From Methanomicrobiaceae archaeon (GTDB taxonomy: Archaea; Halobacteriota; Methanomicrobia; Methanomicrobiales; Methanomicrobiaceae): 54,253 nucleotides of DNA. The translations under genes and the position numbers were made by a program. The stretch lies in assembly GCA_029762625.1 (NCBI GenBank), contig JARVGI010000013.1:1-54253 (forward strand). The letters are read 5' to 3'. The notes under the pieces are model-generated. The model saw only the letters and a program-made list of their open reading frames with translations. It searched no databases and was not told where the DNA came from. Positions within the stretch are counted from its first letter, which is position 1, and every line of letters starts with the position of its first letter. Shown here in pieces: positions 1-54,253 of the stretch.

Positions 1-1479
1 GACATAGCCCTCCGGCCGGATGAACCGGAGCGAATAGGTGCCCGCTTTCAGGCTGCAGAAGCAGTAGCGGCCCTCGGAATCCGTGGTTCTCGACCTGAGT
101 TCGGTTCCTTCGCCGTCGTAGAGGATGACTTCGACGCCCTTGATGCCGGGTTCTCCCTCATCCTGAATGCCGTTGCCGTTGCGGTCCTCCCAGACGAAGT
201 CACCGATATTACCCTTTGGAATGGGTTTGGGTGCGGGCGTCGGTTCGGGTGCGGGCGCCGGTTCGATCACCTCGTCCAGCCTGACCGCCCAGGCGTCCGG
301 GTAGGGCGGCTGTGCTTCCAGCGTCCTGTTGAATTCACCAGCGAAGACATAGGATGTCTCCGAGATGCGGACGATCGACCGGGCGAGATCCTGGTTCGAT
401 CCTCCCAGCGCACCGTTCCACTCCTCTTCTGCGCTGCTATCGAGTTTGATCAGCCACGCATCGACATTGCCCGACCCGTAGTCCTCGATGGTCCCCGCCA
501 CCAGACGGCCTCCATCGGGAGTATCTGCGGCGGAGCGTGCCGTGGCATTGACATCAGGCCCGCCATAGGTTGCTTCGAGCAGGGGAGCTCCCGTGGCGTT
601 GAACCGCAGGTACCACGCATCGGTGTCGGTACGGTTCTCGCCGGTGAAGAAGGTGGTGGTGCCGACAAACGAGAAGTTCTGGGCATTTTCCTGGAATATA
701 TCCCATCCCGTATCATTTCCTGCGCCGCCGAAGGTCGCATTCCAGAGCTCCATGCCGGTGCTGTTCGTCTTCACCACCCAGCCGTCGGCTTCTTCGGCCT
801 CAAACGACTCGGTGTAGCCTGCAAAAAGGAAATTCCCCTCCTCGTCTTCGATCACCGAATAGGCGGACTCGTTCTGCTCCCCGCCGAAGCGGCCGGTCCA
901 CTCCTCCTCGCCGGTGGCATTGATCTTCACCAGCCAGGCGTCGATGTTCCCGGAAGCATATCCCTCGATGCTCCCTGCAAAGAGGTACCCCCCGTCACCG
1001 GTCTGGATGATCGAGTAGGCGGTGGCATTCACCTCGGGCCCGCCGAAGGTCCGGTTCAGCACCTCATATCCCGTGGCGTTGATCCCGACTATCCATGCAT
1101 CGGTGTGGTACAGGTCGCCCTCGAGCGGCAGGGCCGTGCTTCCTGCAAAGACGATGATGCCGTCATCGCTTTGGATGACATCGTATGCGGTGTCATTCAG
1201 GAGCGTTCCATACGCCACGTCCGAGAGCAGCGCTCCCTCATCTGCTTCGACCACCCCCAGCCATGCGTCGATCAGCCCGGCGCCTTTCGCGTCCGTATCC
1301 CCGGCGAAGATCAGGCTTGCATTCTCTGCTTGAATAATCGAATACGCCGATTCATTTGTCTCCTCATCGCCGTAGGTGGTGTTCCATACGACCGAGAGTT
1401 CGAACGCCGCCGCGGTTCCACATCCGAGGCACATCATCACCAGGACGATGAGGGCGGCACCTTTCAATACTCGTTGCAT
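1..1479 (-). CDS. secreted beta-propeller protein with SdrD-B-like domain, 3' truncated by window edge
   Basis: The frame opens at an ATG at 1479 and runs through base 1 without a stop, so at least 493 codons are present and the C-terminus lies outside the window. Residues 1-25 form a hydrophobic signal sequence. Six or seven repeats of roughly 60 residues follow, each with elements like DAWLVKINATG, FGG, SAYSII and FLFAG, as in bacterial and archaeal SBBP-type beta-propellers. A Pro/Ala/Glu linker leads into GNIGDFVWEDRNGNGIQDE and a collagen-B-like fold typical of SdrD-B domains. It is probably an exported surface protein of the cell envelope. The ligand is unknown. There is no gene-level partner: the next gene is divergent. 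Confidence 0.75.
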   Translation of the reverse strand, partial: MQRVLKGAALIVLVMMCLGCGTAAAFELSVVWNTTYGDEETNESAYSIIQAENASLIFAGDTDAKGAGLIDAWLGVVEADEGALLSDVAYGTLLNDTAYDVIQSDDGIIVFAGSTALPLEGDLYHTDAWIVGINATGYEVLNRTFGGPEVNATAYSIIQTGDGGYLFAGSIEGYASGNIDAWLVKINATGEEEWTGRFGGEQNESAYSVIEDEEGNFLFAGYTESFEAEEADGWVVKTNSTGMELWNATFGGAGNDTGWDIFQENAQNFSFVGTTTFFTGENRTDTDAWYLRFNATGAPLLEATYGGPDVNATARSAADTPDGGRLVAGTIEDYGSGNVDAWLIKLDSSAEEEWNGALGGSNQDLARSIVRISETSYVFAGEFNRTLEAQPPYPDAWAVRLDEVIEPAPAPEPTPAPKPIPKGNIGDFVWEDRNGNGIQDEGEPGIKGVEVILYDGEGTELRSRTTDSEGRYCFCSLKAGTYSLRFIRPEGYV

Positions 1480-1812
1480 TCGTCAACTTCCCCCTGTCAT
1501 TCGTAACTATCCCTCTCGCGCGGTGGGTGTGTGCTCGGTGGCTTCCCTGCATTCGTGCATGCAGCAAGCTCACGCGATTATGGCGGTCTCAGCTGCGATG
1601 TACAGGTATGCTGGCTATGATACATCGCAGGCGTGCGGTCTTTCTGCGAATGGGGACGGGGGGTAGTATTACTATACGGCCTTAAAAATATTTGCAGGAA
1701 AATAATTCATGATCAGAATCGCATGATCCCGGGGTGAGGTTCCCCTCTCTTCTTCTCCGGTGCGCAGGAGAAGAGCGGTAGAGTTTTTGTACCTCTGCAT
1801 CCACACTGTTGC
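1480..1812. other. intergenic region with inverted repeat and AT-rich promoter
   Basis: This 333-bp gap separates divergent genes. It holds an inverted repeat, CTGCGATGTA at 1593-1602 and TACATCGCAG at 1621-1630, with an 18-nt spacer. An AT-rich stretch at about 1680-1700 (TTAAAAATATTT) could serve as a TATA element in either direction. I see no convincing coding frame in it. Confidence 0.5.
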
Positions 1813-2328
1813 ATGAAACTGCTGCTGGTCATCGCACCCGAGAATTTCAGGGATGAGGAACTTGAAGTACCTCGTTCCGTATTCGATCGCCACGGCATTG
1901 GCTATGATATCGCTTCCACAAAGACCGGGATATGTTCGGGGATGCTGGGTGCAACCGCCGAAGCCACCCTTGCGCTGGACAAGGTCGTTTCTGAGGAGTA
2001 TGCGGGCATCGTGATCGTGGGCGGGATAGGAGCGCAGGACCATCTCTGGGACAATGCAGCGCTGCAGGACCTCGTCAGGACATTCTTTGAATCGGGAAGT
2101 GTGGTCGCCGCGATCTGTCTCTCCTCGGTCGTGCTCGCGAAAGCCGGCATCCTCAAGGGCCGGGAGGCGACGGTATTTCGGAGTCCTGCCTCCGTGAAGG
2201 AAATGAAAAAGGGCGGTACTGTGCTCGTCGACATTCCGGTGGTTGCCGACATGGACCTGATTACGGCGGCGGGCCCTTCGGTGGCAGAAGCGTTTGCTGA
2301 AGCGATCGTGGACAAACTGGTGTGCTGA
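1813..2328 (+). CDS. DJ-1/PfpI family protein
   Basis: A 171-residue protein of the DJ-1/PfpI class I glutamine-amidotransferase-like fold. Cys102 sits in the nucleophile elbow AAICLSS, and the acidic pair Glu15/Glu16 in FRDEELEVP is where the family keeps the glutamate that contacts the cysteine. The length matches single-domain archaeal PfpI proteins. Members act as chaperones, deglycases, glyoxalase III-like enzymes or peptidases, and the sequence does not say which. There is no signal peptide, so it is cytoplasmic. The glycosyltransferase gene begins 20 bp downstream on the same strand, suggesting co-transcription. No clear ribosome-binding site precedes the ATG. Confidence 0.8.
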   Translation: MKLLLVIAPENFRDEELEVPRSVFDRHGIGYDIASTKTGICSGMLGATAEATLALDKVVSEEYAGIVIVGGIGAQDHLWDNAALQDLVRTFFESGSVVAAICLSSVVLAKAGILKGREATVFRSPASVKEMKKGGTVLVDIPVVADMDLITAAGPSVAEAFAEAIVDKLVC

Positions 2329-2348
2329 ATCCCGGGTGAAGAGCGACC

Positions 2349-3056
2349 GTGGTCAGTTGGGATCAGTGCACCATCGTTGTCCCCGCCTATAATGAAGCGG
2401 AGCGCATCGACCGGCTCTTAAACGATCTGGGTGGTTTCGAAGGACATCTGGTGTTTGTGTGCGACGGAAACGATGCCACCGCCGAAACCATCCGCAGGTT
2501 CGCGGATCGCCATCCCGAACTCTCGCTCCTCTGCCTTGAGTTCGGGTATCGCCTTGGCAAAGGCGGAGGCGTCATGGAGGGCATAAAGGCGGCAGATACG
2601 CCCTTCGTGGGATTCATGGATGCCGACGGCTCGACCCCGCTCGGGGAGATGATGAAGCTCTTTGCGATGCTCGAGGGGGCCGAGGCAGCCATCGGCTCAC
2701 GCTGGCTGCAAGGTTCGGAGATCGTGATCGCCCAGGGGTGGTGGCGCCGTCTGCAAAGCAGGATATTCAACGCCCTGGTGCGGGTGCTCTTCGGGCTGGA
2801 CTTCCGGGACACCCAGTGCGGGGCGAAAGCGTTTCGCAGGGATCCCCTCGATGTGGTGCTACCATCGATGGTCTCGAAGGGCTTCGAATTCGACGTGGAA
2901 CTCCTCTGGCGCCTGCAGAATGCCGGGTGCAGGATCGAGGAGGTGCCCATACGGTGGATCAACCGCGGAGACTCCCGCGTGGGGGGTGCGGATGGGCTGG
3001 GCATGATCATTGCGCTCGTCCGCCTGCGATGCAATCCCTCCGGGGCACCGGAATGA
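2349..3056 (+). CDS. family 2 glycosyltransferase (dolichyl-phosphate sugar synthase-like)
   Basis: A 235-residue GT-A glycosyltransferase. The N-terminal VVPAYNEAERI nucleotide-binding start, the acidic metal motif MDADGST around residue 98, and the later SRWLQGS and DTQCGAKAFRR segments match the DPM1/Alg5-like branch that transfers a sugar from a nucleotide sugar to a polyprenyl phosphate. No transmembrane segments follow the catalytic domain, so it would be a peripheral membrane or soluble enzyme. It probably supplies lipid-linked sugar for S-layer or lipid glycosylation. The start is GTG at 2349, behind a GGTGA-like site. It lies 20 bp after the DJ-1 gene. Confidence 0.8.
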   Translation: MVSWDQCTIVVPAYNEAERIDRLLNDLGGFEGHLVFVCDGNDATAETIRRFADRHPELSLLCLEFGYRLGKGGGVMEGIKAADTPFVGFMDADGSTPLGEMMKLFAMLEGAEAAIGSRWLQGSEIVIAQGWWRRLQSRIFNALVRVLFGLDFRDTQCGAKAFRRDPLDVVLPSMVSKGFEFDVELLWRLQNAGCRIEEVPIRWINRGDSRVGGADGLGMIIALVRLRCNPSGAPE

Positions 3057-3062
3057 GAGGGG

Positions 3063-3107
3063 ACGGGAAAACGTATCAAAGCCGGAGTGCCGGGTACCGC
3101 TTCCCGT
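3063..3107. terminator. inverted repeat between convergent genes
   Basis: ACGGGAA at 3063-3069 pairs with TTCCCGT at 3101-3107 in the 59-bp gap between the convergent glycosyltransferase and hisD genes. It may form a bidirectional 3'-end hairpin. There is no strong T-tract, so termination is an inference from position. Confidence 0.3.
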
Positions 3108-3115
3108 GAACAAAG

Positions 3116-4372
3116 TTAATCGGGACTGGTGCGCCTGATGCGCACCGATTCGGCGTGGGCATGCAGCCCCTCCGCATCGGCGAGCGCCTCGACCACGTCG
3201 CCGATGGCCTCGAGTCCGCCCCGGTCGATGATCTGGACGGTCGAGGTTTTATAGAAGTGGCGCACGTCGAGGCCCGAGTAGAGTGCGGCATAACCCGCCG
3301 TGGGAAGGACGTGATTGGTCCCCGAGGCGTAATCGCCGCAGGCCACCGGCGCGAACGGGCCGACGAAGATCGATCCGGCGTTGCGCACCCGGGTCAGGAC
3401 GGCGAGGCTGTCCGCCACCTGGATGGAGAGGTGCTCGGGGGCGATCGCGTCGATCGCCTCCACGCCGGCGGCGAGGTCGTCCACGATGACATAGCCGGAA
3501 TTGCCGAGCGCCCGCTCGATGATCTCCCTTCTGGGCGCACTGCCGGCGAGACGCGCCACCTCAGCCCCCACCGCGCCGGCGAGATCGGGGTCGGTGGTGA
3601 CGAGGACGCAGGCGGCATGGGGGTCATGCTCCGCCTGGGCGAGAATGTCCGCGGCGATGAAGGTGGGGTTGGCGCTCCCGTCGGCGATGATGCCGATCTC
3701 GCTGGGGCCCGCGGGGAAATCGATCTCCGCGTGGTCGCGCAGGAGCATCTTTGCCGCCGTGACGTAGACGTTTCCGGGCCCCACGATCTTCTGTACCGGT
3801 GCGATGGTTTCCGTGCCCAGCGCCATGGCGCCGATCGCCTGTGCGCCGCCCACCCGGTAGATCTCGTCGACGCCGGCGATGTCAAGGGCGAGGATGGTGA
3901 GCGGGTGAATCGGGGGCGGGGAGCAGCAGCATATTTCCGCGACGCCCGCCACACGTGCGGGAACGGCGGTCATCAATGCGGTCGAGGGGTACGCCGCCCG
4001 CCCGCCGGGCACATAGCAGCCGATCCGGTGCAGGGGCGTTGTCTTGACCCCGAGGGTGATGCCCGGCTCCACCTCCTGCAGCCAGAGATCATCCGGCTTC
4101 TGCAGCTCGTGGAACCGGGTGATGCGCGCTTCCGCCTCGATGAGGCTCTCGGTGAGGCGGTAGTCGACATCCTCGAAGGCCTGGTCGCGCTCTGCCTCGG
4201 TGACCGCGAGCTGCTCGAGGTCGATTCCGTCAAACTGCCGGGTAAGAGCAAACAGTGCGGCGTCGCCCTCGCTCTTCACCCTGCCGATGATCTCCTCCAC
4301 GGCAGGCCGTACTTCGTCGAGGCTCGACCGCCGGGTGGCCGTCCAGTCATCAATCTCCAGCGCCTTCCACAT
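3116..4372 (-). CDS. hisD: histidinol dehydrogenase
   Basis: This enzyme catalyses the last two oxidations of histidine synthesis, L-histidinol to L-histidine, with NAD and zinc. I chose the ATG at 4372 (protein MWKALEIDDW..., 418 residues) because it matches the normal family length. An upstream in-frame extension of 52 codons to 4528 looks non-coding. Family signatures are visible: YVPGGRAAYPS, GPGNVYVTAAK, the zinc-ligand region ILAQAEHDP, the catalytic pair in APEHLSIQV, GTNHVLPT, and a C-terminal LHAHAESVRIR that carries a zinc-ligand histidine. No other his gene is nearby. It converges with the glycosyltransferase and is divergent from the tup operon. Confidence 0.95.
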   Translation of the reverse strand: MWKALEIDDWTATRRSSLDEVRPAVEEIIGRVKSEGDAALFALTRQFDGIDLEQLAVTEAERDQAFEDVDYRLTESLIEAEARITRFHELQKPDDLWLQEVEPGITLGVKTTPLHRIGCYVPGGRAAYPSTALMTAVPARVAGVAEICCCSPPPIHPLTILALDIAGVDEIYRVGGAQAIGAMALGTETIAPVQKIVGPGNVYVTAAKMLLRDHAEIDFPAGPSEIGIIADGSANPTFIAADILAQAEHDPHAACVLVTTDPDLAGAVGAEVARLAGSAPRREIIERALGNSGYVIVDDLAAGVEAIDAIAPEHLSIQVADSLAVLTRVRNAGSIFVGPFAPVACGDYASGTNHVLPTAGYAALYSGLDVRHFYKTSTVQIIDRGGLEAIGDVVEALADAEGLHAHAESVRIRRTSPD

Positions 4373-4540
4373 AACGGCAAAAACGTCGCCTTCTGAGGGG
4401 TTATGGGTTTCGGTACCACGGTTGATCGGTTCTCGAACCGATGTGCCGCGGTGTCCTTTCACAGAAGGGAAGGTGCGTGGCTGGAGTAAAACGCCAGGAT
4501 ATGAGAGGTGTGAGTTAATTTTGTTCAATTTAATTGCATA

Positions 4541-4570
4541 ACGATAATATTATATTTATAATAGCATACT
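4541..4570 (+). promoter_or_regulatory. TATA promoter of tupA
   Basis: TTATATTTATA at 4552-4562 is a strong archaeal TATA-like element. It lies only about 24 bp from the tupA ATG at 4581, and no Shine-Dalgarno sequence precedes that ATG, so the transcript is probably leaderless or nearly so. Confidence 0.55.
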
Positions 4571-4580
4571 ATGTTTCTCT

Positions 4581-5549
4581 ATGTCAGATGGTATAAATAT
4601 CTTGAGGCTATCGCTTGCAGCCATCCTCGTGCTCGGAATCTGCCTTGCCGGGTGTACCGGAACGGAAAATCAGGATGGCCAGACGACACCGAACGAAACG
4701 GCTGCACCTCCTTCGGGTGAACAGCTGAGAATCGCCACGACGACAAGCCTGTACGATACCGGACTTCTTGATAGGATCGAGGACACGTATGAAGCGCAGA
4801 CCGGCGTTGATCTTCAGATCTCCTCACAGGGAACGGGAAAAGCGATTGAACTGGCGACACGTTGCGACGTAGATCTCCTCTTCGTGCACTCGCCATCTCA
4901 GGAGCAGGCATTCCTCGATGCAGGCTATGGGACCAACCACCGTTGCATCGCCTACAACTTCTTCCAGATCGTAGGCCCCGAGGACGATCCTGCAGGCATC
5001 GCAGGCATGGACCCGGTAGAGGGATTCAGAGAGCTCTATGAGCAGGGCACGGCCGAGGAGCCTGGTGTGCAGTTCGTCTCCCGCGGCGATGATTCGGGCA
5101 CGCATTCCAAGGAGAAGACCCTCTGGGATATGGCCGGCTATGACTACGAGACCGATGTGCGTGGATCCGGCGAATGGTACGTTGAAGCCGGCAAGGGCAT
5201 GGGTGAAACCCTTGTTATGGCGAGTGAAACGGACGCCTATACACTGACCGATGAGGGAACTTACCTCGCTTTCCAGGGTGATCTAGTGCTCGTCCCCATC
5301 ATTGACCAGGGCGACGCGCTGCTGAACCGCTACAGTGTCATGGCAGTGAATCCAGAGCACTGCCCCGGTGTCAATATCGAGGAGGCCAATAATTTCATCG
5401 ACTGGATGATCTCGGACGAGGCGAAGGATCTGATCAGTTCATTTGGCGTGGAGGATTACGGAAAAGCGCTCTTCACTCCGCTCTACGCGCCGGAGTGCAC
5501 GGCAACCCCGTTCAACTGCTCCTGCGCGGAACCGGTCTCCGAGACGTGA
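4581..5549 (+). CDS. tupA: tungstate ABC transporter substrate-binding lipoprotein, TupA type
   Basis: A 322-residue binding protein. Residues 1-25 are a lipoprotein signal ending in LAGC (Cys25). After a Thr/Pro-rich spacer comes the TupA hallmark IATTTSLYDTG at 51-61, then DLLFVHSP, a SRGDDSGTHSKE loop and GMGETLVMASE, all characteristic of high-affinity tungstate-binding proteins rather than ModA. It would be membrane-anchored, facing the pseudoperiplasm, and deliver oxyanion to TupB. It is the first gene of tupABC, followed 68 bp later by tupB. Tungstate preference over molybdate is inferred from the family; the Cys residues near the C-terminus are unusual extras. Confidence 0.88.
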   Translation: MSDGINILRLSLAAILVLGICLAGCTGTENQDGQTTPNETAAPPSGEQLRIATTTSLYDTGLLDRIEDTYEAQTGVDLQISSQGTGKAIELATRCDVDLLFVHSPSQEQAFLDAGYGTNHRCIAYNFFQIVGPEDDPAGIAGMDPVEGFRELYEQGTAEEPGVQFVSRGDDSGTHSKEKTLWDMAGYDYETDVRGSGEWYVEAGKGMGETLVMASETDAYTLTDEGTYLAFQGDLVLVPIIDQGDALLNRYSVMAVNPEHCPGVNIEEANNFIDWMISDEAKDLISSFGVEDYGKALFTPLYAPECTATPFNCSCAEPVSET

Positions 5550-5590
5550 ATCTGCATACCCTTTAATGATCGGCGAGAAGCGACGGTGAT

Positions 5591-5629
5591 GGAGAGAGGA
5601 CAGTTCCACAGGAACCAATGATTAAAGGC
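5591..5629 (+). promoter_or_regulatory. tupB ribosome-binding region with intervening hairpin
   Basis: A purine-rich GGAGAGAGGA at 5591-5600 is separated from the ATG at 5618 by a small perfect hairpin, GTTCC (5603-5607), ACA loop, GGAAC (5611-5615). Folding would bring the site close to the ATG. A second in-frame ATG lies at 5630. Confidence 0.35.
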
Positions 5630-6334
5630 ATGAATGAGATCTTTCAGGATAATGAGATCATCCAGGGATTCATCCAGGCGATCGAACTCATCATATCTCT
5701 CGATCCAGATGTGATAGAGATCACCCTGCGTTCGCTCTATGTCTCCCTCTCCGCCACCTTTACCGCCTCTCTCATCGCTCTTCCCCTGGGAGCGTACATC
5801 TATTTTAACGAGTTTCGGGGAAAGCGTGCGGTTATCAATCTTCTCCAGACGCTTTATGCACTCCCGACGGTGATCGTCGGTCTAGCCGTTTTCCTGATGC
5901 TCTCCCGTTCCGGGCCTCTCGGGTTTCTGGGGATGCTCTTCACACCACAGGGTATGGTCGTTGCCCAGACGATCCTGATCATTCCCCTCATCACCGGGCT
6001 GACCGTTTCGGCACTGAGCGGCATCGACCGGGAGATGCGCTATACCATCATCTCGCTGGGATCAAGCCAGCTGCAGTCGATCGTCACCATCCTCCGGGAG
6101 GCGAGGTTTGCCATACTGGCGGCGGTGCTTCTCGGGTTCGGCCGGGCCATCGCTGAGGTGGGGACGGTGATGCTGATCGGCGGCAATATACGCGGGTTCA
6201 CGCGTGTGCTGACCACCGCCATCGCCCTTAACACCTCCATGGGGAATTTTTCCTTCTCGATCGCCCTCGGGATTATCCTTTTAAGCGTGGCGCTGGTGGT
6301 CAATATCATCCTCAATGTCGTCCAGGGGCGGTAG
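5618..6334 (+). CDS. tupB: tungstate ABC transporter permease, TupB type
   Basis: A 238-residue integral membrane protein with about five or six hydrophobic segments. It contains the binding-protein-dependent permease loop, seen as SLGSSQLQSIVTILREARFAILAAVLLGFGRAIAEVG in two short blocks: the EAA-like ILREAR and GFGRAIAEVG. It would form a homodimeric channel for tungstate with TupC. The start is ATG 5618, or possibly 5630 (MNEIFQDNE). It ends 3 bp before tupC, so the two are certainly co-transcribed and probably co-translated. Length and topology match TupB of other archaea and bacteria. Confidence 0.88.
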   Translation: MIKGMNEIFQDNEIIQGFIQAIELIISLDPDVIEITLRSLYVSLSATFTASLIALPLGAYIYFNEFRGKRAVINLLQTLYALPTVIVGLAVFLMLSRSGPLGFLGMLFTPQGMVVAQTILIIPLITGLTVSALSGIDREMRYTIISLGSSQLQSIVTILREARFAILAAVLLGFGRAIAEVGTVMLIGGNIRGFTRVLTTAIALNTSMGNFSFSIALGIILLSVALVVNIILNVVQGR

Positions 6335-6337
6335 CAG

Positions 6338-7432
6338 ATGATTGAAGCGGAGAATATCACCAAAGTCTATGGCGAGATGGAAGTCCTCCATGGTGTCGAT
6401 CTCTCGGTAGGAGAGGAAGATATCCTTGGGATCATCGGGCCGAGCGGGTCAGGAAAGAGCACGTTTTTGCGCGTCCTCGACCTGATCGAACCGCCGGATG
6501 CAGGAGAGCTCTCGATCTTCGACGTGGATGTGGTGAAGCATTCGGACCGCGTGGTCGAGTTGCGGCGGCGGATGGGAATGCTCTTCCAGAAACCCATCGT
6601 CTTCAACACATCCGTCCATGAAAACGTCGCGATGGGGTTGAAGTACCGGCACGTGAGCAAGGACGAGATCGACCGGAGCGTGAAGGAGATGCTGGAGGCC
6701 GTCGGCCTTGCCCGGTATATCAGGAGCAATGCGAGAAACCTCTCCGGCGGGGAGCAGCAGCGCGTCTCCCTCGCCCGGGTGCTGGTCACCGAACCCGAGA
6801 TCCTCTTCCTGGACGAACCCACGGCGAACCTGGATCCAAAATCTGCGGAGACCATCGAACGCCTGGTCATGCGCATGAACAGGGACCGGGGGATGACCGT
6901 GGTGATGAACACCCACGATATGCTCCAGGGACAGCGTGTTGCAAAACGCATCGGCGTGATGATCGGGGGTGATATTCTCCAGGTGGGCAGTCCCCGGGAG
7001 ATCTTCTACGCCCCGAACAGTACAAGGATAGCCAATTTCGTTGGCGTCGATAACATCCACGACGGGAAGGTTCTGGGAAGGGAACACGGGATTACCTCGG
7101 TCGAGGTGGCCGGGACTACGCTGTACGTTGGGGAGTCCCCCCCGAAACAGCGTGACCGTGTCAAGGTCATCTTCCGGGGCGAGGATGTGACCATCGGTGT
7201 CGGGGAAACCGCACAGACGAGTGCCCGGAACGTCCTCAACGGCACCATTGCTGAGGTTTCAGATGTTGCCCCCTTTGTATACGTGAAAGTCGACTGCGGG
7301 TTTCCGGTGAGTGCGCTTGTCACCATGCGATCGGCGGAGGAGATGGCGCTTGAAGAGGGCACGCAGGTATGGGCGTCCATCAAAGCAAGTACGTTGCATC
7401 TGATTGCCGAATCGGAAGAAAGCGAAGGGTAA
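6338..7432 (+). CDS. tupC: tungstate ABC transporter ATP-binding protein, TupC type
   Basis: A 364-residue ABC ATPase. Walker A GPSGSGKST is at 34-42, the signature LSGGEQQR at 135-142, and Walker B ILFLDEPT around 155-162. Unlike the short bacterial TupC it carries a C-terminal extension of about 130 residues that ends in a Mop/TOBE-like domain (TSARNVLNGTIAEV through VWASIKASTLHL). Such domains bind oxyanion and can shut the transporter down when the metal is plentiful. That mode of feedback is known for ModBC/ModC and is inferred here. It acts at the cytoplasmic face with TupB. The storage-protein gene starts 46 bp downstream. Confidence 0.88.
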   Translation: MIEAENITKVYGEMEVLHGVDLSVGEEDILGIIGPSGSGKSTFLRVLDLIEPPDAGELSIFDVDVVKHSDRVVELRRRMGMLFQKPIVFNTSVHENVAMGLKYRHVSKDEIDRSVKEMLEAVGLARYIRSNARNLSGGEQQRVSLARVLVTEPEILFLDEPTANLDPKSAETIERLVMRMNRDRGMTVVMNTHDMLQGQRVAKRIGVMIGGDILQVGSPREIFYAPNSTRIANFVGVDNIHDGKVLGREHGITSVEVAGTTLYVGESPPKQRDRVKVIFRGEDVTIGVGETAQTSARNVLNGTIAEVSDVAPFVYVKVDCGFPVSALVTMRSAEEMALEEGTQVWASIKASTLHLIAESEESEG

Positions 7433-7478
7433 ACAATACTCTTTTCATGCATCGCAGTACTGTAGGGAGATGAGGAAC

Positions 7479-8285
7479 ATGACGCACCGGCGGGATCTCG
7501 ATTCAAAACTGAAAGGCGAATCACTGGTACGAAAAGGGCTTCTGAAACGCTACATGGGCCGCGCTCAGCTCAAGATCGCCCCCGACCTCAATATCATTAA
7601 AATCGGGGGGCACGGGATCATCGACTACGGTGCGCCCGTCGTCAAACCGCTTGCCGATGAGATCGGGAATCTTTCGAAGGAATACAAAATGCTGGTGGTG
7701 ACCGGGGGCGGGGTGAGGGTCCGGCATATCCTCGATATCGGCCTCGACCTTGAGATGCCGACCGGAGTTCTCGCCGAGCTCGCCGGAAAGATCAGCGAGC
7801 AAAATGCCATCATGATCGCGGTTCTCCTCTCGAAATACGGGGGTATGCGGATCCATACCGCCGATCTGCTCGACATCCCCATGCTCTTGAGGATGGGACT
7901 GCTTCCGGTCACCCACGGAACGCCCCCCTATGGGCTTTACGAGTATCCCCCCGAGATCGGGATGATTCCTCCCCACCGCACCGACACCGGGGCGTTTCTC
8001 GCCGCAGAGGTACTGGGGGCTCGGTCCTGCATCCTCGTCAAGAATGTGGACGGACTGTATACGGAAAATCCTGAGGAAAATCCTGATGCCGAACTGATCC
8101 GCGATATCACGGCGCAGGAGCTGATCGATATGGATATGGAGGACCTCGTGCTGGAGGACAAGGTGGTGACGCTTCTCCGGGATGCAAAGAACGTCGCCGA
8201 GGTCAGGATCGTCAACGGCCACAAGCGTGGCATGCTTGAGAAAGCGCTGAAGGGGGAAAATCCAGGATCAATTATACGAAAATAA
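7479..8285 (+). CDS. molybdenum/tungsten storage protein-like (MosA/MosB, amino acid kinase fold)
   Basis: A 268-residue amino-acid-kinase/UMP-kinase-fold protein. Blocks recall the Azotobacter molybdenum storage protein: IKIGG at 40-44, TGGGVRVRH near 75-83, GVLAEL, EQNAIM, GTPPYGLY at 147-154, IPPHRTDTG at 163-171, and VKNVDGLYTENP at 187-198. That protein stores polyoxomolybdate or tungstate clusters in an ATP-driven hexamer. I chose ATG 7479 because GGGAGATGAGG precedes it at a good distance; ATG 7470 is an alternative. It follows tupC and sits between two Mo/W importers, which supports metal storage over UMP kinase activity. Only one subunit gene is present, so a homohexamer would be required. 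Confidence 0.75.
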   Translation: MTHRRDLDSKLKGESLVRKGLLKRYMGRAQLKIAPDLNIIKIGGHGIIDYGAPVVKPLADEIGNLSKEYKMLVVTGGGVRVRHILDIGLDLEMPTGVLAELAGKISEQNAIMIAVLLSKYGGMRIHTADLLDIPMLLRMGLLPVTHGTPPYGLYEYPPEIGMIPPHRTDTGAFLAAEVLGARSCILVKNVDGLYTENPEENPDAELIRDITAQELIDMDMEDLVLEDKVVTLLRDAKNVAEVRIVNGHKRGMLEKALKGENPGSIIRK

Positions 8286-8379
8286 TCCTCGTCATCGCTT
8301 TTTGAGAGCAAGATTTCTGAGTATTCATGCCAAGCACGAGAATCTATTTTCCTCAGCCGTACACGATGGGTCTGGCAAT

Positions 8380-8440
8380 ATGCTAACTATGTTTATTTAA
8401 TTAATTTACAAGGTTTAAGTTCAAAAATAAAGTCTTATGT
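8380..8440 (+). promoter_or_regulatory. AT-rich promoter of the wtp operon
   Basis: The gap 8286-8464 contains GCTAACTATGTTTATTTAATTAATTT in two adjacent elements, TTTATTTAATTAA around 8391-8403 and CAAAAATAAAG around 8422-8432. Either could be the TATA box for wtpA. A CTAAC...TTTATT arrangement resembles the other Mo-gene promoters in this window. Confidence 0.4.
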
Positions 8441-8464
8441 AGGTTGGAAGAAATCTATTTTTTC

Positions 8465-9544
8465 ATGAACCGTACGCATGTAGTTCTTGTACTTGCTGCG
8501 ATACTCTGTACCGCTGTATTCTTCTGCGGATGTACCGGCACGGAGACCGAACAGGGCCAGCAGACCCCTGCAGCAACGGCAACGCCGACAGCAACGGCGA
8601 CATCAGTACCGGCGGAAGAGACCACCCTCGTGGTATACCATGCCGGCAGCCTGACCAGTCCCTTCGAGGCGCTGAAGGCGGAATTCGAGGCCGAGTATCC
8701 GCATGTCGATGTGCAGCTCCGCCCCGGCGGCAGCACAGCGATCGTCAAGGAGATCGTTGAGCTCGACAAGCATGCCGACGTCCTCGCCTCGGCAGACTAC
8801 GCGCTCATCCCGAGCCTTATGGTGCCCGATGACGCGGAATGGTATGTCACCTTCGCCAAGAATACCATGGTCCTGGCCTATACGGACCAGAGCCTCTACG
8901 CCGACGAGATAAACGCCGACAACTGGTACGAGATCCTGGCCCGTGACGATGTGCGCTGGGCATTCTCCGACCCGAACCTTGACCCCTGCGGCTACCGGAC
9001 ACCCATGGTCATCCAGCTTGCGGAACTCCACTATGGTGACGACCAGATCTTTGAGAACACCATCGGTGCGAACAGCAACATTACGGTGACTGAGGAGGAT
9101 GGGGTCTATATGATCAACTCCAATAACCCCGAGCCCACCGGGCAACTCTCCATCCGGCCCAAGAGCGTGGAGCTCGTCCAGATGGTGCAGGCCGGCGGTA
9201 TCGATTACGCGTGGGAGTACCGCAGCGTGGCTGTCCAGAACGACCTGAACTTTGTGGAGCTCCCCGAAGCAATCGACCTCTCCTCGATCGAGTATGCCGA
9301 CACCTATGCACTGGTGAAGGAGGACTGTGGTGGCGGCATCAAGACTGCAAGCCCCATCGTCTATGGCGTCACCGTGCCCACGAACGCCGACAACCCTGAA
9401 ATCGGCCTGGCATTTGTGGAAATGCTGATCGGCGAAACAGGACAGACGATCATGGATAACGAAGGACAGCCCCCCATCGTTCCGTCGGGAGGCTTCCTCG
9501 ATGTTCCTGAGGATCTTGGTCCCCTTGTCGAACAACAATCCTAA
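8465..9544 (+). CDS. wtpA: molybdate/tungstate ABC transporter substrate-binding lipoprotein, WtpA type
   Basis: A 359-residue binding protein of the archaeal WtpA class. I prefer the ATG at 8465 to a TTG seven codons upstream, because it directly begins the signal peptide. The lipoprotein Cys is at residue 23 in FFCGC, followed by a long Ala/Thr/Pro linker. Diagnostic stretches are LVVYHAGSLT, RPGGSTAIVKEI, FAKNTMVLAYT and SDPNLDPCGYRTP, the region where WtpA supplies carboxylate ligands for octahedral coordination of tungstate. It is anchored outside the membrane and feeds WtpBC. The following gap carries a U-tract and hairpin, consistent with excess production of the binding protein over the permease. 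Confidence 0.92.
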   Translation: MNRTHVVLVLAAILCTAVFFCGCTGTETEQGQQTPAATATPTATATSVPAEETTLVVYHAGSLTSPFEALKAEFEAEYPHVDVQLRPGGSTAIVKEIVELDKHADVLASADYALIPSLMVPDDAEWYVTFAKNTMVLAYTDQSLYADEINADNWYEILARDDVRWAFSDPNLDPCGYRTPMVIQLAELHYGDDQIFENTIGANSNITVTEEDGVYMINSNNPEPTGQLSIRPKSVELVQMVQAGGIDYAWEYRSVAVQNDLNFVELPEAIDLSSIEYADTYALVKEDCGGGIKTASPIVYGVTVPTNADNPEIGLAFVEMLIGETGQTIMDNEGQPPIVPSGGFLDVPEDLGPLVEQQS

Positions 9545-9604
9545 TTTTTTTCATTTTCCCGTCCAAATACTGGACGATGATACTGGAAACTGGTAGTATC
9601 GTTG
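9545..9604 (+). promoter_or_regulatory. U-tract and hairpin in the wtpA-wtpB gap
   Basis: Directly after the wtpA stop comes a run of seven T (9545-9551), then CGATGATACT (9575-9584) that can pair with AGTATCGTTG (9595-9604), with two G-U pairs and a 10-nt loop. It could be a partial terminator or processing site that lowers wtpBC expression relative to wtpA. Function is inferred. Confidence 0.4.
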
Positions 9605-9651
9605 ATTTCGTAGAAAAACCTTGAAAATCCAGAACATTTCAGTGATATACC

Positions 9652-10464
9652 ATGCGCAGCCGGCACCGTCTTCCTGATCCCTGTATTCTCTCGTTTTCCC
9701 TGATCGGTGGGCTGATCGTTGGGCTGACCGTGCTTGCCCTGCTCAATATGGCGGTCAAAGAGATCTCCGATATCCCGTTTCTCATCGCGACGGCATCGGA
9801 CAGCGGTGTGATCAATGCCATCGCGGTGACTATGGGCGCGGGGCTGAATGCCGTGATCATTCTCCTCATCATCGGCACCCCGCTCGCCTACGTCCTTGCA
9901 CGCACTGATTTCCGGTGGAAGGGCGTGGTGGAGGGTCTTGTGGACATCCCCATCATGCTGCCCCACACCGTCGCCGGCATCCTGGTCTACCTCCTGTTCA
10001 TGCGGAGGGGGCTACTGGGGGCGCCGCTCTATGAAATGGGTTTCTCCTTTGAGGATGCCTATCCGGGCATCGTAATCGCCATGCTCTTTGTATCTGCGCC
10101 ATATTTCGTCAACTCCGTGCGGGAGGGATTCGAAAAAGTCCCCGTCCACCTCGAGAACGTGGCGCGCACCCTCGGGGCAACCCGTTTTCAGACCTTCATG
10201 CGCGTGGTGCTCCCCCTGAGTGTGCGCCATATCTTTAACGGGAGCATCCTCGCCTGGGGGAGGGCTATCGGCGAGTTTGCCGCCATCATCATGATCGCCT
10301 ACTATCCATTCGTGATCTCGACCCTCATCTACTATACCTTCACCACCCGCGGTATCAAGACGAGCAGCACTGTCGCATTCGTGATGATCCTCGCGTGCTT
10401 TGCAGCGTTCATCATCCTGCGCCTGCTCACGCGCTACACAGGGAGGTACGATGATCGAGTTTGA
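9652..10464 (+). CDS. wtpB: molybdate/tungstate ABC transporter permease, WtpB type
   Basis: A 270-residue permease with about six membrane spans. The conserved cytoplasmic coupling loop is visible as ENVARTLGATRFQTFMRVVLP followed by GSILAWGRAIGEFAAI, the G-R-x-I-G-E-F pattern typical of ModB/WtpB proteins. It forms the translocation pore for the oxyanion delivered by WtpA. It begins 107 bp after wtpA, and its stop overlaps the start of wtpC by 14 bp, showing translational coupling to the ATPase. The exact ATG is uncertain because no strong ribosome-binding site precedes it. Confidence 0.9.
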   Translation: MRSRHRLPDPCILSFSLIGGLIVGLTVLALLNMAVKEISDIPFLIATASDSGVINAIAVTMGAGLNAVIILLIIGTPLAYVLARTDFRWKGVVEGLVDIPIMLPHTVAGILVYLLFMRRGLLGAPLYEMGFSFEDAYPGIVIAMLFVSAPYFVNSVREGFEKVPVHLENVARTLGATRFQTFMRVVLPLSVRHIFNGSILAWGRAIGEFAAIIMIAYYPFVISTLIYYTFTTRGIKTSSTVAFVMILACFAAFIILRLLTRYTGRYDDRV

Positions 10465-11548
10465 ACGGGTTTCATTGCGCCTGGGCACCTTTGCCCTCAG
10501 GGAAGTCTCCTTCACCATTCGACAGGGCGACTTCTACTTTATCATTGGGCCGTCGGGTGCGGGAAAAACAGTGCTTCTCGAGGCCATCGCAGGCCTCCAT
10601 GCACCGCAGTCGGGACATGTTCTCCTCCGCGGCGAGGACGTCGCCGGCATTCCGCCTGAGAGGAGACGCATTGCCCTTGTCTACCAGGATTATTCCCTGT
10701 TTCCGCATATGAATGTCGCAAAGAACATTGCGTTCGGTCTGAAGATGCAGAAGGCTGACCGCCGTACCGTTGAAAAACGGGTTGAGGAACTCCTTCAGGC
10801 CTTCGATATCGAGGGGCTCCGTGACCGCAGCCCCCTCACTCTCTCCGGCGGGGAGCAGCAGCGGGTTGCGATCGCCCGCGCCCTTGCGGTGTCACCCGAT
10901 ATCCTCCTCCTCGACGAGCCGTTTTCCGCCCTCGATCCCCTGACCAAAGACAAATTCATCGAGGATCTGCGGGAGGTACACCGGACGCATGATCTTACTA
11001 TCGTCCAGGTGACGCACGCCCGTGATGAGGCCAAGCGCCTTGCCAGCCGGGTGGCGGTGATCATCGAGGGCGTTCTCGCTGCTGAAGGCGGTGTGGAGCA
11101 GATCTTCAATGCACCGGACACCTGCGAGGTGGCGCGATTTGTGGGCATCGAAAATATCCTCCCCGGCACGATCATCTCCGGCAGCGATCACGTGGTGAAA
11201 GTCGATACGGGAGCGGCGACGATTACTGCGGTCTCTGACCTTCACACGGGAGAGGGCGTTGCTGTCTGCTTCCGCGCGGAAGACGTGACCCTCTCGCCAC
11301 CGGGAAGCCCGCGGTCAAGCGCCCGGAATACATTCGAGGGCACCATCACGGGATTCACCCCCATGGGGCCCCTCGTGCGGGTCTCCATCGATTGCGGGTT
11401 CCCCCTCGTCGCCACGGTTCTCAGGGACACCGTGAATGAGATGGGGCTCGCCCCGGGATCGCTGGTCTCTGCTTCGGTCAAAGCGAGCATCATCCACCTG
11501 ACATCGAGATCGCCGGTGCACAGAGACATGTACACTAAATTCAGTTGA
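10451..11548 (+). CDS. wtpC: molybdate/tungstate ABC transporter ATP-binding protein, WtpC type
   Basis: A 365-residue ABC ATPase. The ATG at 10451 follows GGGAGGTACG and overlaps the wtpB end, which is better than an upstream in-frame ATG buried in wtpB. Walker A GPSGAGKTV is at 33-41, the signature LSGGEQQR at 131-138 and Walker B ILLLDEPF at 151-158. A C-terminal Mop/TOBE domain (SSARNTFEGTITGF through VSASVKASIIHL) probably senses cytoplasmic molybdate or tungstate and inhibits uptake, as known for related ModC proteins. The C-terminal domain is strikingly like that of the TupC protein in this window, including a VDCGFP/IDCGFP core. Confidence 0.9.
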   Translation: MIEFERVSLRLGTFALREVSFTIRQGDFYFIIGPSGAGKTVLLEAIAGLHAPQSGHVLLRGEDVAGIPPERRRIALVYQDYSLFPHMNVAKNIAFGLKMQKADRRTVEKRVEELLQAFDIEGLRDRSPLTLSGGEQQRVAIARALAVSPDILLLDEPFSALDPLTKDKFIEDLREVHRTHDLTIVQVTHARDEAKRLASRVAVIIEGVLAAEGGVEQIFNAPDTCEVARFVGIENILPGTIISGSDHVVKVDTGAATITAVSDLHTGEGVAVCFRAEDVTLSPPGSPRSSARNTFEGTITGFTPMGPLVRVSIDCGFPLVATVLRDTVNEMGLAPGSLVSASVKASIIHLTSRSPVHRDMYTKFS

Positions 11549-11611
11549 TTAACTTGATTTATTCATGAAAAATGCAAATGCTTATTTTTGCGCAATAATG
11601 ACTAATTGAAC
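11549..11611 (+). promoter_or_regulatory. promoter of modA
   Basis: The 63-bp gap contains GATTAACTTGATTTATTCATG and GCTTATTTTT at about 11579-11588, a TATA-like element roughly 28 bp before the modA ATG. No ribosome-binding site is seen, so a leaderless message is likely. AAAAAT...ATTTTT half-sites flank the middle of the region. Confidence 0.45.
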
Positions 11612-12424
11612 ATGAAGAGGATAACTTTCATTGTCTTCATTGGATTGGTGGTATGTGCAGCGCTCTTTGCATGCGGATGCACCGAATCACAGCCCGCAGA
11701 AACCGGGACGCCCGAAGCAGAGGCCGGGGGATCGCTTCTGGTCTACTGCGGTGCGGGGATGCGGGAGCCCATGGATGAGATTGCCGACCTGTTTGAAGAG
11801 CAGGAAGGGATCACCATCCAGTACACCTATGGCGGTTCCGCACAGCTCTTGAGCCAGATCGAGCTCTACCAGACCGGCGATGCCTACATGCCCGGGGCGA
11901 CATCGTACATCGATTCCGCCATTGCAAAAGGATTCGTGGACAAGACCGAGAAGGTGGTCTACCATGTGATGGCTATGGTTGTACCCAAGGGCAACCCGGC
12001 AGGCATCCAGACGCTGGAGGATCTCACAAAGCCCGGTGTCCGCGTGGCTATCGGTGAGCCCACCGGCCCTGCCGTCGGACAAGCGGCAAAGAAGATGCTC
12101 GAAAAAGACGGCATGTGGGAGGCAGTCGAGGCGAACTGCGTGGTGAAGTCGGGCACGGTCAACGAGCTCTTAGTCTACGTCTCGATGAACCAGGCGGACG
12201 CCGCCATCATATGGGAGGATCTCTACAACGAGGAGGCCATGGATCTGATTGACATCCCCCTGGAAGAGGGATTCGTCAAAGTCGTCCCCATCGGAACGCT
12301 CACTTTCTCTGAAAACCCCGAAAATGCCGAGAAATTCATACGATTCGTGGCATCGGATGAAGGGCTGGCGATCTTCGAGAAGCACGGGTTCACCACGTAC
12401 CCTGATGAAAAGTATGGTATGTGA
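11612..12424 (+). CDS. modA: molybdate ABC transporter substrate-binding lipoprotein, ModA type
   Basis: A 270-residue type 2 periplasmic binding protein. Residues 1-23 form a lipoprotein signal ending in FACGC. LLVYCGAGMREPMDEIADLF and YGGSAQLLSQIE match the ModA oxyanion-binding loops, where backbone and Ser/Thr side chains hold tetrahedral molybdate; later IGEPTGPAVGQAAKKML and NQADAAIIWEDL complete the fold. It is shorter than WtpA and lacks its DPCGYRTP element, so it is a separate ligand-binding class. It has its own promoter and is separated from trmO-modBC by 336 bp, although it is presumably the binding protein for ModBC. A T-rich tract follows the gene. Confidence 0.85.
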   Translation: MKRITFIVFIGLVVCAALFACGCTESQPAETGTPEAEAGGSLLVYCGAGMREPMDEIADLFEEQEGITIQYTYGGSAQLLSQIELYQTGDAYMPGATSYIDSAIAKGFVDKTEKVVYHVMAMVVPKGNPAGIQTLEDLTKPGVRVAIGEPTGPAVGQAAKKMLEKDGMWEAVEANCVVKSGTVNELLVYVSMNQADAAIIWEDLYNEEAMDLIDIPLEEGFVKVVPIGTLTFSENPENAEKFIRFVASDEGLAIFEKHGFTTYPDEKYGM

Positions 12425-12760
12425 GGGCCTTGTGGTTTACAAATTCTCTCTCCTTTTTTCCCGTGGGTTCCGGCGGATTTGTTAACCGATCGCGATTTAT
12501 TTAACGGCCATATTGCATGAGAAAATAAACACTGTTAATTACTATTGAATATCAAGGTGTGGTTATGAAGTATGCATCTGCAGGCGGTTGTACGACGCCG
12601 GGCGTCTCTCCTCTCGTTGTATATGCGTCCGGAGCAATGCATGTGGCATCGCGGACCGTATCCCCGGGCAGGAATCCCCGACCGCCGGTTTCTCCTCATG
12701 AGGCAGTCCATAAACCGGAATCATAAACCAGATAAACGCAACATTCAGGAGCGGCTACCA
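12425..12760 (+). promoter_or_regulatory. terminator-like tract, promoter and long structured leader before trmO-modBC
   Basis: This 336-bp gap holds a T-run at 12453-12458, a GTTAA/TTAAC inverted pair (12481-12485 and 12501-12505), TATA-like AT-rich sequence up to about 12540, and then about 220 bp before the trmo ATG. The leader contains nested inverted repeats: CCGGTTT (12685-12691) with AAACCGG (12712-12718), enclosing the palindrome CCTCATGAGG (12694-12703). A GGCG...CGCC pair lies at about 12583-12599. The ribosome-binding site is AGGAG at 12747-12751. No known riboswitch class was recognised. Confidence 0.45.
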
Positions 12761-13306
12761 ATGAAAGACCAGAAAAAAGGAAACTCCCCCGAAATGGGGG
12801 AAGGGATCGTGTACAGTCCTATCGGGGTCATCCACTCCGAATATACCGAACAGGAGGAGACCCCCATCCAGGGAATCTTCAACCCTTCCGTGGGTGAAGT
12901 GGAGGTATTCCCCGAGTTTGCTGCGGGACTCGCCGATATTGAGTCGTTCTCGCACCTCTACCTCCTGTACCACTTCCATCGGGCGACGGGGGCGAATCTC
13001 ATCCAGAAGCCGTTCCTCGACGGGGAGAAGGAGCGGGGAATCTTTGCCATCCGCCACTTCAACCGTCCGAACCCGATCGGACTTTCCATCGTGGAGCTTG
13101 TTGAGGTAAAGGGCAACATCCTGGTCATACGCGGCGTCGATATCCTCGACGGCACCCCGCTGCTGGACATCAAGCCCTACGTGCGCCAGTTTGATCACCG
13201 CGACGAGGTGAAGAGCGGCTGGGTGGACAACCAGCATACCGACGATATCGCCGCATGGAACGCCTCGCCGCGGGGCCTGCGCGACCGGGGGAGGACAAAC
13301 CTGTGA
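12761..13306 (+). CDS. TrmO/TsaA-like (UPF0066) family protein
   Basis: A 181-residue protein of the TsaA/UPF0066 family, whose characterised member TrmO methylates N6 of t6A37 in tRNA-Thr with S-adenosylmethionine. Visible motifs are SPIGVIHSEYTE at the start, FSHLYLLYHFHRA, FAIRHFNRPNPIGLS and a late LLDIKPYVRQFD. The ATG at 12761 has AGGAG nine bases upstream; an in-frame extension to 12572 is non-coding leader. The modB start overlaps its stop by 4 bp (GTGA), so it is translationally coupled to the molybdate permease. In this setting a role linked to molybdenum rather than tRNA is possible, and the substrate is not shown by sequence. Confidence 0.8.
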   Translation: MKDQKKGNSPEMGEGIVYSPIGVIHSEYTEQEETPIQGIFNPSVGEVEVFPEFAAGLADIESFSHLYLLYHFHRATGANLIQKPFLDGEKERGIFAIRHFNRPNPIGLSIVELVEVKGNILVIRGVDILDGTPLLDIKPYVRQFDHRDEVKSGWVDNQHTDDIAAWNASPRGLRDRGRTNL

Positions 13307-14097
13307 ACGTGTTCGGCCATTCGCCCCTGAAAGTTGTCAGCATCGGTGCGGGGATGCTCCTCACCGCATTCATCGCGGTGCTGCTCTTTCTCATCGTGAG
13401 CCACCCCTCCCCGGAGAATCTCATTGCATCCATGCTTTCGACCGAGATCCAGTTTGCGATCACGCTGAGCCTGATCACCTCGGTGGTATCGACCGTGCTG
13501 TGCATCATCATCGCCGTCCCGGCGGCATACGGCCTCGCGCGCTATGAGTTTCCGGGCAAGAGTGTGGTCAATACCGCCCTTGACATGCCGCTCGCCCTCC
13601 CGCCTCTTGTCGCGGGGGTGGGGCTCCTGCTCTTCTTCGGGACAAGCCCGTTTGGGAAAGGGCTCGCAGAGGCGGGTCTCGTGTTCGTGTTCACCCCGCT
13701 GGGCATCATCGCCGCGCAGTTCTTCGTGAACATGCCGTTCATGATCCGCATCATGCGCTCAACCTTCGAGAGCATCAGTCCCCGATACGAGTACGTGGCA
13801 AAGACGCTCGGCTGCACGGATCTCCAGGCGGTGTGGCGGGTCACGCTGCCCATGGCGGCGAGCGGCTTTTTCGCGGGAGCGGTGATCACGTGGGCAAAAG
13901 GGATCGGTGAGTTCGGCGCCGCGCTGCTCCTTGCCGGGGCGACGCGCATGGTGACGGAGACACTGCCCATCTCCCTCTTCCTGAACATGTCGTGCGGCAA
14001 CCTGAACATGGCGATTTCCGCAGCCACCATCCTGATCGCCATCTCGATCTGTTCCCTGTACGTCTTCGAACGCTACGGGGGGAGTGCCCGCTTCTAG
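13303..14097 (+). CDS. modB: molybdate ABC transporter permease, ModB type
   Basis: A 264-residue permease with about five or six hydrophobic spans. I chose the GTG at 13303 because GGGGGAGGA lies 8 bases upstream and it gives a 4-bp overlap with the preceding stop; upstream codons lie inside trmo-like coding sequence. The N-terminal domain ATQ-like segment is not obvious, but the coupling region AKTLGCTDLQAVWRVTLPMA and GAVITWAKGIGEFGAAL is clear and typical of ModB/CysU proteins. It forms the molybdate pore in the cytoplasmic membrane, working with ModC 11 bp downstream and presumably ModA upstream. Confidence 0.88.
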   Translation: MNVFGHSPLKVVSIGAGMLLTAFIAVLLFLIVSHPSPENLIASMLSTEIQFAITLSLITSVVSTVLCIIIAVPAAYGLARYEFPGKSVVNTALDMPLALPPLVAGVGLLLFFGTSPFGKGLAEAGLVFVFTPLGIIAAQFFVNMPFMIRIMRSTFESISPRYEYVAKTLGCTDLQAVWRVTLPMAASGFFAGAVITWAKGIGEFGAALLLAGATRMVTETLPISLFLNMSCGNLNMAISAATILIAISICSLYVFERYGGSARF

Positions 14098-14108
14098 GAG
14101 GCCCGTGT

Positions 14109-15155
14109 ATGCTGCGTATCGAACATGTATCCAAGGACATGGGAGAGTTTCTGCTCAAGGACGTCTCGCTGCAAGTGTCGCAGGGCGAGTATGTGGTCAT
14201 TATCGGCCCCACCGGCGCAGGAAAGACCATCCTCGTGGAAACTGTCGCCGGCATCTACCCGCCGGATGCGGGCAGAGTATTGCTCAATGGGAGGGATATC
14301 ACCCACGAGGAGCCGAGGAACCGCAACATCAGCATGGTGTACCAGGACTACATGCTCTTTCCCCACCTCTCGGTGCATGACAACATTGCATTCGGGCTCC
14401 GGAACCGGCAACTGGAAAAACCCGAGATCGAACGGCGGGTCGAGGAGAGCGCGGACCTTCTCGGCATATCCCATCTCCTCCACCGCCGCCCCGATACCCT
14501 CTCGGGCGGTGAGCAGCAGCGCGCCGCCATCGCCCGCGCCATTGTGATGGAACCCTCGGTGCTCCTCCTCGACGAACCGCTCAGTGCGCTCGACGGACGG
14601 ACCCGGGAGGCGCTCAGGAAAGAACTCCGGCGCCTGCACGATACGATGGATATCACCGTCCTCCACATCACCCACAATTTCGAGGAGGTGTTCTCGCTGG
14701 CAGACCGGGTGGCGGTCATGAACCGCGGGGAGATCGTCCAGGACGGCGCACCCGACGAGGTCTTTCGAAAACCGAACTGCGAATTCATCGCTGATTTCGT
14801 GGGAGTGGAAAACCTCTTTAAGGGGATGTGCAGACTGGACAACGGTAATGCGATCATCGAGACCGGGGATCTCAGCCTGGTCTCGACGACCTGCACCCGG
14901 GAGGGTGAGGTGTTCGTCTCCGTCCGGCCCGAAGATATCATGGTATCCCGGACAAAGCCGGAGATCAGCGCACAGAATGTGTTTGCAGGAACGGTCACCG
15001 AGAGTGTGAATAACGGGATTGTGATGCGGGCGGTGGTGGATGCGGGCATCCCCTTCGTCGTCACCCTCACTCGCCAGGCATACCAGGACCTCGATATCAA
15101 GAAGGGGGATTCGATCTATCTCCTTTTCAAAGCAGCGTCGGTGCATGTATTCTAG
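14109..15155 (+). CDS. modC: molybdate ABC transporter ATP-binding protein, ModC type
   Basis: A 348-residue ABC ATPase starting at ATG 14109 behind a strong AGGAGG. Walker A GPTGAGKTI is at 33-41, the Q-loop in VYQDYMLF, the signature LSGGEQQR near residue 130 and Walker B VLLLDEPL near 150. A C-terminal Mop/TOBE domain (SAQNVFAGTVTESV to FKAASVHVF) is expected to bind molybdate and trans-inhibit transport. This makes it the third oxyanion ATPase in the block with such a sensor domain. It couples ATP hydrolysis to ModB. The MOT1-type permease follows 45 bp later and is probably part of the same transcript. Confidence 0.88.
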   Translation: MLRIEHVSKDMGEFLLKDVSLQVSQGEYVVIIGPTGAGKTILVETVAGIYPPDAGRVLLNGRDITHEEPRNRNISMVYQDYMLFPHLSVHDNIAFGLRNRQLEKPEIERRVEESADLLGISHLLHRRPDTLSGGEQQRAAIARAIVMEPSVLLLDEPLSALDGRTREALRKELRRLHDTMDITVLHITHNFEEVFSLADRVAVMNRGEIVQDGAPDEVFRKPNCEFIADFVGVENLFKGMCRLDNGNAIIETGDLSLVSTTCTREGEVFVSVRPEDIMVSRTKPEISAQNVFAGTVTESVNNGIVMRAVVDAGIPFVVTLTRQAYQDLDIKKGDSIYLLFKAASVHVF

Positions 15156-15200
15156 ACGAAGCGCACTGCATGGTTCCTCCATGCGTGGGGAGGCTTCCCG

Positions 15201-16310
15201 GTGACGGAAACTCGCTCGCTACGCCTGCATCCGGAAGAAATCGCCGGCTCGGTGGGTAATTTCGGCACCGTTTTGCCTATCGTGTTCGGGGTCGCTGCCG
15301 TAGCGGACATCAACCTCGGCACCGTCCTCCTCTTCTTCGCCCTGTGGTACGCGGTGATCGGGATCGTCTACGGCATCCCCATACCCATAGAACCCCTGAA
15401 GGTGGTGGGGGCGGTGGTTATCGCCGAAGGTCTCTCTTCGGGCGATATCATGGCGGCGGGGATGCTCACCGGCCTGATTTTCCTGTTCCTTGGGCTCATC
15501 AAAGGGATGCGCTACATCAGGGAGAAGATCCCCACCAGCGTGATCCGGGGCATCCAGCTCGGGCTCGCGCTGGTGCTGGTCAACACCTCCCTGCGATTCA
15601 TCAGCCAGGATCCCATATTCGCCTTTGCGGCGATCGGCCTCATTGCCATCTTCTTTATTGCCAGCAGCAGGTCGTCAATTCCGGATATATCTGCGCTCAT
15701 TGTCATAATCGCCGGGATCGGGTTTGGCATTGCGGGCTATGGCATACCGCCGCTGCAGCTGCCCCCTGTTCCCGGCATCATCATTCCGGATATGCAGAAC
15801 ATCATCACCGCCCTGGTGCGTCTGGTGCCGCCGCAGTTTCCCCTGACCCTCACCAACGCAATTCTTGCCACCTCGGTGCTCGCCCACGATCTCTACAAAC
15901 GCGAAATCGAGCCGGATCGGCTTTCCATCACCATCGGCCTCATGAATATCATCTCTGTGCCCTTCGGGGCGTTTCCCATGTGCCATGGGGCGGGAGGGCT
16001 TGCCGCCCACTACCGCTTCGGGGGAAGAACCGCCGTATCCAATATCATCGGCGGGGGTATTCTGCTCGCGTTTGCGCTCTTCTTCGCGCATCCCGATACC
16101 CTCACCATTCTCCCTGCGGGCATGTTCGGTGCGCTGCTGGTGTTCGTGGGCATCGAGCTGGGAAAACACGGTATCAAAACCGATGACTACCTTGTATCGG
16201 GAAGCATGGCCGTAGTGGCGCTTATCGGCGGGATGACGGTCGCCTTCGTATTCGGTCTTCTTTTCGCCGCGGTCCGGCGCCGCATGCAGTTTAGGCCAGG
16301 TTCGGGCTAA
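15201..16310 (+). CDS. MOT1-type molybdate (or sulfate) permease
   Basis: A 369-residue, highly hydrophobic protein with about ten membrane spans. The family hallmark FPMCHGAGGLAAHYRFGGRT is present (split here as FPMCHGAGG and AHYRFGGRT), together with an N-terminal NFGTVLP and IPIEPLK, as in plant and algal MOT1 molybdate transporters of the SulP-related group. The start is GTG at 15201, behind GGGGAGG. It is the last gene of trmo-modBC and gives a secondary, non-ABC route for molybdate. Sulfate transport cannot be excluded from sequence, but the neighbourhood favours molybdate. Coding runs to TAA at 16308-16310, followed by an A-rich stretch. Confidence 0.85.
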   Translation: MTETRSLRLHPEEIAGSVGNFGTVLPIVFGVAAVADINLGTVLLFFALWYAVIGIVYGIPIPIEPLKVVGAVVIAEGLSSGDIMAAGMLTGLIFLFLGLIKGMRYIREKIPTSVIRGIQLGLALVLVNTSLRFISQDPIFAFAAIGLIAIFFIASSRSSIPDISALIVIIAGIGFGIAGYGIPPLQLPPVPGIIIPDMQNIITALVRLVPPQFPLTLTNAILATSVLAHDLYKREIEPDRLSITIGLMNIISVPFGAFPMCHGAGGLAAHYRFGGRTAVSNIIGGGILLAFALFFAHPDTLTILPAGMFGALLVFVGIELGKHGIKTDDYLVSGSMAVVALIGGMTVAFVFGLLFAAVRRRMQFRPGSG

Positions 16311-17043
16311 AAAAAGGTGGTGCCAAAAATTGCCGGTGATCCCAAAGATTCACGTCATTGCCGCTGCAAATTGCAGATGCGTGGTGGTTCGATGTGAGTG
16401 ACAGGTCAGCAATGTTCCCCTGCGCTTTGTTTCATGCCCGCAGTGCGGTGCACCTGGCATGGTGTGTGGTTCTGGCATGATACGGCAATCAGGACGAAGC
16501 CCCTCGCATGTGTGCATATGCCATAATCCACCGCCGCGCGGTTGACAGGATCACCAGATATTTGTTAATGACACACAATTATTAATCTTCTTATGTTAAT
16601 CCAAAGGTGTTGCTGAACCCATCCTCCAAAGGTGACCCTCCCGGATAGGATGAAATGAAAAATGGGAATAGATGATATTTTGTGGTGATCCTTTTTAATA
16701 ACCCCGGAAGTTTTCGATTATGTGGAAAACATCTCTCGGTGAAGAGGATGGAGGTTCGAGGTGCGTGAGAGGTTATGGAGCGCCTCCATTGTTTCCATTT
16801 CGGGTCAACGTGCCAAGCTGGGGAACAGCTGCGTGTGGGATATCATGTATCCTGGATTCCATGCCGGTGCGTACAGACAGATACCAGACAACGACATTCT
16901 GGTCGGAAAATACCATACGGGGATCACCACAGAATATGTTAATTAACAAATGGTATTAATTTTACTAAATTAAGCCAAAATAATTTACTAAACCGGCTCC
17001 ATGTAGGGCAGGTGCTATGGGGGGCTACAAAAAAAGTGAGAAT
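16311..17043. other. 733-bp intergenic region, no convincing gene
   Basis: No frame here has convincing protein features; a 79-codon plus frame at 16720-16959 lacks a ribosome-binding site and recognisable motifs. AT-rich promoter-like patches occur at 16558-16605 and 16935-16995. The second includes the palindrome GTTAATTAAC (16938-16947) and a direct repeat TTTACTAAA at 16961-16969 and 16984-16992. An A7 tract at about 17029-17035 reads as a U-tract terminator for the minus-strand gene ending at 17044. Confidence 0.5.
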
Positions 17044-17277
17044 TCAGGTTTTGGTCTCCAGCATCCCGCCGCGCTCTTCTTCGGGCATAACCTCGAGGTA
17101 GACGATCTCGGCATCCATGTCCTTTGCGATCTGTTCAAGTTCGGTCTTCCTAAAATGAACTGCTTCAAACTTGGAGTGCTTTGATTCCTCTCCTACGACG
17201 GCAACAACCCGAAAGCGCGGCTGATGCACCCCGGTACCGACTTTCTGTCGCTCCCGCACATAGATCTTGACGCTCAT
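17044..17277 (-). CDS. conserved small methanogen protein, unknown function
   Basis: A 77-residue soluble protein starting MSVKIYVRERQKV. I favour the ATG at 17277 because GAGGATGTG precedes it and because this N-terminus looks domain-like; an in-frame ATG at 17349 would add 24 basic residues. The body alternates strands and one helix (FRKTELEQIAKDMDAEIVYLEV), suggesting a small alpha/beta fold. I recall similar proteins in other Methanomicrobiales but know of no assigned function. It is monocistronic, facing away from the TiaS-like gene, with a U-tract terminator directly downstream. Confidence 0.6.
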   Translation of the reverse strand: MSVKIYVRERQKVGTGVHQPRFRVVAVVGEESKHSKFEAVHFRKTELEQIAKDMDAEIVYLEVMPEEERGGMLETKT

Positions 17278-17440
17278 GGCTTTCACATCCTCGGACCGTA
17301 CCCTCGCATCCTCGGAAGGACGATCTCTGAATCGATACCTGTTATTCATCCGTAATAATATGATCCCTTTGTGGGGTAAACGGGGACTGGATTGGCGGAT
17401 GTTAATTAAATGTCATGTACTTTCTCTCAATTGATGTCCC

Positions 17441-17538
17441 TTTTATACTTCGAGGATCAATGGAGTACTCTGGAATCAGGCGAAGTTCAGGTGCTTCGCT
17501 TGTGTGTGTATCCATAGTGACTTGCAACAGGAACTAGT
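17441..17538 (+). promoter_or_regulatory. promoter and leader of the TiaS-like gene
   Basis: TTTTATACTT at 17441-17450 is a good TATA element; initiation about 25 bp downstream would give a leader of about 70 nt. AGGAACT lies just before the ATG at 17539. Confidence 0.45.
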
Positions 17539-18237
17539 ATGACGCTCTACCTTTCTATTGACGATACCGACGATCGAAATTCTCCGGGAACAGGAAACCT
17601 TGCGCGGAGAATTGCAGATCGCATCGCGACCGATTACCGGGTGCTCGGCGTGACCCGGCACCAGCTCTTCAATCATCCCGATATTCCCATGACATCGCAT
17701 AACAGCTGTGCCGTCATCCATGTGGAAAACGGAAGTCCCGGGGTTATCGAGGACATATACTCACGTGCACGGGAAATGGTGCTGGAGAATTGCGCACCCG
17801 GAAGTAATCCGGGAATTGCACTCGCCGCAGGCGACCGGATTTCTCCGGAAATTACCGCCTTCGGACTCTCGGCGAAGGTGTCTGTCCTCACCATCGCCGA
17901 AGCCCGCGGCCTTGCCGGAACAGCGGGGATTATTGCAGAAGGACTCGGAGAGACGGGAGGAGGCCTCATCGGATCGATCGCCGGGATAGGCCTTGCGGTC
18001 CTGCAAAACGACGGGCGGTTTGTACAGAAAGGAGATCTTCGGAACATACGGGGGAGGCAGCCGGTATCCACCCTGCTTTGCGCCGGGATCGACAGGGTGG
18101 TCACCCTCGATGGGATCCCGCTCACGCAGGGTCTTGTCGCCCTCCAGAAGTTCCCGCGCCCGGCTTGTATCAACGGCGAAGCGGTTCTCTTTGTCGAGCA
18201 ATCCGGAGAGGAATTCATCGACCTCAAGATCGGGTGA
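17539..18237 (+). CDS. TiaS-related protein lacking the C-terminal nucleic-acid-binding domains
   Basis: A 232-residue protein. Its N-terminus LSIDDTDDRNSPGTGNLA resembles the nucleotide-binding start (GIDDTDSxxG) of TiaS, the archaeal enzyme that attaches agmatine to C34 of tRNA-Ile2. TiaS itself is about twice this length and carries C-terminal OB and zinc-ribbon domains, which are missing here. The remaining sequence (SHNSCAVIHVENG, AFGLSAKVSVLTI, GLGETGGGLIGSIAGIGLA) fits a standalone kinase-like domain. Function is therefore open: tRNA modification is possible but not demonstrated. The gene appears to be transcribed alone, with a TATA box at 17441. Confidence 0.6.
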   Translation: MTLYLSIDDTDDRNSPGTGNLARRIADRIATDYRVLGVTRHQLFNHPDIPMTSHNSCAVIHVENGSPGVIEDIYSRAREMVLENCAPGSNPGIALAAGDRISPEITAFGLSAKVSVLTIAEARGLAGTAGIIAEGLGETGGGLIGSIAGIGLAVLQNDGRFVQKGDLRNIRGRQPVSTLLCAGIDRVVTLDGIPLTQGLVALQKFPRPACINGEAVLFVEQSGEEFIDLKIG

Positions 18238-18397
18238 CTGCGGTTTCCAGGTTCCCTGTTCGCTCTCCCGGGTATCGCGACAGTTTTCCCGATCCCGGGA
18301 CCAAACCACCAATCTCTCTTTTTCACCGCTATCTGCGGTGCCGCAGACGTTTCAATAGCTATATGGCATGGGGGGGCATACGTCCCTATATCGCCCA

Positions 18398-18577
18398 ATG
18401 ATGTCTGATCTTCTTATTTACGGGGTAATTGGCATTCTGACCTTTGCAATCGGACTGCTCGCCGGGTACGTTGCCACAACCGTATATCACCGGCGACGGT
18501 TTATCCTGGTTGCGGAAGGGTGCAGGGACGCCGATTCAATCGAGCCGCTCATCGATGAACTGGAGAGGGAGTCGTGA
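18398..18577 (+). CDS. single-pass membrane microprotein, first of a tandem pair
   Basis: A 59-residue protein, or 58 if the second ATG at 18401 is used. Residues 7-30 are one hydrophobic span (LIYGVIGILTFAIGLLAGYVATT), followed by a positively charged HRRR and an acidic tail with IEPLIDELE. Positive residues after the span predict a cytoplasmic C-terminus. It aligns without gaps with the next microprotein, keeping TF, GLL, a Cys at position 41, I-x-P and LE near the end. The function is unknown. No strong ribosome-binding site precedes it. Confidence 0.6.
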   Translation: MMSDLLIYGVIGILTFAIGLLAGYVATTVYHRRRFILVAEGCRDADSIEPLIDELERES

Positions 18578-18623
18578 AACCTATGCAGGGGACTGCGACG
18601 CTCTGCTGTGGGGTGGGCGGACG

Positions 18624-18803
18624 ATGATTGATCCGCTGAGCTACCTGCTTATCAGCATCACCACGTTCTGCTTTGGCCTTCTGGTGAGTTTCCAGATATC
18701 CCATATCTTCTACTGCAGGAAACTCACCAGACTCGCAAAGCGCTGCGTCAACACCGGGACAATCGCCCCGGTTTTGGTGGATCTGGAGGAGACCGGGAGG
18801 TAA
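18624..18803 (+). CDS. single-pass membrane microprotein, second of a tandem pair
   Basis: A 59-residue paralogue of the preceding microprotein, starting at ATG 18624 after GGTGGGCGGA. Residues 7-30 span the membrane (LLISITTFCFGLLVSFQIS), followed by CRK and a tail with TIAPVLVDLEE. An ungapped alignment with its neighbour gives about 18 identities in 58 positions, including Cys41. The pair sits between the TiaS-like gene and an MBL hydrolase, 46 bp apart. A role as membrane subunits or regulators is speculative. Confidence 0.6.
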   Translation: MIDPLSYLLISITTFCFGLLVSFQISHIFYCRKLTRLAKRCVNTGTIAPVLVDLEETGR

Positions 18804-18864
18804 CAGTCCTGCCGCGGGTTCGTTCGAATGCTGTTATATGGCGTGAGGAGATACCAATAGGAGG

Positions 18865-19650
18865 ATGAATGTCTGCGTCCTCGCAAGCGGCAGTAAAGGG
18901 AATTGCATCTATATCGAGGGAAGTAACGGAGCCCTCCTCGTTGATGCGGGGCTAAGTGCGCGGGAAATTCTGAACCGGGTTGAGACCGCCGGTGGCAGTG
19001 TCGATCGGATCGAGGCGATTCTGGTCACCCATGAGCATACGGATCACATCCGGGGGGGTGATGTGCTCGCCCGCAGACTGGGCATCCCGGTGGTCGCGAC
19101 GAGAGGAACGCTCTCCGAATACCTCGATCACCGGCGCTCATCGAGAAAACCGCTGCAAACCACGGCATGCCGCTGCGGAGAACCCCTCTCCTTCGGCGAC
19201 TTCTTTATCGAACCGTTTGCAACCTCGCACGATGCCATCGAACCGTGCGGGTTCTGTATTCGTGAACATGATCTTGAAGTGGGCTGCTGTACCGACACTG
19301 GCGAGGTATCCCCCGCCATGCTCGAACGGCTGAGGAGGTGCGATGCCCTTGTCATCGAGAGCAATCATTGCCCGGAAATGCTGGAAAACGGCCCTTATCC
19401 GGCATTCCTGAAGAAACGTATCCGCGATGTAAAGCGGGGGCATCTCTCCAACATCGCCTGCGCGGCCTGCCTCAAGTCCCTGGCGGACGATCTTCATGCG
19501 GTAACTCTTGCCCACCTGAGCGAGGTGAACAACCGTCCCGAAATCGCCCTCGCCGCCGCTACCAGTGCCGGAGGGCTGGGGCTATTCGCCGGCAGCATTC
19601 CTCTCCGGGTGGCCAGACAGCATGAAGTCACCGAGACCATGCAGGTATAG
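18865..19650 (+). CDS. metallo-beta-lactamase fold hydrolase (YycJ/WalJ-like)
   Basis: A 261-residue MBL-fold protein. The metal-binding motif HEHTDH is at residues 56-61, with ASGSKGNCIYIE at the start, DAGLSAREI near 27-35 and later VIESNHCPEM and LAHLSEVN carrying further ligands. This arrangement matches the YycJ/WalJ group of the superfamily, proposed to be DNA- or RNA-processing nucleases in bacteria; archaeal members are uncharacterised. It is cytoplasmic with two metal ions. The DNA ligase gene starts 48 bp downstream, which would suit a role in DNA repair, though that is inference. Confidence 0.8.
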   Translation: MNVCVLASGSKGNCIYIEGSNGALLVDAGLSAREILNRVETAGGSVDRIEAILVTHEHTDHIRGGDVLARRLGIPVVATRGTLSEYLDHRRSSRKPLQTTACRCGEPLSFGDFFIEPFATSHDAIEPCGFCIREHDLEVGCCTDTGEVSPAMLERLRRCDALVIESNHCPEMLENGPYPAFLKKRIRDVKRGHLSNIACAACLKSLADDLHAVTLAHLSEVNNRPEIALAAATSAGGLGLFAGSIPLRVARQHEVTETMQV

Positions 19651-19698
19651 GTACCGTAGATGATGGCCGGAAACGTACAGGAAATGCAACGGTGACAT

Positions 19699-21336
19699 AT
19701 GGATTTTATCGTTTTTTCACAGCTCTGTGAACGACTCGAAGGGATATCGGGAAGGCTCGAGATGATCGATGTCGTCAGCAGGGCCATCCCTCCGCTCAGC
19801 GAGGAGGAGCTTCCCATATTCGTACGTTTTTTAATGGGAAAGATCTTCCCCGACTGGAGCCCGCTCAAAGTGGGCATCGGGCCCAATCTTCTCTTCGAGG
19901 CGGTTGCCTATGTGGCGGGGAAGAAGAAGGGTGAGGTGATCGACGAGATCAACCGCATCGGGGATGCGGGCATCGCACTCGAGCACCTGCTTTCCTCCAA
20001 GGAACAGACCTCGTTTTTTTCAAAATCCCTTGACCTGGTGGAGGTCTTTCGCGATTTCGAGTACCTCGCCCGCATCGAGGGGACGCGCACGCAGCGCGAG
20101 AAACTGAAGGTGATACGAAAACTCTTCGCCGATGCGCAGCCCATCGAAGGCCGTTACATCGCCCGTCTCCTGCTCGGCGAGCTCAGGATCGGGATGGGCG
20201 AGGGGAATATGCGGGATGCGATCGCCAGAGCGTATCAGGTGGAGGCGGCCCTCGTGGAACATGCCCACCAGCTGACCAATGATCTCGGCGAGGTTGCGCT
20301 GCTGGCGAAGAATGGTCCGGATGCGCTCCGCACTGTCTTCATCGAACCGTTCCGCCCCGTCAAAATGATGCTCGCACAGCAGGGAACCATCGAGGATATG
20401 ATGAAGAATGGCGGGGAGGTCGCCGCCGAGTTCAAGTACGACGGATCGAGGTTTCAGTTTCATAAAAAGGGCGATGAGTCCCGCATTTACTCCCGCAAAC
20501 TGGAGGAGGTTACCAATGCACTCCCCGATATCGTGCAGCACCTCTCGCAGGCCACTGACCACGACGTAATCTTCGATGGGGAGGTCCTGGCAGTCAGGGA
20601 CGGACGTACGCTGCCGTTCCAGTACGTGCTGCGGCGTTTCCGCAGGAAACATGATATCGACGCACATGTGGAGCAGATCGAGATGATCCCGATGGTGTTT
20701 GATCTGCTCTACCTGGATGGAAGGACGCTGCTGGACGAGCCCCTCCTGGTGCGGCGCGAGCTGCTCGAAACTACGCTCCGCGCCCATGTCGCACCCCAGG
20801 TGAGAAGCGGGGATCCGCAGTCTATCGAGTCGTTCTACCGCAATGCGCTGGATAAGGGACATGAGGGCATCATGCTCAAGGCGCTCGATTCCCTCTATAC
20901 GCCAGGCGTCCGCGGCAGGCAGTGGGTGAAGATCAAGCCCGCGGTGGATACCATGGATCTTGCGGTCATCGGAGCCGAGTGGGGTGAGGGCAGGCGTGCC
21001 CGCGTGTTCGGATCATTTCTGCTCGCCTGTCAGGATGAGGGCGAGCTCCTGCCCGTGGGGAAGGTGGCAACGGGTTTTTCGGACGAGATGCTGGCCGAGA
21101 TCTATGCGCTTCTCAAGGACTCCGTGATTGCGCATTCCGGCAAGGAGGTTACCTTTGAACCCGGGACGGTCTTTGAAGTTGGATATGCCGAACTTCAACA
21201 GAGTCCGAATTATCGCAGCGGGTTCGCACTTCGCTTCCCGCGTTTTGTCCGTCTGCGTGATGACAAAAGCGTCGACGAGATCGAGACGCTGGAGCAGGTG
21301 AAAGAACGGTATAAAAAAAGGATTACACCTGCATGA
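19699..21336 (+). CDS. lig: ATP-dependent DNA ligase
   Basis: A 545-residue archaeal ligase that seals nicks in replication and repair. The nucleotidyl-accepting lysine is Lys246 in EFKYDGSR (motif I). Later motifs include FDGEVLAV (III), [12 protein letters not shown] (IV) and QWVKIKP (V). Residues 1-210 form the N-terminal helical DNA-binding domain, and the end is an OB-fold domain. Length matches other euryarchaeal ATP ligases. It acts in the cytoplasm, usually with PCNA. Its last 14 bp overlap, on the opposite strand, the end of the membrane-protein gene. Confidence 0.95.
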
Positions 21337-22108
21337 CGCGGAACATCTCCCTGTTCTCGTCTCCCTCGACAAAGGCCTGCCAGTCATAGGCATGACCCTC
21401 TACGTTTTCGAAACGCACTTCGCCGTTGAAATCGGTGAATTTGGTATGGAAGGTAATATCCTCGCGTTTTTTCAGTATTACCTTGACATCAGGAACCGGT
21501 TTTCCATTCTCCTTCTTCACCACCCGGAACCGCAGGTTGGGATTGGTCGGTGTGAGGGTCTTCTGATGGTCGGTCCCTTTCGAGACTGCACCGCTTCCCG
21601 TCGGCATGGCAGTTGTATCGACGAGTGGGTTTCCATGGAGCAGAATAAGCATATAGTATCCGAACAGGAAGAGAAGAAGACCCGAGGAGCCCGCAAGAAT
21701 AATCCCGAAGACGAAGCTGCTCTCATCAAAGAAGTAGGAGAAGAAATCAGACGCACTCGTAAACGCAGTAATATCCGTCGATATCGTGATCAGCACGAGG
21801 GCGACGATGATCACGAGGACACTGCCGATGGCGATGAGCAGAAAGGCGAGCAGCGACAAAACGAGGTGCACAAACCGGGATATCTCTTTTTTGGGCGACT
21901 GGCGCCGGCTGATCTTGTAAAGAAGGACGAAAAAGACATTCAGTATGATAATTGCGGCCACGAAGATGTTGAAGTAGTCATTTGAATTGAGGGTGACAGC
22001 ACTGGTTGTCGCCCCGCTCATTCCGGATGTAACCCCCGCCTGAGCTGTGGGAATGAGGCTGGCGAGGAGTGCGATCAGGATGAATGCTGAAACGAGTTTT
22101 CCTCTCAT
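21323..22108 (-). CDS. membrane protein with signal peptide and C-terminal beta-domain, unknown function
   Basis: A 261-residue protein. Residues 1-24 look like a cleaved signal (ending TAQAG). Three hydrophobic spans follow, at about 47-66, 82-112 and 133-160. The C-terminal 75 residues ([22 protein letters not shown] in outline, then [15 protein letters not shown]) resemble a carboxypeptidase-regulatory or Ig-like beta-sandwich, probably exposed outside or to the cytosol depending on topology. No enzymatic motif was seen. It is convergent with the DNA ligase, with a 14-bp overlap, and has an AT-rich promoter at about 22110-22145. Confidence 0.65.
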
Positions 22109-22141
22109 TACCAGTGCTGTACCTTTCGAAAATATAACTAT

Positions 22142-23299
22142 TTATAATTTTAACGCAAAGTCGAACAGTGTTTTTTGCGTCCTTATTCCCGGAATCAGGG
22201 TGCTGTAATTGAGCCATTTTCCGGATCCCATGATCTGGCATATCCGGGCAACCCCCGCATCGAGGCTCTCGACTGGCTCAGGGTTCTCCTGTATCGCACG
22301 GCGGACGGCCTCCCTGATCACCCATGTCCCGAGTGGTGCCCAATACTCGCCGCGTATGCGGCGGATCACAAGGACACTGGCGCTGCGGCCTATCCGTGCG
22401 AGGTGTTCCGCAATCCCGAGACGTGCCGAATAGTACGCCCCGGCAATGGGGGAATAGCCGTTTTTTGTACCTTTCTCTCCATCGGCAAGGATAGTTTCGG
22501 TCTCCGGCGCCCAGATGCTCTGCTTCTCCCACTGCTCAATCATCTCGAACCTCCACTGACCCGGGATCATGAGGATAATAATGCGATTGGCAAAGAGTTC
22601 TGCGCTATACAGCCGGATGGCATCGAGAGGCGGCGCATGGGAGATCTGCGCTCTCAATCCTGCCGACAGCATCTCGTCGACCGCCGTAATCGCCCAGCGT
22701 GTGGGCACCGCATGCCGCTTCACCCCGAGCAGCCCTGCAGAGAGAAGCTGGGTGATGCGGTGCTCGTCGATCCCCTCGCCGTAGAGCAAACGAACCGCGT
22801 CCGCTGTCCGCAAATCGTAATCGGAGGTGACACGGTCAACCGGCCGCTCCGGTTTTGCATTGTCGAGCACCGAAATCGTTTTCAGTGCGCCCTTCATCCC
22901 GACAGGTGCCAGTGTCCCGTCAAAGGTAAGATCGAAGCGGATCGGGCTGTGAAAACGTGCCTCCACATCGACCGGAACCGCGGACAGGGCGACTTCGCAG
23001 AGGGCGTCCTGCACCGATGCGAGCCCGGTGTTCCCCCTGATGGTCCGTGCGCGCACGCCGACGATATCGTCGATGGAGTATCCCCTGCGCAGCCACTCTT
23101 TCGGGCTGTCCGGTTCTCCGGTGAGAAGAGGGCCCGCGCTCATGCGGGGAAATCCCCTGCTTCCCACGAATACCGAGGGCGCTTCGCCCATGTAGGCGTC
23201 CATCGGCTTCATCGAGACCGCTGCATGGAACCTGCTGGTGACGGGGCACTTCGATCGCCCGCATAGCCCCTTTCCCTTGCATTGTGCGCAGAGGTTCAT
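22142..23299 (-). CDS. nreA: archaeal DNA repair protein NreA
   Basis: A 385-residue NreA-family protein. The N-terminal zinc motif has cysteines 4, 7, 13 and 18 in LCAQCKGKGLCGRSKCP. At the extreme C-terminus QKTLFDF is a PCNA-interacting (PIP) motif, a known feature of NreA in haloarchaea and methanogens, where loss sensitises cells to mitomycin-type damage. I chose the ATG at 23299: it overlaps the upstream stop by 4 bp (ATGA), whereas the longer frame to 23377 would overlap by 82 bp. It probably acts with PCNA at damaged DNA. It is translationally coupled to the DUF2117 gene upstream. Confidence 0.85.
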   Translation of the reverse strand: MNLCAQCKGKGLCGRSKCPVTSRFHAAVSMKPMDAYMGEAPSVFVGSRGFPRMSAGPLLTGEPDSPKEWLRRGYSIDDIVGVRARTIRGNTGLASVQDALCEVALSAVPVDVEARFHSPIRFDLTFDGTLAPVGMKGALKTISVLDNAKPERPVDRVTSDYDLRTADAVRLLYGEGIDEHRITQLLSAGLLGVKRHAVPTRWAITAVDEMLSAGLRAQISHAPPLDAIRLYSAELFANRIIILMIPGQWRFEMIEQWEKQSIWAPETETILADGEKGTKNGYSPIAGAYYSARLGIAEHLARIGRSASVLVIRRIRGEYWAPLGTWVIREAVRRAIQENPEPVESLDAGVARICQIMGSGKWLNYSTLIPGIRTQKTLFDFALKL

Positions 23300-24342
23300 G
23301 GGGAGCCCTGGAGATCGACCACCACCCGCACCCTCCCCTTCAATGCCTGTAGCATCCTCGCTGTCCATGCAGACCACTCATGCAGCATACTATCAAGGCT
23401 TCCTGCGATTTCGGTGCCGAGATCATCATCGCGTTCATTGAGCGCTTCCACCACCACCGAGCCCGGTGCGTAGGCCGCCTCGATGATCCCGTCGCAGTCG
23501 CCGTCCACAACCCCGAAGACCGGGATTCCCCGATGAGCACAGATATGTGCGCATACGGCGGTGGTATCGTCGCCGATACTGAGCACGCCGCATATCTCGC
23601 CGCTGAGCCTGCGGTAGATCTCGTGCCCGCAGTGGTCGATAACCAGAATGCGCCCCCGGCCGCGGCCCACGCCGGCATGCTGTGCGCCTGATGCACGCAG
23701 AATTCCGCTCTTGCACCACGCCGAGGTGAGATCCAGCAGCTCTCTGTGGTGCAGTTTTTCAATCCCGTGCGACTTTGGTTCGATCCCTGCAACGCATTTG
23801 AGCATGCCGTCGGGAGCGCTCAGCACCACCGAGGACGCCGTGGCCGTCCCCACCACAATCCCGTTTACAAAAACCGGTTCGCCGGGAATGCATCCTCTGA
23901 TGGTCCTCGTCTTCGTCTCTGTCTGCGGGCTGCTTTGCGCTTTTTTCACTGTATAGCCCGTTTTTTGCGCCAGGTACTCCCCAAGCTCACTATCGCCTCC
24001 ATCCCACACCCAGACCGTCCTGCATGAGCACTCGACCTGGACGAGACCCCGCCGGGGATCCAGCCTCCCGGCGACGATGTCGCCAAAGACGTATCCCGAA
24101 TCTTCTAACCTGCCCCTGTTGACCAGAAATGCGTCTCCCGGTTCCTGCGCGAGAATCGCAGATGGGGGCTCTGCGCAGAACTCCACTGGAAGATGTGATT
24201 CTTCCGCGGCCGTACGGGCAATGACGCCTGCGACGACGGAGCGATTGGGCCGGATGCTTTTCATCAGCCATCCGGCCTCGCCGCTGTCAAAGACAGCAGG
24301 ACCGTGCAGGACCATGGTGAGTTCCCGCCGATTCACTTGCAT
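23296..24342 (-). CDS. DUF2117 family protein
   Basis: A 348-residue archaeal protein that I recognise as DUF2117-like; no function is established. It begins MQVNRRELTMVLHGPAVFDSGEAG behind GGAGGGAG, eight bases before the ATG at 24342. The first part (VLHGPAVFDSG) and a later region with VIDHCGHE, GDDTTAVCAHICAHRGIPVFGVVDGD and ERDDDLG suggest a Rossmann-like alpha/beta domain with acidic residues. There is no signal peptide or membrane span. It is the first gene of a two-gene operon with nreA, overlapping it by 4 bp, so a DNA-repair or nucleotide-related role is possible by association only. Confidence 0.7.
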   Translation of the reverse strand: MQVNRRELTMVLHGPAVFDSGEAGWLMKSIRPNRSVVAGVIARTAAEESHLPVEFCAEPPSAILAQEPGDAFLVNRGRLEDSGYVFGDIVAGRLDPRRGLVQVECSCRTVWVWDGGDSELGEYLAQKTGYTVKKAQSSPQTETKTRTIRGCIPGEPVFVNGIVVGTATASSVVLSAPDGMLKCVAGIEPKSHGIEKLHHRELLDLTSAWCKSGILRASGAQHAGVGRGRGRILVIDHCGHEIYRRLSGEICGVLSIGDDTTAVCAHICAHRGIPVFGVVDGDCDGIIEAAYAPGSVVVEALNERDDDLGTEIAGSLDSMLHEWSAWTARMLQALKGRVRVVVDLQGSP

Positions 24343-24405
24343 GGTGCTTCTCCCTCCTGGATTGGGCCTTTCCTCCGATACGGGGCGAGGTGCATGATAC
24401 CCGTA

Positions 24406-25092
24406 TCAATTGCCCGATGTGTTCTTGGGGAGGTAGGGGATGAGGGATGAGGCGAGTTTTGCGATGTCGAGCGACTGCATGATGACTTTCCCGGGCCCTG
24501 TGAGGGTTGTCAGGAAGAGCCCCTCTCCACCGAAGAGCACCGTTTTAACGCCGCCGACAAAGGCGATGTCATAGGAGACGGTGCTTTCGAATCCCACTAC
24601 GAGACCGGTTTCGACCTTCACGACCTCGCCCGGCCCAAGTTCTCTCTCGAATACGTCGCCAGCGCAGTGCAGAAATGCCTTTCCCTCCCCGGCGAGCTTC
24701 TGGAGAATAAATCCTTCTCCGCCGAAGAAACCGGATCTGATGCGTTTCGTAAACGTAATTTCAAGGTTCACTCCCTTTTCGGAGCAGAGGAAGGCATCTT
24801 TCTGTGCAATAAACTCGTTGCCGTTGAGGGTGATGGGGATGATCTTCCCGGGAACGTTTCCTGCAAAGGAAACGAATCCATTGCTGCCTTCGGGGGTAAA
24901 TTCTGTCAAGAACAGACTTTCCCCGGAGACGGCCCGCTTCAGGCCGCCCAGAAGCCCGCCCTTCATATTGGTGCGCATCTGCATAGTGCCACTCATATTC
25001 ACCATGGCACCCGCCTCTGCGCAGATGCGCTCGCCATTGTCCAGTGTGATAGTTACCATCTGGAGATTGTCTCCGGCTATAGTGTACTGCAT
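24406..25092 (-). CDS. AIM24/TIGR00266 family protein
   Basis: A 228-residue beta-rich protein of the AIM24 (TIGR00266) family. The repeated Gly-rich blocks AGAMVNMSGTMQMRT, GGLLGGLKRAVSGES, FFGGEGFILQKL and LFGGEGLFLTTLTGPGKV are diagnostic. The fold is a double-stranded beta-helix barrel of the tryptophan RNA-binding attenuator-like type. Members are widespread, cytoplasmic, and of unknown biochemical role. The ATG at 25092 begins MQYTIAGDNLQ. It is divergent from the ATC-hydrolase-like gene, sharing an AT-rich promoter region. Confidence 0.85.
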   Translation of the reverse strand: MQYTIAGDNLQMVTITLDNGERICAEAGAMVNMSGTMQMRTNMKGGLLGGLKRAVSGESLFLTEFTPEGSNGFVSFAGNVPGKIIPITLNGNEFIAQKDAFLCSEKGVNLEITFTKRIRSGFFGGEGFILQKLAGEGKAFLHCAGDVFERELGPGEVVKVETGLVVGFESTVSYDIAFVGGVKTVLFGGEGLFLTTLTGPGKVIMQSLDIAKLASSLIPYLPKNTSGN

Positions 25093-25159
25093 ACGATATC
25101 ACTAAGTGGTTGTCCTGTCCCGTGATATACAATATGTTTGGGGATCGAAGGGGGGATTT

Positions 25160-25225
25160 GGGCATAGGTATAAATATTATAATTAGATTATTATTCTTCA
25201 TACCCTATAAATAGTGACCACGACA
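25160..25225. promoter_or_regulatory. divergent promoter region, AIM24 gene and ATC-hydrolase-like gene
   Basis: Two AT-rich elements lie in this gap: GGTATAAATATTATAATTAG (25167-25186), placed to serve the minus-strand AIM24 gene, and CCCTATAAATAG (about 25203-25214), placed to serve the plus-strand gene. The plus gene has a strong GGAGGAGAG site just before its ATG at 25310. Confidence 0.5.
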
Positions 25226-25309
25226 GATTAACAGAATTGTTCGACATTGCTTTCCGGACAATCGACTGCCCCAACATCCATGCAGGGAGAAAATACGGAG
25301 GAGAGAGAA

Positions 25310-25804
25310 ATGGTTGATATAAGCCGAATTCCGGTTGAGATCCGGTGGAGAATTGCGACGCGCATGGTGACGTTTCTTCCGCTCGCATACAACAGGGAAT
25401 TCAATGATTTTCTCGGGGAAAACTATGCGACGCTTGAGTACCCGATCTTTGAGGAAGCGGCGAAGGATATTCGTGCGATTGCCTCGGCGTTCCAGCTGCC
25501 CAACCACAACGCATACGGGCTTGCCCGGACTATGGACGTCATGTCAAGCATCTTTTTTGGTCCCGGATTCCAGGGGGAGACCCTTGAGGTATCGAATGAC
25601 AAAGCGTTGATACGGTTGACGACGTGCCCGCTCCTGAATCTTGCGGGGGAGATGGGCGTGAATGCAGAGCGTATTCATCAGGCCTGCTCCACCTGCTCGA
25701 GAGAGGCGGTCGAGTGCCTGAACCCGGAATACACGATCAACAGTTCGCGCTCGATGTGTCTGGGGGGATCGTTCTGTGAAATGACGATCGAGCGAAAGGT
25801 ATAG
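25310..25804 (+). CDS. L-2-amino-thiazoline-4-carboxylate hydrolase-like family protein
   Basis: A 164-residue protein. The ATG at 25310 follows GGAGGAGAG and starts MVDISRIPVEIRWR. The C-terminal half carries TTCPLLNLAGEMG, ACSTCSREAVECLNPEY and MCLGGSFCEM, a spaced-cysteine pattern that resembles the ATC_hydrolase family, whose bacterial member opens 2-aminothiazoline-4-carboxylate on the way to cysteine. The assignment rests on pattern memory, so the substrate is uncertain. A disrupted paralogue lies at 29087-29585, beyond the ECF transporter genes. No signal peptide is present. Confidence 0.55.
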   Translation: MVDISRIPVEIRWRIATRMVTFLPLAYNREFNDFLGENYATLEYPIFEEAAKDIRAIASAFQLPNHNAYGLARTMDVMSSIFFGPGFQGETLEVSNDKALIRLTTCPLLNLAGEMGVNAERIHQACSTCSREAVECLNPEYTINSSRSMCLGGSFCEMTIERKV

Positions 25805-26097
25805 GGTCTCCGGACCTCTTCTTTCCAAACGCCCTCCGCCATCCTGACCTGGGGGCGGGTGCACTGGACCATCGATGATCTGCCAACTTATTATATACTA
25901 TACTGGACACATATATACATTAATGTCTAACAATGAGATATGTAGACGGACATTCCAGTTGAATACGCCCCCTCCTCTTCTCCATACCATCCCGGTCTGC
26001 TGGCAGTGGCGATTGCACTGAATCTCCCGTGCGGCAGCCGCCGCATGATCCTGAACTGCCATCGAACAATCGAGATTTGTCAATATTTGCGATCATC
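25805..26097 (+). promoter_or_regulatory. promoter and leader before the ECF transporter genes
   Basis: An AT-rich core at 25888-25926 includes TTATATACTATA, ATATATA and the 10-bp palindrome ACATTAATGT (25917-25926). About 170 nt of leader follow before the ATG at 26098. No coding frame or riboswitch was recognised. Confidence 0.4.
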
Positions 26098-28122
26098 ATG
26101 AAATCCCAGGATATTCCTATCATTGGTATTCTCCTTGCAATCGGTGCGATCGTGAGGTACCTGTCGCTCATGATCCCGGGCCCCATCGTGTCCAATCTGG
26201 TCATTGCATTTTACTGTCTTGCAATCATCCTCGTGATACCGACGTTCAAAGAAACGCTCGGCATCGGGATCGTGGCAGGGATCATCTGTGCGATGGTCAG
26301 CCATTCCATATTCCCGCCAGGCAACCTGATCAGCGAACCGGTGGGCGCCCTCGTCTGTCTCCTGACCTATCTTCTCCTGAGAAACCATATCGCGGTTTCC
26401 CCGGGAATCGCAACCTTTCTCGGGACGCTTGCCAGCGGAAGCACATTCGTGGGCGTGGCAATGCTCATGATGGCGCCGGCGATTGCCTCAAGTTACGGGA
26501 CGATGGCCGCCTTCACCGCCACCATCGTCCCTATCGTCGTCCTCACCGCAGGTGCGAACGGCGTCATCGCCCAGATCCTCTTCATCCCTGCCTCACGTGC
26601 GCTCCAGCACATCAGGGCCGGGGATTCGGAGAGCTCTGGACACAGTCCACGTTCATCGGGAACCCCGATCGATGACGCCGAAGCCGTTCTCATGGCGAGG
26701 GACTTCTCCTATACCTACGAGGGTGAGAAGGAGCCGGCAGTGAGGCATATTGATGCAGCATTGCGATGCGGCGAGGTGCTTGTAATCACCGGACCGACTG
26801 CTGCCGGAAAAACCACACTGTGCCTGGCATTTGCGGGCGTGCTCCACCATGAATCGGGCGGCTCGATTTCCGGGGAGATGTATCTGCTCGGCAAAGAGTT
26901 CCGAGAGTTCAACGGAATCGGTGAGGTGAGCCGGTCTATCGGGATGATGTTTGATGATGCCGACGCCCAGCTCATCTTCACCTCTGTCGAGGAGGAGATG
27001 CGGTCCGGACTGGAGAACCGCGGGCTTGACCCCGCGACGATCGAGACGAGGATCTCTTCGGTCATGGAACGGTGCGGGATTGGCGATCTACGCCTGAGAG
27101 CCCCTCATACGCTCTCCGGCGGTCAGAAGCAGCGTGTCGCGCTTGCGGTGACACTCGCCCTCGACCCGGACGTCCTCATCCTCGATGAGTCCATGTCGGA
27201 GCTTGACGGGGCAGCGCGGGAAAGGGTCATCTCCCTGCTCGGGGAACTGAAATCCAGCGGCAAGACCATCATTGTGGTGGATCACAGCATCGAGGATCTC
27301 TGCACCATTGCTGACCAGGTGATCGTCATGGACCACGGCGGTATCACGCATCGGGGCACCCCGGAAGAGGTAAGCCGGTCCATCCCGTCAAAGATGGGGG
27401 AAACAGCCCGCGAACAGTTACTTCCTGCCCCTGCCACGGCCGGTACACCCGTTCTCTCGGTGCAGGATCTTTGCCAGTATTACGGGTCGATGTGCGCGCT
27501 CGATGCAGTGAGTTTTGATATCTATCCCGGTGAGTTCGTGGCAATCGTGGGAGAAAATGGTTCAGGAAAGACGACGCTGGTCAAGCACTTCAACGGGCTT
27601 CTCCGCCCCCAATCCGGGTCGGTAACCGTGAGCGGTCGGAATGCCACTGTCGCGCCGGTGACCGATCTGGTCTCCCATGTGGGTCTTGTGTTCCAGAATC
27701 CGGATACGATGCTCTTTGAAAATTCCGTCGCAGACGAGGTGGCGTTCGGGGTCATGAATACGGGAATCGAGGACGCGTCGGGCCGCATCGCACAGGCGCT
27801 TGCGCTCGTGGAACTTGCCGATAAGGGAGCGGTCTATCCGCGCCACCTGAGCAGGGGTGAGCGCCAGCGTCTTGCGGTTGCATGCGTGCTCGCGATGCAG
27901 CCGGAGATGATCATTCTCGACGAACCGACAACCGGTCTCGACGATGGTGAATCTGGCCGCATGATGGCCCTGATGAAGGATTTGCAGCAGCGGGGACATA
28001 CCATAGTGATGGTGACACACAACATGCAGATCGTGGAAGCATATGCCGAGCGGATCATCAGGATGCAGGGAGGAAAGATTGTCAATGACAGTCGGGTGAG
28101 GCGAGAGGGGGCGTGCGCATGA
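26098..28122 (+). CDS. ECF-type transporter: membrane S-like domain fused to two ABC ATPase domains
   Basis: A 674-residue fusion protein; the ATG at 26098 starts MKSQDIPIIGILLAIG. Residues 1-170 contain five or six membrane spans resembling an ECF S component, the vitamin- or metabolite-binding subunit. The first ATPase has Walker A GPTAAGKTT at 232-240, signature LSGGQKQR and Walker B LILDES. The second has GENGSGKTT, a variant signature LSRGERQR and ILDEPTTGLD. S, A and A' components are usually separate genes. The EcfT gene overlaps its stop by 4 bp, giving a complete importer. The substrate is unknown; flanking ATC-hydrolase-like genes hint at a small sulfur or amino acid derivative. Confidence 0.8.
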   Translation: MKSQDIPIIGILLAIGAIVRYLSLMIPGPIVSNLVIAFYCLAIILVIPTFKETLGIGIVAGIICAMVSHSIFPPGNLISEPVGALVCLLTYLLLRNHIAVSPGIATFLGTLASGSTFVGVAMLMMAPAIASSYGTMAAFTATIVPIVVLTAGANGVIAQILFIPASRALQHIRAGDSESSGHSPRSSGTPIDDAEAVLMARDFSYTYEGEKEPAVRHIDAALRCGEVLVITGPTAAGKTTLCLAFAGVLHHESGGSISGEMYLLGKEFREFNGIGEVSRSIGMMFDDADAQLIFTSVEEEMRSGLENRGLDPATIETRISSVMERCGIGDLRLRAPHTLSGGQKQRVALAVTLALDPDVLILDESMSELDGAARERVISLLGELKSSGKTIIVVDHSIEDLCTIADQVIVMDHGGITHRGTPEEVSRSIPSKMGETAREQLLPAPATAGTPVLSVQDLCQYYGSMCALDAVSFDIYPGEFVAIVGENGSGKTTLVKHFNGLLRPQSGSVTVSGRNATVAPVTDLVSHVGLVFQNPDTMLFENSVADEVAFGVMNTGIEDASGRIAQALALVELADKGAVYPRHLSRGERQRLAVACVLAMQPEMIILDEPTTGLDDGESGRMMALMKDLQQRGHTIVMVTHNMQIVEAYAERIIRMQGGKIVNDSRVRREGACA

Positions 28123-28808
28123 GTGAAATTATGAGTTACGTCCCTGCGGAGAGTTTCCTCCATCGTTTGCCCGTGCTCCTGAAAATTGCTGCAATTGTCG
28201 GTGTCGTCGCTGCCAGCGTGCTCACGCACAGCGTGGCGGTGCTGGGAGCGATGGTCCTTCTCATCGGCATTGCCGCAGGCGCTGCCGGATTGCACCGTGA
28301 CCTGGTCCGGCAGATACCCCTCCTTCTCTTTTTAGGCGTGGCGCTCCTCCTTCTCACGGTGGTGACGATGCAGAGCGGGGAGACGCTCTTCCATCTCATC
28401 CCATACGGCATCGTGTCATCGGCGGGAGCGATCCCCGTCACGTCGGGAGCGGTGAATTTCGCTGCGGTGCTCTCGCTGCGATTCTTTGCCATGCTCTTCG
28501 TCTTCCAGCTGCTCATCATGTCCACGAGGCCGACCGAACTCACCAATGCGTTGATGACGCTGCGGATGCCCATCGATTATGTGCTGATGTTCGTCATTGC
28601 CCTGCGGTTCATCCCCAGCCTCCAGCTCGAGGGACAGCGTATCCATGAAGCACAGCTGGCCCGCGGGTATAATCCGGGGAAGGGAATGCTTGGAAAAATA
28701 AGGAGTCTGCGGCCTCTCCTGGTTCCCCTCGTCTCCAATTCGCTCTCGAAAACCCGGGTGCTCGGGCTGACTATTGATATGCGGGGATACAGAACCCGGG
28801 TGCGCTGA
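28119..28808 (+). CDS. ecfT: ECF transporter transmembrane T component
   Basis: A 229-residue membrane protein with about five or six spans. The two T-component coupling motifs are present: EAQLARGYNP near residue 185 and TIDMRGYRTR at the C-terminus, matching the paired Ala-Arg-Gly elements that dock onto the two ATPases. I chose ATG 28119, which overlaps the preceding stop as ATGA; a GTG two codons upstream is possible. Together with the fused S-A-A' protein it completes one importer from only two genes. Confidence 0.85.
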   Translation: MSEIMSYVPAESFLHRLPVLLKIAAIVGVVAASVLTHSVAVLGAMVLLIGIAAGAAGLHRDLVRQIPLLLFLGVALLLLTVVTMQSGETLFHLIPYGIVSSAGAIPVTSGAVNFAAVLSLRFFAMLFVFQLLIMSTRPTELTNALMTLRMPIDYVLMFVIALRFIPSLQLEGQRIHEAQLARGYNPGKGMLGKIRSLRPLLVPLVSNSLSKTRVLGLTIDMRGYRTRVR

Positions 28809-28923
28809 GCCCGCCACCCTGTGCCCGCGTTCATTGGATGGTCCATTCTTCACCCCCGATATTGTAAGAAACCACCGCGATGTTGCCATCCATTCACGGC
28901 CTCAGGCCCCGACATCCGACCCG

Positions 28924-28939
28924 CACTCATATATGAGTG
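28924..28939. promoter_or_regulatory. 16-bp perfect palindrome containing a TATA core
   Basis: CACTCATATATGAGTG is a perfect inverted repeat in the gap between ecfT and the disrupted ATC-hydrolase-like gene. Its centre, CATATATG, could act as a TATA element, so it may combine promoter and operator. Confidence 0.4.
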
Positions 28940-29086
28940 AGTGAATATCTCTGGTGCCCTGCCAGACCGGGTGCTGCATATCTCTCATGCAAAGACGAAA
29001 ATTCCGTGCTACACGCGTGGTCTGCTACGATGCATGAGCAGCCTTGCACGCATCCGCTGGTGTGGGAATCCATGGGGTTGTGTGCA

Positions 29087-29585
29087 ATGGATCCCGGTGA
29101 CGCGATACCCATCGAGATGTGCTGGCGCTTCGTAACGCGTACCCTTACCGATTTGCCCCAATCTCTACGAAAGGGCGATCAGGGATGCGGCGGGAGAGGA
29201 GTATACCGCGAAAATGGGTGATATCTTTCGGGAACTGGCACGGGATCTGATGCCGGTTGCTTCGGCATTCTGCCTGCCCACAGGAAATGCACCTGATCTG
29301 GGCATGACGGTTGATCTGCTGTCTTCAGTTCTGTTTGGTCCCGTGTTTGAAGGCGAGCCGCTCGAGGCGACCGACGAAAGGGCGGTGTTTCGCCGTGTTG
29401 ACTGCCCATTCGTTGCACTAGCCCGGGAACGGGGGTTTAATCCCGGGCGTACATATTTTGTGTGTACCGCATTCAAGACCGCACTCGTTGAAGGTCGCAA
29501 CGAAGAATACCGGTCATCGGTGCCCCGGGCTTGCTGCTTCTGAGACACCGTCTGCGAAATGGTTATGGGACGAAAGGAAGAGTAG
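29087..29585 (+). pseudogene. disrupted paralogue of the ATC-hydrolase-like gene (one frameshift, one in-frame TGA)
   Basis: Reading from ATG 29087 gives MDPGDAIPIEMCWRFVTRT, parallel to MVDISRIPVEIRWRIATRM of the intact copy at 25310. At the CCCC run near 29153-29156 the frame shifts: one C fewer would join it to NLYERAIRDAAGEEY and MGDIFRELARDLM. The second part aligns well (LPTGNAP, LLSSVLFGP, VDCPFVALARERG) until TGA at 29541-29543. Reading through that stop restores the family's C-terminal cysteine: CF-stop-DTVCEM has the same spacing as CLGGSFCEM in the intact copy, then TAG at 29583. Two separate lesions favour a decaying gene, though the C-run could also be a sequencing error. Confidence 0.7.
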
Positions 29586-29666
29586 CCCCGATGAACCTCC
29601 GCGGGTGGTGGATATCGGGGTGTGTCTGGATCCCGGTCCCCCCGCGTGCCGGGGAGAAGCACCCTG

Positions 29667-30995
29667 TCAGGTTGCCTCTTCCAGTGCGGCGAATATACCC
29701 CTGAAAAATGAAACCAGTGCCGATTGGACTTCGAGCAGGATCCCCGATGTATCGGACTGCCCTGCGACCGGCGGAAGATCTACACTGGCATTTCCCCCGG
29801 CCCCCCGGTCGACGATTTTTGATTCGTTGACAGGCGGCTCAGGCGCCCGGGTGGGTGTAGGGACGGGTGCCGGCGTGGTGGTGGGCGGCATGGCGGGGGT
29901 GGCATTCTCCTCGTCTGCCGCTGTCGCCTCGCGTTCGAGGGTGAATCCGTATATGTTGTGCGCATCGGCAGCCACGCCAAAATTTTCCTCTTCATTCAGG
30001 AGCACAAATCTGGCAGGCTCACTGGTCTCGATCTCCCTGTACAGGTTTCCTTCCTTATCAAACACAAACACCTTCTTTTCGAGTGATGCGGCGCCAATGT
30101 AGTTGCCTGAAGGCGTGATGTCGATATCATTTATCCAGAATTCACACTGATGTTTCCAGATCTCCCGGCCATCGCTATCGAGAAGGTAGACAAAATTGTT
30201 GGTATGATGCTGGGTTGCATCCCTTGTACCAATCGCGATCAGGAATTTTTCGTCCTCCACGTTTGACACATCCATGGAGAGCACTTCTCCCTCTATCCTG
30301 CTTTGCCAGCGCTCTTTGCGCTCTCCGGTCTCACCATGGAGGGCATCTATCTCGTAAATCCTGTTGCCCGCCCCGTAGATCACGAATGCACCGTCCGGCG
30401 TCATCACGGCCTCCTCGCCGCGCGCGGTGTGTTCCCAGCGTCTGCTTCCCGACCTCGCATTGTAGCATTGAAGCCCGTTCTCCTCAACGGCGATGATGCG
30501 TCCGGTATTGCCGTTCATGAGTACGCGGGAAGGCTGTTCCATGCGATCGATCCTCATCTCAAGTGATTCATCGCCATCCTTGGCATACACACGGCAATTG
30601 GATCCGAGCACAAAGTATTCTGTGCCGTCATCCGACATCCATACAATATCCGTGATCCCGACATCCTCGGTGATCTCTTCTCTCCCGGTCAGTTCCCCCT
30701 CCAGATCGATGAAGTGGAGGAAATTATTGCGCAGGCCGACAACGATCGTTCCATCCCTGATAAACCGCAGGTCATCACCCGAATGTTCACGCCACACCAG
30801 TGACCCGTCCCTGTCCATGCAGTAGATGCGTTCTCCGCCTGCAACGATATACGAGGCATCGGGGGAGAGTTCGAGGCAGCTGATGTCATGCTGGGTGCGG
30901 TACTTCCAGAGTGCGTCATCCGCATGCACCCCGGCAATGAGGGATAGAAGGAGAATCATGATGGTCAGAGCGTATTTCAAGGGGGTCATAGGCAT
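29667..30995 (-). CDS. secreted WD40/PQQ-like beta-propeller protein
   Basis: A 442-residue protein starting at ATG 30995 (ATG 30989 is also possible; upstream TTG codons are less likely). A signal peptide covers about residues 1-25, ending near GVHADD. It is followed by about seven blade-like repeats with DISCLELSPDASYIVAGG, IYCMDRDGSLVWR, VYAKDGDESLEM and VFVFDKEGNLYREIE, as in PQQ/WD40-type propellers of archaeal surface proteins. A Pro/Thr-rich linker and a short hydrophobic C-terminal segment, possibly a membrane anchor, finish the protein. No catalytic residues are apparent. It is monocistronic, with a TATA box and inverted repeat upstream. Confidence 0.75.
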   Translation of the reverse strand: MPMTPLKYALTIMILLLSLIAGVHADDALWKYRTQHDISCLELSPDASYIVAGGERIYCMDRDGSLVWREHSGDDLRFIRDGTIVVGLRNNFLHFIDLEGELTGREEITEDVGITDIVWMSDDGTEYFVLGSNCRVYAKDGDESLEMRIDRMEQPSRVLMNGNTGRIIAVEENGLQCYNARSGSRRWEHTARGEEAVMTPDGAFVIYGAGNRIYEIDALHGETGERKERWQSRIEGEVLSMDVSNVEDEKFLIAIGTRDATQHHTNNFVYLLDSDGREIWKHQCEFWINDIDITPSGNYIGAASLEKKVFVFDKEGNLYREIETSEPARFVLLNEEENFGVAADAHNIYGFTLEREATAADEENATPAMPPTTTPAPVPTPTRAPEPPVNESKIVDRGAGGNASVDLPPVAGQSDTSGILLEVQSALVSFFRGIFAALEEAT

Positions 30996-31000
30996 CAACA

Positions 31001-31045
31001 ATTATTTTTATACTAAAATATAACAATAAATATTTTATTGCTCCG
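31001..31045 (-). promoter_or_regulatory. promoter of the propeller gene with inverted repeat
   Basis: On the minus strand TTATATTTTAGTATAAAAAT forms a TATA region just upstream of the gene. Immediately before it lies CAATAAA (31024-31030), TAT, TTTATTG (31034-31040), a perfect 7-bp inverted repeat well placed for a regulator. Confidence 0.4.
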
Positions 31046-31140
31046 GCATCGCGACGCGCATGGGGTGAGCCCGGGCCATATTTTCCCCGGGGGGGCGTGC
31101 TATCAAAGGGATTATAGTCCGCCGTTTCAACTTATGGGTG

Positions 31141-31584
31141 ATGGACATCAATTTCTGCCGCTACTATACCGGTGATGGATACCCCCCTTCGAACCGGTTC
31201 TGCAGGGCCTGTCCAGAGGCATGGCGGGGGTGCGATGCCCTCTGGGAAACGGTGCTATCACTTGCTCGTTCGAACGGCGATACCCCCCTTCCCCTGCCGG
31301 GCACCCGAGCACTACTCTTCCCCCATCCATCCTCATCCGAATTTGTCAGGCTGAAGGTGAATGCGGAGTGGAACCTGCCCCGGGAAGATTTATTCCACTT
31401 TATCGCCACCGGGCATGCGGGGATGGGACGGAAAGACGAACGCCACAACCCCGGCAGTTCTCCGAGTATGACACGGCAGGTGCCGTATGTGGGAGCAATT
31501 GTGGCGCTGCTGGGAGGGTCGCAGTGGGACGCGATTGCCGCTGTTAGAAGGGTTCAGGGAAGAGGTGTCCCTGATCGGGATTAA
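31141..31584 (+). CDS. small protein with N-terminal cysteine cluster, unknown function
   Basis: A 147-residue protein starting at ATG 31141, with a GTG codon directly before it. Cysteines at 6, 21, 24 and 31 give the spacing C-x14-C-x2-C-x6-C, which could bind zinc or an iron-sulfur cluster. The rest has no recognised motif and includes a segment rich in Gly, Ser and Arg. No signal peptide is visible. Codon use looks like the neighbours, but no homologue is recognised, so it is a tentative gene. It stands alone, divergent from the propeller gene. Confidence 0.45.
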   Translation: MDINFCRYYTGDGYPPSNRFCRACPEAWRGCDALWETVLSLARSNGDTPLPLPGTRALLFPHPSSSEFVRLKVNAEWNLPREDLFHFIATGHAGMGRKDERHNPGSSPSMTRQVPYVGAIVALLGGSQWDAIAAVRRVQGRGVPDRD

Positions 31585-31751
31585 TCTCGGTGCTGAATAG
31601 TGGTTTTAATGGTTCTTCCATAATCCGGGCGGCCCCCACGATACCCGATTGACAAGGATAAGAAGGGAAATAGTCGATTACGTGTTGTTTGATTCCATTA
31701 TTTTGGTGATCCGGGCAGATTTTTATTGCTTGGGGAAAAGGCAGCGAAGAA

Positions 31752-31876
31752 AATATAACTGATAAATATATATATTATATTATATAATATGCGCGTTGTT
31801 CCATGATTACTCTGCAAAAATTACTGTGTGCAGTATATCGGGAAAACAGATGAAAAATTTCACCAGAGGTGATACA
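31752..31876 (+). promoter_or_regulatory. very AT-rich promoter and leader of the GYWKNH protein gene
   Basis: About 40 bp at 31752-31790 consist almost only of A and T (for example AATATATATATTATATTATA) and hold several TATA-like elements. About 85 nt of leader follow, ending in GAGGTGATACA just before the ATG at 31877. Confidence 0.45.
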
Positions 31877-32317
31877 ATGAAACTATGGATCATATCAGGT
31901 CTGGCACTCATCGCGGTGCTGGTCCTTGTCATGCCGGCGTGTGCCTGTGAATTCCCTGACAAGCCGTTGACACAGGGCTACTGGAAAAATCACCCCGGAG
32001 ACTGGCCTTATTTAGATGAATGGGACTATGACAATTTCTTCCTGAGTGGTGACTGTTACCTGGGTGTGTTGAAAAACCCGACAAAGGGCAATGCGTACTA
32101 CATCCTCGCTCACCAGTTCATCGCTGCCCGTCTCAACGGAGCTCCGTGGACAAGTTCCGATTCAGTGAACACGGCGTGGAAGGAAGAAGCACTTCCGCTG
32201 TTCTGCACGTATACCCCAAAGCAAGTTGCCGCGATGAAAGGAAACGATCCCGTGCGACAGGAGTTTATCTCGCTCGCGGAACTGTTCGACAAGTACAACA
32301 ACGGGTATTATTCATAA
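31877..32317 (+). CDS. secreted protein with TQGYWKNH domain
   Basis: A 146-residue exported protein. The ATG at 31877 follows GAGGTGAT and begins MKLWIISGLALIAVLVLV, a signal peptide ending near PACACEF. The mature part starts with TQGYWKNHPGDWP and continues with YYILAHQFIAARLNGAPW, a small domain seen in many bacterial surface and biofilm-associated proteins, where it usually sits in larger, multi-domain chains. Here it is alone. Several cysteines are retained and could form disulfides. The ligand and role are unknown. It is transcribed from its own AT-rich promoter and is followed by the tRNA-Val gene on the opposite strand. Confidence 0.7.
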   Translation: MKLWIISGLALIAVLVLVMPACACEFPDKPLTQGYWKNHPGDWPYLDEWDYDNFFLSGDCYLGVLKNPTKGNAYYILAHQFIAARLNGAPWTSSDSVNTAWKEEALPLFCTYTPKQVAAMKGNDPVRQEFISLAELFDKYNNGYYS

Positions 32318-32451
32318 ATCTCCGGGGATCCATTCCCTTCCGCTTTTTGTGCTTCAGCTGTGAAGCAACAGGCACCATACTTCCGGCAGTATAGGAGAGG
32401 AGAACGAACAGTGGAATGCCTGAAGAGCAGATAAAAATTTCGAAAGAATAG

Positions 32452-32525
32452 TGGGCTCGTTGAGATTCGAACTCAAGACCTCCGCCGTGTCAAGGCGACG
32501 TCATAACCAGCTAGACCACGAGCCC
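32452..32525 (-). tRNA. tRNA-Val (anticodon GAC)
   Basis: Read on the minus strand, GGGCTCG at the 5' end pairs with CGAGCCC. The anticodon arm is TCGCC, TTGACAC loop, GGCGG, giving anticodon GAC for valine. The T arm TTGAG, TTCGAAT, CTCAA is standard. The discriminator base is A and CCA is not encoded. There is no intron. Confidence 0.95.
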
Positions 32526-32564
32526 ATCGGATGCGCTTTGGTGCTCTACTATATGAGACGCCGA

Positions 32565-32574
32565 TCTATAAAAG
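32565..32574 (-). promoter_or_regulatory. TATA box of tRNA-Val
   Basis: CTTTTATAGA on the minus strand lies about 40 bp upstream of the tRNA 5' end, a normal position for an archaeal tRNA promoter with a short 5' leader. Confidence 0.6.
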
Positions 32575-32710
32575 AATTCCCTTTTCAATGCCGATAACAA
32601 GCCAGATTGCGTGCAAATGCGCTGATTCTGCAGCAACCTGCTCTCGGTTCGAGCAGGATGCTGCGGGCGGAGTGTCGCAAAAAAAGTGGAAATATCCTGT
32701 CCTGAATATT

Positions 32711-34297
32711 TCAGATGTGGGCGTATTTTGCGGTGAACACGCCCTCTGAGTTCCTGATCTCCTCGATGGCCTCGTTCGGGACTTCGCTGTCCACGTTGAG
32801 CACCATGATGGCCTCTTCGCCCGGTTTATTGCGGCCGACCTGCATGCCGGCGATGTTCACGTTGTGGCGGCCGATGATGGTGGCGAACCGCCCGATAACC
32901 CCCGGAACATCGTGGTGGCGGGAGATGACCACGTGGCCACCGGGTGCCATGTCGGTCATGTACTCCCCGATGCAGACGATGCGCTGTTTATCCTTGCCCG
33001 CGACATTGCCGCTCACCGATTCGGTCATTTTGTCGGTCTTTGCGGTAATGGTCACAATATTGGTAAAGCCCCGCGACTCTTCGGTGACGGTTTCGCTCAC
33101 CTTGATGCCGCGCTCACGGGCCACAAATTCGGCATTCACGATATTGACCGGGTTCTGGAGAATGGGGTCGAGCAGCCCTTTCAGTGCCATTCTGGTGATG
33201 AATTTGGTATTTTGCCCGAAATCGGCAACTTTCCCGGCATACTCGATCTCGATCGCTTCAAGTCTGCCCTCGACGAGCTGGATTAATAGTTTGCCCATCT
33301 TTCCGGCGAGGGTAGCGTAGGGCTCGATGAGTTCCTGCTGTTCTGCGGGGATCATGGGTGCATTCACGACAAATTTTGCCGTCCCTCCCTTCAGGACTTC
33401 GATGCACTGTTTTGCCACGGCAACCGCAACGTTCTGCTGCGCTTCGACGGTGCTCGCCCCGAGATGCGGCGTGGTGATCACCTGCGGGAGCTGGAGCAGG
33501 GGGGAGTTGTGCGGGGGCTCCACCTCAAAGACATCGAGGGCGGCTCCGGCAACCTTCCCGGATCTGATAGCCTTATCCAGCGCCTCTTCATCGATGATCC
33601 CGCCCCGTGCACAGTTGATGATACGGACCCCGTCTTTCATCATGGCGATGGTCCTCCCATTGATAATGTGGCTCGTTTCCTTCACGAGAGGGGTGTGGAC
33701 CGTGATAAAGTCGGCAGCAGAGAAGATGTCTTTCAGCGACATCACCTCCACCCCCAGCTGTTTTGCCCGTTCGATGTTGATATAGGGGTCGTAGGCAACG
33801 CATTTCATGTCCAGGGCAATGGCACGGCGGGCAACTTCCTGCCCGATTCTTCCGAATCCGATAATGCCCAGCACTTTTTCGTTAAGTTCCACACCCATGA
33901 ATTTCGATCTCTTCCACTCGCCTGCTTTCAGAGAGGCGTTAGCCTGCGGGATATTGCGGGCGAGTGCCGCCATCATGGCAAGCGTGTGCTCCGTTGCGGC
34001 GAGCGTGTTGCCAGCGGGAGCGTTGGCGACGATGATGCCCCTGCGTGTGGCTGCATCGAGATCGATGTTATCCACCCCGGCACCCGCACGCCCGATATAT
34101 TTGAGCCTGCCGGCTGCTTCGATCACGCGTGCGGTGACCTGGGTACCGCTCCTGACTAAAAGACCGTCATACTGCCCGATGATATCGACGAGTTCGTCTT
34201 CCGGAACGTCGGTCTTGATGTCCACATCACAAAAATCCCTGAGAATATCTATCCCTTCTTCCGCCAGCGGATCACTGACCAGGACTTTATATTTCAT
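32711..34297 (-). CDS. serA: D-3-phosphoglycerate dehydrogenase
   Basis: A 528-residue enzyme that oxidises 3-phosphoglycerate with NAD in the first step of serine synthesis. The ATG at 34297 begins MKYKVLVSDPLAEEGIDIL; a longer frame to 34345 is unlikely. GRAGAGVDNID and the NAD-binding GFGRIGQEVARRA are clear, followed by catalytic-domain segments (NCARGGIIDEEAL and PHLGASTVEAQ), an intervening ASB domain, and a C-terminal ACT domain (FATIIGRHNVNIAGMQVGR) that usually mediates serine feedback. It is the long type, cytoplasmic. It is divergent from ppsA, sharing one promoter region, and the product route feeds glyA further along. Confidence 0.95.
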   Translation of the reverse strand: MKYKVLVSDPLAEEGIDILRDFCDVDIKTDVPEDELVDIIGQYDGLLVRSGTQVTARVIEAAGRLKYIGRAGAGVDNIDLDAATRRGIIVANAPAGNTLAATEHTLAMMAALARNIPQANASLKAGEWKRSKFMGVELNEKVLGIIGFGRIGQEVARRAIALDMKCVAYDPYINIERAKQLGVEVMSLKDIFSAADFITVHTPLVKETSHIINGRTIAMMKDGVRIINCARGGIIDEEALDKAIRSGKVAGAALDVFEVEPPHNSPLLQLPQVITTPHLGASTVEAQQNVAVAVAKQCIEVLKGGTAKFVVNAPMIPAEQQELIEPYATLAGKMGKLLIQLVEGRLEAIEIEYAGKVADFGQNTKFITRMALKGLLDPILQNPVNIVNAEFVARERGIKVSETVTEESRGFTNIVTITAKTDKMTESVSGNVAGKDKQRIVCIGEYMTDMAPGGHVVISRHHDVPGVIGRFATIIGRHNVNIAGMQVGRNKPGEEAIMVLNVDSEVPNEAIEEIRNSEGVFTAKYAHI

Positions 34298-34372
34298 GTT
34301 GAAACCCCATACTAAATCGCCCTGCACCGTATTCATGCTTTTCATCCTGCCCGGCGATTACGTAGGGAAAAC

Positions 34373-34440
34373 CCTGTATTACGGCAATGGAGCGAATACC
34401 TCAAGGTTATAACACACAAAACATGTATTAATAATACAGG
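34373..34440. promoter_or_regulatory. symmetrical serA/ppsA divergent promoter with operator-like repeats
   Basis: The core GTTATAAC (34406-34413) is itself a palindrome and can serve as TATA for both genes. On the ppsA side TGTATTA-A-TAATACA (34424-34438) is a perfect 15-bp palindrome covering the predicted start site. On the serA side the half-site CCTGTATTA (34373-34381) covers the other predicted start and pairs with TAATACAGG (34432-34440). This suggests one regulator controlling both genes. Confidence 0.55.
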
Positions 34441-34462
34441 CAAGGTATTAGGTGGTGCGAGC

Positions 34463-36733
34463 ATGAAAGAACAGCCCAATGTTCTGTGGCTTGAAGAGAT
34501 AAAAAAAGATGATATCGTCTCTGTCGGAGGAAAAGGTGCATCTCTGGGAGAAATGGCGTCGATCGATCTCCCCGTGCCGAAAGCATTTGTGGTTACCGCC
34601 CAGGCATTCCGGAGGTTCCTCGTCGAGACAAGTATCGAAGAGATGCTCTTCAACAAGCTGTACAATCTTGATGTTGATGATCCCCAGCGGCTCGAGACTG
34701 CTGCCAGAGAAGCAAAGGAATTTGTACTCAGCGTTGACATGCCTGAGGATATAAAGGAGGATATTGCCGATTCATATGAGAAAATTGGCGGTGATCTGGT
34801 CGTTGCCGTTCGTTCGAGTGCGACCGCCGAAGATCTCCCCGATGCGAGTTTCGCCGGTCAGCAGGAGACGTTTCTCAATATCAAGGGAGTCGATGACCTC
34901 CTCGAAGCGGTGCAGAAATGCTGGGCTTCACTCTACGGGGGGCGTGCGATCTACTACCGGTCAAAGCAGGGTTTCGACGACCGGAGCGTGAATATCGCCG
35001 TCGTCGTGCAGGAACTGATATATTCCGAGAAAGCCGGGGTATTATTCTCATCCCACCCTGTGACCGGAGAGCCTACGACCATCATCGAGGCATCATGGGG
35101 GCTTGGCGAAGCCGTTGTTTCGGGAAGCGTCTCTCCCGACAAATACGTGTTCGATCACCGGATGGATACGGTGGTGGATACATACATCGCGCATAAAGAA
35201 ATGGAAATCGTTCCTGACGGAGACCACGGCACCATCGAGGTCGAGATCGATAAAGAACGCCAGAACGCTCCGGTGCTCAATGATGAGGAAATCCGGCAGC
35301 TGGCAAAGTTCGGGAAAATCGCCGAGGAACACTATGGCAACCCCCAGGACATGGAGTGGGGGATTGTGGGCCCCGAGATCTATGTGCTCCAGTCCCGCCC
35401 CATCACCACCATCGCGTCAGGGAAGGGAAAACCTGCCGAGATGGGTGCGAAAGAGGAGGCGGCAATCATTCTCGAAGGGCAGGGGGCATCCCCCGGTATT
35501 GGGAGCGGCAAGGTGGTCATCATCAGGGATATCAAGGATGTGGCCAAGGTCAAAGCGGGCGACGTCCTCGTCGCGAAGATGACCAATCCTGATATGGTCC
35601 CGGCCATGCGCAGAGTATCGGCAATCATCACCGATGAAGGTGGAATGACCTGCCATGCGGCAATCGTAAGCCGTGAGCTGGGGACCCCAGCCATAGTGGG
35701 CACAAAGACCGCGACGTCAAAGCTCAAGAACGGACAGGTCGTGACCATCGATGGTGAAAAGGGCCTCGTTTATGAAGGTTCGCTTGAAAAGCCGAAACAA
35801 GAGGAGGCGAAACCTGCGGCAGCCGCGGCTCCCATGGTGACGGCCACCGCCATCAAGGTGAACGTCTCCCTCCCCGAAGCGGCTCAGCGCGCAGCGGACA
35901 CCGGTGCCGACGGGGTGGGTCTGCTGCGCATCGAACACCTGATTCTCGGGTTGAATCGCACCCCCGGCTGGTTTATCAAGAACGGGAGGGAGGAGGAGTT
36001 CATCGATGAGCTCTATAAGGGCATCAAGGTCGTGCTCGATGCATTTCCCGGCAAGCCCGTGTGGGTGCGGACACTTGATGCACCCACCGATGAGTTCCGG
36101 AATATGGAAGGTGGAGAGGATGAGCCCGATGAACACAATCCCATGCTCGGGTGGCGCGGAATCCGGCGGGATCTCCAGAGCCCGGAGCAGTTCCGGCTTC
36201 AGGTTGAGGCTTTCAAGCGCCTCTGGGATCAGGGATATAGCAATCTCGGCCTCATGTTTCCGCTTGTCAGCTCTCCGGAAGAGTTCATGCAGGCCCGTGA
36301 AATGCTTCGTTCCTGGGGTGTGGATGTGGAGAACAGGACGCTCGGCATCATGATCGAGGTCCCGAGCAGTGCCCTTCTCATTATGGACTTCATCCGTGCC
36401 GGTATCAGGTTCGCATCGTTCGGCACCAACGATCTCATCCAGTACACGCTGGCCATCGACCGGAACAATCAGAACGTGGCTGGCATGTATTACCCCAAGC
36501 ACCCTGCGGTGCTCAGGCTCATCGATGATGCCATCCAGTCCTGCCGCGCCCATGGCGTGGAGTGCTCCATCTGCGGGCAGGCAGGATCGGACCCCGAGAT
36601 GGTGGAGTGGCTGATCCGCCACGGCATTACCAGCGTCTCCGCAAACATCGACGCGGTTGCGAAGATCCGCGAAACCGCTGCCCGCACGGAACAGCGGATG
36701 GTCCTCGATTTCGTGAGAAGCAACAATGCGTGA
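34463..36733 (+). CDS. ppsA: phosphoenolpyruvate synthase
   Basis: A 756-residue enzyme that makes PEP from pyruvate, ATP and water, the entry to gluconeogenesis in methanogens. The N-terminal ATP-grasp-like domain has VGGKGASLGEM and RSSATAEDLPDASFAGQQE. The phosphohistidine is His398 in GGMTCHAAIVSRELG, and the C-terminal PEP/pyruvate barrel ends with the catalytic Cys704 in ECSICGQAGSD. Length is close to that of archaeal PpsA. It is cytoplasmic. The next gene, mfnA, overlaps its 3' end by 8 bp. It shares a divergent promoter with serA. Confidence 0.97.
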   Translation: MKEQPNVLWLEEIKKDDIVSVGGKGASLGEMASIDLPVPKAFVVTAQAFRRFLVETSIEEMLFNKLYNLDVDDPQRLETAAREAKEFVLSVDMPEDIKEDIADSYEKIGGDLVVAVRSSATAEDLPDASFAGQQETFLNIKGVDDLLEAVQKCWASLYGGRAIYYRSKQGFDDRSVNIAVVVQELIYSEKAGVLFSSHPVTGEPTTIIEASWGLGEAVVSGSVSPDKYVFDHRMDTVVDTYIAHKEMEIVPDGDHGTIEVEIDKERQNAPVLNDEEIRQLAKFGKIAEEHYGNPQDMEWGIVGPEIYVLQSRPITTIASGKGKPAEMGAKEEAAIILEGQGASPGIGSGKVVIIRDIKDVAKVKAGDVLVAKMTNPDMVPAMRRVSAIITDEGGMTCHAAIVSRELGTPAIVGTKTATSKLKNGQVVTIDGEKGLVYEGSLEKPKQEEAKPAAAAAPMVTATAIKVNVSLPEAAQRAADTGADGVGLLRIEHLILGLNRTPGWFIKNGREEEFIDELYKGIKVVLDAFPGKPVWVRTLDAPTDEFRNMEGGEDEPDEHNPMLGWRGIRRDLQSPEQFRLQVEAFKRLWDQGYSNLGLMFPLVSSPEEFMQAREMLRSWGVDVENRTLGIMIEVPSSALLIMDFIRAGIRFASFGTNDLIQYTLAIDRNNQNVAGMYYPKHPAVLRLIDDAIQSCRAHGVECSICGQAGSDPEMVEWLIRHGITSVSANIDAVAKIRETAARTEQRMVLDFVRSNNA

Positions 36734-37823
36734 TTCCGGCTGCCTGGAAGAAGAACTCTTCTCTTTTCTTGCCTCCAAAAAAGACGAAGACCGCGGGTAC
36801 CATAAGGTTCTCAGCTCCATGTGCACCCATCCGCATCCGGTTGCGGTGCGTGCGCACCAGATGTTTATCGATTCGAATCTCGGGGATCCTGGATTGTTTA
36901 CAGGCTCCGCATCCCTCGAGCGCCTTCTTATCGAACGCGTCGGAACGCTGTTCCACCACCCGGGGGCGGGGGGGTACGCAACCGCAGGGGGGACTGAATC
37001 CAATATCCAGGCGCTCAGGATTGCGAAAAAAACGGCGTCTGCACGCTCGCCAAACATCATCATTCCCGAATCCGCTCACTTTTCCTTTGAAAAAGCCTGC
37101 GATATTCTCTCTCTGGAGATGCGGGCCGTTCCCTGCGATGCCGTACACAGCATGGATGTGGAGCAGATCGATGAGTATGTCGATGCAAATACCGTGTTCA
37201 TCGGTGGGATTGCCGGTTCCACCGAATACGGGACAATTGATCCGCTCATATGCCTCTCCGAGATCGCGGAAGACCGGGATATTTTTTTCCACGTCGATGC
37301 GGCGTTTGGCGGGTTCGTGCTGCCGTTCCTTGACCATGCTGTTCCGTTCGATTTTTCCCTTCCCGGCGTGAGCAGCATTTCGGCGGATCCCCACAAGATG
37401 GGGTTCTCCACGATCCCCGTCGGCTGCCTCCTCGTCCGTGACGAATCCATGCTCAGGTGCCTGCACGTCGATACGCCGTATTTAACCGTAAAGCAGACAT
37501 ATACACTCAATGGTACGCGTTCGGGAGGAGCAGTTGCCGGAGCGCTGGCAGTGCTGGAATACCTGGGAAAAGATGGAATGCGAGCAATCGTGCGCGGGTG
37601 CATGGAGAATACATGGCGCCTGATCGACGGGATGGAGACCTGGGGATATCCCGCGGCGGTCAGGCCCGAGGTTAATGTGGCGACATTTTCCTGCCCCGAG
37701 GTTCCCGAAGGCTGGCGTGTGTCGCGAACACGAAAAGGGCATATGCGGATCGTCTGCATGCCGCATGTGCATCGCGATGTGATCGAGGCCTTTTTACATG
37801 ATATAGGTGATTTACATGCTTGA
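36726..37823 (+). CDS. mfnA: L-tyrosine/L-aspartate decarboxylase
   Basis: A 365-residue PLP enzyme of the group II decarboxylases. In methanogens MfnA decarboxylates tyrosine to tyramine for methanofuran, and can make beta-alanine from aspartate for coenzyme A. Lys224 in SADPHKMG is the PLP-binding lysine, His118 in ESAHFS stacks on the cofactor, and Asp191 in FHVDAAFGG holds the pyridine nitrogen. [11 protein letters not shown] binds phosphate. The ATG at 36726 overlaps ppsA by 8 bp and the next gene, hpt, overlaps its 3' end by 8 bp, so these three genes are one tight operon. Confidence 0.93.
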
Positions 37824-38367
37824 AATACTGAAACAATCACTCCTGGAGTGTCCTGTGGTGAGACGGGGGGAGTACAACTATTTCATTCACCCCATCACCG
37901 ACGGCATCCCGAATATTGATCCTGCACTGCTCCGGGAGGTTGCCTGTGCGATGATCCGGATCCTGAACCTCGACGGGGTGAAAAAGATCGTGACCGCAGA
38001 GGCGATGGGCATACACATCGGCACCTCGCTGTCCCTGATGACCGACATCCCCCTCAATGTCATGCGGAAGCGGTCGTATTCGCTCCCACACGAGATTGCG
38101 GTGCACCAGTCGACAGGCTACTCGAAAGGCGAGCTGTATCTTAACGGGATTGTACCCGGCGACCGCGTCGTGATCATTGACGATGTCTGCAGTACCGGGG
38201 GGACGATGGTCGCTCTCATCGATGCCCTCACTCAGGCCGGAGCCGAGGTGGCCGATATCTGCGTGGCCATCAACCGCTGTGATCCACGGGAATCCTGCCC
38301 GTACAAATCGCTCGTGAGCATCGATGTCACCGGATCTGGAGTTCACATCACCGGAAGCCATTTCTGA
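37816..38367 (+). CDS. hpt: hypoxanthine/adenine phosphoribosyltransferase, archaeal type
   Basis: A 183-residue purine salvage enzyme that joins hypoxanthine, guanine or adenine to PRPP. The PRPP-binding motif [14 protein letters not shown], near residues 118-131, is unmistakable, and the upstream [11 protein letters not shown] and [20 protein letters not shown] match archaeal Hpt proteins, which relate to adenine phosphoribosyltransferase. I prefer the ATG at 37816 (MLEILKQSL) over 37807. It overlaps mfnA by 8 bp and dph2 by 44 bp on the same strand. It acts in the cytoplasm. Confidence 0.88.
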
Positions 38368-39292
38368 CCTCGTCAGGAAGATCCGGAGCCGCAATGCGGA
38401 CCGTGTCGCTCTCCAGTTTCCCGAAGGACTCAAGAGAAAGGCCGTGGCGGTCGCACGCGCCCTCGATGCGGCGGGGATCGGGGTTGTGATCAGCGGCGAT
38501 CCCTGTTACGGGGCATGCGATCTGGATCTCGACCTGCTCGGCGAGACAGATCTGCTCGTGCATTTCGGGCATGCACCGGTCGATGAGCGGGAGGGCGTGC
38601 TCTATGTCCATGTCCCACATGATTTCGATGTGTCCGTACTGGACGCGGCCCTCCCCCTCCTCGAGGGAACGGAGATCGGGCTGGTGACCACGGTCCAGCA
38701 TGCCCACCTTGTCGATGCTACGGTGTCATACCTGCAGACCCGCGGCATTTCCTGCGCAGTGGCGCAGGGCAGTGCGAGGACGCCGCTTCCGGGGCAGATC
38801 CTCGGGTGTTCGTTTGAGGCGGCGAGGGCCACCGGCGCCCGCGAAATCCTTTTCGTGGGCACCGGGGTATTCCATGCTCTCGGCGTGCAGCTGGCCACTG
38901 GTGCGCGGGTGGTGGCACTCGACCCCTACCGGGGCAGCGCGGAAGCGGTCGACGCCTCACGGCTCCTGAGAAAGCGCCATGTGCTCATCGAAAAGGCCCG
39001 CGAGGCAGAGAGCATCGGTATTCTTCTCTCCAAAAAGAGCGGCCAGAAGCGGAGGGCGCTCGCCACACGCCTCGCCGCGCTCTCCGATGCCGCCTTCATC
39101 GTTGCCCTGCAGGAGATCACGCCCGATGCGCTTCTCAATCTTGGATTCGACTGCTATGTAAACACCGCCTGCCCGCGCCTCGCCTACGACGATCAGGTGC
39201 GGTTCCCTGCCCCGGTCCTGAGCCCTCCGGAGTTTGAAATATCCTGCGGCGTACGATCCTGGGAAGACTATATCATCGACGAGATTGTGTGA
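38324..39292 (+). CDS. dph2: diphthamide biosynthesis enzyme Dph2
   Basis: A 322-residue archaeal Dph2. It transfers the 3-amino-3-carboxypropyl group from S-adenosylmethionine to the target histidine of elongation factor 2, by an unusual radical mechanism with a 4Fe-4S cluster held by three widely spaced cysteines. Candidates are Cys61 or Cys65 in GDPCYGACD, a middle Cys in ILGCSFEAA, and a late Cys in [20 protein letters not shown] at residues 32-40 is the usual N-terminal motif. The ATG at 38324 overlaps hpt by 44 bp, and the stop is one base before the next gene. Confidence 0.9.
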
Positions 39293-39293
39293 G

Positions 39294-39908
39294 ATGAAAC
39301 TGAAAGCCCTGGAGATGCAACTGGAACGCATCGCTGGATTTGATCGCCCCCGTGCTGATCTCGAGCAGTACGTGACCCCTGCCGCGGTTGCCGCACGGCT
39401 CCTCCACCATGCCTATCTGCGGAGTGACATCGGGGGAAAACGGGTCTGCGATCTGGGATGCGGCACCGGGATACTCTGCTGCGGGGCGTCCCTCCTGGGT
39501 GCATCGGCGGCAGCAGGCATCGACATCGATCCGGCAGCGGTCGCCGCAGCACAGCGGAATGCCACGGCACTGGGGGTTTCGGTGCAGACGATGGTGGGCG
39601 ATATCCGGGATCCGGTTGCACGCAGCTCGATCTGCCCTTGCGACACGGTGGTGATGAATCCGCCGTTCGGCGCACAGAAACGGCATGCCGACCGCCCCTT
39701 CATCAATGCAGCGCTCTCCTGCGCCGAAGTGGTGTACGGCATCTTCAATGAAGGCTCCCGCGCGTTTCTTTCGGGCTATATCAGGGGGCGGGGAGAGATC
39801 GACGAGGTCACTGCATGTGCGTTTCCCATGAGTCGAACCTTCGCCCACCATACAAGGGATCGCGTGGAGATCCCGGTCGAGGTTGTCAGGATACTCAGGG
39901 TAGGCTGA
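39294..39908 (+). CDS. METTL5-like RNA N6-adenine methyltransferase
   Basis: A 204-residue SAM-dependent methyltransferase. The SAM-binding motif VCDLGCGTGILCCGA is near residues 50-64, the acidic GIDIDPAAV follows, and the catalytic NPPFG sits near residue 122, as in N6-adenine methyltransferases. The LEQYVTP segment before the core is typical of METTL5 proteins, which methylate an adenine in small-subunit rRNA; archaeal homologues probably do the same. I start at ATG 39294, one base after the dph2 stop; an earlier start overlaps dph2. With dph2 upstream, this suggests a translation-modification gene pair. Confidence 0.85.
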   Translation: MKLKALEMQLERIAGFDRPRADLEQYVTPAAVAARLLHHAYLRSDIGGKRVCDLGCGTGILCCGASLLGASAAAGIDIDPAAVAAAQRNATALGVSVQTMVGDIRDPVARSSICPCDTVVMNPPFGAQKRHADRPFINAALSCAEVVYGIFNEGSRAFLSGYIRGRGEIDEVTACAFPMSRTFAHHTRDRVEIPVEVVRILRVG

Positions 39909-39912
39909 CCGC

Positions 39913-41088
39913 ATGAAAGGAAAACGAGCAATCTGGGGCCTATCTGCAGCGCACCTGATCACTGATCTCTACAGCCCGGTTCTCCCGGCCATTCTTCCCC
40001 TGCTGATCTCCGTGCACGGGTATTCCTACCTGACGGCGGGAATCATCGTTACCGTCTTCCAGCTCGCCTCGTCGTTTACGCAGCCCATCGTGGGATGGCT
40101 GTATGACAAAAAGGGAATTGCAATCCATATCAGCTACAGCGTTCTGTTCGGGTCGGTGTTCATCTCGGCGGTGGGGCTCGTCGACAGCTATCCCCTCATC
40201 CTGGCCTTTGCAGCTATAGGAGCGCTTGGGCACGCGTTTTTCCACCCCAGTGCCCTGGGCACGGTGAGCAAACTCGCGGAAGACAGCAGCCGCGGCAGGT
40301 TGACCTCGTACTTTGTCGTCGGTGGAAATCTCGGGTTTGCCATCGGTCCGGTGCTCGCCGGAGCGGTGGTGGGCCTCTTCGGCCTTGAAGGGATGATCGT
40401 GTTGGTGCTGCCGGGGCTGATCACGGCGTTCGTGCTCAAACGGATTCTCCCCCCTCCTGCAGCGAAACATGCAGATGAGGGGAGGGAGATGCAGGGGGGC
40501 AGCGTGCCCCGAGCCACCGTCGTCGCTGCGGCGCTTCTGGTCTTCGGTTCGGCATTCCGCGCCTGGGCAATCTTTGGCGCGATGGCCTTTCTTCCCACCT
40601 ACCTGACCGAGCGCGGCTTGAGCGTGACGAACGCCAACCTCGTCGTCACGATGATGCTGCTGTGCGGCGTGGCCGGCCAGGTCATCGGCGGGACGATCTC
40701 CGATCGCTATGGGCGCAAAGAGTACACCCTCTTCGGGGTCGCTGCCGCCATCCCCCCTTTCTGGGTCTTCCTCCACAGCCAGGGGACGATTGCATTCGTG
40801 GCACTGTTCATCTTCGGCTTTTTCCTGTGGTCGACCTTCTCGGTCACCGTTGCAATGGCACACGAACTCGTGCCCGGCAGTGTGGGAATTGTATCCGGGC
40901 TCATGCTGGGCCTTGCCGTGGGCGCAGGAGGTGCCGGCGTGGCCGTGAGCGGGTATATCGCGGATATGTTCAGTCTCCAGTTCGCCCTCTTCGGACTGCT
41001 CGCTCCCATCGCCATGGCATTTCTGCTCTTTTTGCTGGTCCCCTTCCCCTGGAGGCTGTTCGGGCGCATGGCGCGCAGCAGTGCATAA
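39913..41088 (+). CDS. MFS transporter, fosmidomycin-resistance-like
   Basis: A 391-residue membrane protein with 12 predicted spans. The start MKGKRAIWGLSAAHLITDLYSP and the segment TQPIVGWLYDKKG (MFS motif A) place it near the Fsr group of drug and metabolite exporters; GTISDRYGRKEY repeats the motif in the second half. It lies in the cytoplasmic membrane and probably exports a small molecule by proton exchange. The substrate is not shown by the sequence. It starts 4 bp after the methyltransferase gene and is followed directly by a hairpin. Confidence 0.8.
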   Translation: MKGKRAIWGLSAAHLITDLYSPVLPAILPLLISVHGYSYLTAGIIVTVFQLASSFTQPIVGWLYDKKGIAIHISYSVLFGSVFISAVGLVDSYPLILAFAAIGALGHAFFHPSALGTVSKLAEDSSRGRLTSYFVVGGNLGFAIGPVLAGAVVGLFGLEGMIVLVLPGLITAFVLKRILPPPAAKHADEGREMQGGSVPRATVVAAALLVFGSAFRAWAIFGAMAFLPTYLTERGLSVTNANLVVTMMLLCGVAGQVIGGTISDRYGRKEYTLFGVAAAIPPFWVFLHSQGTIAFVALFIFGFFLWSTFSVTVAMAHELVPGSVGIVSGLMLGLAVGAGGAGVAVSGYIADMFSLQFALFGLLAPIAMAFLLFLLVPFPWRLFGRMARSSA

Positions 41089-41111
41089 ACTCCCGGGAAT
41101 GGTCCGGGAGT
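41089..41111 (+). terminator. hairpin after the MFS gene
   Basis: ACTCCCGG (41089-41096) and CCGGGAGT (41104-41111) form a perfect 8-bp stem with a 7-nt loop starting right after the stop codon. No T-tract follows, so it may protect the 3' end rather than end transcription by itself. Confidence 0.55.
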
Positions 41112-41245
41112 GCCTGCGATTCGCGCTCATGCACGTTTTCCTGCAAACTGGATCCCGGTAATCTTTCGAGGAAAGGGGTGTGTCAATTGTTTCGGGGAGA
41201 TGCCCGGGCAGATGCGCCGGTGTGGAGAGAAGGAGTGCTACTCCC

Positions 41246-41638
41246 TCACTTCCCGTTCCCGTTTTCATCAACGTGGTTGTTTTCGATTATCGGGTGATCC
41301 GGTTCAGGTACCTCAACTCTGTTCATGAGTTCTTCAAAGAATTTGTCATCGAAAAAGAGGTTGCAGTGACAGTGGCCCTGGGTGGCGATCTCCTCATCGT
41401 GGTAGATGCAGGGGCAGATGATTTCACGGTCCGAGTCGGGATCCCCGCTCCTGATACGGCAGGGGCAGTAGCGCTCGCCGTGCCGGCTGTAGTTTCGTGC
41501 AAGCCCTCGAATGACTGCTTTCAGCTGCTTATCGATGTAATTGAGGGACCAACCGTGCTCCTCTGCGTATTCTTTCGCCCATGCGAATATCTCGTCTTCG
41601 AGCCGTTTCTGTTCGTCCTCATGCTCCGGCATCTTCAT
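41246..41638 (-). CDS. ferredoxin-thioredoxin reductase catalytic subunit
   Basis: A 130-residue FTR catalytic chain. It uses a 4Fe-4S cluster and an adjacent disulfide to pass electrons from ferredoxin to thioredoxin. The cysteines sit as CPC (58, 60), CPC (75, 77) and CHC (90, 92), the classic family spacing. The tail is acidic and Asn-rich. In methanogens FTR links reduced ferredoxin to thioredoxin control of metabolic enzymes. Its start overlaps the purQ stop by 4 bp (ATGA), making it the last gene of the cofG-purCSQ chain. Confidence 0.9.
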   Translation of the reverse strand: MKMPEHEDEQKRLEDEIFAWAKEYAEEHGWSLNYIDKQLKAVIRGLARNYSRHGERYCPCRIRSGDPDSDREIICPCIYHDEEIATQGHCHCNLFFDDKFFEELMNRVEVPEPDHPIIENNHVDENGNGK

Positions 41639-42333
41639 TCCCCTCGTTCGATATATGCGATCATCGAGTCGAAAAGTCTTTTTCCATCCGCTGATCCGAC
41701 AATGTCCTCAGATGCCCGCTCAGGGTGGGGCATCATCATCAGGACATTGTTCTCTTTCCCGAGGATGCCGGTGATGTTGCCGAGCGATCCGTTCGGGTTG
41801 CTCTCCGCGGTAACCGCACCCTGTTCGTCGCAGAATATGAATGCGATACGGCCTTCCTGCTCCAGTCTCACCAGAATATCGGGTGTGGTGACAAACCGTC
41901 CTTCCTTATGGGCGATAGGGATGCGGATGACCTCGCCCTGGCGATAGGCTGAGGTGAAGGGCGAGTCAGTGGTCTCCACGCGTAAATACACCCATTCGCA
42001 GATGAATTTTGGGGTACTGTTCATGGTGAACGTCCCCTCGACCAGCCCGCTCTCTGCGCCGATCTGTGCCCCGTTGCAGATGCCCAGCACGAGCCCTCCT
42101 GCTCCGGCATGACCGATGATATCGGCCATAATGGGTGTTCTGGCAGCAATTGCCCCGGCTCGCAGGTAATCCCCGTAGGAAAACCCTCCCGGGATCACCA
42201 CCGCATCGTAGCGGTTCCCCAGCCGTTCCTTATACCAGACAAGATCGGCATCCACGCCGCAGACCGATTCGAGTACGTGGTGCACGTCCCGGTCGCAGTT
42301 GCTGCCCCCGAACTGAACCACGGCAAACCTCAT
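41635..42333 (-). CDS. purQ: phosphoribosylformylglycinamidine synthase subunit PurQ
   Basis: A 232-residue class I glutamine amidotransferase that supplies ammonia for conversion of FGAR to FGAM in purine synthesis. The nucleophile is Cys86 in LGICNGAQ, with the His-Glu pair in PHPERASED near the C-terminus. FGGSNCDRD and PGGFSYGDYLRAG are typical PurQ segments. The ATG at 42333 overlaps the purS stop by 4 bp; a longer frame to 42390 lies in purS. It works in a complex with PurS and the large subunit PurL, which is not in this window. Confidence 0.95.
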   Translation of the reverse strand: MRFAVVQFGGSNCDRDVHHVLESVCGVDADLVWYKERLGNRYDAVVIPGGFSYGDYLRAGAIAARTPIMADIIGHAGAGGLVLGICNGAQIGAESGLVEGTFTMNSTPKFICEWVYLRVETTDSPFTSAYRQGEVIRIPIAHKEGRFVTTPDILVRLEQEGRIAFIFCDEQGAVTAESNPNGSLGNITGILGKENNVLMMMPHPERASEDIVGSADGKRLFDSMIAYIERGE

Positions 42334-42575
42334 TGCGCAACCTCGACATGATAGTCGTGTATGACGGGGTTTGCCAGCAGGCGCTCGCACATCTCCATCG
42401 CTGTCGCGCGAGCGTCCTCCGGTGTTGGGGCATCGAGCGTGATGCGGTACACACTCGCGCTTGTCAGGCCCTCAGTGGCAAATCCGAGGTTGTTGAGGGC
42501 ATGCTGTATGGCCATCGCCTCGGGATCCAGCATGCCTTCTTTCAGTGCAATGGTAATCTGTACTTCAAACTTCAT
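42330..42575 (-). CDS. purS: phosphoribosylformylglycinamidine synthase subunit PurS
   Basis: An 81-residue PurS. It is a small dimeric alpha/beta protein that bridges PurQ and PurL and helps ammonia transfer. Recognisable elements are the start MKFEVQITIALKEGMLDPEA, the LNNLGFA turn and the C-terminal CERLLANPVIHDYHVE. It overlaps purC by 4 bp upstream and purQ by 4 bp downstream, so the three subunits or enzymes are translated together. Confidence 0.95.
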   Translation of the reverse strand: MKFEVQITIALKEGMLDPEAMAIQHALNNLGFATEGLTSASVYRITLDAPTPEDARATAMEMCERLLANPVIHDYHVEVAQ

Positions 42576-43294
42576 TCTGTTCCTCCAAAATACCCGGGGA
42601 TTATTCTCTGCACCACACGCTCATAGGCCGAAAGCACATCGCCTTTGTCGAACCGGTAGACATCCTTGTCGAGTGACTCGCCGGTTTCCATGTCCCATAG
42701 ACGCATGGAATCCATGCTGATCTCGTCGCCCAGCAGAATTGAACCCTCCTTTTTCCCGAACTCAACCTTGAAGTCGACGAGGGTGATCCCCTGTTCCCTG
42801 AAATGCTCCGACAGCAGGCGATTTATCTCGAGTGCCCTCGTACGGATGGCAGCGATCTCCTCGCGCGTCAGCAGATCCAGCGCCACAATGATATCATCAT
42901 TGATCATCGGGTCGTGGCGGGTATCGTCCTTGAAGTCCATCACGATGACGGGGGGATCGAGCACCTGTCCCTCCGCGAAGGGATACCGGTGCACGATGGA
43001 TCCTGCAGCGCGGTTCCGCACGATGATTTCCAGCGGAATCATGGCAAGTTCCTTCACAATCATGGTGCGGTCGTCCACCATGCGGACAAAATGGGTGGCA
43101 ATCCCGTGTTTCTCGAGGTACGTAAAGAAAAATGCTGATACGACTGCGTTGAACACACCCTTTCCCGGCAGGACGTCTTTTTTCTCCCCGTCAAATGCCG
43201 TGATATCGTCCCTGAACCGGACGACAAGTTCTCCCGCTTCTTCGGAGCGATAGACCGATTTCGCTTTCCCTGCATACAGGGGCTCGCTGTTCAT
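42572..43294 (-). CDS. purC: phosphoribosylaminoimidazole-succinocarboxamide synthase
   Basis: A 240-residue SAICAR synthetase. It joins aspartate to CAIR with ATP in purine synthesis. The start LYAGKAKSVYRSE, the RNRAAGSIVHRYP segment, and DFKVEFGK with LLGDEISMDSMRLW are family hallmarks. It is a cytoplasmic, ATP-grasp-like enzyme of normal length. It overlaps cofG and purS by 4 bp each, as part of a minus-strand chain of five genes. Confidence 0.95.
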   Translation of the reverse strand: MNSEPLYAGKAKSVYRSEEAGELVVRFRDDITAFDGEKKDVLPGKGVFNAVVSAFFFTYLEKHGIATHFVRMVDDRTMIVKELAMIPLEIIVRNRAAGSIVHRYPFAEGQVLDPPVIVMDFKDDTRHDPMINDDIIVALDLLTREEIAAIRTRALEINRLLSEHFREQGITLVDFKVEFGKKEGSILLGDEISMDSMRLWDMETGESLDKDVYRFDKGDVLSAYERVVQRIIPGYFGGTE

Positions 43295-44382
43295 GAACCC
43301 TCTCTCTCCTCAATCATGTTCGCAAGATGTCTGATAAGCCCTTCGATAGTGGGGTGATACCACCCTTTTTCGATGTATTGAGGATAGATGCAGAGCCGTT
43401 CTTTCAGGACGGCATCGCCCACAAGTTCTTTTAATCGGTCGATCTGGGGCCACGGGTGTTCGGGGTTGACGTGATCGATGGTGAGCGGGGATACGCCCCC
43501 GAGATCATCCACCCCGCACCCGATGAGTTTCCCGGCATCGGCAAGATTGGGAGGAATCTGCACCGCCACATCACGCGGGAGGATCTCCTCTGCCATGCGG
43601 ATGGTATTGCAGATCTCCTCATAGCCCGGCACCGCGGCCCCCTCCATCGGCGTGCCTTCCTTCGGGCAGAAGTTCTGGATGATGACCTCCTGAATATGCC
43701 CGTAGCGCCGGTGAAGCCCTGCAATGACCTCGAGCGATTCTTCCCGGTCGGATCTGCTCTCGCCGATGCCGATCAGCAGGCCGGTGGTGAAGGGGATTTT
43801 GAGCCTGCCCGCATTCTCGATCACCTCGATGCGCACCGCAGGATCTTTGCCGGGCGAGTTCCTGTGCGCCGGGATGTCCGCGGTCGTCTCCAGCATGAGG
43901 CCCATGCTGGCGTTCACTTCCCGGAACCACTCCAGCTCTTCACAGGTCATGATGCCGGCATTGGTGTGAGGGAGGAGTCCGGCTTCGATGCTCAGCAGGC
44001 ACATGTCATAGCAGTAATCGAGGATGCTCTCGTAGCCGATCGTCCGGACCATGCGCTGAAAGCCCGGTTCTTCTTCGGGCCGTTCACCGAACGTGAAGAG
44101 TGCCTCGGTGCATCCTGCCGCTGCCCCCCGGAGAAGAATCGTCCTGACCTCATCGGGATCTATGAGGCATCCTTCCCGGACGGGAGTCCGGAAAATACAG
44201 TAGGCGCACCTGTTCCTGCATACCGTGGTGAGAGGAAGAAATACATTGCGGGAGAACGTGATTACACGGTGCTGCATGGGTACACATGGGTACGTATCCA
44301 CATCAACTGTTCGGAGCAGCGTGTCGTCTGCTGTCGCTTCCGCATGACCGGGATGCTCCGGAGATCGGGGTACGGGGTTCAT
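43291..44382 (-). CDS. cofG: 7,8-didemethyl-8-hydroxy-5-deazariboflavin synthase subunit 1 (CofG)
   Basis: A 363-residue radical SAM protein. CofG with CofH joins a ribityl-uracil precursor and tyrosine to form Fo, the chromophore of coenzyme F420. The cluster motif is CRNRCAYC at 55-62. ITFSRNVFLPLTTVC before it and GVDDLGGVSPLTIDHVNPEHPWP later are strong family signatures. I start at ATG 44382. An ATG at 44277 would leave about 328 residues and cannot be excluded. cofH is not in this window. The gene is divergent from cofC, 55 bp away, and leads the purine-gene chain. Confidence 0.93.
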   Translation of the reverse strand: MNPVPRSPEHPGHAEATADDTLLRTVDVDTYPCVPMQHRVITFSRNVFLPLTTVCRNRCAYCIFRTPVREGCLIDPDEVRTILLRGAAAGCTEALFTFGERPEEEPGFQRMVRTIGYESILDYCYDMCLLSIEAGLLPHTNAGIMTCEELEWFREVNASMGLMLETTADIPAHRNSPGKDPAVRIEVIENAGRLKIPFTTGLLIGIGESRSDREESLEVIAGLHRRYGHIQEVIIQNFCPKEGTPMEGAAVPGYEEICNTIRMAEEILPRDVAVQIPPNLADAGKLIGCGVDDLGGVSPLTIDHVNPEHPWPQIDRLKELVGDAVLKERLCIYPQYIEKGWYHPTIEGLIRHLANMIEEREGS

Positions 44383-44437
44383 CGAGAAGCGCGTACCTTC
44401 GATGGCTTTTTGACGTTTCCACAACAACGTTTTGGAA

Positions 44438-45070
44438 ATGTGCGTTCAGGCTATCATCCCCTTTAAGCCGGTAAACCCGAAGACACGACTTTCCTGTATT
44501 TTAACGCAGCCGGAACGGGAACAATTCGCGCGGGTGATGCTCGGCGATGTGATTTCAGCAGTGATCGGGGCCGGGTGCAGGCCGTATATTCTCTCCACGC
44601 ATCCCTATTCCTGTGACAATGCCGGGACGGTTGTCAAGGACATGGGGCTGAACGAAGCACTGAATGCATGCCTTGCCACGCTCCATCACCCGGCACTCAT
44701 CATCATGTCCGACCTGCCCCTGATCACGGCGGATGCCGTGTCGCGCCTTTTGAATACGGAAGCGGATCTGGGGATCGCCCCGGGCCGCGGAGGCGGGACG
44801 AATTCGCTATACATAAAAGACCCGCAACGGTTCCACGTTGATTTTTACGGGGCAAGCTTCCGGGATCATATCAATATTGCCCGTGAGGCGGGTTTGAGCA
44901 CCGAAATAATCGATTCCTTCCGCCTGCACACCGATGTCGATGAAAAAGATGACCTTGTCGAGATTCTTCTTCACGGTGAAGGAAAAAGCAGGAAATTTTT
45001 AATGGATCTCGGGTTTTCGCTTTCCATCGAAAAGGGACGGGTTGGCATTCAGCGCAACTCCCATAAATAA
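44438..45070 (+). CDS. cofC: 2-phospho-L-lactate guanylyltransferase
   Basis: A 210-residue nucleotidyltransferase that activates 2-phospholactate (or a related C3 acid) with GTP for F420 side-chain synthesis. The N-terminal AIIPFKPVNPKTRLS is the nucleotide-binding motif; IIMSDLPLITADA and IAPGRGGGTNSLYI complete the GT-A-like fold. I chose ATG 44438 over an upstream TTG. Its last 72 bp overlap, on the opposite strand, the 3' end of cofE. It is divergent from cofG. Confidence 0.92.
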   Translation: MCVQAIIPFKPVNPKTRLSCILTQPEREQFARVMLGDVISAVIGAGCRPYILSTHPYSCDNAGTVVKDMGLNEALNACLATLHHPALIIMSDLPLITADAVSRLLNTEADLGIAPGRGGGTNSLYIKDPQRFHVDFYGASFRDHINIAREAGLSTEIIDSFRLHTDVDEKDDLVEILLHGEGKSRKFLMDLGFSLSIEKGRVGIQRNSHK

Positions 45071-45802
45071 GCATTCAGGGGCGGCAATACTCTCCACGCC
45101 CCGTGCTTCCGAGAGCCTGAGGCCGAGACCGCGGACGACCGCCGCAGGGACGCATTCGTCGGCCTCGCCCATCACCAGTTCGCATGCGGATGCGATATTG
45201 TCGGCGACCGCTGCCTGGGTCACTTCAAGCTCTCTCCCGTAGAGATCACAGCGCCCCCGTTCGTCTTCGACGGCGTCGAGTCCCGAACACCCGATCGCCA
45301 CACCACTGCACCCCAGTCTCATCGCATGGGTGCGGGAATCCGCGATGATCACGCCGATGCGAACCCCGCACTCTTTCTCCACCCCTCTGCGGATGCGTTC
45401 GGCACTGCGATCGGGATCGTTCGGGAGTTTGACGACCGTTCCCGGTGGGGCGTTGGATCCGTCGATCCCCGCGTTGGGAAGGAGGGTTCCGTTCTTCATG
45501 CAGAGCAGAAATCCAGGGATTCCCCCGATGATGTCATCGCTCTCTTCCAGCACAACCTCCACGAGCCGCGGATCCATCTGGTAGTCGGCTGCAAGGCGCT
45601 GCGCCTCTTTTGAGGGGACGATCCCGTCCAGCCATGCGAGATCGCCCTCGGCGGTGGCAATGGCCGTTTCGGCGACGACGAGCACATCCCCCTCCTCAAA
45701 TCCGCCAATTGCCCCTGCTGCCTCGATGAGGATGGCGAGCACGTCGTCGCCGATGCCGATGAGCGCAGTGGTCAGCCCGTATACACAAAACTGGAAACTC
45801 AT
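44999..45802 (-). CDS. cofE: coenzyme F420:L-glutamate ligase
   Basis: A 267-residue CofE. It adds glutamates to F420-0 with GTP. The family signature segments are present: LIGIGDDVLAILIEAA, VVAETAIATAEG, IGVIIADSRTHAMRLGCSGVAIG in two blocks, and GRELEVTQAAVADNIASACELVMGEADE in two blocks. I chose ATG 45802, which overlaps the folP stop by 4 bp. It is the last gene of the glyA-folD-folP-cofE chain. Its 3' end overlaps cofC on the opposite strand by 72 bp. Confidence 0.93.
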   Translation of the reverse strand: MSFQFCVYGLTTALIGIGDDVLAILIEAAGAIGGFEEGDVLVVAETAIATAEGDLAWLDGIVPSKEAQRLAADYQMDPRLVEVVLEESDDIIGGIPGFLLCMKNGTLLPNAGIDGSNAPPGTVVKLPNDPDRSAERIRRGVEKECGVRIGVIIADSRTHAMRLGCSGVAIGCSGLDAVEDERGRCDLYGRELEVTQAAVADNIASACELVMGEADECVPAAVVRGLGLRLSEARGVESIAAPECLFMGVALNANPSLFDGKRKPEIH

Positions 45803-46611
45803 CGATTCCGCTCCATGCATTCAATGACCCGGATCAGGTCGCGCGTTTCGCCGACGTCATGGGTCCTGACAAGGGAAGCCCCTCGCAGGATGAGGCCACA
45901 GGTCACGGCAAGCGACCCGGCAAGGCGTTGCTCCGTCGGCCTGTCGAGCAGATCGCCGATGAACGATTTTCTCGAAACGGCTGCAAGCAGTGGCCTGTCA
46001 AACGCGAGAAAACGGGAGAACTGCCTGCAGAGATCCCAGTCGTGCTGCGCCGTCTTCTCCACTGTCCACCTTCCCACGGCCGGATCGAGGACGAACTCCC
46101 CGATGTCTGCGATATGCGCCCGCTCCACCACACGGACAAGGGCGTCACAGGTGGCCTCTACCCCGATGGCATCGCCCGGCCGCGTCATGGCAGCCATCAG
46201 GATCGCTGAAAGTCCTGCATCGCCGATCAGCGCTGCGACATTCCTGTCGGATAGTCCGCTGATATCATTGACAGCATGGATATCGAAAGCAAGGCAGGCC
46301 TCGAGCACTTCCGGGTGCATGGTGTCCACCGAGACGGCAACGCCGAGTCCCGCGCACTCCTCCAGAGCGCCGATCATGCGCGCCCTCTCGTCCGCCACGC
46401 CGAGAGGAGGAGCGCCCGGTGCCGTGCTGCGCGCCCCGATGTCGAGAATGTCGGCGCCCTGAGCGATCAGTTCTTCCCCCCTCCGCCGCACGCCATCGAT
46501 ATTCACGAACGATCCAGAAAAAAACGATTCAGGGCTGCAGTTGATGACGCCCATGAGGCGGACCGGGCGGTCGGCTCCGATGGTTACGGCGCCTATGGTA
46601 CACGTCCGCAT
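45799..46611 (-). CDS. folP: dihydropteroate synthase-like protein
   Basis: A 270-residue TIM-barrel protein of the DHPS family. Visible motifs are [45 protein letters not shown] and [10 protein letters not shown]. In bacteria DHPS joins p-aminobenzoate to a pterin; in methanogens the pathway to tetrahydromethanopterin uses a ribosyl-aminobenzene partner, so the substrate may differ. It overlaps folD by 19 bp and cofE by 4 bp, within a C1-carrier gene chain. It is cytoplasmic. Confidence 0.85.
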
Positions 46612-47438
46612 GCGCTCGCCCGGGCCGCCTCAAAGGTGTTTTCCATCAGCGTTGCGATGGTCATGGGGCCGACGCCGCCGGGCACCGGCGAGATTGCTGC
46701 GGCGACCTCCTGTACCGATTCGAAGTCGATATCGCCGCACAGGTTCCCCTGTTCGTCCTGGTTGATGCCGACATCGATCACCACTGCGCCCTTCCCGACC
46801 ATCTCCCGTGTGACAAAGCGTGCCCTGCCAACGGCGCTGATCAGGATGTCTGCCCGGGCGGTATGGGCTGCAAGATCGCGTGTCCTGGAATGACAGATGG
46901 TGACGGTTGCGTCGGCATTGAGCAGGAGCGCTGCCATGGGGCGTCCTACATCAATGCTCCTTCCCACGACCACGGCATGTTTTCCCTCGCATTCGATATC
47001 GTATTCATCGAGCAGTGTCATAATCCCGGCCGGTGTGCAGGGAACAAATCGCGGCTCTCCACTGAAGAGATAGCCGAGGTTGAGGGGATGGAACCCGTCC
47101 ACATCCTTGTGCGGCACGACCACTTCGATGACCGTTTGTGAATCCACCTGCGGCGGGAGGGGGAGCTGGACGAGGATGCCGTTGATATCGGGGTCGTCAT
47201 TCAGTCGTACAACCTGCTCCAGCACCATCTCCGTGGTCGCATCTCCCGGCAGTTCTATGCCGATCGAGGCGATTCCCACCCGCTCGCAGGCCCGGTGTTT
47301 CATCCGCACGTACATCTGCGATGCGGGATCGTCGCCAACGATCACGGTAGCGAGACGGGGGTAGAGGCCGGACTCGTCAATCTTCTCTTTCAGCAGTTCA
47401 AGCCGCTTTTCCGAAGTTTTTTTTCCGTCGAGTATCAT
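46593..47438 (-). CDS. folD: bifunctional methylenetetrahydrofolate dehydrogenase/cyclohydrolase
   Basis: A 281-residue FolD. It interconverts methylene-, methenyl- and formyl-tetrahydrofolate with NADP. The motifs are [16 protein letters not shown] (with catalytic Lys), [24 protein letters not shown] and [17 protein letters not shown]. Length is normal. Its presence indicates that true tetrahydrofolate is used alongside methanopterin, probably for purine or serine-glycine synthesis. It overlaps glyA by 4 bp and folP by 19 bp. Confidence 0.95.
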
Positions 47439-48694
47439 GACAGGTCCGCTGGTGGTATTTCGGGATAGAGGGGGAAGCTGCTTGCCAGTGCTTCCACCTG
47501 CGCATGGATCTGCCGGATGACGGCATCGTTATCAATATCCTTGAGGATGTCGGCGATCATGCCTGCGATGGTCCGCATCTCGTCCTCTTTCATACCGCGG
47601 GAGGTCACCGCGGGAGTGCCGACACGGAGGCCGCTGGTCACGAAGGGGCTTCTTGTCTCCCGGGGGATGGTGTTTTTATTGACCGTGATGTTTGCCTTCT
47701 CAAGCGCCTGTTCCGCCTCAAGCCCGGTGATGCCCTGGCTGGTGAGGTCGAGGAGAATGAGATGGTTGTCAGTGCCGCCGGAGACGAGGTCGAGCCCTTC
47801 GTCCAGGAAGACTTCCGCCAAGGTCTGCGAATTCTTCACGATCTGCCTGCAGTAGTCGGTAAACGAGGGGTGCATTGCTTCCCTGAAGCAGACCGCCTTG
47901 CCGGTGATGATGTGCATGAGAGGGCCGCCCTGCATCCCGGGAAAGATTGAACGGTCGATGTCTGCCGCATATTCCTCGTTGCACATGATGGCGCCGCCGC
48001 GAGGGCCCCGCAGCGTTTTGTGCGTGGTGGTGGTGGTGAAGTTCACGATCCCTACGGGTGAGTTATGAAGCCCGGTCGCGCATAATCCAGCGATATGGGC
48101 AATGTCAGCCATGCAGAGCGCACCCACGCTCTCGGCAATCTCCTGAAATGCCTTGAAGTCGATCTCACGGGGGTATGCACTTGCGCCGCAGACGATCAAC
48201 TTCGGTTTCTCTTTGCGCGCCTGTTCCTCGATGGCGCCATAGTCAAGCATCTCTGTCTTGGAGTCGACCCCATAATGCGAGATCGTATACCATTTGCCGG
48301 TGATATTCACCGGCGATCCATGGGAAAGGTGGCCTCCCTGTGCAAGATCCTGGCTCATTATCACATCCCTGTGCTTCAGGTAGGCCATGTACACTGCCTG
48401 ATTGGCCTGGCTTCCCGAATGGGGCTGTACATTTGCGTGTTCTGCGCCAAAAAGTTCGCAGAGACGGTCTCGTGCGATATTTTCAACAATATCGTGAAAT
48501 TGACACCCTCCGTAGTATCGCTTTCCAGGGTAGCCTTCCGCATATTTATTAGTCATGATCGAACCGACTGCTTCCAGCACTCCCTTGCTGACAACGTTTT
48601 CCGATGCAATGAGTTCGAGCCCGTTTATTTGACGGAGGCGTTCCTGTTCAATAATTTCTGCGATTTCTGGATCGTGGTCGGCCAGATACGACAT
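47435..48694 (-). CDS. glyA: serine hydroxymethyltransferase
   Basis: A 419-residue PLP enzyme that converts serine and a tetrahydropterin to glycine and the methylene derivative. The PLP lysine is in [14 protein letters not shown] near residue 225. [27 protein letters not shown], and ADIAHIAGL are also typical. The N-terminal [16 protein letters not shown] matches. It is cytoplasmic and a dimer or tetramer. It is the first gene of the glyA-folD-folP-cofE chain. A TATA-like element lies at about 48773-48795. Confidence 0.96.
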
Positions 48695-48912
48695 ATGCCA
48701 AAAAGGTTGTCGTGATCAGGTAATATCTTTTCTTGCCGGGGCAATCTGCGCACGTTTTCTCGAGAATCGCTGCATATTATATTTGGTTTTGATATATTTT
48801 CGATTCTTCGGCGTATTCCTCTCCTGCGTGCAAAACAAATCTTTTTTCACCGAGCACGGTGCAATATCATACTGTCACTCTATGGTCAGGCCAGAATACA
48901 GAGGGATCATCA
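48695..48912. promoter_or_regulatory. divergent promoter region, glyA and coiled-coil/smc genes
   Basis: AT-rich GCATATTATATTTGG and TTTTGATATATTTTC at 48772-48801 provide TATA-like elements, best placed for glyA on the minus strand. CAATATCATAC near 48861-48871 may serve the plus-strand genes. GAGGGAT lies 6 bases before the ATG at 48913. Confidence 0.4.
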
Positions 48913-49542
48913 ATGGCGCAGAAAGACGGAATAATCCGAAATCTTGAACACCAGCTGAGAGAACGGGATCAGGAGATTGAAAGATTGACATCGGAAACAC
49001 AGCAGGAACCACAGGATCGCCCGAAAATGAAAGATCTTGAAATGAAGGTCGTTGAAATGGAGAGCATGATCAAGGGGCTCACCGAAGAGCTGCTTGATCT
49101 CAAATCTGTGGTCAGAAAACTCGTACGTGTGCAGGAGGAGCGCGAACTGCGGGAGAGGCAGCCACCCGCTCCGGTACCGACTGCCAGGCCAGCACCGAAA
49201 CCTGCGGCCCCGCAGCCGCCGCAGATAAAACCGGAGACGACGGTGCCAGCGGCACCCAAGGGTGCGGCTGATCCGGAGAATGCTCCTGATCCGGAGAGTG
49301 CTCCTGAGCCTGCACGGAACGAAAAGGACAACACGGTGCTGATCATGCAGGCGGACGGGACCCTCAAACCCGAACAACGGCATGCCGATGATATGATTAT
49401 TGCCACCAACCGGCCCGGGATACCGCAAAAGAATTCGGGGCGCCCCTCTTCAGGTAAGATTATTATCGGAAAAAGTGAAGTCAAAGGGGAACGCGGCTCG
49501 AAAGCTCCACTCATCTACGCCGAAGATGAAGAAAAATCCTGA
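48913..49542 (+). CDS. coiled-coil, proline-rich protein upstream of smc
   Basis: A 209-residue protein starting at ATG 48913 after GAGGGAT. Residues 1-85 are strongly helical and charged, with heptad-like spacing (LEHQLRERDQEIERL and VEMESMIKGLTEELLDLKSVV), so a coiled coil is likely. Residues 86-145 are Pro/Ala-rich and probably disordered. The tail (GKIIIGKSEVKGERG and PLIYAEDEE) is charged. I know no assigned function. It lies 35 bp before smc in the same direction and is probably co-transcribed with smc-scpA, which makes it a candidate accessory factor of the condensin complex. This is inference. Confidence 0.7.
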   Translation: MAQKDGIIRNLEHQLRERDQEIERLTSETQQEPQDRPKMKDLEMKVVEMESMIKGLTEELLDLKSVVRKLVRVQEERELRERQPPAPVPTARPAPKPAAPQPPQIKPETTVPAAPKGAADPENAPDPESAPEPARNEKDNTVLIMQADGTLKPEQRHADDMIIATNRPGIPQKNSGRPSSGKIIIGKSEVKGERGSKAPLIYAEDEEKS

Positions 49543-49577
49543 TCATCGTATCACGAAACACAAAGGGAGCCTGGTCC

Positions 49578-52500
49578 TTGTACATCACCCAGCTGGAAAT
49601 AGATAATTTCAAATCTTTCAGTAAAAAGATCCGGATTCCCGTTTTTGAGGGTTTTACGGTAATCTCTGGCCCCAATGGCTCTGGGAAAAGCAATATTATC
49701 GATAGCATTCTTTTCTGTCTCGCCCTTTCCGGTGCGCGCGGCCTGCGCGCGGAAAAGCTGACCGATCTGATCAACCTGAACAGCGGAAAAAACACCGCAG
49801 AGGTCGCCATCACCTTTTCGGACGGCACCAACATCAGACGAAAGATCAAACGAACCGCCCGCGGCTACTACAGTTATAACTATCTCAACGATCGCCTCTG
49901 CAAACAGAGCGATGTGCTGGAGTACCTGAGCAGGTACGGGATCAAACCCGAAGGCTACAATGTGGTGATGCAGGGGGATATCACCCGCATCATGGAGATG
50001 AGCGACGGGGAGCGCAGGCGTATCATCGATGAAATCGCCGGCGTCGCTGAATTCGACAAAAAAAAGGAACAGGCACTCGGCGAGCTGGAAGTGGTGCGCG
50101 AGCGGATCGAGCGCGAAGAGCTCCTCCTGCGTGAACTCTCCCTCCGGCTCGAGGAGCTGGCTTCCGAGCGGGAACAGGCGCTTAAATACCGGCACTGGCA
50201 GGACAGGCTTGAATTTTTCCGCGGGTGCCGGTCTGCGGCACAGCTCCGGGAATATGAGCGGGATCATGCGCAGCTCTTCCAGATGATCGGCCAGCAGCAG
50301 CGTGAGCTGGAAGGGATCGCCGACCGGCGAAGTTCGTTTGAACGGGATAAATGCACCCTGCAGGAAGAGATCGCTGCCATTGATTGCGAAATCGAGGAAA
50401 AGAGCGGCACCGAATACCGCCGGCTCATTTCGAGCATCGAAGAGGCAAAGGGGGATATCCGCCTTGCCGAGCAGTCGATTGCACGCGACCAGCAGGAGAA
50501 GGAATCCAACCTTGAGGCCATCAATCGCGTGTACATGGATGCCCGCCGGGCAGAGACGCGCGTCGGGGAGTGCGCGGACAGTATCCGGAATCTCACCATC
50601 GACCGGTCGAATCTGGCAATGGAGATCGCAACGTTGCGGGCCGAGAAGGAATCGGTGGATGCGCGTCTGCAGAAGGAGAGCGAAAAGATCTCCGGTGCGA
50701 AAGAGGAACTCTTCTCTCTCATGGGGCGGGCGGATGAGACGCGGGCGGCGCGCGCCGATCTGCTGCACCAGCAGGATATCCTCATCGAGAAAAGCCGGAT
50801 ACGCACCTCCGAACGGGAACGGCTGGAAGCAAGGTTTACCCAGATCTCTGCCGAGTACGCGGAGAAAGAGGGCCAGTGTGCGGAATATGGACGATGCAGC
50901 GCCAGGATCGACGAGGAGAAGGCGGCGCTTGAGAAAGCCCTTTCACGGACCGAAAGCAATCTTCTCGCGCACCGTTCATCGCTCGAAAATCTGAAAAAAG
51001 AGCTCCGCTCGAAAGAACAGGAACTGATGCGCCTTGAGGCGCAGAACCAGGCGAGCGGAGCTGCCGCCGGGCGCGCCCTCGAGGCGGTGCTCGGGATGGA
51101 GGGCGTCTACGGCACCATCGCCCAGCTGGGGCGTGCGCCTCCTGAATATGCGGTCGCACTGAATACGGCGGCCGGAAACCGTCTCAACCATGTGGTGGTG
51201 GAAAACGACTCCGTCGCTGCCGGGGCAATCGCCTACCTGAAAGCGAACCGTCTCGGGAGAATGACCTTTTTGCCGCTGAACAAGTTGAACGTTCCCTCTC
51301 TGGGCCCCCTGCGGGACGGGGAGGTCATCGATTACGCGGTGAACCTGCTGGAGTTCGATCCCATGTTCGAGAAGGCGTTTGCGCTTGTTTTTGCGGGCAC
51401 GGTTGTGATCGACACGCTCGATCGCGCCCGCAGGAAAATGGGCAAGTTCCGTATGGTGACGCTGGAAGGCGACCTGGTGGAAAAGAGCGGCGCCATGACG
51501 GGAGGCTCATCGCAGCAGAAACGCAATATCGGGTTCGGTGTTGCTGCGGATGAGGAAATTTCCCGTGTACGTGTGGAGATCGCCGGTCTTGATGCCGAGG
51601 CGTCGGATCTGGAGAGCGCAATCGCCCGGCTCACCGAGGCGGGGGAGGAGGGTCGCAGGCAGCGTTCAGGGCTCGAAGAACAGCGTGCCCGGTACGCAAT
51701 GCTTCGCGAGGAGTATACCCGGCGTATGGCGGATCTCGAAGGCGAGAAGGCAGAGATCCATGCCTCTCTCGAGGCTATGCGAAACGAGATGCGCGAGGGA
51801 GGTGAGCAGCTTGCCCGGATCGAAGAGCAGCTGGAGACGGTATCCAAAGATCTTGCCGATCTCACCAGCGAGATCGATGCACTCAAACGAAATCTCGATG
51901 ATACGGAGATCCCCGCCCTCACCGAGCAACTGGAGCGCCTCCGCAAGGAAGTTGACGAGAATGAGCGGCGATTGCGCAACAAAGACGCCGACATCACCGA
52001 TATGCAGCGAGAACGCCAGTATTTTTCAAAGCGGATTGAGGAGCTGGAGGAGGAGCGGAAGCGTATTGGCGAGAAAAACGCAACACTCGACGAGGCGATT
52101 TCCGCTGCCCAGACGCGTATCGAGGAAAAGACGAAAAAAATTGCGGATCTCGAGCAACAACAGCAGGAGTTCTCGAAAGAACTGACAGAACTCCGGAATA
52201 ACCGTGACCGGCGGGCGGAAAATCTCAAGGGGATCGATCATGGCATCATCGAGCTTGACGGGGAAGCCGAGCGCGTGCACCTGCAGATCGGGGCATTGCA
52301 GGAGAGAGCGCAGGCTCTCGCGGATGAGATCGCGCACCTCCGTCAAGAGGTGGGGGACGCGCAGACCGATCTCTCCCTCACCGAGATCGATGCGGGTATG
52401 GCGGAAGCAGACGGCGAGATCCGGAAACTGGGTGCGGTGAATATGCTGGCCATCGAAGAGTATGACCGTGTGTGCCAGCGCGTCTCTGATCGCACCGAGA

Positions 52501-53021
52501 AAAAAGAGATCCTTTCGAAAGAGAGGACAACGTTGCTTGAGCGCATCGAGAAGTTCGAACGCATGAAATATGACGCCTTTATGGAGGCATATACCGCGAT
52601 CGACGAGAATTTCAAAAAGATTTTCGCACGACTGACCAGCGGCAGCGGCAGGCTGGTGCTCGATAATGAGGAGGACCCTTTCAGCGGCGGATTGACCTTT
52701 GCCGTGCAGCCGCGTGACAAGAAGGTACATCTCCTCTCCTCACTCTCGGGCGGAGAAAAGTCGCTGACGACCCTGGCATTCATCTTTTCCATCCAGCAGT
52801 ACATGCCTGCGCCATTTTACGCACTCGATGAGATCGACATGTTTCTGGATGCCACGAACGTGGAGCGGATTGCGACCCTTATCAAGGAACTCTCGGCAGA
52901 TGCGCAGTCGATCATTGTCTCGCTCAGGAGGCCGACGATCGAGCGTGCGGACAGGATTATGGGCGTCACCCTCAGGCCCGACAAATCCACGTATGTAACC
53001 GGTGTCAAGAGCAATGCATGA
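49578..53021 (+). CDS. smc: chromosome segregation ATPase SMC
   Basis: A 1147-residue SMC protein. Walker A GPNGSGKSN is at 31-39. Long coiled coils occupy about 170-500 and 660-1000, and the hinge about 510-640 (YGTIAQLGRAP, NRLNHVVVENDSVAAGA). The signature LSGGEKS starts at 1056 and Walker B FYALDEID at 1080. It forms a V-shaped dimer that, with the kleisin ScpA, compacts and separates chromosomes. The start is TTG at 49578, behind AAAGGGAG, and gives the expected YITQLEIDNFKSF N-terminus. scpA overlaps its 3' end by 8 bp. Confidence 0.97.
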   Translation: MYITQLEIDNFKSFSKKIRIPVFEGFTVISGPNGSGKSNIIDSILFCLALSGARGLRAEKLTDLINLNSGKNTAEVAITFSDGTNIRRKIKRTARGYYSYNYLNDRLCKQSDVLEYLSRYGIKPEGYNVVMQGDITRIMEMSDGERRRIIDEIAGVAEFDKKKEQALGELEVVRERIEREELLLRELSLRLEELASEREQALKYRHWQDRLEFFRGCRSAAQLREYERDHAQLFQMIGQQQRELEGIADRRSSFERDKCTLQEEIAAIDCEIEEKSGTEYRRLISSIEEAKGDIRLAEQSIARDQQEKESNLEAINRVYMDARRAETRVGECADSIRNLTIDRSNLAMEIATLRAEKESVDARLQKESEKISGAKEELFSLMGRADETRAARADLLHQQDILIEKSRIRTSERERLEARFTQISAEYAEKEGQCAEYGRCSARIDEEKAALEKALSRTESNLLAHRSSLENLKKELRSKEQELMRLEAQNQASGAAAGRALEAVLGMEGVYGTIAQLGRAPPEYAVALNTAAGNRLNHVVVENDSVAAGAIAYLKANRLGRMTFLPLNKLNVPSLGPLRDGEVIDYAVNLLEFDPMFEKAFALVFAGTVVIDTLDRARRKMGKFRMVTLEGDLVEKSGAMTGGSSQQKRNIGFGVAADEEISRVRVEIAGLDAEASDLESAIARLTEAGEEGRRQRSGLEEQRARYAMLREEYTRRMADLEGEKAEIHASLEAMRNEMREGGEQLARIEEQLETVSKDLADLTSEIDALKRNLDDTEIPALTEQLERLRKEVDENERRLRNKDADITDMQRERQYFSKRIEELEEERKRIGEKNATLDEAISAAQTRIEEKTKKIADLEQQQQEFSKELTELRNNRDRRAENLKGIDHGIIELDGEAERVHLQIGALQERAQALADEIAHLRQEVGDAQTDLSLTEIDAGMAEADGEIRKLGAVNMLAIEEYDRVCQRVSDRTEKKEILSKERTTLLERIEKFERMKYDAFMEAYTAIDENFKKIFARLTSGSGRLVLDNEEDPFSGGLTFAVQPRDKKVHLLSSLSGGEKSLTTLAFIFSIQQYMPAPFYALDEIDMFLDATNVERIATLIKELSADAQSIIVSLRRPTIERADRIMGVTLRPDKSTYVTGVKSNA

Positions 53022-53742
53022 GGAACCGGTGGAAATCCTGGTGGCCATGGCGGAGCGGGGAGAGATCGATCCCTGGAATATTGATATCGTCGAGGTCACC
53101 GACCGGTTTTTAGAGGAACTCGAACGGATGCGGGAGCTCGATCTCCGCATTTCTGGCAGGACGCTCTTCTTTGCCGCAACCCTTCTCAGGATGAAATCCG
53201 AATATTTTGAAGAGGATGAAGACGCGGGTGAAGAGGATTTCTTCGACGAGGGTGAAGATTACGGGGATGATTTCGCCTTTGATGGCGAATTTGAACTTGA
53301 TGGGACCAATGAACCGATCGAGCGGCTGGAACGGGAGATCAAACGTCGTATCGGGAGGAAAAAACAGCGTAAAAAGCCGGTCACCCTCTATGAGTTGATC
53401 AAGGAGTTAAAGACGGCGGAGAAAGAAGAGCGGCGTCGGACGCGCAGGCGTGTGGTGCCTCCGCCCCTTCTCATCGAGGCCGATGAGGTCGTGGGCATCG
53501 CCCACGAGGAAAATTTCCAGGATGTGTCGGATTCCGTGATGCGGTGCTTTGAGGCGGTCGAAGCCCGGGAGAAGCGGGTGACGCTGGACGACCTGTGCTC
53601 GGAGATGCGATGCGACCTGCGGGAAGCCTATATCCCGCTCCTTTTTCTTATGATCGAGAGCAAGCTTGTTCTCTTTCAGGATGAGTTTTTTGGGGAATTA
53701 ACCATCGAAAAGTGGCGCGCCGATGCATTTCGGGGCGAATAA
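53014..53742 (+). CDS. scpA: segregation and condensation protein ScpA (kleisin)
   Basis: A 242-residue kleisin. EEPVEILVAMAERGEIDPWNIDIVEVTDRFLEELERM at the start (in two blocks) is the N-terminal helical domain that binds the SMC neck, and the C-terminal winged helix (VTLDDLCSEMRCDLREAYIPLLFLMIESKLV, in outline) binds the opposite SMC head. The middle, about residues 68-105, is very acidic and probably disordered. ATG 53014 is preferred over GTG 53002. It overlaps smc by 8 bp. No scpB is seen in the window. Confidence 0.93.
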   Translation: MHEEPVEILVAMAERGEIDPWNIDIVEVTDRFLEELERMRELDLRISGRTLFFAATLLRMKSEYFEEDEDAGEEDFFDEGEDYGDDFAFDGEFELDGTNEPIERLEREIKRRIGRKKQRKKPVTLYELIKELKTAEKEERRRTRRRVVPPPLLIEADEVVGIAHEENFQDVSDSVMRCFEAVEAREKRVTLDDLCSEMRCDLREAYIPLLFLMIESKLVLFQDEFFGELTIEKWRADAFRGE

Positions 53743-54253
53743 TCCCGACGATTGTTAATCAGGGTACATAATGGTGATATCGTCGTGCCGCCCTCCTTCC
53801 CGGTGGGATTTTCTCTTATCCTGGCATGATCGGTCGGGAACCCTGCGTGATGCCGGTGCTGAATCCTGATCCGTGCGCGGATACACAATCCGTCAGTATG
53901 CGCGCCCACAGGGTAATGTACGAACGCAGCCGATTCCGGAGGCGGAGGACGGAGGTTCTCATCACACAAATCCCTTCTCACCCCCCATGGTTCGGCTCGG
54001 AATGGATAACCTTTAACTTGTAGCGCTTCCATGTTGTATGGTCGAATGACACTCGCTCTGCACAGGAATTTTCCTGTGCCGGTGCATCTGTGACTGTGAT
54101 TGGTTGGCGGTAGCCGTCTGCTGTTCTCTGGACACAGGAAGCTTTAATAGCAATTAAAGCTAATATATATGATCCTTGAGGGCACAGGAGCTGCGGGGTG
54201 CTGCGCAAGCGGCCACCTGCGTGTTCCGGCTTCCGGGAGGGGAGGGAGGCCCG
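53743..54253. other. 511-bp gene-free end with repeats and a TATA promoter
   Basis: No convincing coding frame exists here. At 54060-54079 a perfect inverted repeat GCACAGGAA-TT-TTCCTGTGC occurs; the motif CACAGGA returns at 54133 and 54183. AGCTTTAAT (54140-54148) and ATTAAAGCT (54153-54161) form another inverted repeat, leading directly into TAATATATAT (54161-54170), a strong TATA element. The last 60 bp are GC-rich and could be the start of a structured RNA or of a gene beyond the edge. Confidence 0.5.
54140..54190 (+). promoter_or_regulatory. strong TATA promoter with overlapping inverted repeat at the right edge
   Basis: TAATATATAT at 54161-54170 predicts a start near 54187-54192, at GGCACAGGAGCTG. 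The inverted repeat AGCTTTAAT/ATTAAAGCT abuts the TATA box where TFB and a repressor could compete. The product lies outside the window. Confidence 0.5.

Follow-up and report, generated by a model that had tools for sequence, protein, structure and literature searches.

A putative molybdate/tungstate import and storage island in a Methanomicrobiaceae archaeon, with a single-chain MoSto-group protein and its small companion

Genes of the island

The window analysed here is the whole 54,253-nucleotide stretch of contig JARVGI010000013.1 (assembly GCA_029762625.1) from a Methanomicrobiaceae archaeon. The original prediction placed TupABC, WtpABC and ModABC importers, a MOT1-type permease and a storage gene at 4581-16310, and family and PDB matches located all of them on the forward strand. 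Their positions were roughly as given, although these were starts of open reading frames and several genes are likely to begin slightly downstream. A TupA-type binding protein with a lipoprotein-like N-terminus (4581..5549; PF12849) is followed by a TupB-type permease (5618..6334; NF038017, 256.6 bits, cut-off 100), an ATPase in the TupC position (6338..7432; PF00005, E 3.7e-31) and the storage gene (7470..8285). Next come WtpA (8465..9544), a WtpB-type permease (9652..10464) and an ATPase in the WtpC position (10451..11548), then ModA (11612..12424), a ModB-type permease (13303..14097), an ATPase in the ModC position (14109..15155) and the MOT1-type permease (15201..16310; PF16983 MFS_MOT1, E 3.7e-52, 175.8 bits, cut-off 30). 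Each of the three ATPases has the expected C-terminal TOBE domain, with PF03459 above its cut-off (E 4.5e-12, 1.1e-11 and 1.7e-9 in gene order). Two genes had been overlooked. One, of TrmO/TsaA type (about 12761..13306, forward strand), separates modA from modB; the other is a small gene on the reverse strand (17044..17277), which proved to be the companion of the storage gene. Read from an internal ATG, the latter would encode 77 amino acids, and its open frame also offers a start at 17349.

The three binding proteins do belong to three different classes, but the labels of the importers hold only in part. WtpA exceeds both of its NCBIfam cut-offs (NF003196 and TIGR03730; 406.7 against 355 and 373.2 against 242.75), with MA_0280 as closest PDB match (3k6u, E 2.3e-100), and ModA passes TIGR01256 (100.6 bits, cut-off 62.5), its PDB matches being molybdate-binding proteins. 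The other subunit and ATPase names are soft. TupA (NF041772, 216.3 against 400), TupB (NF041773, 172.5 against 320) and WtpB (NF040839, 255.8 against 340) fall below the cut-offs of the models that bear their names, so that the first is TupA-like but uncertified by that model; ModB is under TIGR02141 (165.2 against 182.6) and above TIGR01581 (239.1 against 210.3). The ATPase in the ModC position passes the WtpC model NF040840 (458.5, cut-off 440) and fails TIGR02142 (224.1, cut-off 285.05), while the one in the WtpC position fails the WtpC model (368.1). The best PDB matches of TupA are 5my5 (E 3.1e-58) and 3lr1, the latter titled as tungstate-binding. The available text of PMC5517513 gives a TTTS motif, Arg118, Thr124 and Asp170 as the oxyanion residues of Desulfovibrio TupA, which 5my5, read from its sequence, appears to represent; in an alignment to 5my5 our TupA keeps the motif and equivalents of all three residues. 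The importers resemble known TupABC, WtpABC and ModABC systems in that every subunit is recognisable, but differ in their mixed ATPase labels, in the presence of four importer types beside a storage gene and in the TrmO-type gene within modABC. The MOT1-type gene resembles SulP-related MOT1 molybdate permeases, PF16983 being matched in two stretches, but is archaeal, whereas the table seen in PMC6147048 enters MOT1 for eukaryotes only.

The gene inside the mod operon is, by family, of TrmO type (TIGR00104, 135.6 bits, cut-off 93.25; PF01980), with tRNA methylation as its putative activity, and is one of four TrmO paralogues in the genome. It differs from other TrmO (TsaA) methyltransferases in its fixed spot within the mod operon across the order: among relatives, each of the 15 stretches that had ModB contained it, and in 14 of them its direct neighbours were ModA and ModB on either side. 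The genome also carries a second ModABC on another contig (C27), and a second TupA and a stand-alone TOBE frame on a third (C21); the block is not the sole Mo/W supply. A ModE-type regulator, of which none had been seen in the window, was not detected in the genome (99.81% complete) either, TIGR00637 having no match at E 0.001; as a control, this model matched 7 of 14 named genomes, and exceeded its cut-off in 2. Clustering of importers around the storage gene, for which a gene-order comparison in other Methanomicrobiales had been proposed, recurs: among 60 analyst-chosen stretches of at most 20 kb around the storage gene, from relatives in the same order, 3 had four importer types, 13 had three, 25 had two, 12 had one and 7 had none.

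A third MoSto group and its small companion

The storage protein, originally called MosA/B-like, does belong to the MoSto family, but to a third group that lacks the alpha-subunit ligands and has a small companion. It scored 193 bits against MoSto beta (2ogx_B) and 44 bits against UMP kinase, with a profile score of 252 bits, and is 36-42% identical to Azospirillum MoSto subunits. In an unrooted tree of 39 rows, single-chain (32), alpha (4) and beta (3) sequences each split off at 100/98 or better; the single-chain group (100/99) is present in methanogens, Asgard archaea and Geobacter relatives. As judged from sequence, the protein is a member of this group and not of the Azotobacter heteromer. 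No alpha-beta pair was found: the gene is alone, and any further MoSto match in the genome is weaker than E 3e-8. The available text of PMC4504029 describes Glu129 and His156 of MosAB as covalent anchors of Mo8; here they are replaced by His129 and Gly155, in an alignment through Azospirillum alpha subunits with an inferred one-residue numbering offset. Because these anchors are missing, the cluster chemistry should differ from that of MosAB. The ATP-site Lys44 is invariant (20/20) and aligns with the position altered in 6ris (beta Lys42, from the PDB title). Azotobacter vinelandii MosA/MosB (2OGX, 4F6T) share with our protein the amino-acid-kinase fold, the ATP-site lysine and a Mo/W gene setting, but are distinguished from it by the single gene, the tree group, the replaced alpha anchors, the small companion and the lack of a nitrogenase link in the order. 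The protein is probably a homohexamer. Tub of Eubacterium limosum, which the abstract of PMC11980592 calls a tungsten storage protein, is comparable by that description only.

A UMP-kinase-like enzyme that stores no metal would fit the shared fold superfamily and the missing alpha anchors, and an archaeal UMP kinase model of NCBIfam does match our protein (66.7 bits, cut-off 158). Such an enzyme is nonetheless improbable, as the MoSto score is far higher, the storage gene lies amid Mo/W genes in most stretches, and a Foldseek search with the model of a Geobacter relative returned MoSto for all of its top 15 matches (E 4e-26 to 1e-23) before UMP kinase at 1e-14. Identity as UMP kinase was rejected on these scores.

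The small protein had no convincing Pfam or NCBIfam match, and it accompanies the single-chain MoSto almost without exception. Among 199 Methanomicrobiales genomes, 131 had both genes, one had MoSto only (G170), two had the small gene only and 65 had neither. Of 141 genomes of the Geobacter order, 29 had both, none had single MoSto without the small gene, and two had the small gene only, one at a contig edge and one as a fragment with a stop; the sole genome with an alpha-beta pair (G321) lacked it. These genome counts are phylogenetically non-independent, but presence and absence of both genes switch together within at least 11 of 38 genera, from tables read by eye. All seven stretches with two MoSto genes had two small genes, and two others had two small genes for a single MoSto. 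Among the 60 stretches, the small gene was divergent from and adjacent to MoSto in 49, co-directional in 3, elsewhere in 5 and absent from 3, in two of which it lay farther off on the same contig; in bacteria it is downstream of MoSto. It was absent from the three Azospirillum plasmid stretches examined (ten records matched), and the small protein from the window had no match when used as query against plasmids. One weak Rhizobium match (E 4e-3), with neither MoSto in the stretch nor an annotated gene at the site, was rejected as spurious. This co-occurrence and linkage show that the small protein is a dedicated companion of single-chain MoSto in two domains of life. Five of its eight invariant residues are basic. 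Its AlphaFold model is poor (pLDDT 71.9), with no Foldseek match at E 0.001 and a best VIA Z of 4.1. A fused model reading through from MoSto into the small protein gave no sign of docking in its scores (pTM 0.64), the small part being no better than alone. Neither archaeal MoSto nor the small protein was found in the titles and abstract openings listed from a literature mostly outside subscription journals, and the small protein is apparently undescribed.

A palindrome at the small gene

Between most head-to-head small and MoSto genes lies an 18-bp palindrome, GTATACCARYTGGTATAC. Of 56 intergenic regions, 45 contained it when up to 5 mismatches were allowed, against 0.55 expected from base shuffles. 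With a matrix trained on these small-MoSto intergenic regions, sites of at least 10 bits were detected upstream of 51/66 small genes, 49/67 MoSto genes, 14/45 tupA and 6/44 tupB, and upstream of none of 18 wtpA, 18 modA and 43 MOT1 genes. Sites of at least 10 bits upstream of tupA occurred in 11 of 15 genomes positive for the small gene versus 2 of 24 negative ones (p = 5e-5), the genomes and the threshold having been picked after first looks. No strong palindrome is present in the window: there is a weak match at the start of tupA (4579..4596; 11.3 of 28.8 bits), and a related pattern has one match at 3 mismatches (0.15 expected), not significant alone.

These sites raise the possibility, to which we give rather less than even weight, that the small protein is an autoregulatory DNA-binding repressor that recognises the palindrome and governs both storage and the uptake of tungstate in organisms lacking ModE, which appears to be missing from our genome. 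The palindrome accompanies the small gene in divergent, co-directional (L074-L076) and separated (L053, L054, L071 and L072) layouts, and was present in 3/3 Asgard loci. When a 16-base pattern was matched allowing no more than 1 mismatch, two genomes (G085 and G064) had no site other than the one at the small gene; a third (G054) has two further 1-mismatch sites, and 2-mismatch matches are no commoner than those of a reversed-pattern control. The enrichment at tupA and the basic invariant residues would also fit a repressor. However, our genome and a congener (G000 and G111) retain the small gene with no palindrome at it, and in bacteria, where the small gene lies downstream of MoSto, the palindrome was not evident in 18 upstream regions scanned (best 10.0 bits, once). 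At the four separated loci, sites of at least 14 bits occur only at the small gene, which would seemingly leave self-regulation alone, and no known DNA-binding fold was found, though the model is poor. The target of the small protein may be MoSto, the operator or the two together, and we lean slightly towards a protein-level partner.

Import, storage and use of molybdenum or tungsten

It is, on balance, probable that the island serves import and storage of Mo/W oxyanions together with a companion small protein. From their families, the three ABC importers and the MOT1-type permease would bring in molybdate or tungstate, and the TOBE domains may close the importers at high levels of oxyanion in the cytoplasm. 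The single-chain MoSto relative, given its family and its ATP-site lysine, would pack the oxyanion using ATP. In most archaeal relatives, the position of the palindrome suggests that a single operator may serve the small gene together with MoSto, and in some cases tup, as a storage and tungstate regulon. That the palindrome in relatives is shared by the storage cassette and some genes of the tungstate-type tup importer, but was found at none of the wtp, mod and MOT1 genes scanned, is also the sole pointer to the layering of Mo versus W that had been suggested for the stacked importers. Alternatively, the block might be no more than a gathering of unrelated oxyanion importers that share neither storage nor regulatory logic, the small gene being a hitchhiker. 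This would fit the very variable order and content of the stretches, 7 of 60 having no importer by the analyst's criteria. We consider it very unlikely, since the linkage of MoSto and the small gene survives rearrangements and spans domains of life, and the two genes vary jointly in presence within genera.

The stored metal would most likely feed pterin enzymes such as formylmethanofuran and formate dehydrogenase and not nitrogenase. A nitrogenase purpose found no support: MoSto and NifD are not associated in the order (both in 19 genomes, NifD only in 15, MoSto only in 113, neither in 52; p = 0.17), and our genome had no NifD match at E 1e-60. The dehydrogenase role put forward originally gains indirect support from FwdB- or FdhA-like genes in 9 of 60 MoSto stretches, both being present in four (L064, L065, L076 and L084), but no such gene lies within the window.

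In summary, we tentatively propose a second kind of Mo/W storage system common to Bacteria and Archaea, in which a single-chain MoSto of distinct cluster chemistry would depend on an obligate small basic protein. This protein may seat or release the metal-oxide cluster, or may sense the oxyanion and, in place of ModE, use a private palindromic operator to repress both storage and the uptake of tungstate; in methanogens the store may be chiefly one for tungsten. The third MoSto group occurs in about two thirds (132/199) of the genomes of the order searched and in Geobacter relatives, and is tied to the small protein and, in archaea, also to a defined palindrome. Candidates for the store and for its partner or regulator, together with a DNA site, make the buffering of Mo/W for CO2 reduction in methanogens testable, and in an organism with no detectable ModE.

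Importer genes around the storage gene

The genes of the original prediction at 4581-16310, namely TupABC, WtpABC, ModABC, a MOT1-type permease and a MosA/B-like storage protein, are borne out by matches to profile libraries and to proteins of solved structure. On the forward strand, the order is tupA, tupB, a tupC-like ATPase, the storage gene (7470..8285, +), wtpA, wtpB, a wtpC-like ATPase, modA, a trmO-like gene, modB, a modC-like ATPase and a MOT1-like permease; each importer is an ordinary representative of a known family. TOBE domains, as predicted, are found in all three ATPases of the block, and the five TOBE matches of the whole genome comprise these three, the ATPase of a second ModABC and a stand-alone frame. 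The lack of ModE, noted originally for the window, extends to the entire genome, which has no TIGR00637 match. The second ModABC operon (contig G000:C27; 4830-7617 of the fetched stretch L180) has 44-57% identity to that of the block. The stand-alone TOBE frame (G000:C21:375933-376121, an 83-aa open frame) perhaps encodes an oxyanion-binding protein of the Mop type; ~14 kb from it lies a second TupA (C21:389801-390610).

The importers of relatives were counted in 60 stretches of ≤20 kb around the storage gene, all from genomes other than that of the window and chosen by us for contig size and spread, by mapping the window's proteins with our own criteria. All four importer types were present in 3 stretches, three in 13, two in 25, one in 12 and none in 7. 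Importer clustering thus recurs across the order, with the full set of four being uncommon. The TrmO-type gene, which was overlooked in the original prediction, accompanies ModB in 15/15 ModB-bearing stretches and lies directly between ModA and ModB in 14. There are four TrmO-family genes in the window's genome, with no TrmO match between ModA and ModB of the second ModABC. Any tie of the TrmO-type gene to molybdate transport is a matter of guesswork: it might affect translation in a metal-dependent way or methylate a different substrate.

A single-chain MoSto-group protein

Sequence scores place the storage protein far nearer to the molybdenum storage protein (MoSto) than to UMP kinase, and a structure search with the model of a Geobacter relative agrees. 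The closest named records that carry the storage gene are a Euryarchaeota MAG (93%) and Methanoculleus sp. FWC-SCC1 (80%), names from which we take the order to be Methanomicrobiales. An unrooted tree was built from 39 rows. The 32 single-chain sequences, which come from methanogens, Asgard archaea and bacteria, share one side of a 100/99 branch, and the MoSto subunits form separate groups, alpha with 4 rows and beta with 3. In Azotobacter MoSto alpha, Glu129 and His156 anchor an octamolybdate (PMC4504029). By alignment, the window protein has His129 and Gly155 in their place. The ATP-site lysine is unchanged in 20/20 sequences. His140, which we take to be the holder of the W3 cluster in MoSto, aligns with Leu139. 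From family placement and the kept lysine, the protein may work like MoSto, and it is no MosAB heteromer; the label "MosA/B-like" stands as regards MoSto over UMP kinase and gives way to a single-chain third group with the alpha anchors replaced. Canonical MoSto pairs were seen on Azospirillum plasmids (L175-L177); in two of these, L176 and L177, the annotation of the beta-like subunit is uridine kinase or uridine monophosphate kinase.

The small companion protein and a shared palindrome

A 77-residue protein is encoded at 17044-17277 (-). Neither Pfam nor NCBIfam yields a family for it, and searches with 44 relatives gave no more than isolated matches of single members (best E 0.02). Among 199 genomes of the order, which share ancestry, 132 had MoSto (scored at >100 bits) and 133 the small protein; 131 had both and 65 neither, the exceptions being G170 (MoSto only) and G055 and G154 (small protein only). 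At least 11 of 38 genera hold both states, with MoSto and the small gene changing together (tables read by eye). The coupling is also seen in the order of Geobacter argillaceus, where, among 141 genomes likewise related by descent, 29 have single-chain MoSto, 31 the small protein and 29 both; of the two surplus matches, one is at a contig edge and one is a fragment with a stop, and the small protein is absent from G321, the only one there whose MoSto is an alpha-beta pair. Twelve whole genomes, selected from loci already known to show it, carry the small protein once each, except for one with two copies and, likewise, two MoSto loci. In 18 of 22 bacterial loci, the small gene follows MoSto on the same strand at a distance of ~100 bp; in 1 it lies downstream on the opposite strand, and 3 show none within the stretch (at least one of these stretches ends too soon). 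R8, R10, K12, P20, H41, R43, E46 and A56 are invariant in 44 sequences. A predicted beta-beta-alpha-beta layout (pLDDT 72) gave no match in a fold search, and structural models do not help with the role.

Spacers between MoSto and the small gene in bacteria (L107, L109, L114, L123, L130) have a promoter-like TTGACA...TATAAT at some loci, along with a CCCTCC...GGGAGG hairpin immediately ahead of an AAGGAGG ribosome site; TACCGC...GCGGTA takes its place in L116 and L122, possibly as a covarying stem. A 232-aa protein at 17539-18237 (+) has a weak likeness to TiaS and methanogenesis marker 11 (29-37 bits, under cut-offs), and many of the 60 stretches contain its relatives, frequently adjoining MoSto or the small gene.

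The intergenic regions that separate the small gene from MoSto have in common the palindrome GTATACCARYTGGTATAC, found at ≤5 mismatches in 45/56 against 0.55 per base-shuffle set. Using a matrix built from these 45 regions, upstream matches of ≥10 bits were obtained for the small gene (51/66), MoSto (49/67), TupA (14/45) and TupB (6/44), and for none of WtpA, WtpB, WtpC, ModA (18 each), ModB (15), ModC (20), MOT1 (43), TupC (49) or TrmO (22). HisD (3/17), MBL (2/23) and w17539 (7/23) also gave matches; these seem often to adjoin tup or the small gene. Where MoSto is located elsewhere, the palindrome is still at the small gene in 4/5 stretches. Most tupA genes scanned are without it; a site of ≥10 bits upstream of tupA was present in 11/15 genomes with a positive small gene versus 2/24 without (p = 5e-5, genomes and threshold chosen by us after first looks) and, within genus g21, in 3/3 examined versus 0/8 (the third positive being stretch L076). 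Such a distribution could be that of a repressor and its operator. However, the window's genome retains the small gene with no palindrome, its one weak match being at the start of tupA, which counts against a pure repressor. In the bacterial loci the palindrome is not evident.

Besides 3/3 Asgard loci, two MAGs under the labels Methanocellales and Thermoplasmata, possibly misbinned, have the palindrome. Genus g11 (L044-L050) has a tandem pair of MoSto genes, each accompanied by a small gene of its own; of the two intergenic regions in every one of the 7 stretches, one has the palindrome at ≤4 mismatches and the other at ≥6. Three Asgard MAGs (L117, L126, L164) carry cassette and palindrome. 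Their MoSto proteins group together (100/99) and, at moderate support (94/86), with the g11 methanogen copies, which suggests transfer between phyla.

Proposed storage and metal use

Gene content, tree group, the coupling of the two genes and the palindrome are observations. We infer, for transport specificity, that the importers would carry oxyanion into the cell; for storage, that single-chain MoSto would pack it using ATP; and, for a partner or regulator role, that the small protein would be required for packing or would control it. The stored metal might then supply pterin enzymes. FwdB- or FdhA-like genes are present in 9/60 stretches, with both kinds in four (assignments in L065 checked with Pfam), and the window's genome has no NifD match (TIGR01862, E 1e-60). 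As to metal preference, a hint of tungsten comes from relatives, in which the palindrome connects storage with some importers of the tungstate type and with no other importer scanned. Overall, the observation made originally stands, with additions, and its interpretation is partly supported. What deserves a bench test is the storage cassette together with its small companion, a novel form of a known kind.

Follow-up and report, generated by a model that had tools for sequence, protein, structure and literature searches.

The gene at positions 7479–8285 of the window, the whole 54,253-nucleotide stretch of DNA analysed here, encodes a homologue of the molybdenum storage protein (MoSto) by sequence, fold and family-specific insertions. 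Sequence comparison places the product in the MoSto family as a different subtype, which is neither MosA nor the two-subunit form. With a probability of about 0.68, it is an ATP-driven, homo-oligomeric store of Mo/W oxyanions with altered cavity chemistry that feeds formylmethanofuran and formate dehydrogenases; we infer the oligomer, the ATP-driven loading, the storage, the cargo and its destination by homology. The features of the locus, all on the plus strand, and of the protein are as follows.

4581–5549, +, TupA-like tungstate/molybdate binding protein, below the NCBIfam equivalog cut-off
5618–6334, +, TupB-like permease, NF038017 above cut-off
6338–7432, +, TupC-like ATPase with TOBE domain, ending 46 bp before the MoSto start
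7479–8285, +, single-subunit MoSto-type protein with amino acid kinase fold, 268 aa
8468–9544, +, WtpA tungstate/molybdate binding protein, above NCBIfam cut-offs
9652–10464, +, WtpB-like permease
10448–11548, +, WtpC-like ATPase with TOBE domain
11612–12424, +, ModA molybdate binding protein, TIGR01256 above cut-off
13255–14097, +, Mod-type permease, TIGR01581 above cut-off
14112–15155, +, WtpC-type ATPase, NF040840 above cut-off
15201–16310, +, MOT1-family molybdate transporter, PF16983
Protein residues K41, G76–G78, R80, R82, H83, D169 and K188, ATP site
Protein residues 1–36, N-terminal arm, and about 148–167, PPY-to-PPHR loop, both MoSto-specific

The open reading frame is ATG-initiated and spans exactly 7479–8285, and a purine-rich stretch precedes the ATG at 7479. 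A longer frame starting from a TTG at 7404 was rejected because it overlaps the upstream ATPase gene and the starts of the relatives align near 7479. Comparison with the gene of the nearest relative, whose protein is 94% identical, resulted in a dN of 0.035 and a dS of 0.573; the MoSto gene is therefore under strong purifying selection. The protein contains KIGG (residues 41–44), GTPPYGLY (147–154), IPPHRTD (163–169) and VKNVDGLYTENP (187–198), the four blocks on which the earlier note had based its claim of a MosA/MosB-like protein. The counterparts are KIGG, GMPPYKLW, IPPYRTD and VKDEDGLYTANP in MosB, and KIGG, AFPPYHHH, IPPHRAD and VENVDGIYTADP in MosA. The blocks are common to the three proteins, yet non-identical.

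That claim is borne out by database scores and by the fold. Comparison with all PDB sequences yielded 193 bits for MosB (E = 6.5e-56 with MosB of Azotobacter vinelandii) and 154 bits for MosA, against at most 44 bits for UMP kinases; by this measure, the similarity to MosB is far beyond chance. A monomer model computed by AlphaFold2 from an alignment of 48 relatives, plasmid sequences left out, has a pLDDT of 94.2 and a pTM of 0.90. The Foldseek search of the PDB with this model returned MosB and MosA chains at ranks 1–15, with TM scores of about 0.82–0.92, followed by UMP kinases at 0.70. Alignment to archaeal UMP kinases of the same fold shows two elements that are present in MoSto and missing from UMP kinases: the N-terminal arm, about 35 residues long, and some 14 extra residues ahead of PPHRTD. 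The Pfam match is to the superfamily AA_kinase (PF00696) alone. The NCBIfam search of the protein matched no MoSto model, and the archaeal pyrH model TIGR02076 (pyrH_arch) scored 67.2 bits, below its cut-off of 158.05. The true MosA and MosB of Azospirillum likewise are below-threshold pyrH matches, and MosB copies are labelled 'uridine kinase' in public records. Because NCBIfam showed no MoSto model even with true MosA and MosB, MoSto proteins are prone to automatic naming as uridylate kinase. The source genome encodes a separate archaeal UMP kinase (PyrH, 268 bits), and a pyrH match was found in the genomes of 20 of 20 relatives, in 19 of them over the cut-off.

The MoSto gene is flanked by a TupABC-like operon (4581–7432) and a WtpABC operon (8468–11548). 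WtpABC is followed by ModA, the Mod-type permease, the WtpC-type ATPase and MOT1, up to position 16310. The position between two Mo/W importers asserted in the earlier note was thus confirmed, with importers more numerous than it had listed. The TupC-like gene ends 46 bp upstream and runs in the same direction, so the tupABC-like genes and the MoSto gene are probably co-transcribed. An Rfam scan of the window for an RNA switch returned tRNA only. A Mo/W permease, binding protein or MOT1 lies within about 8 kb of 56 of the 60 archaeal MoSto loci and of none of 17 control loci, for which equally large windows centred on UMP kinase genes were taken; four archaeal MoSto loci have no such importer nearby. 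The gene order varies among the archaeal loci, with the company of Mo/W importers kept. Among 13 Desulfobacterota loci, Tup components are nearby in four and Wtp in one.

The TupABC-like operon 46 bp upstream, a Tup-type component near 45 of the 60 archaeal loci and the use of tungsten enzymes by methanogens would all suit a store specific for tungsten, which is a narrower form of the homo-oligomeric store and overlaps with it in probability. Such restriction is unlikely, since transporters of the WtpA, ModA and MOT1 types lie next to the gene as well, the TupA-like protein falls below its equivalog cut-off and Azotobacter MoSto takes both metals (PMC6448029).

Several loci merit separate description. 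In the BL5_bin.5 genome, the gene order of 4581–16310 around MoSto is kept, with two ModA-like genes versus one. A TrmO-type gene (PF01980, tRNA methyltransferase O N-terminal domain) at 12572–13306 lies between the ModA and Mod-type permease genes, and is found beside ModA/ModB in roughly 27 related archaeal loci, which suggests a link to molybdate transport that has so far gone unrecognised. One importer-free archaeal locus has FmdE of a molybdenum formylmethanofuran dehydrogenase operon nearby. One genus has diverged MoSto genes in single copy (L139 and L140) with no Mo/W importer nearby, and that of L139 adjoins an ArgZ-like gene and Cache-domain sensors.

Residues K41 and K188 are invariant in 71 of 71 archaeal proteins and are equivalent to MosB K42 and K189. 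The structure of a K42S variant of MosB is available (PDB 6RIS), and the position of the second lysine is occupied by Glu in MosA (E190). Given the invariance of the MosB-type lysines, every archaeal subunit seems to resemble MosB and to be capable of catalysis. The cavity residues present a different picture. MosA E129, H140 and H156 correspond to H126, L136 and G152 in the archaeal protein. MosA H140 is a ligand of the tungsten cluster on the threefold axis. MosA H156 and E129 bind octamolybdate covalently (PMC4504029). None of the single-gene forms has the full MosA ligand set: H156 and H140 are missing in every one, and Glu occurs at the E129 position only in a few. The position of MosB Met149 (Met-beta-149) is Thr in 71 of 71 archaeal sequences; in 2019, Bruenle et al. 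reportedly proposed this methionine as the molybdate gate in a pumping model. Conserved candidates in the archaeal proteins are H45 (68/71), E155 (71/71) and H248 (70/71), with H126, H146 and H166 conserved less strictly. The comparison of cavity residues that the earlier note had called for thus upholds the likeness at the ATP site, where the MosB-type lysines are kept, and not in the cavity, whose equivalence is not to be assumed with MosA E129, H140 and H156 replaced. Judged from these alignments, the ATP engine is retained and the cavity remodelled. With other residues in place of the MosA ligands and the MosB Met gate, neither the route of entry nor the clusters laid down can be the same as in Azotobacter. 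Several clusters of Azotobacter MoSto are held on nonpolar residues by van der Waals contacts (PMC4504029), so clusters could be deposited even with the ligands lost.

In the proposed mechanism, identical subunits would form a cage, most likely a hexamer that, like MoSto and UMP kinase, consists of three dimers, and MgATP would occupy the amino-acid-kinase groove of every subunit. Molybdate and/or tungstate would be delivered by the adjacent Tup, Wtp, Mod and MOT1 importers, and ATP hydrolysis would move the oxyanions into the cage, where they would condense. The stored metal would later go to formylmethanofuran and formate dehydrogenases, not to nitrogenase. A more detailed version falls slightly short of even odds. 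In it, the oxometalate store is a homohexamer, every subunit is able to carry out catalysis, and the clusters stay in place with no need of the MosA His/Glu ligands; the store would supply W/Mo for methanogenesis and represent a single-gene form from or alongside which the MosA/MosB division of labour arose.

Invariant ATP-site residues in the absence of the known cluster ligands, together with a neighbourhood that points to Mo/W and not to storage as such, might alternatively describe a kinase-like Mo/W handler that uses ATP to activate, buffer or sense the oxyanion with no cluster deposition. This is rather improbable, as the MoSto-specific loop and N-terminal arm, absent from UMP kinases, are retained, H126, H146 and H166 are candidate ligands, and MosA/MosB themselves hold several clusters by contacts other than ligands (PMC4504029).

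A search of the whole source genome, which is 99.8% complete, identified a single MoSto-like gene, in agreement with the single-subunit gene of the earlier note. The one-gene form is no peculiarity of this genome: in the sample of the phylum, about 83 genomes belong to the same order and 58 of them carry MoSto, mostly as the sole copy, and in Desulfobacterota MoSto occurs in 22 of 297 genomes, most with one match. The single-gene form is thus not confined to archaea. Two tandem copies are present in seven genomes of one archaeal genus, and the tree places them as an independent archaeal duplication. In most of these pairs (L126, L127, L128, L129, L134, L136 and L138), one copy has Lys, Ala or Ser where MosA has E129 and the other mostly has His, a hint that subunit specialisation arose a second time. 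In a Desulfobacterota tandem pair, one copy (L160:9787-10599, genome G452) has lost the ATP-site lysine and has Gly instead, which is reminiscent of the division of labour between MosA and MosB.

The (alpha-beta)3 architecture of Azotobacter MoSto and the tandem copies in one archaeal genus raise the alternative of a hetero-oligomer whose second, highly diverged subunit is encoded elsewhere in the genome. This alternative is very unlikely. The genome, 99.8% complete, contains no second full-length match, its remaining amino-acid kinases resemble aspartokinase, NAGK, IPK, UMPK, carbamate kinase and MfnE in sequence, and the UMP kinases that share the MoSto fold are homohexamers. An assembly of identical subunits remains the preferred reading.

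A maximum-likelihood tree of 69 proteins, UMP kinases included, splits the UMP kinases from all MoSto-like proteins with support of 100/100, the protein studied here lying outside the UMP kinase group; it also does not have the UMP-kinase motif structure. The protein is located inside one archaeal group (support 100/100), which together with ten Desulfobacterota sequences forms one clade (support 99/95). Outside this clade are MosA and MosB of Azotobacter and Azospirillum and two divergent Desulfobacterota tandem pairs. The branch to the UMP kinases exceeds 8 changes per site, and the tree does not fix their attachment point or the order of events. Grouping the protein with the UMP kinases was not rejected by the AU test (p-AU 0.257); we read this value as uncertain root placement on a very long branch and not as kinship, which is discounted because the protein is 57–94% identical to other archaeal MoSto proteins. 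A single paired clade that unites MosA and MosB with the Desulfobacterota pairs was likewise not rejected (p 0.63), so that one gene and two genes are both compatible with the tree as the ancestral state. The alternative of a UMP kinase, or of another small-molecule enzyme of the amino-acid-kinase family that merely resembles MoSto, can appeal to the shared superfamily PF00696 and to the proneness of MoSto proteins to 'uridylate kinase' auto-names, but has next to no probability, being opposed by the scores, the fold ranking and the separate UMP kinase, on which UMP kinase identity as such was rejected, as well as by the MoSto-specific insertions and the Mo/W neighbourhood.

The archaeal group also contains one bacterial sequence, from Pelobacter sp. 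UBA6093 (L042). An archaea-only clade without it was rejected (p = 0.009), so a transfer of the MoSto gene into this bacterium is likely. In this genome (L042:1275-10801), the archaeal-type MoSto gene immediately follows TonB/ExbB genes, and a TonB receptor and a CbiQ-type ECF importer are encoded upstream, so the store thus acquired may serve a system that takes up metal through the outer membrane.

Azotobacter MoSto supplies nitrogenase (PMC6448029). The source genome has three genes over the cut-off for formylmethanofuran dehydrogenase B (FwdB/FmdB) and no NifD over the cut-off. Among the listed genomes of the order, NifD is rarer with MoSto (7 of 58 genomes) than without (9 of 25), in a count that ignores relatedness. 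A nitrogenase store as in Azotobacter was rejected: as the genome has no NifD over the cut-off and NifD shows no positive link to MoSto across the order, supply of nitrogenase is unlikely here. The likely metal users are the pyranopterin enzymes of methanogenesis.

No description of an archaeal single-subunit MoSto was found in the open-access papers searched. There is presumably a CDD family that covers MosAB-like proteins. Detailed knowledge of biological polyoxometalate storage comes from a single bacterium, in which its hallmarks are two specialised subunits and nitrogenase supply. MoSto has been stated to have no known homologues in protein databases (PMC6448029). If the present reading is true, a widespread one-gene form in methanogens extends polyoxometalate storage to archaea and to the W/Mo enzymes of methane formation, offers a natural test of the residues needed to pump and hold metal, and corrects many automatic 'uridylate kinase' annotations. 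Methanogenic archaea, too, probably make use of metal-oxide storage, for which one kind of subunit would then suffice.

The closest characterised system is MosA/MosB of Azotobacter vinelandii (PDB accession numbers 2OGX, 4NDO, 6RIS and 6H6W), which shares full-length homology, the amino-acid-kinase fold, the N-terminal arm, the PPY-PPHR loop, the MosB-type ATP-site lysines and the association with Mo/W. It differs in having two genes and an (alpha-beta)3 assembly, whereas the archaeal protein has one gene, replaces MosA E129/H140/H156 and MosB Met149, and is encoded with importers and without nitrogenase association. The MosB-MosA plasmid pairs of Azospirillum (L044 and L045) belong to the same family, with MosB about 40% identical to the archaeal protein, but are true adjacent pairs that keep the MosA ligands. 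The single-gene relatives in Desulfobacterota (e.g. L151–L156), with which the archaeal proteins are joined in the tree, likewise have one gene per locus, both lysines and no MosA ligand set, and some adjoin Tup/Wtp importers; they are about 41–47% identical, their gate is mostly Met, and the histidines of the ligand region differ. Archaeal UMP kinase (PyrH) has the same fold and ATP site and lacks both the arm and the loop. The tungsten storage protein Tub of Eubacterium limosum is a TOBE-domain protein (PMC11980592), alike in its proposed role of tungsten storage and different in fold, which is not that of an amino-acid kinase.
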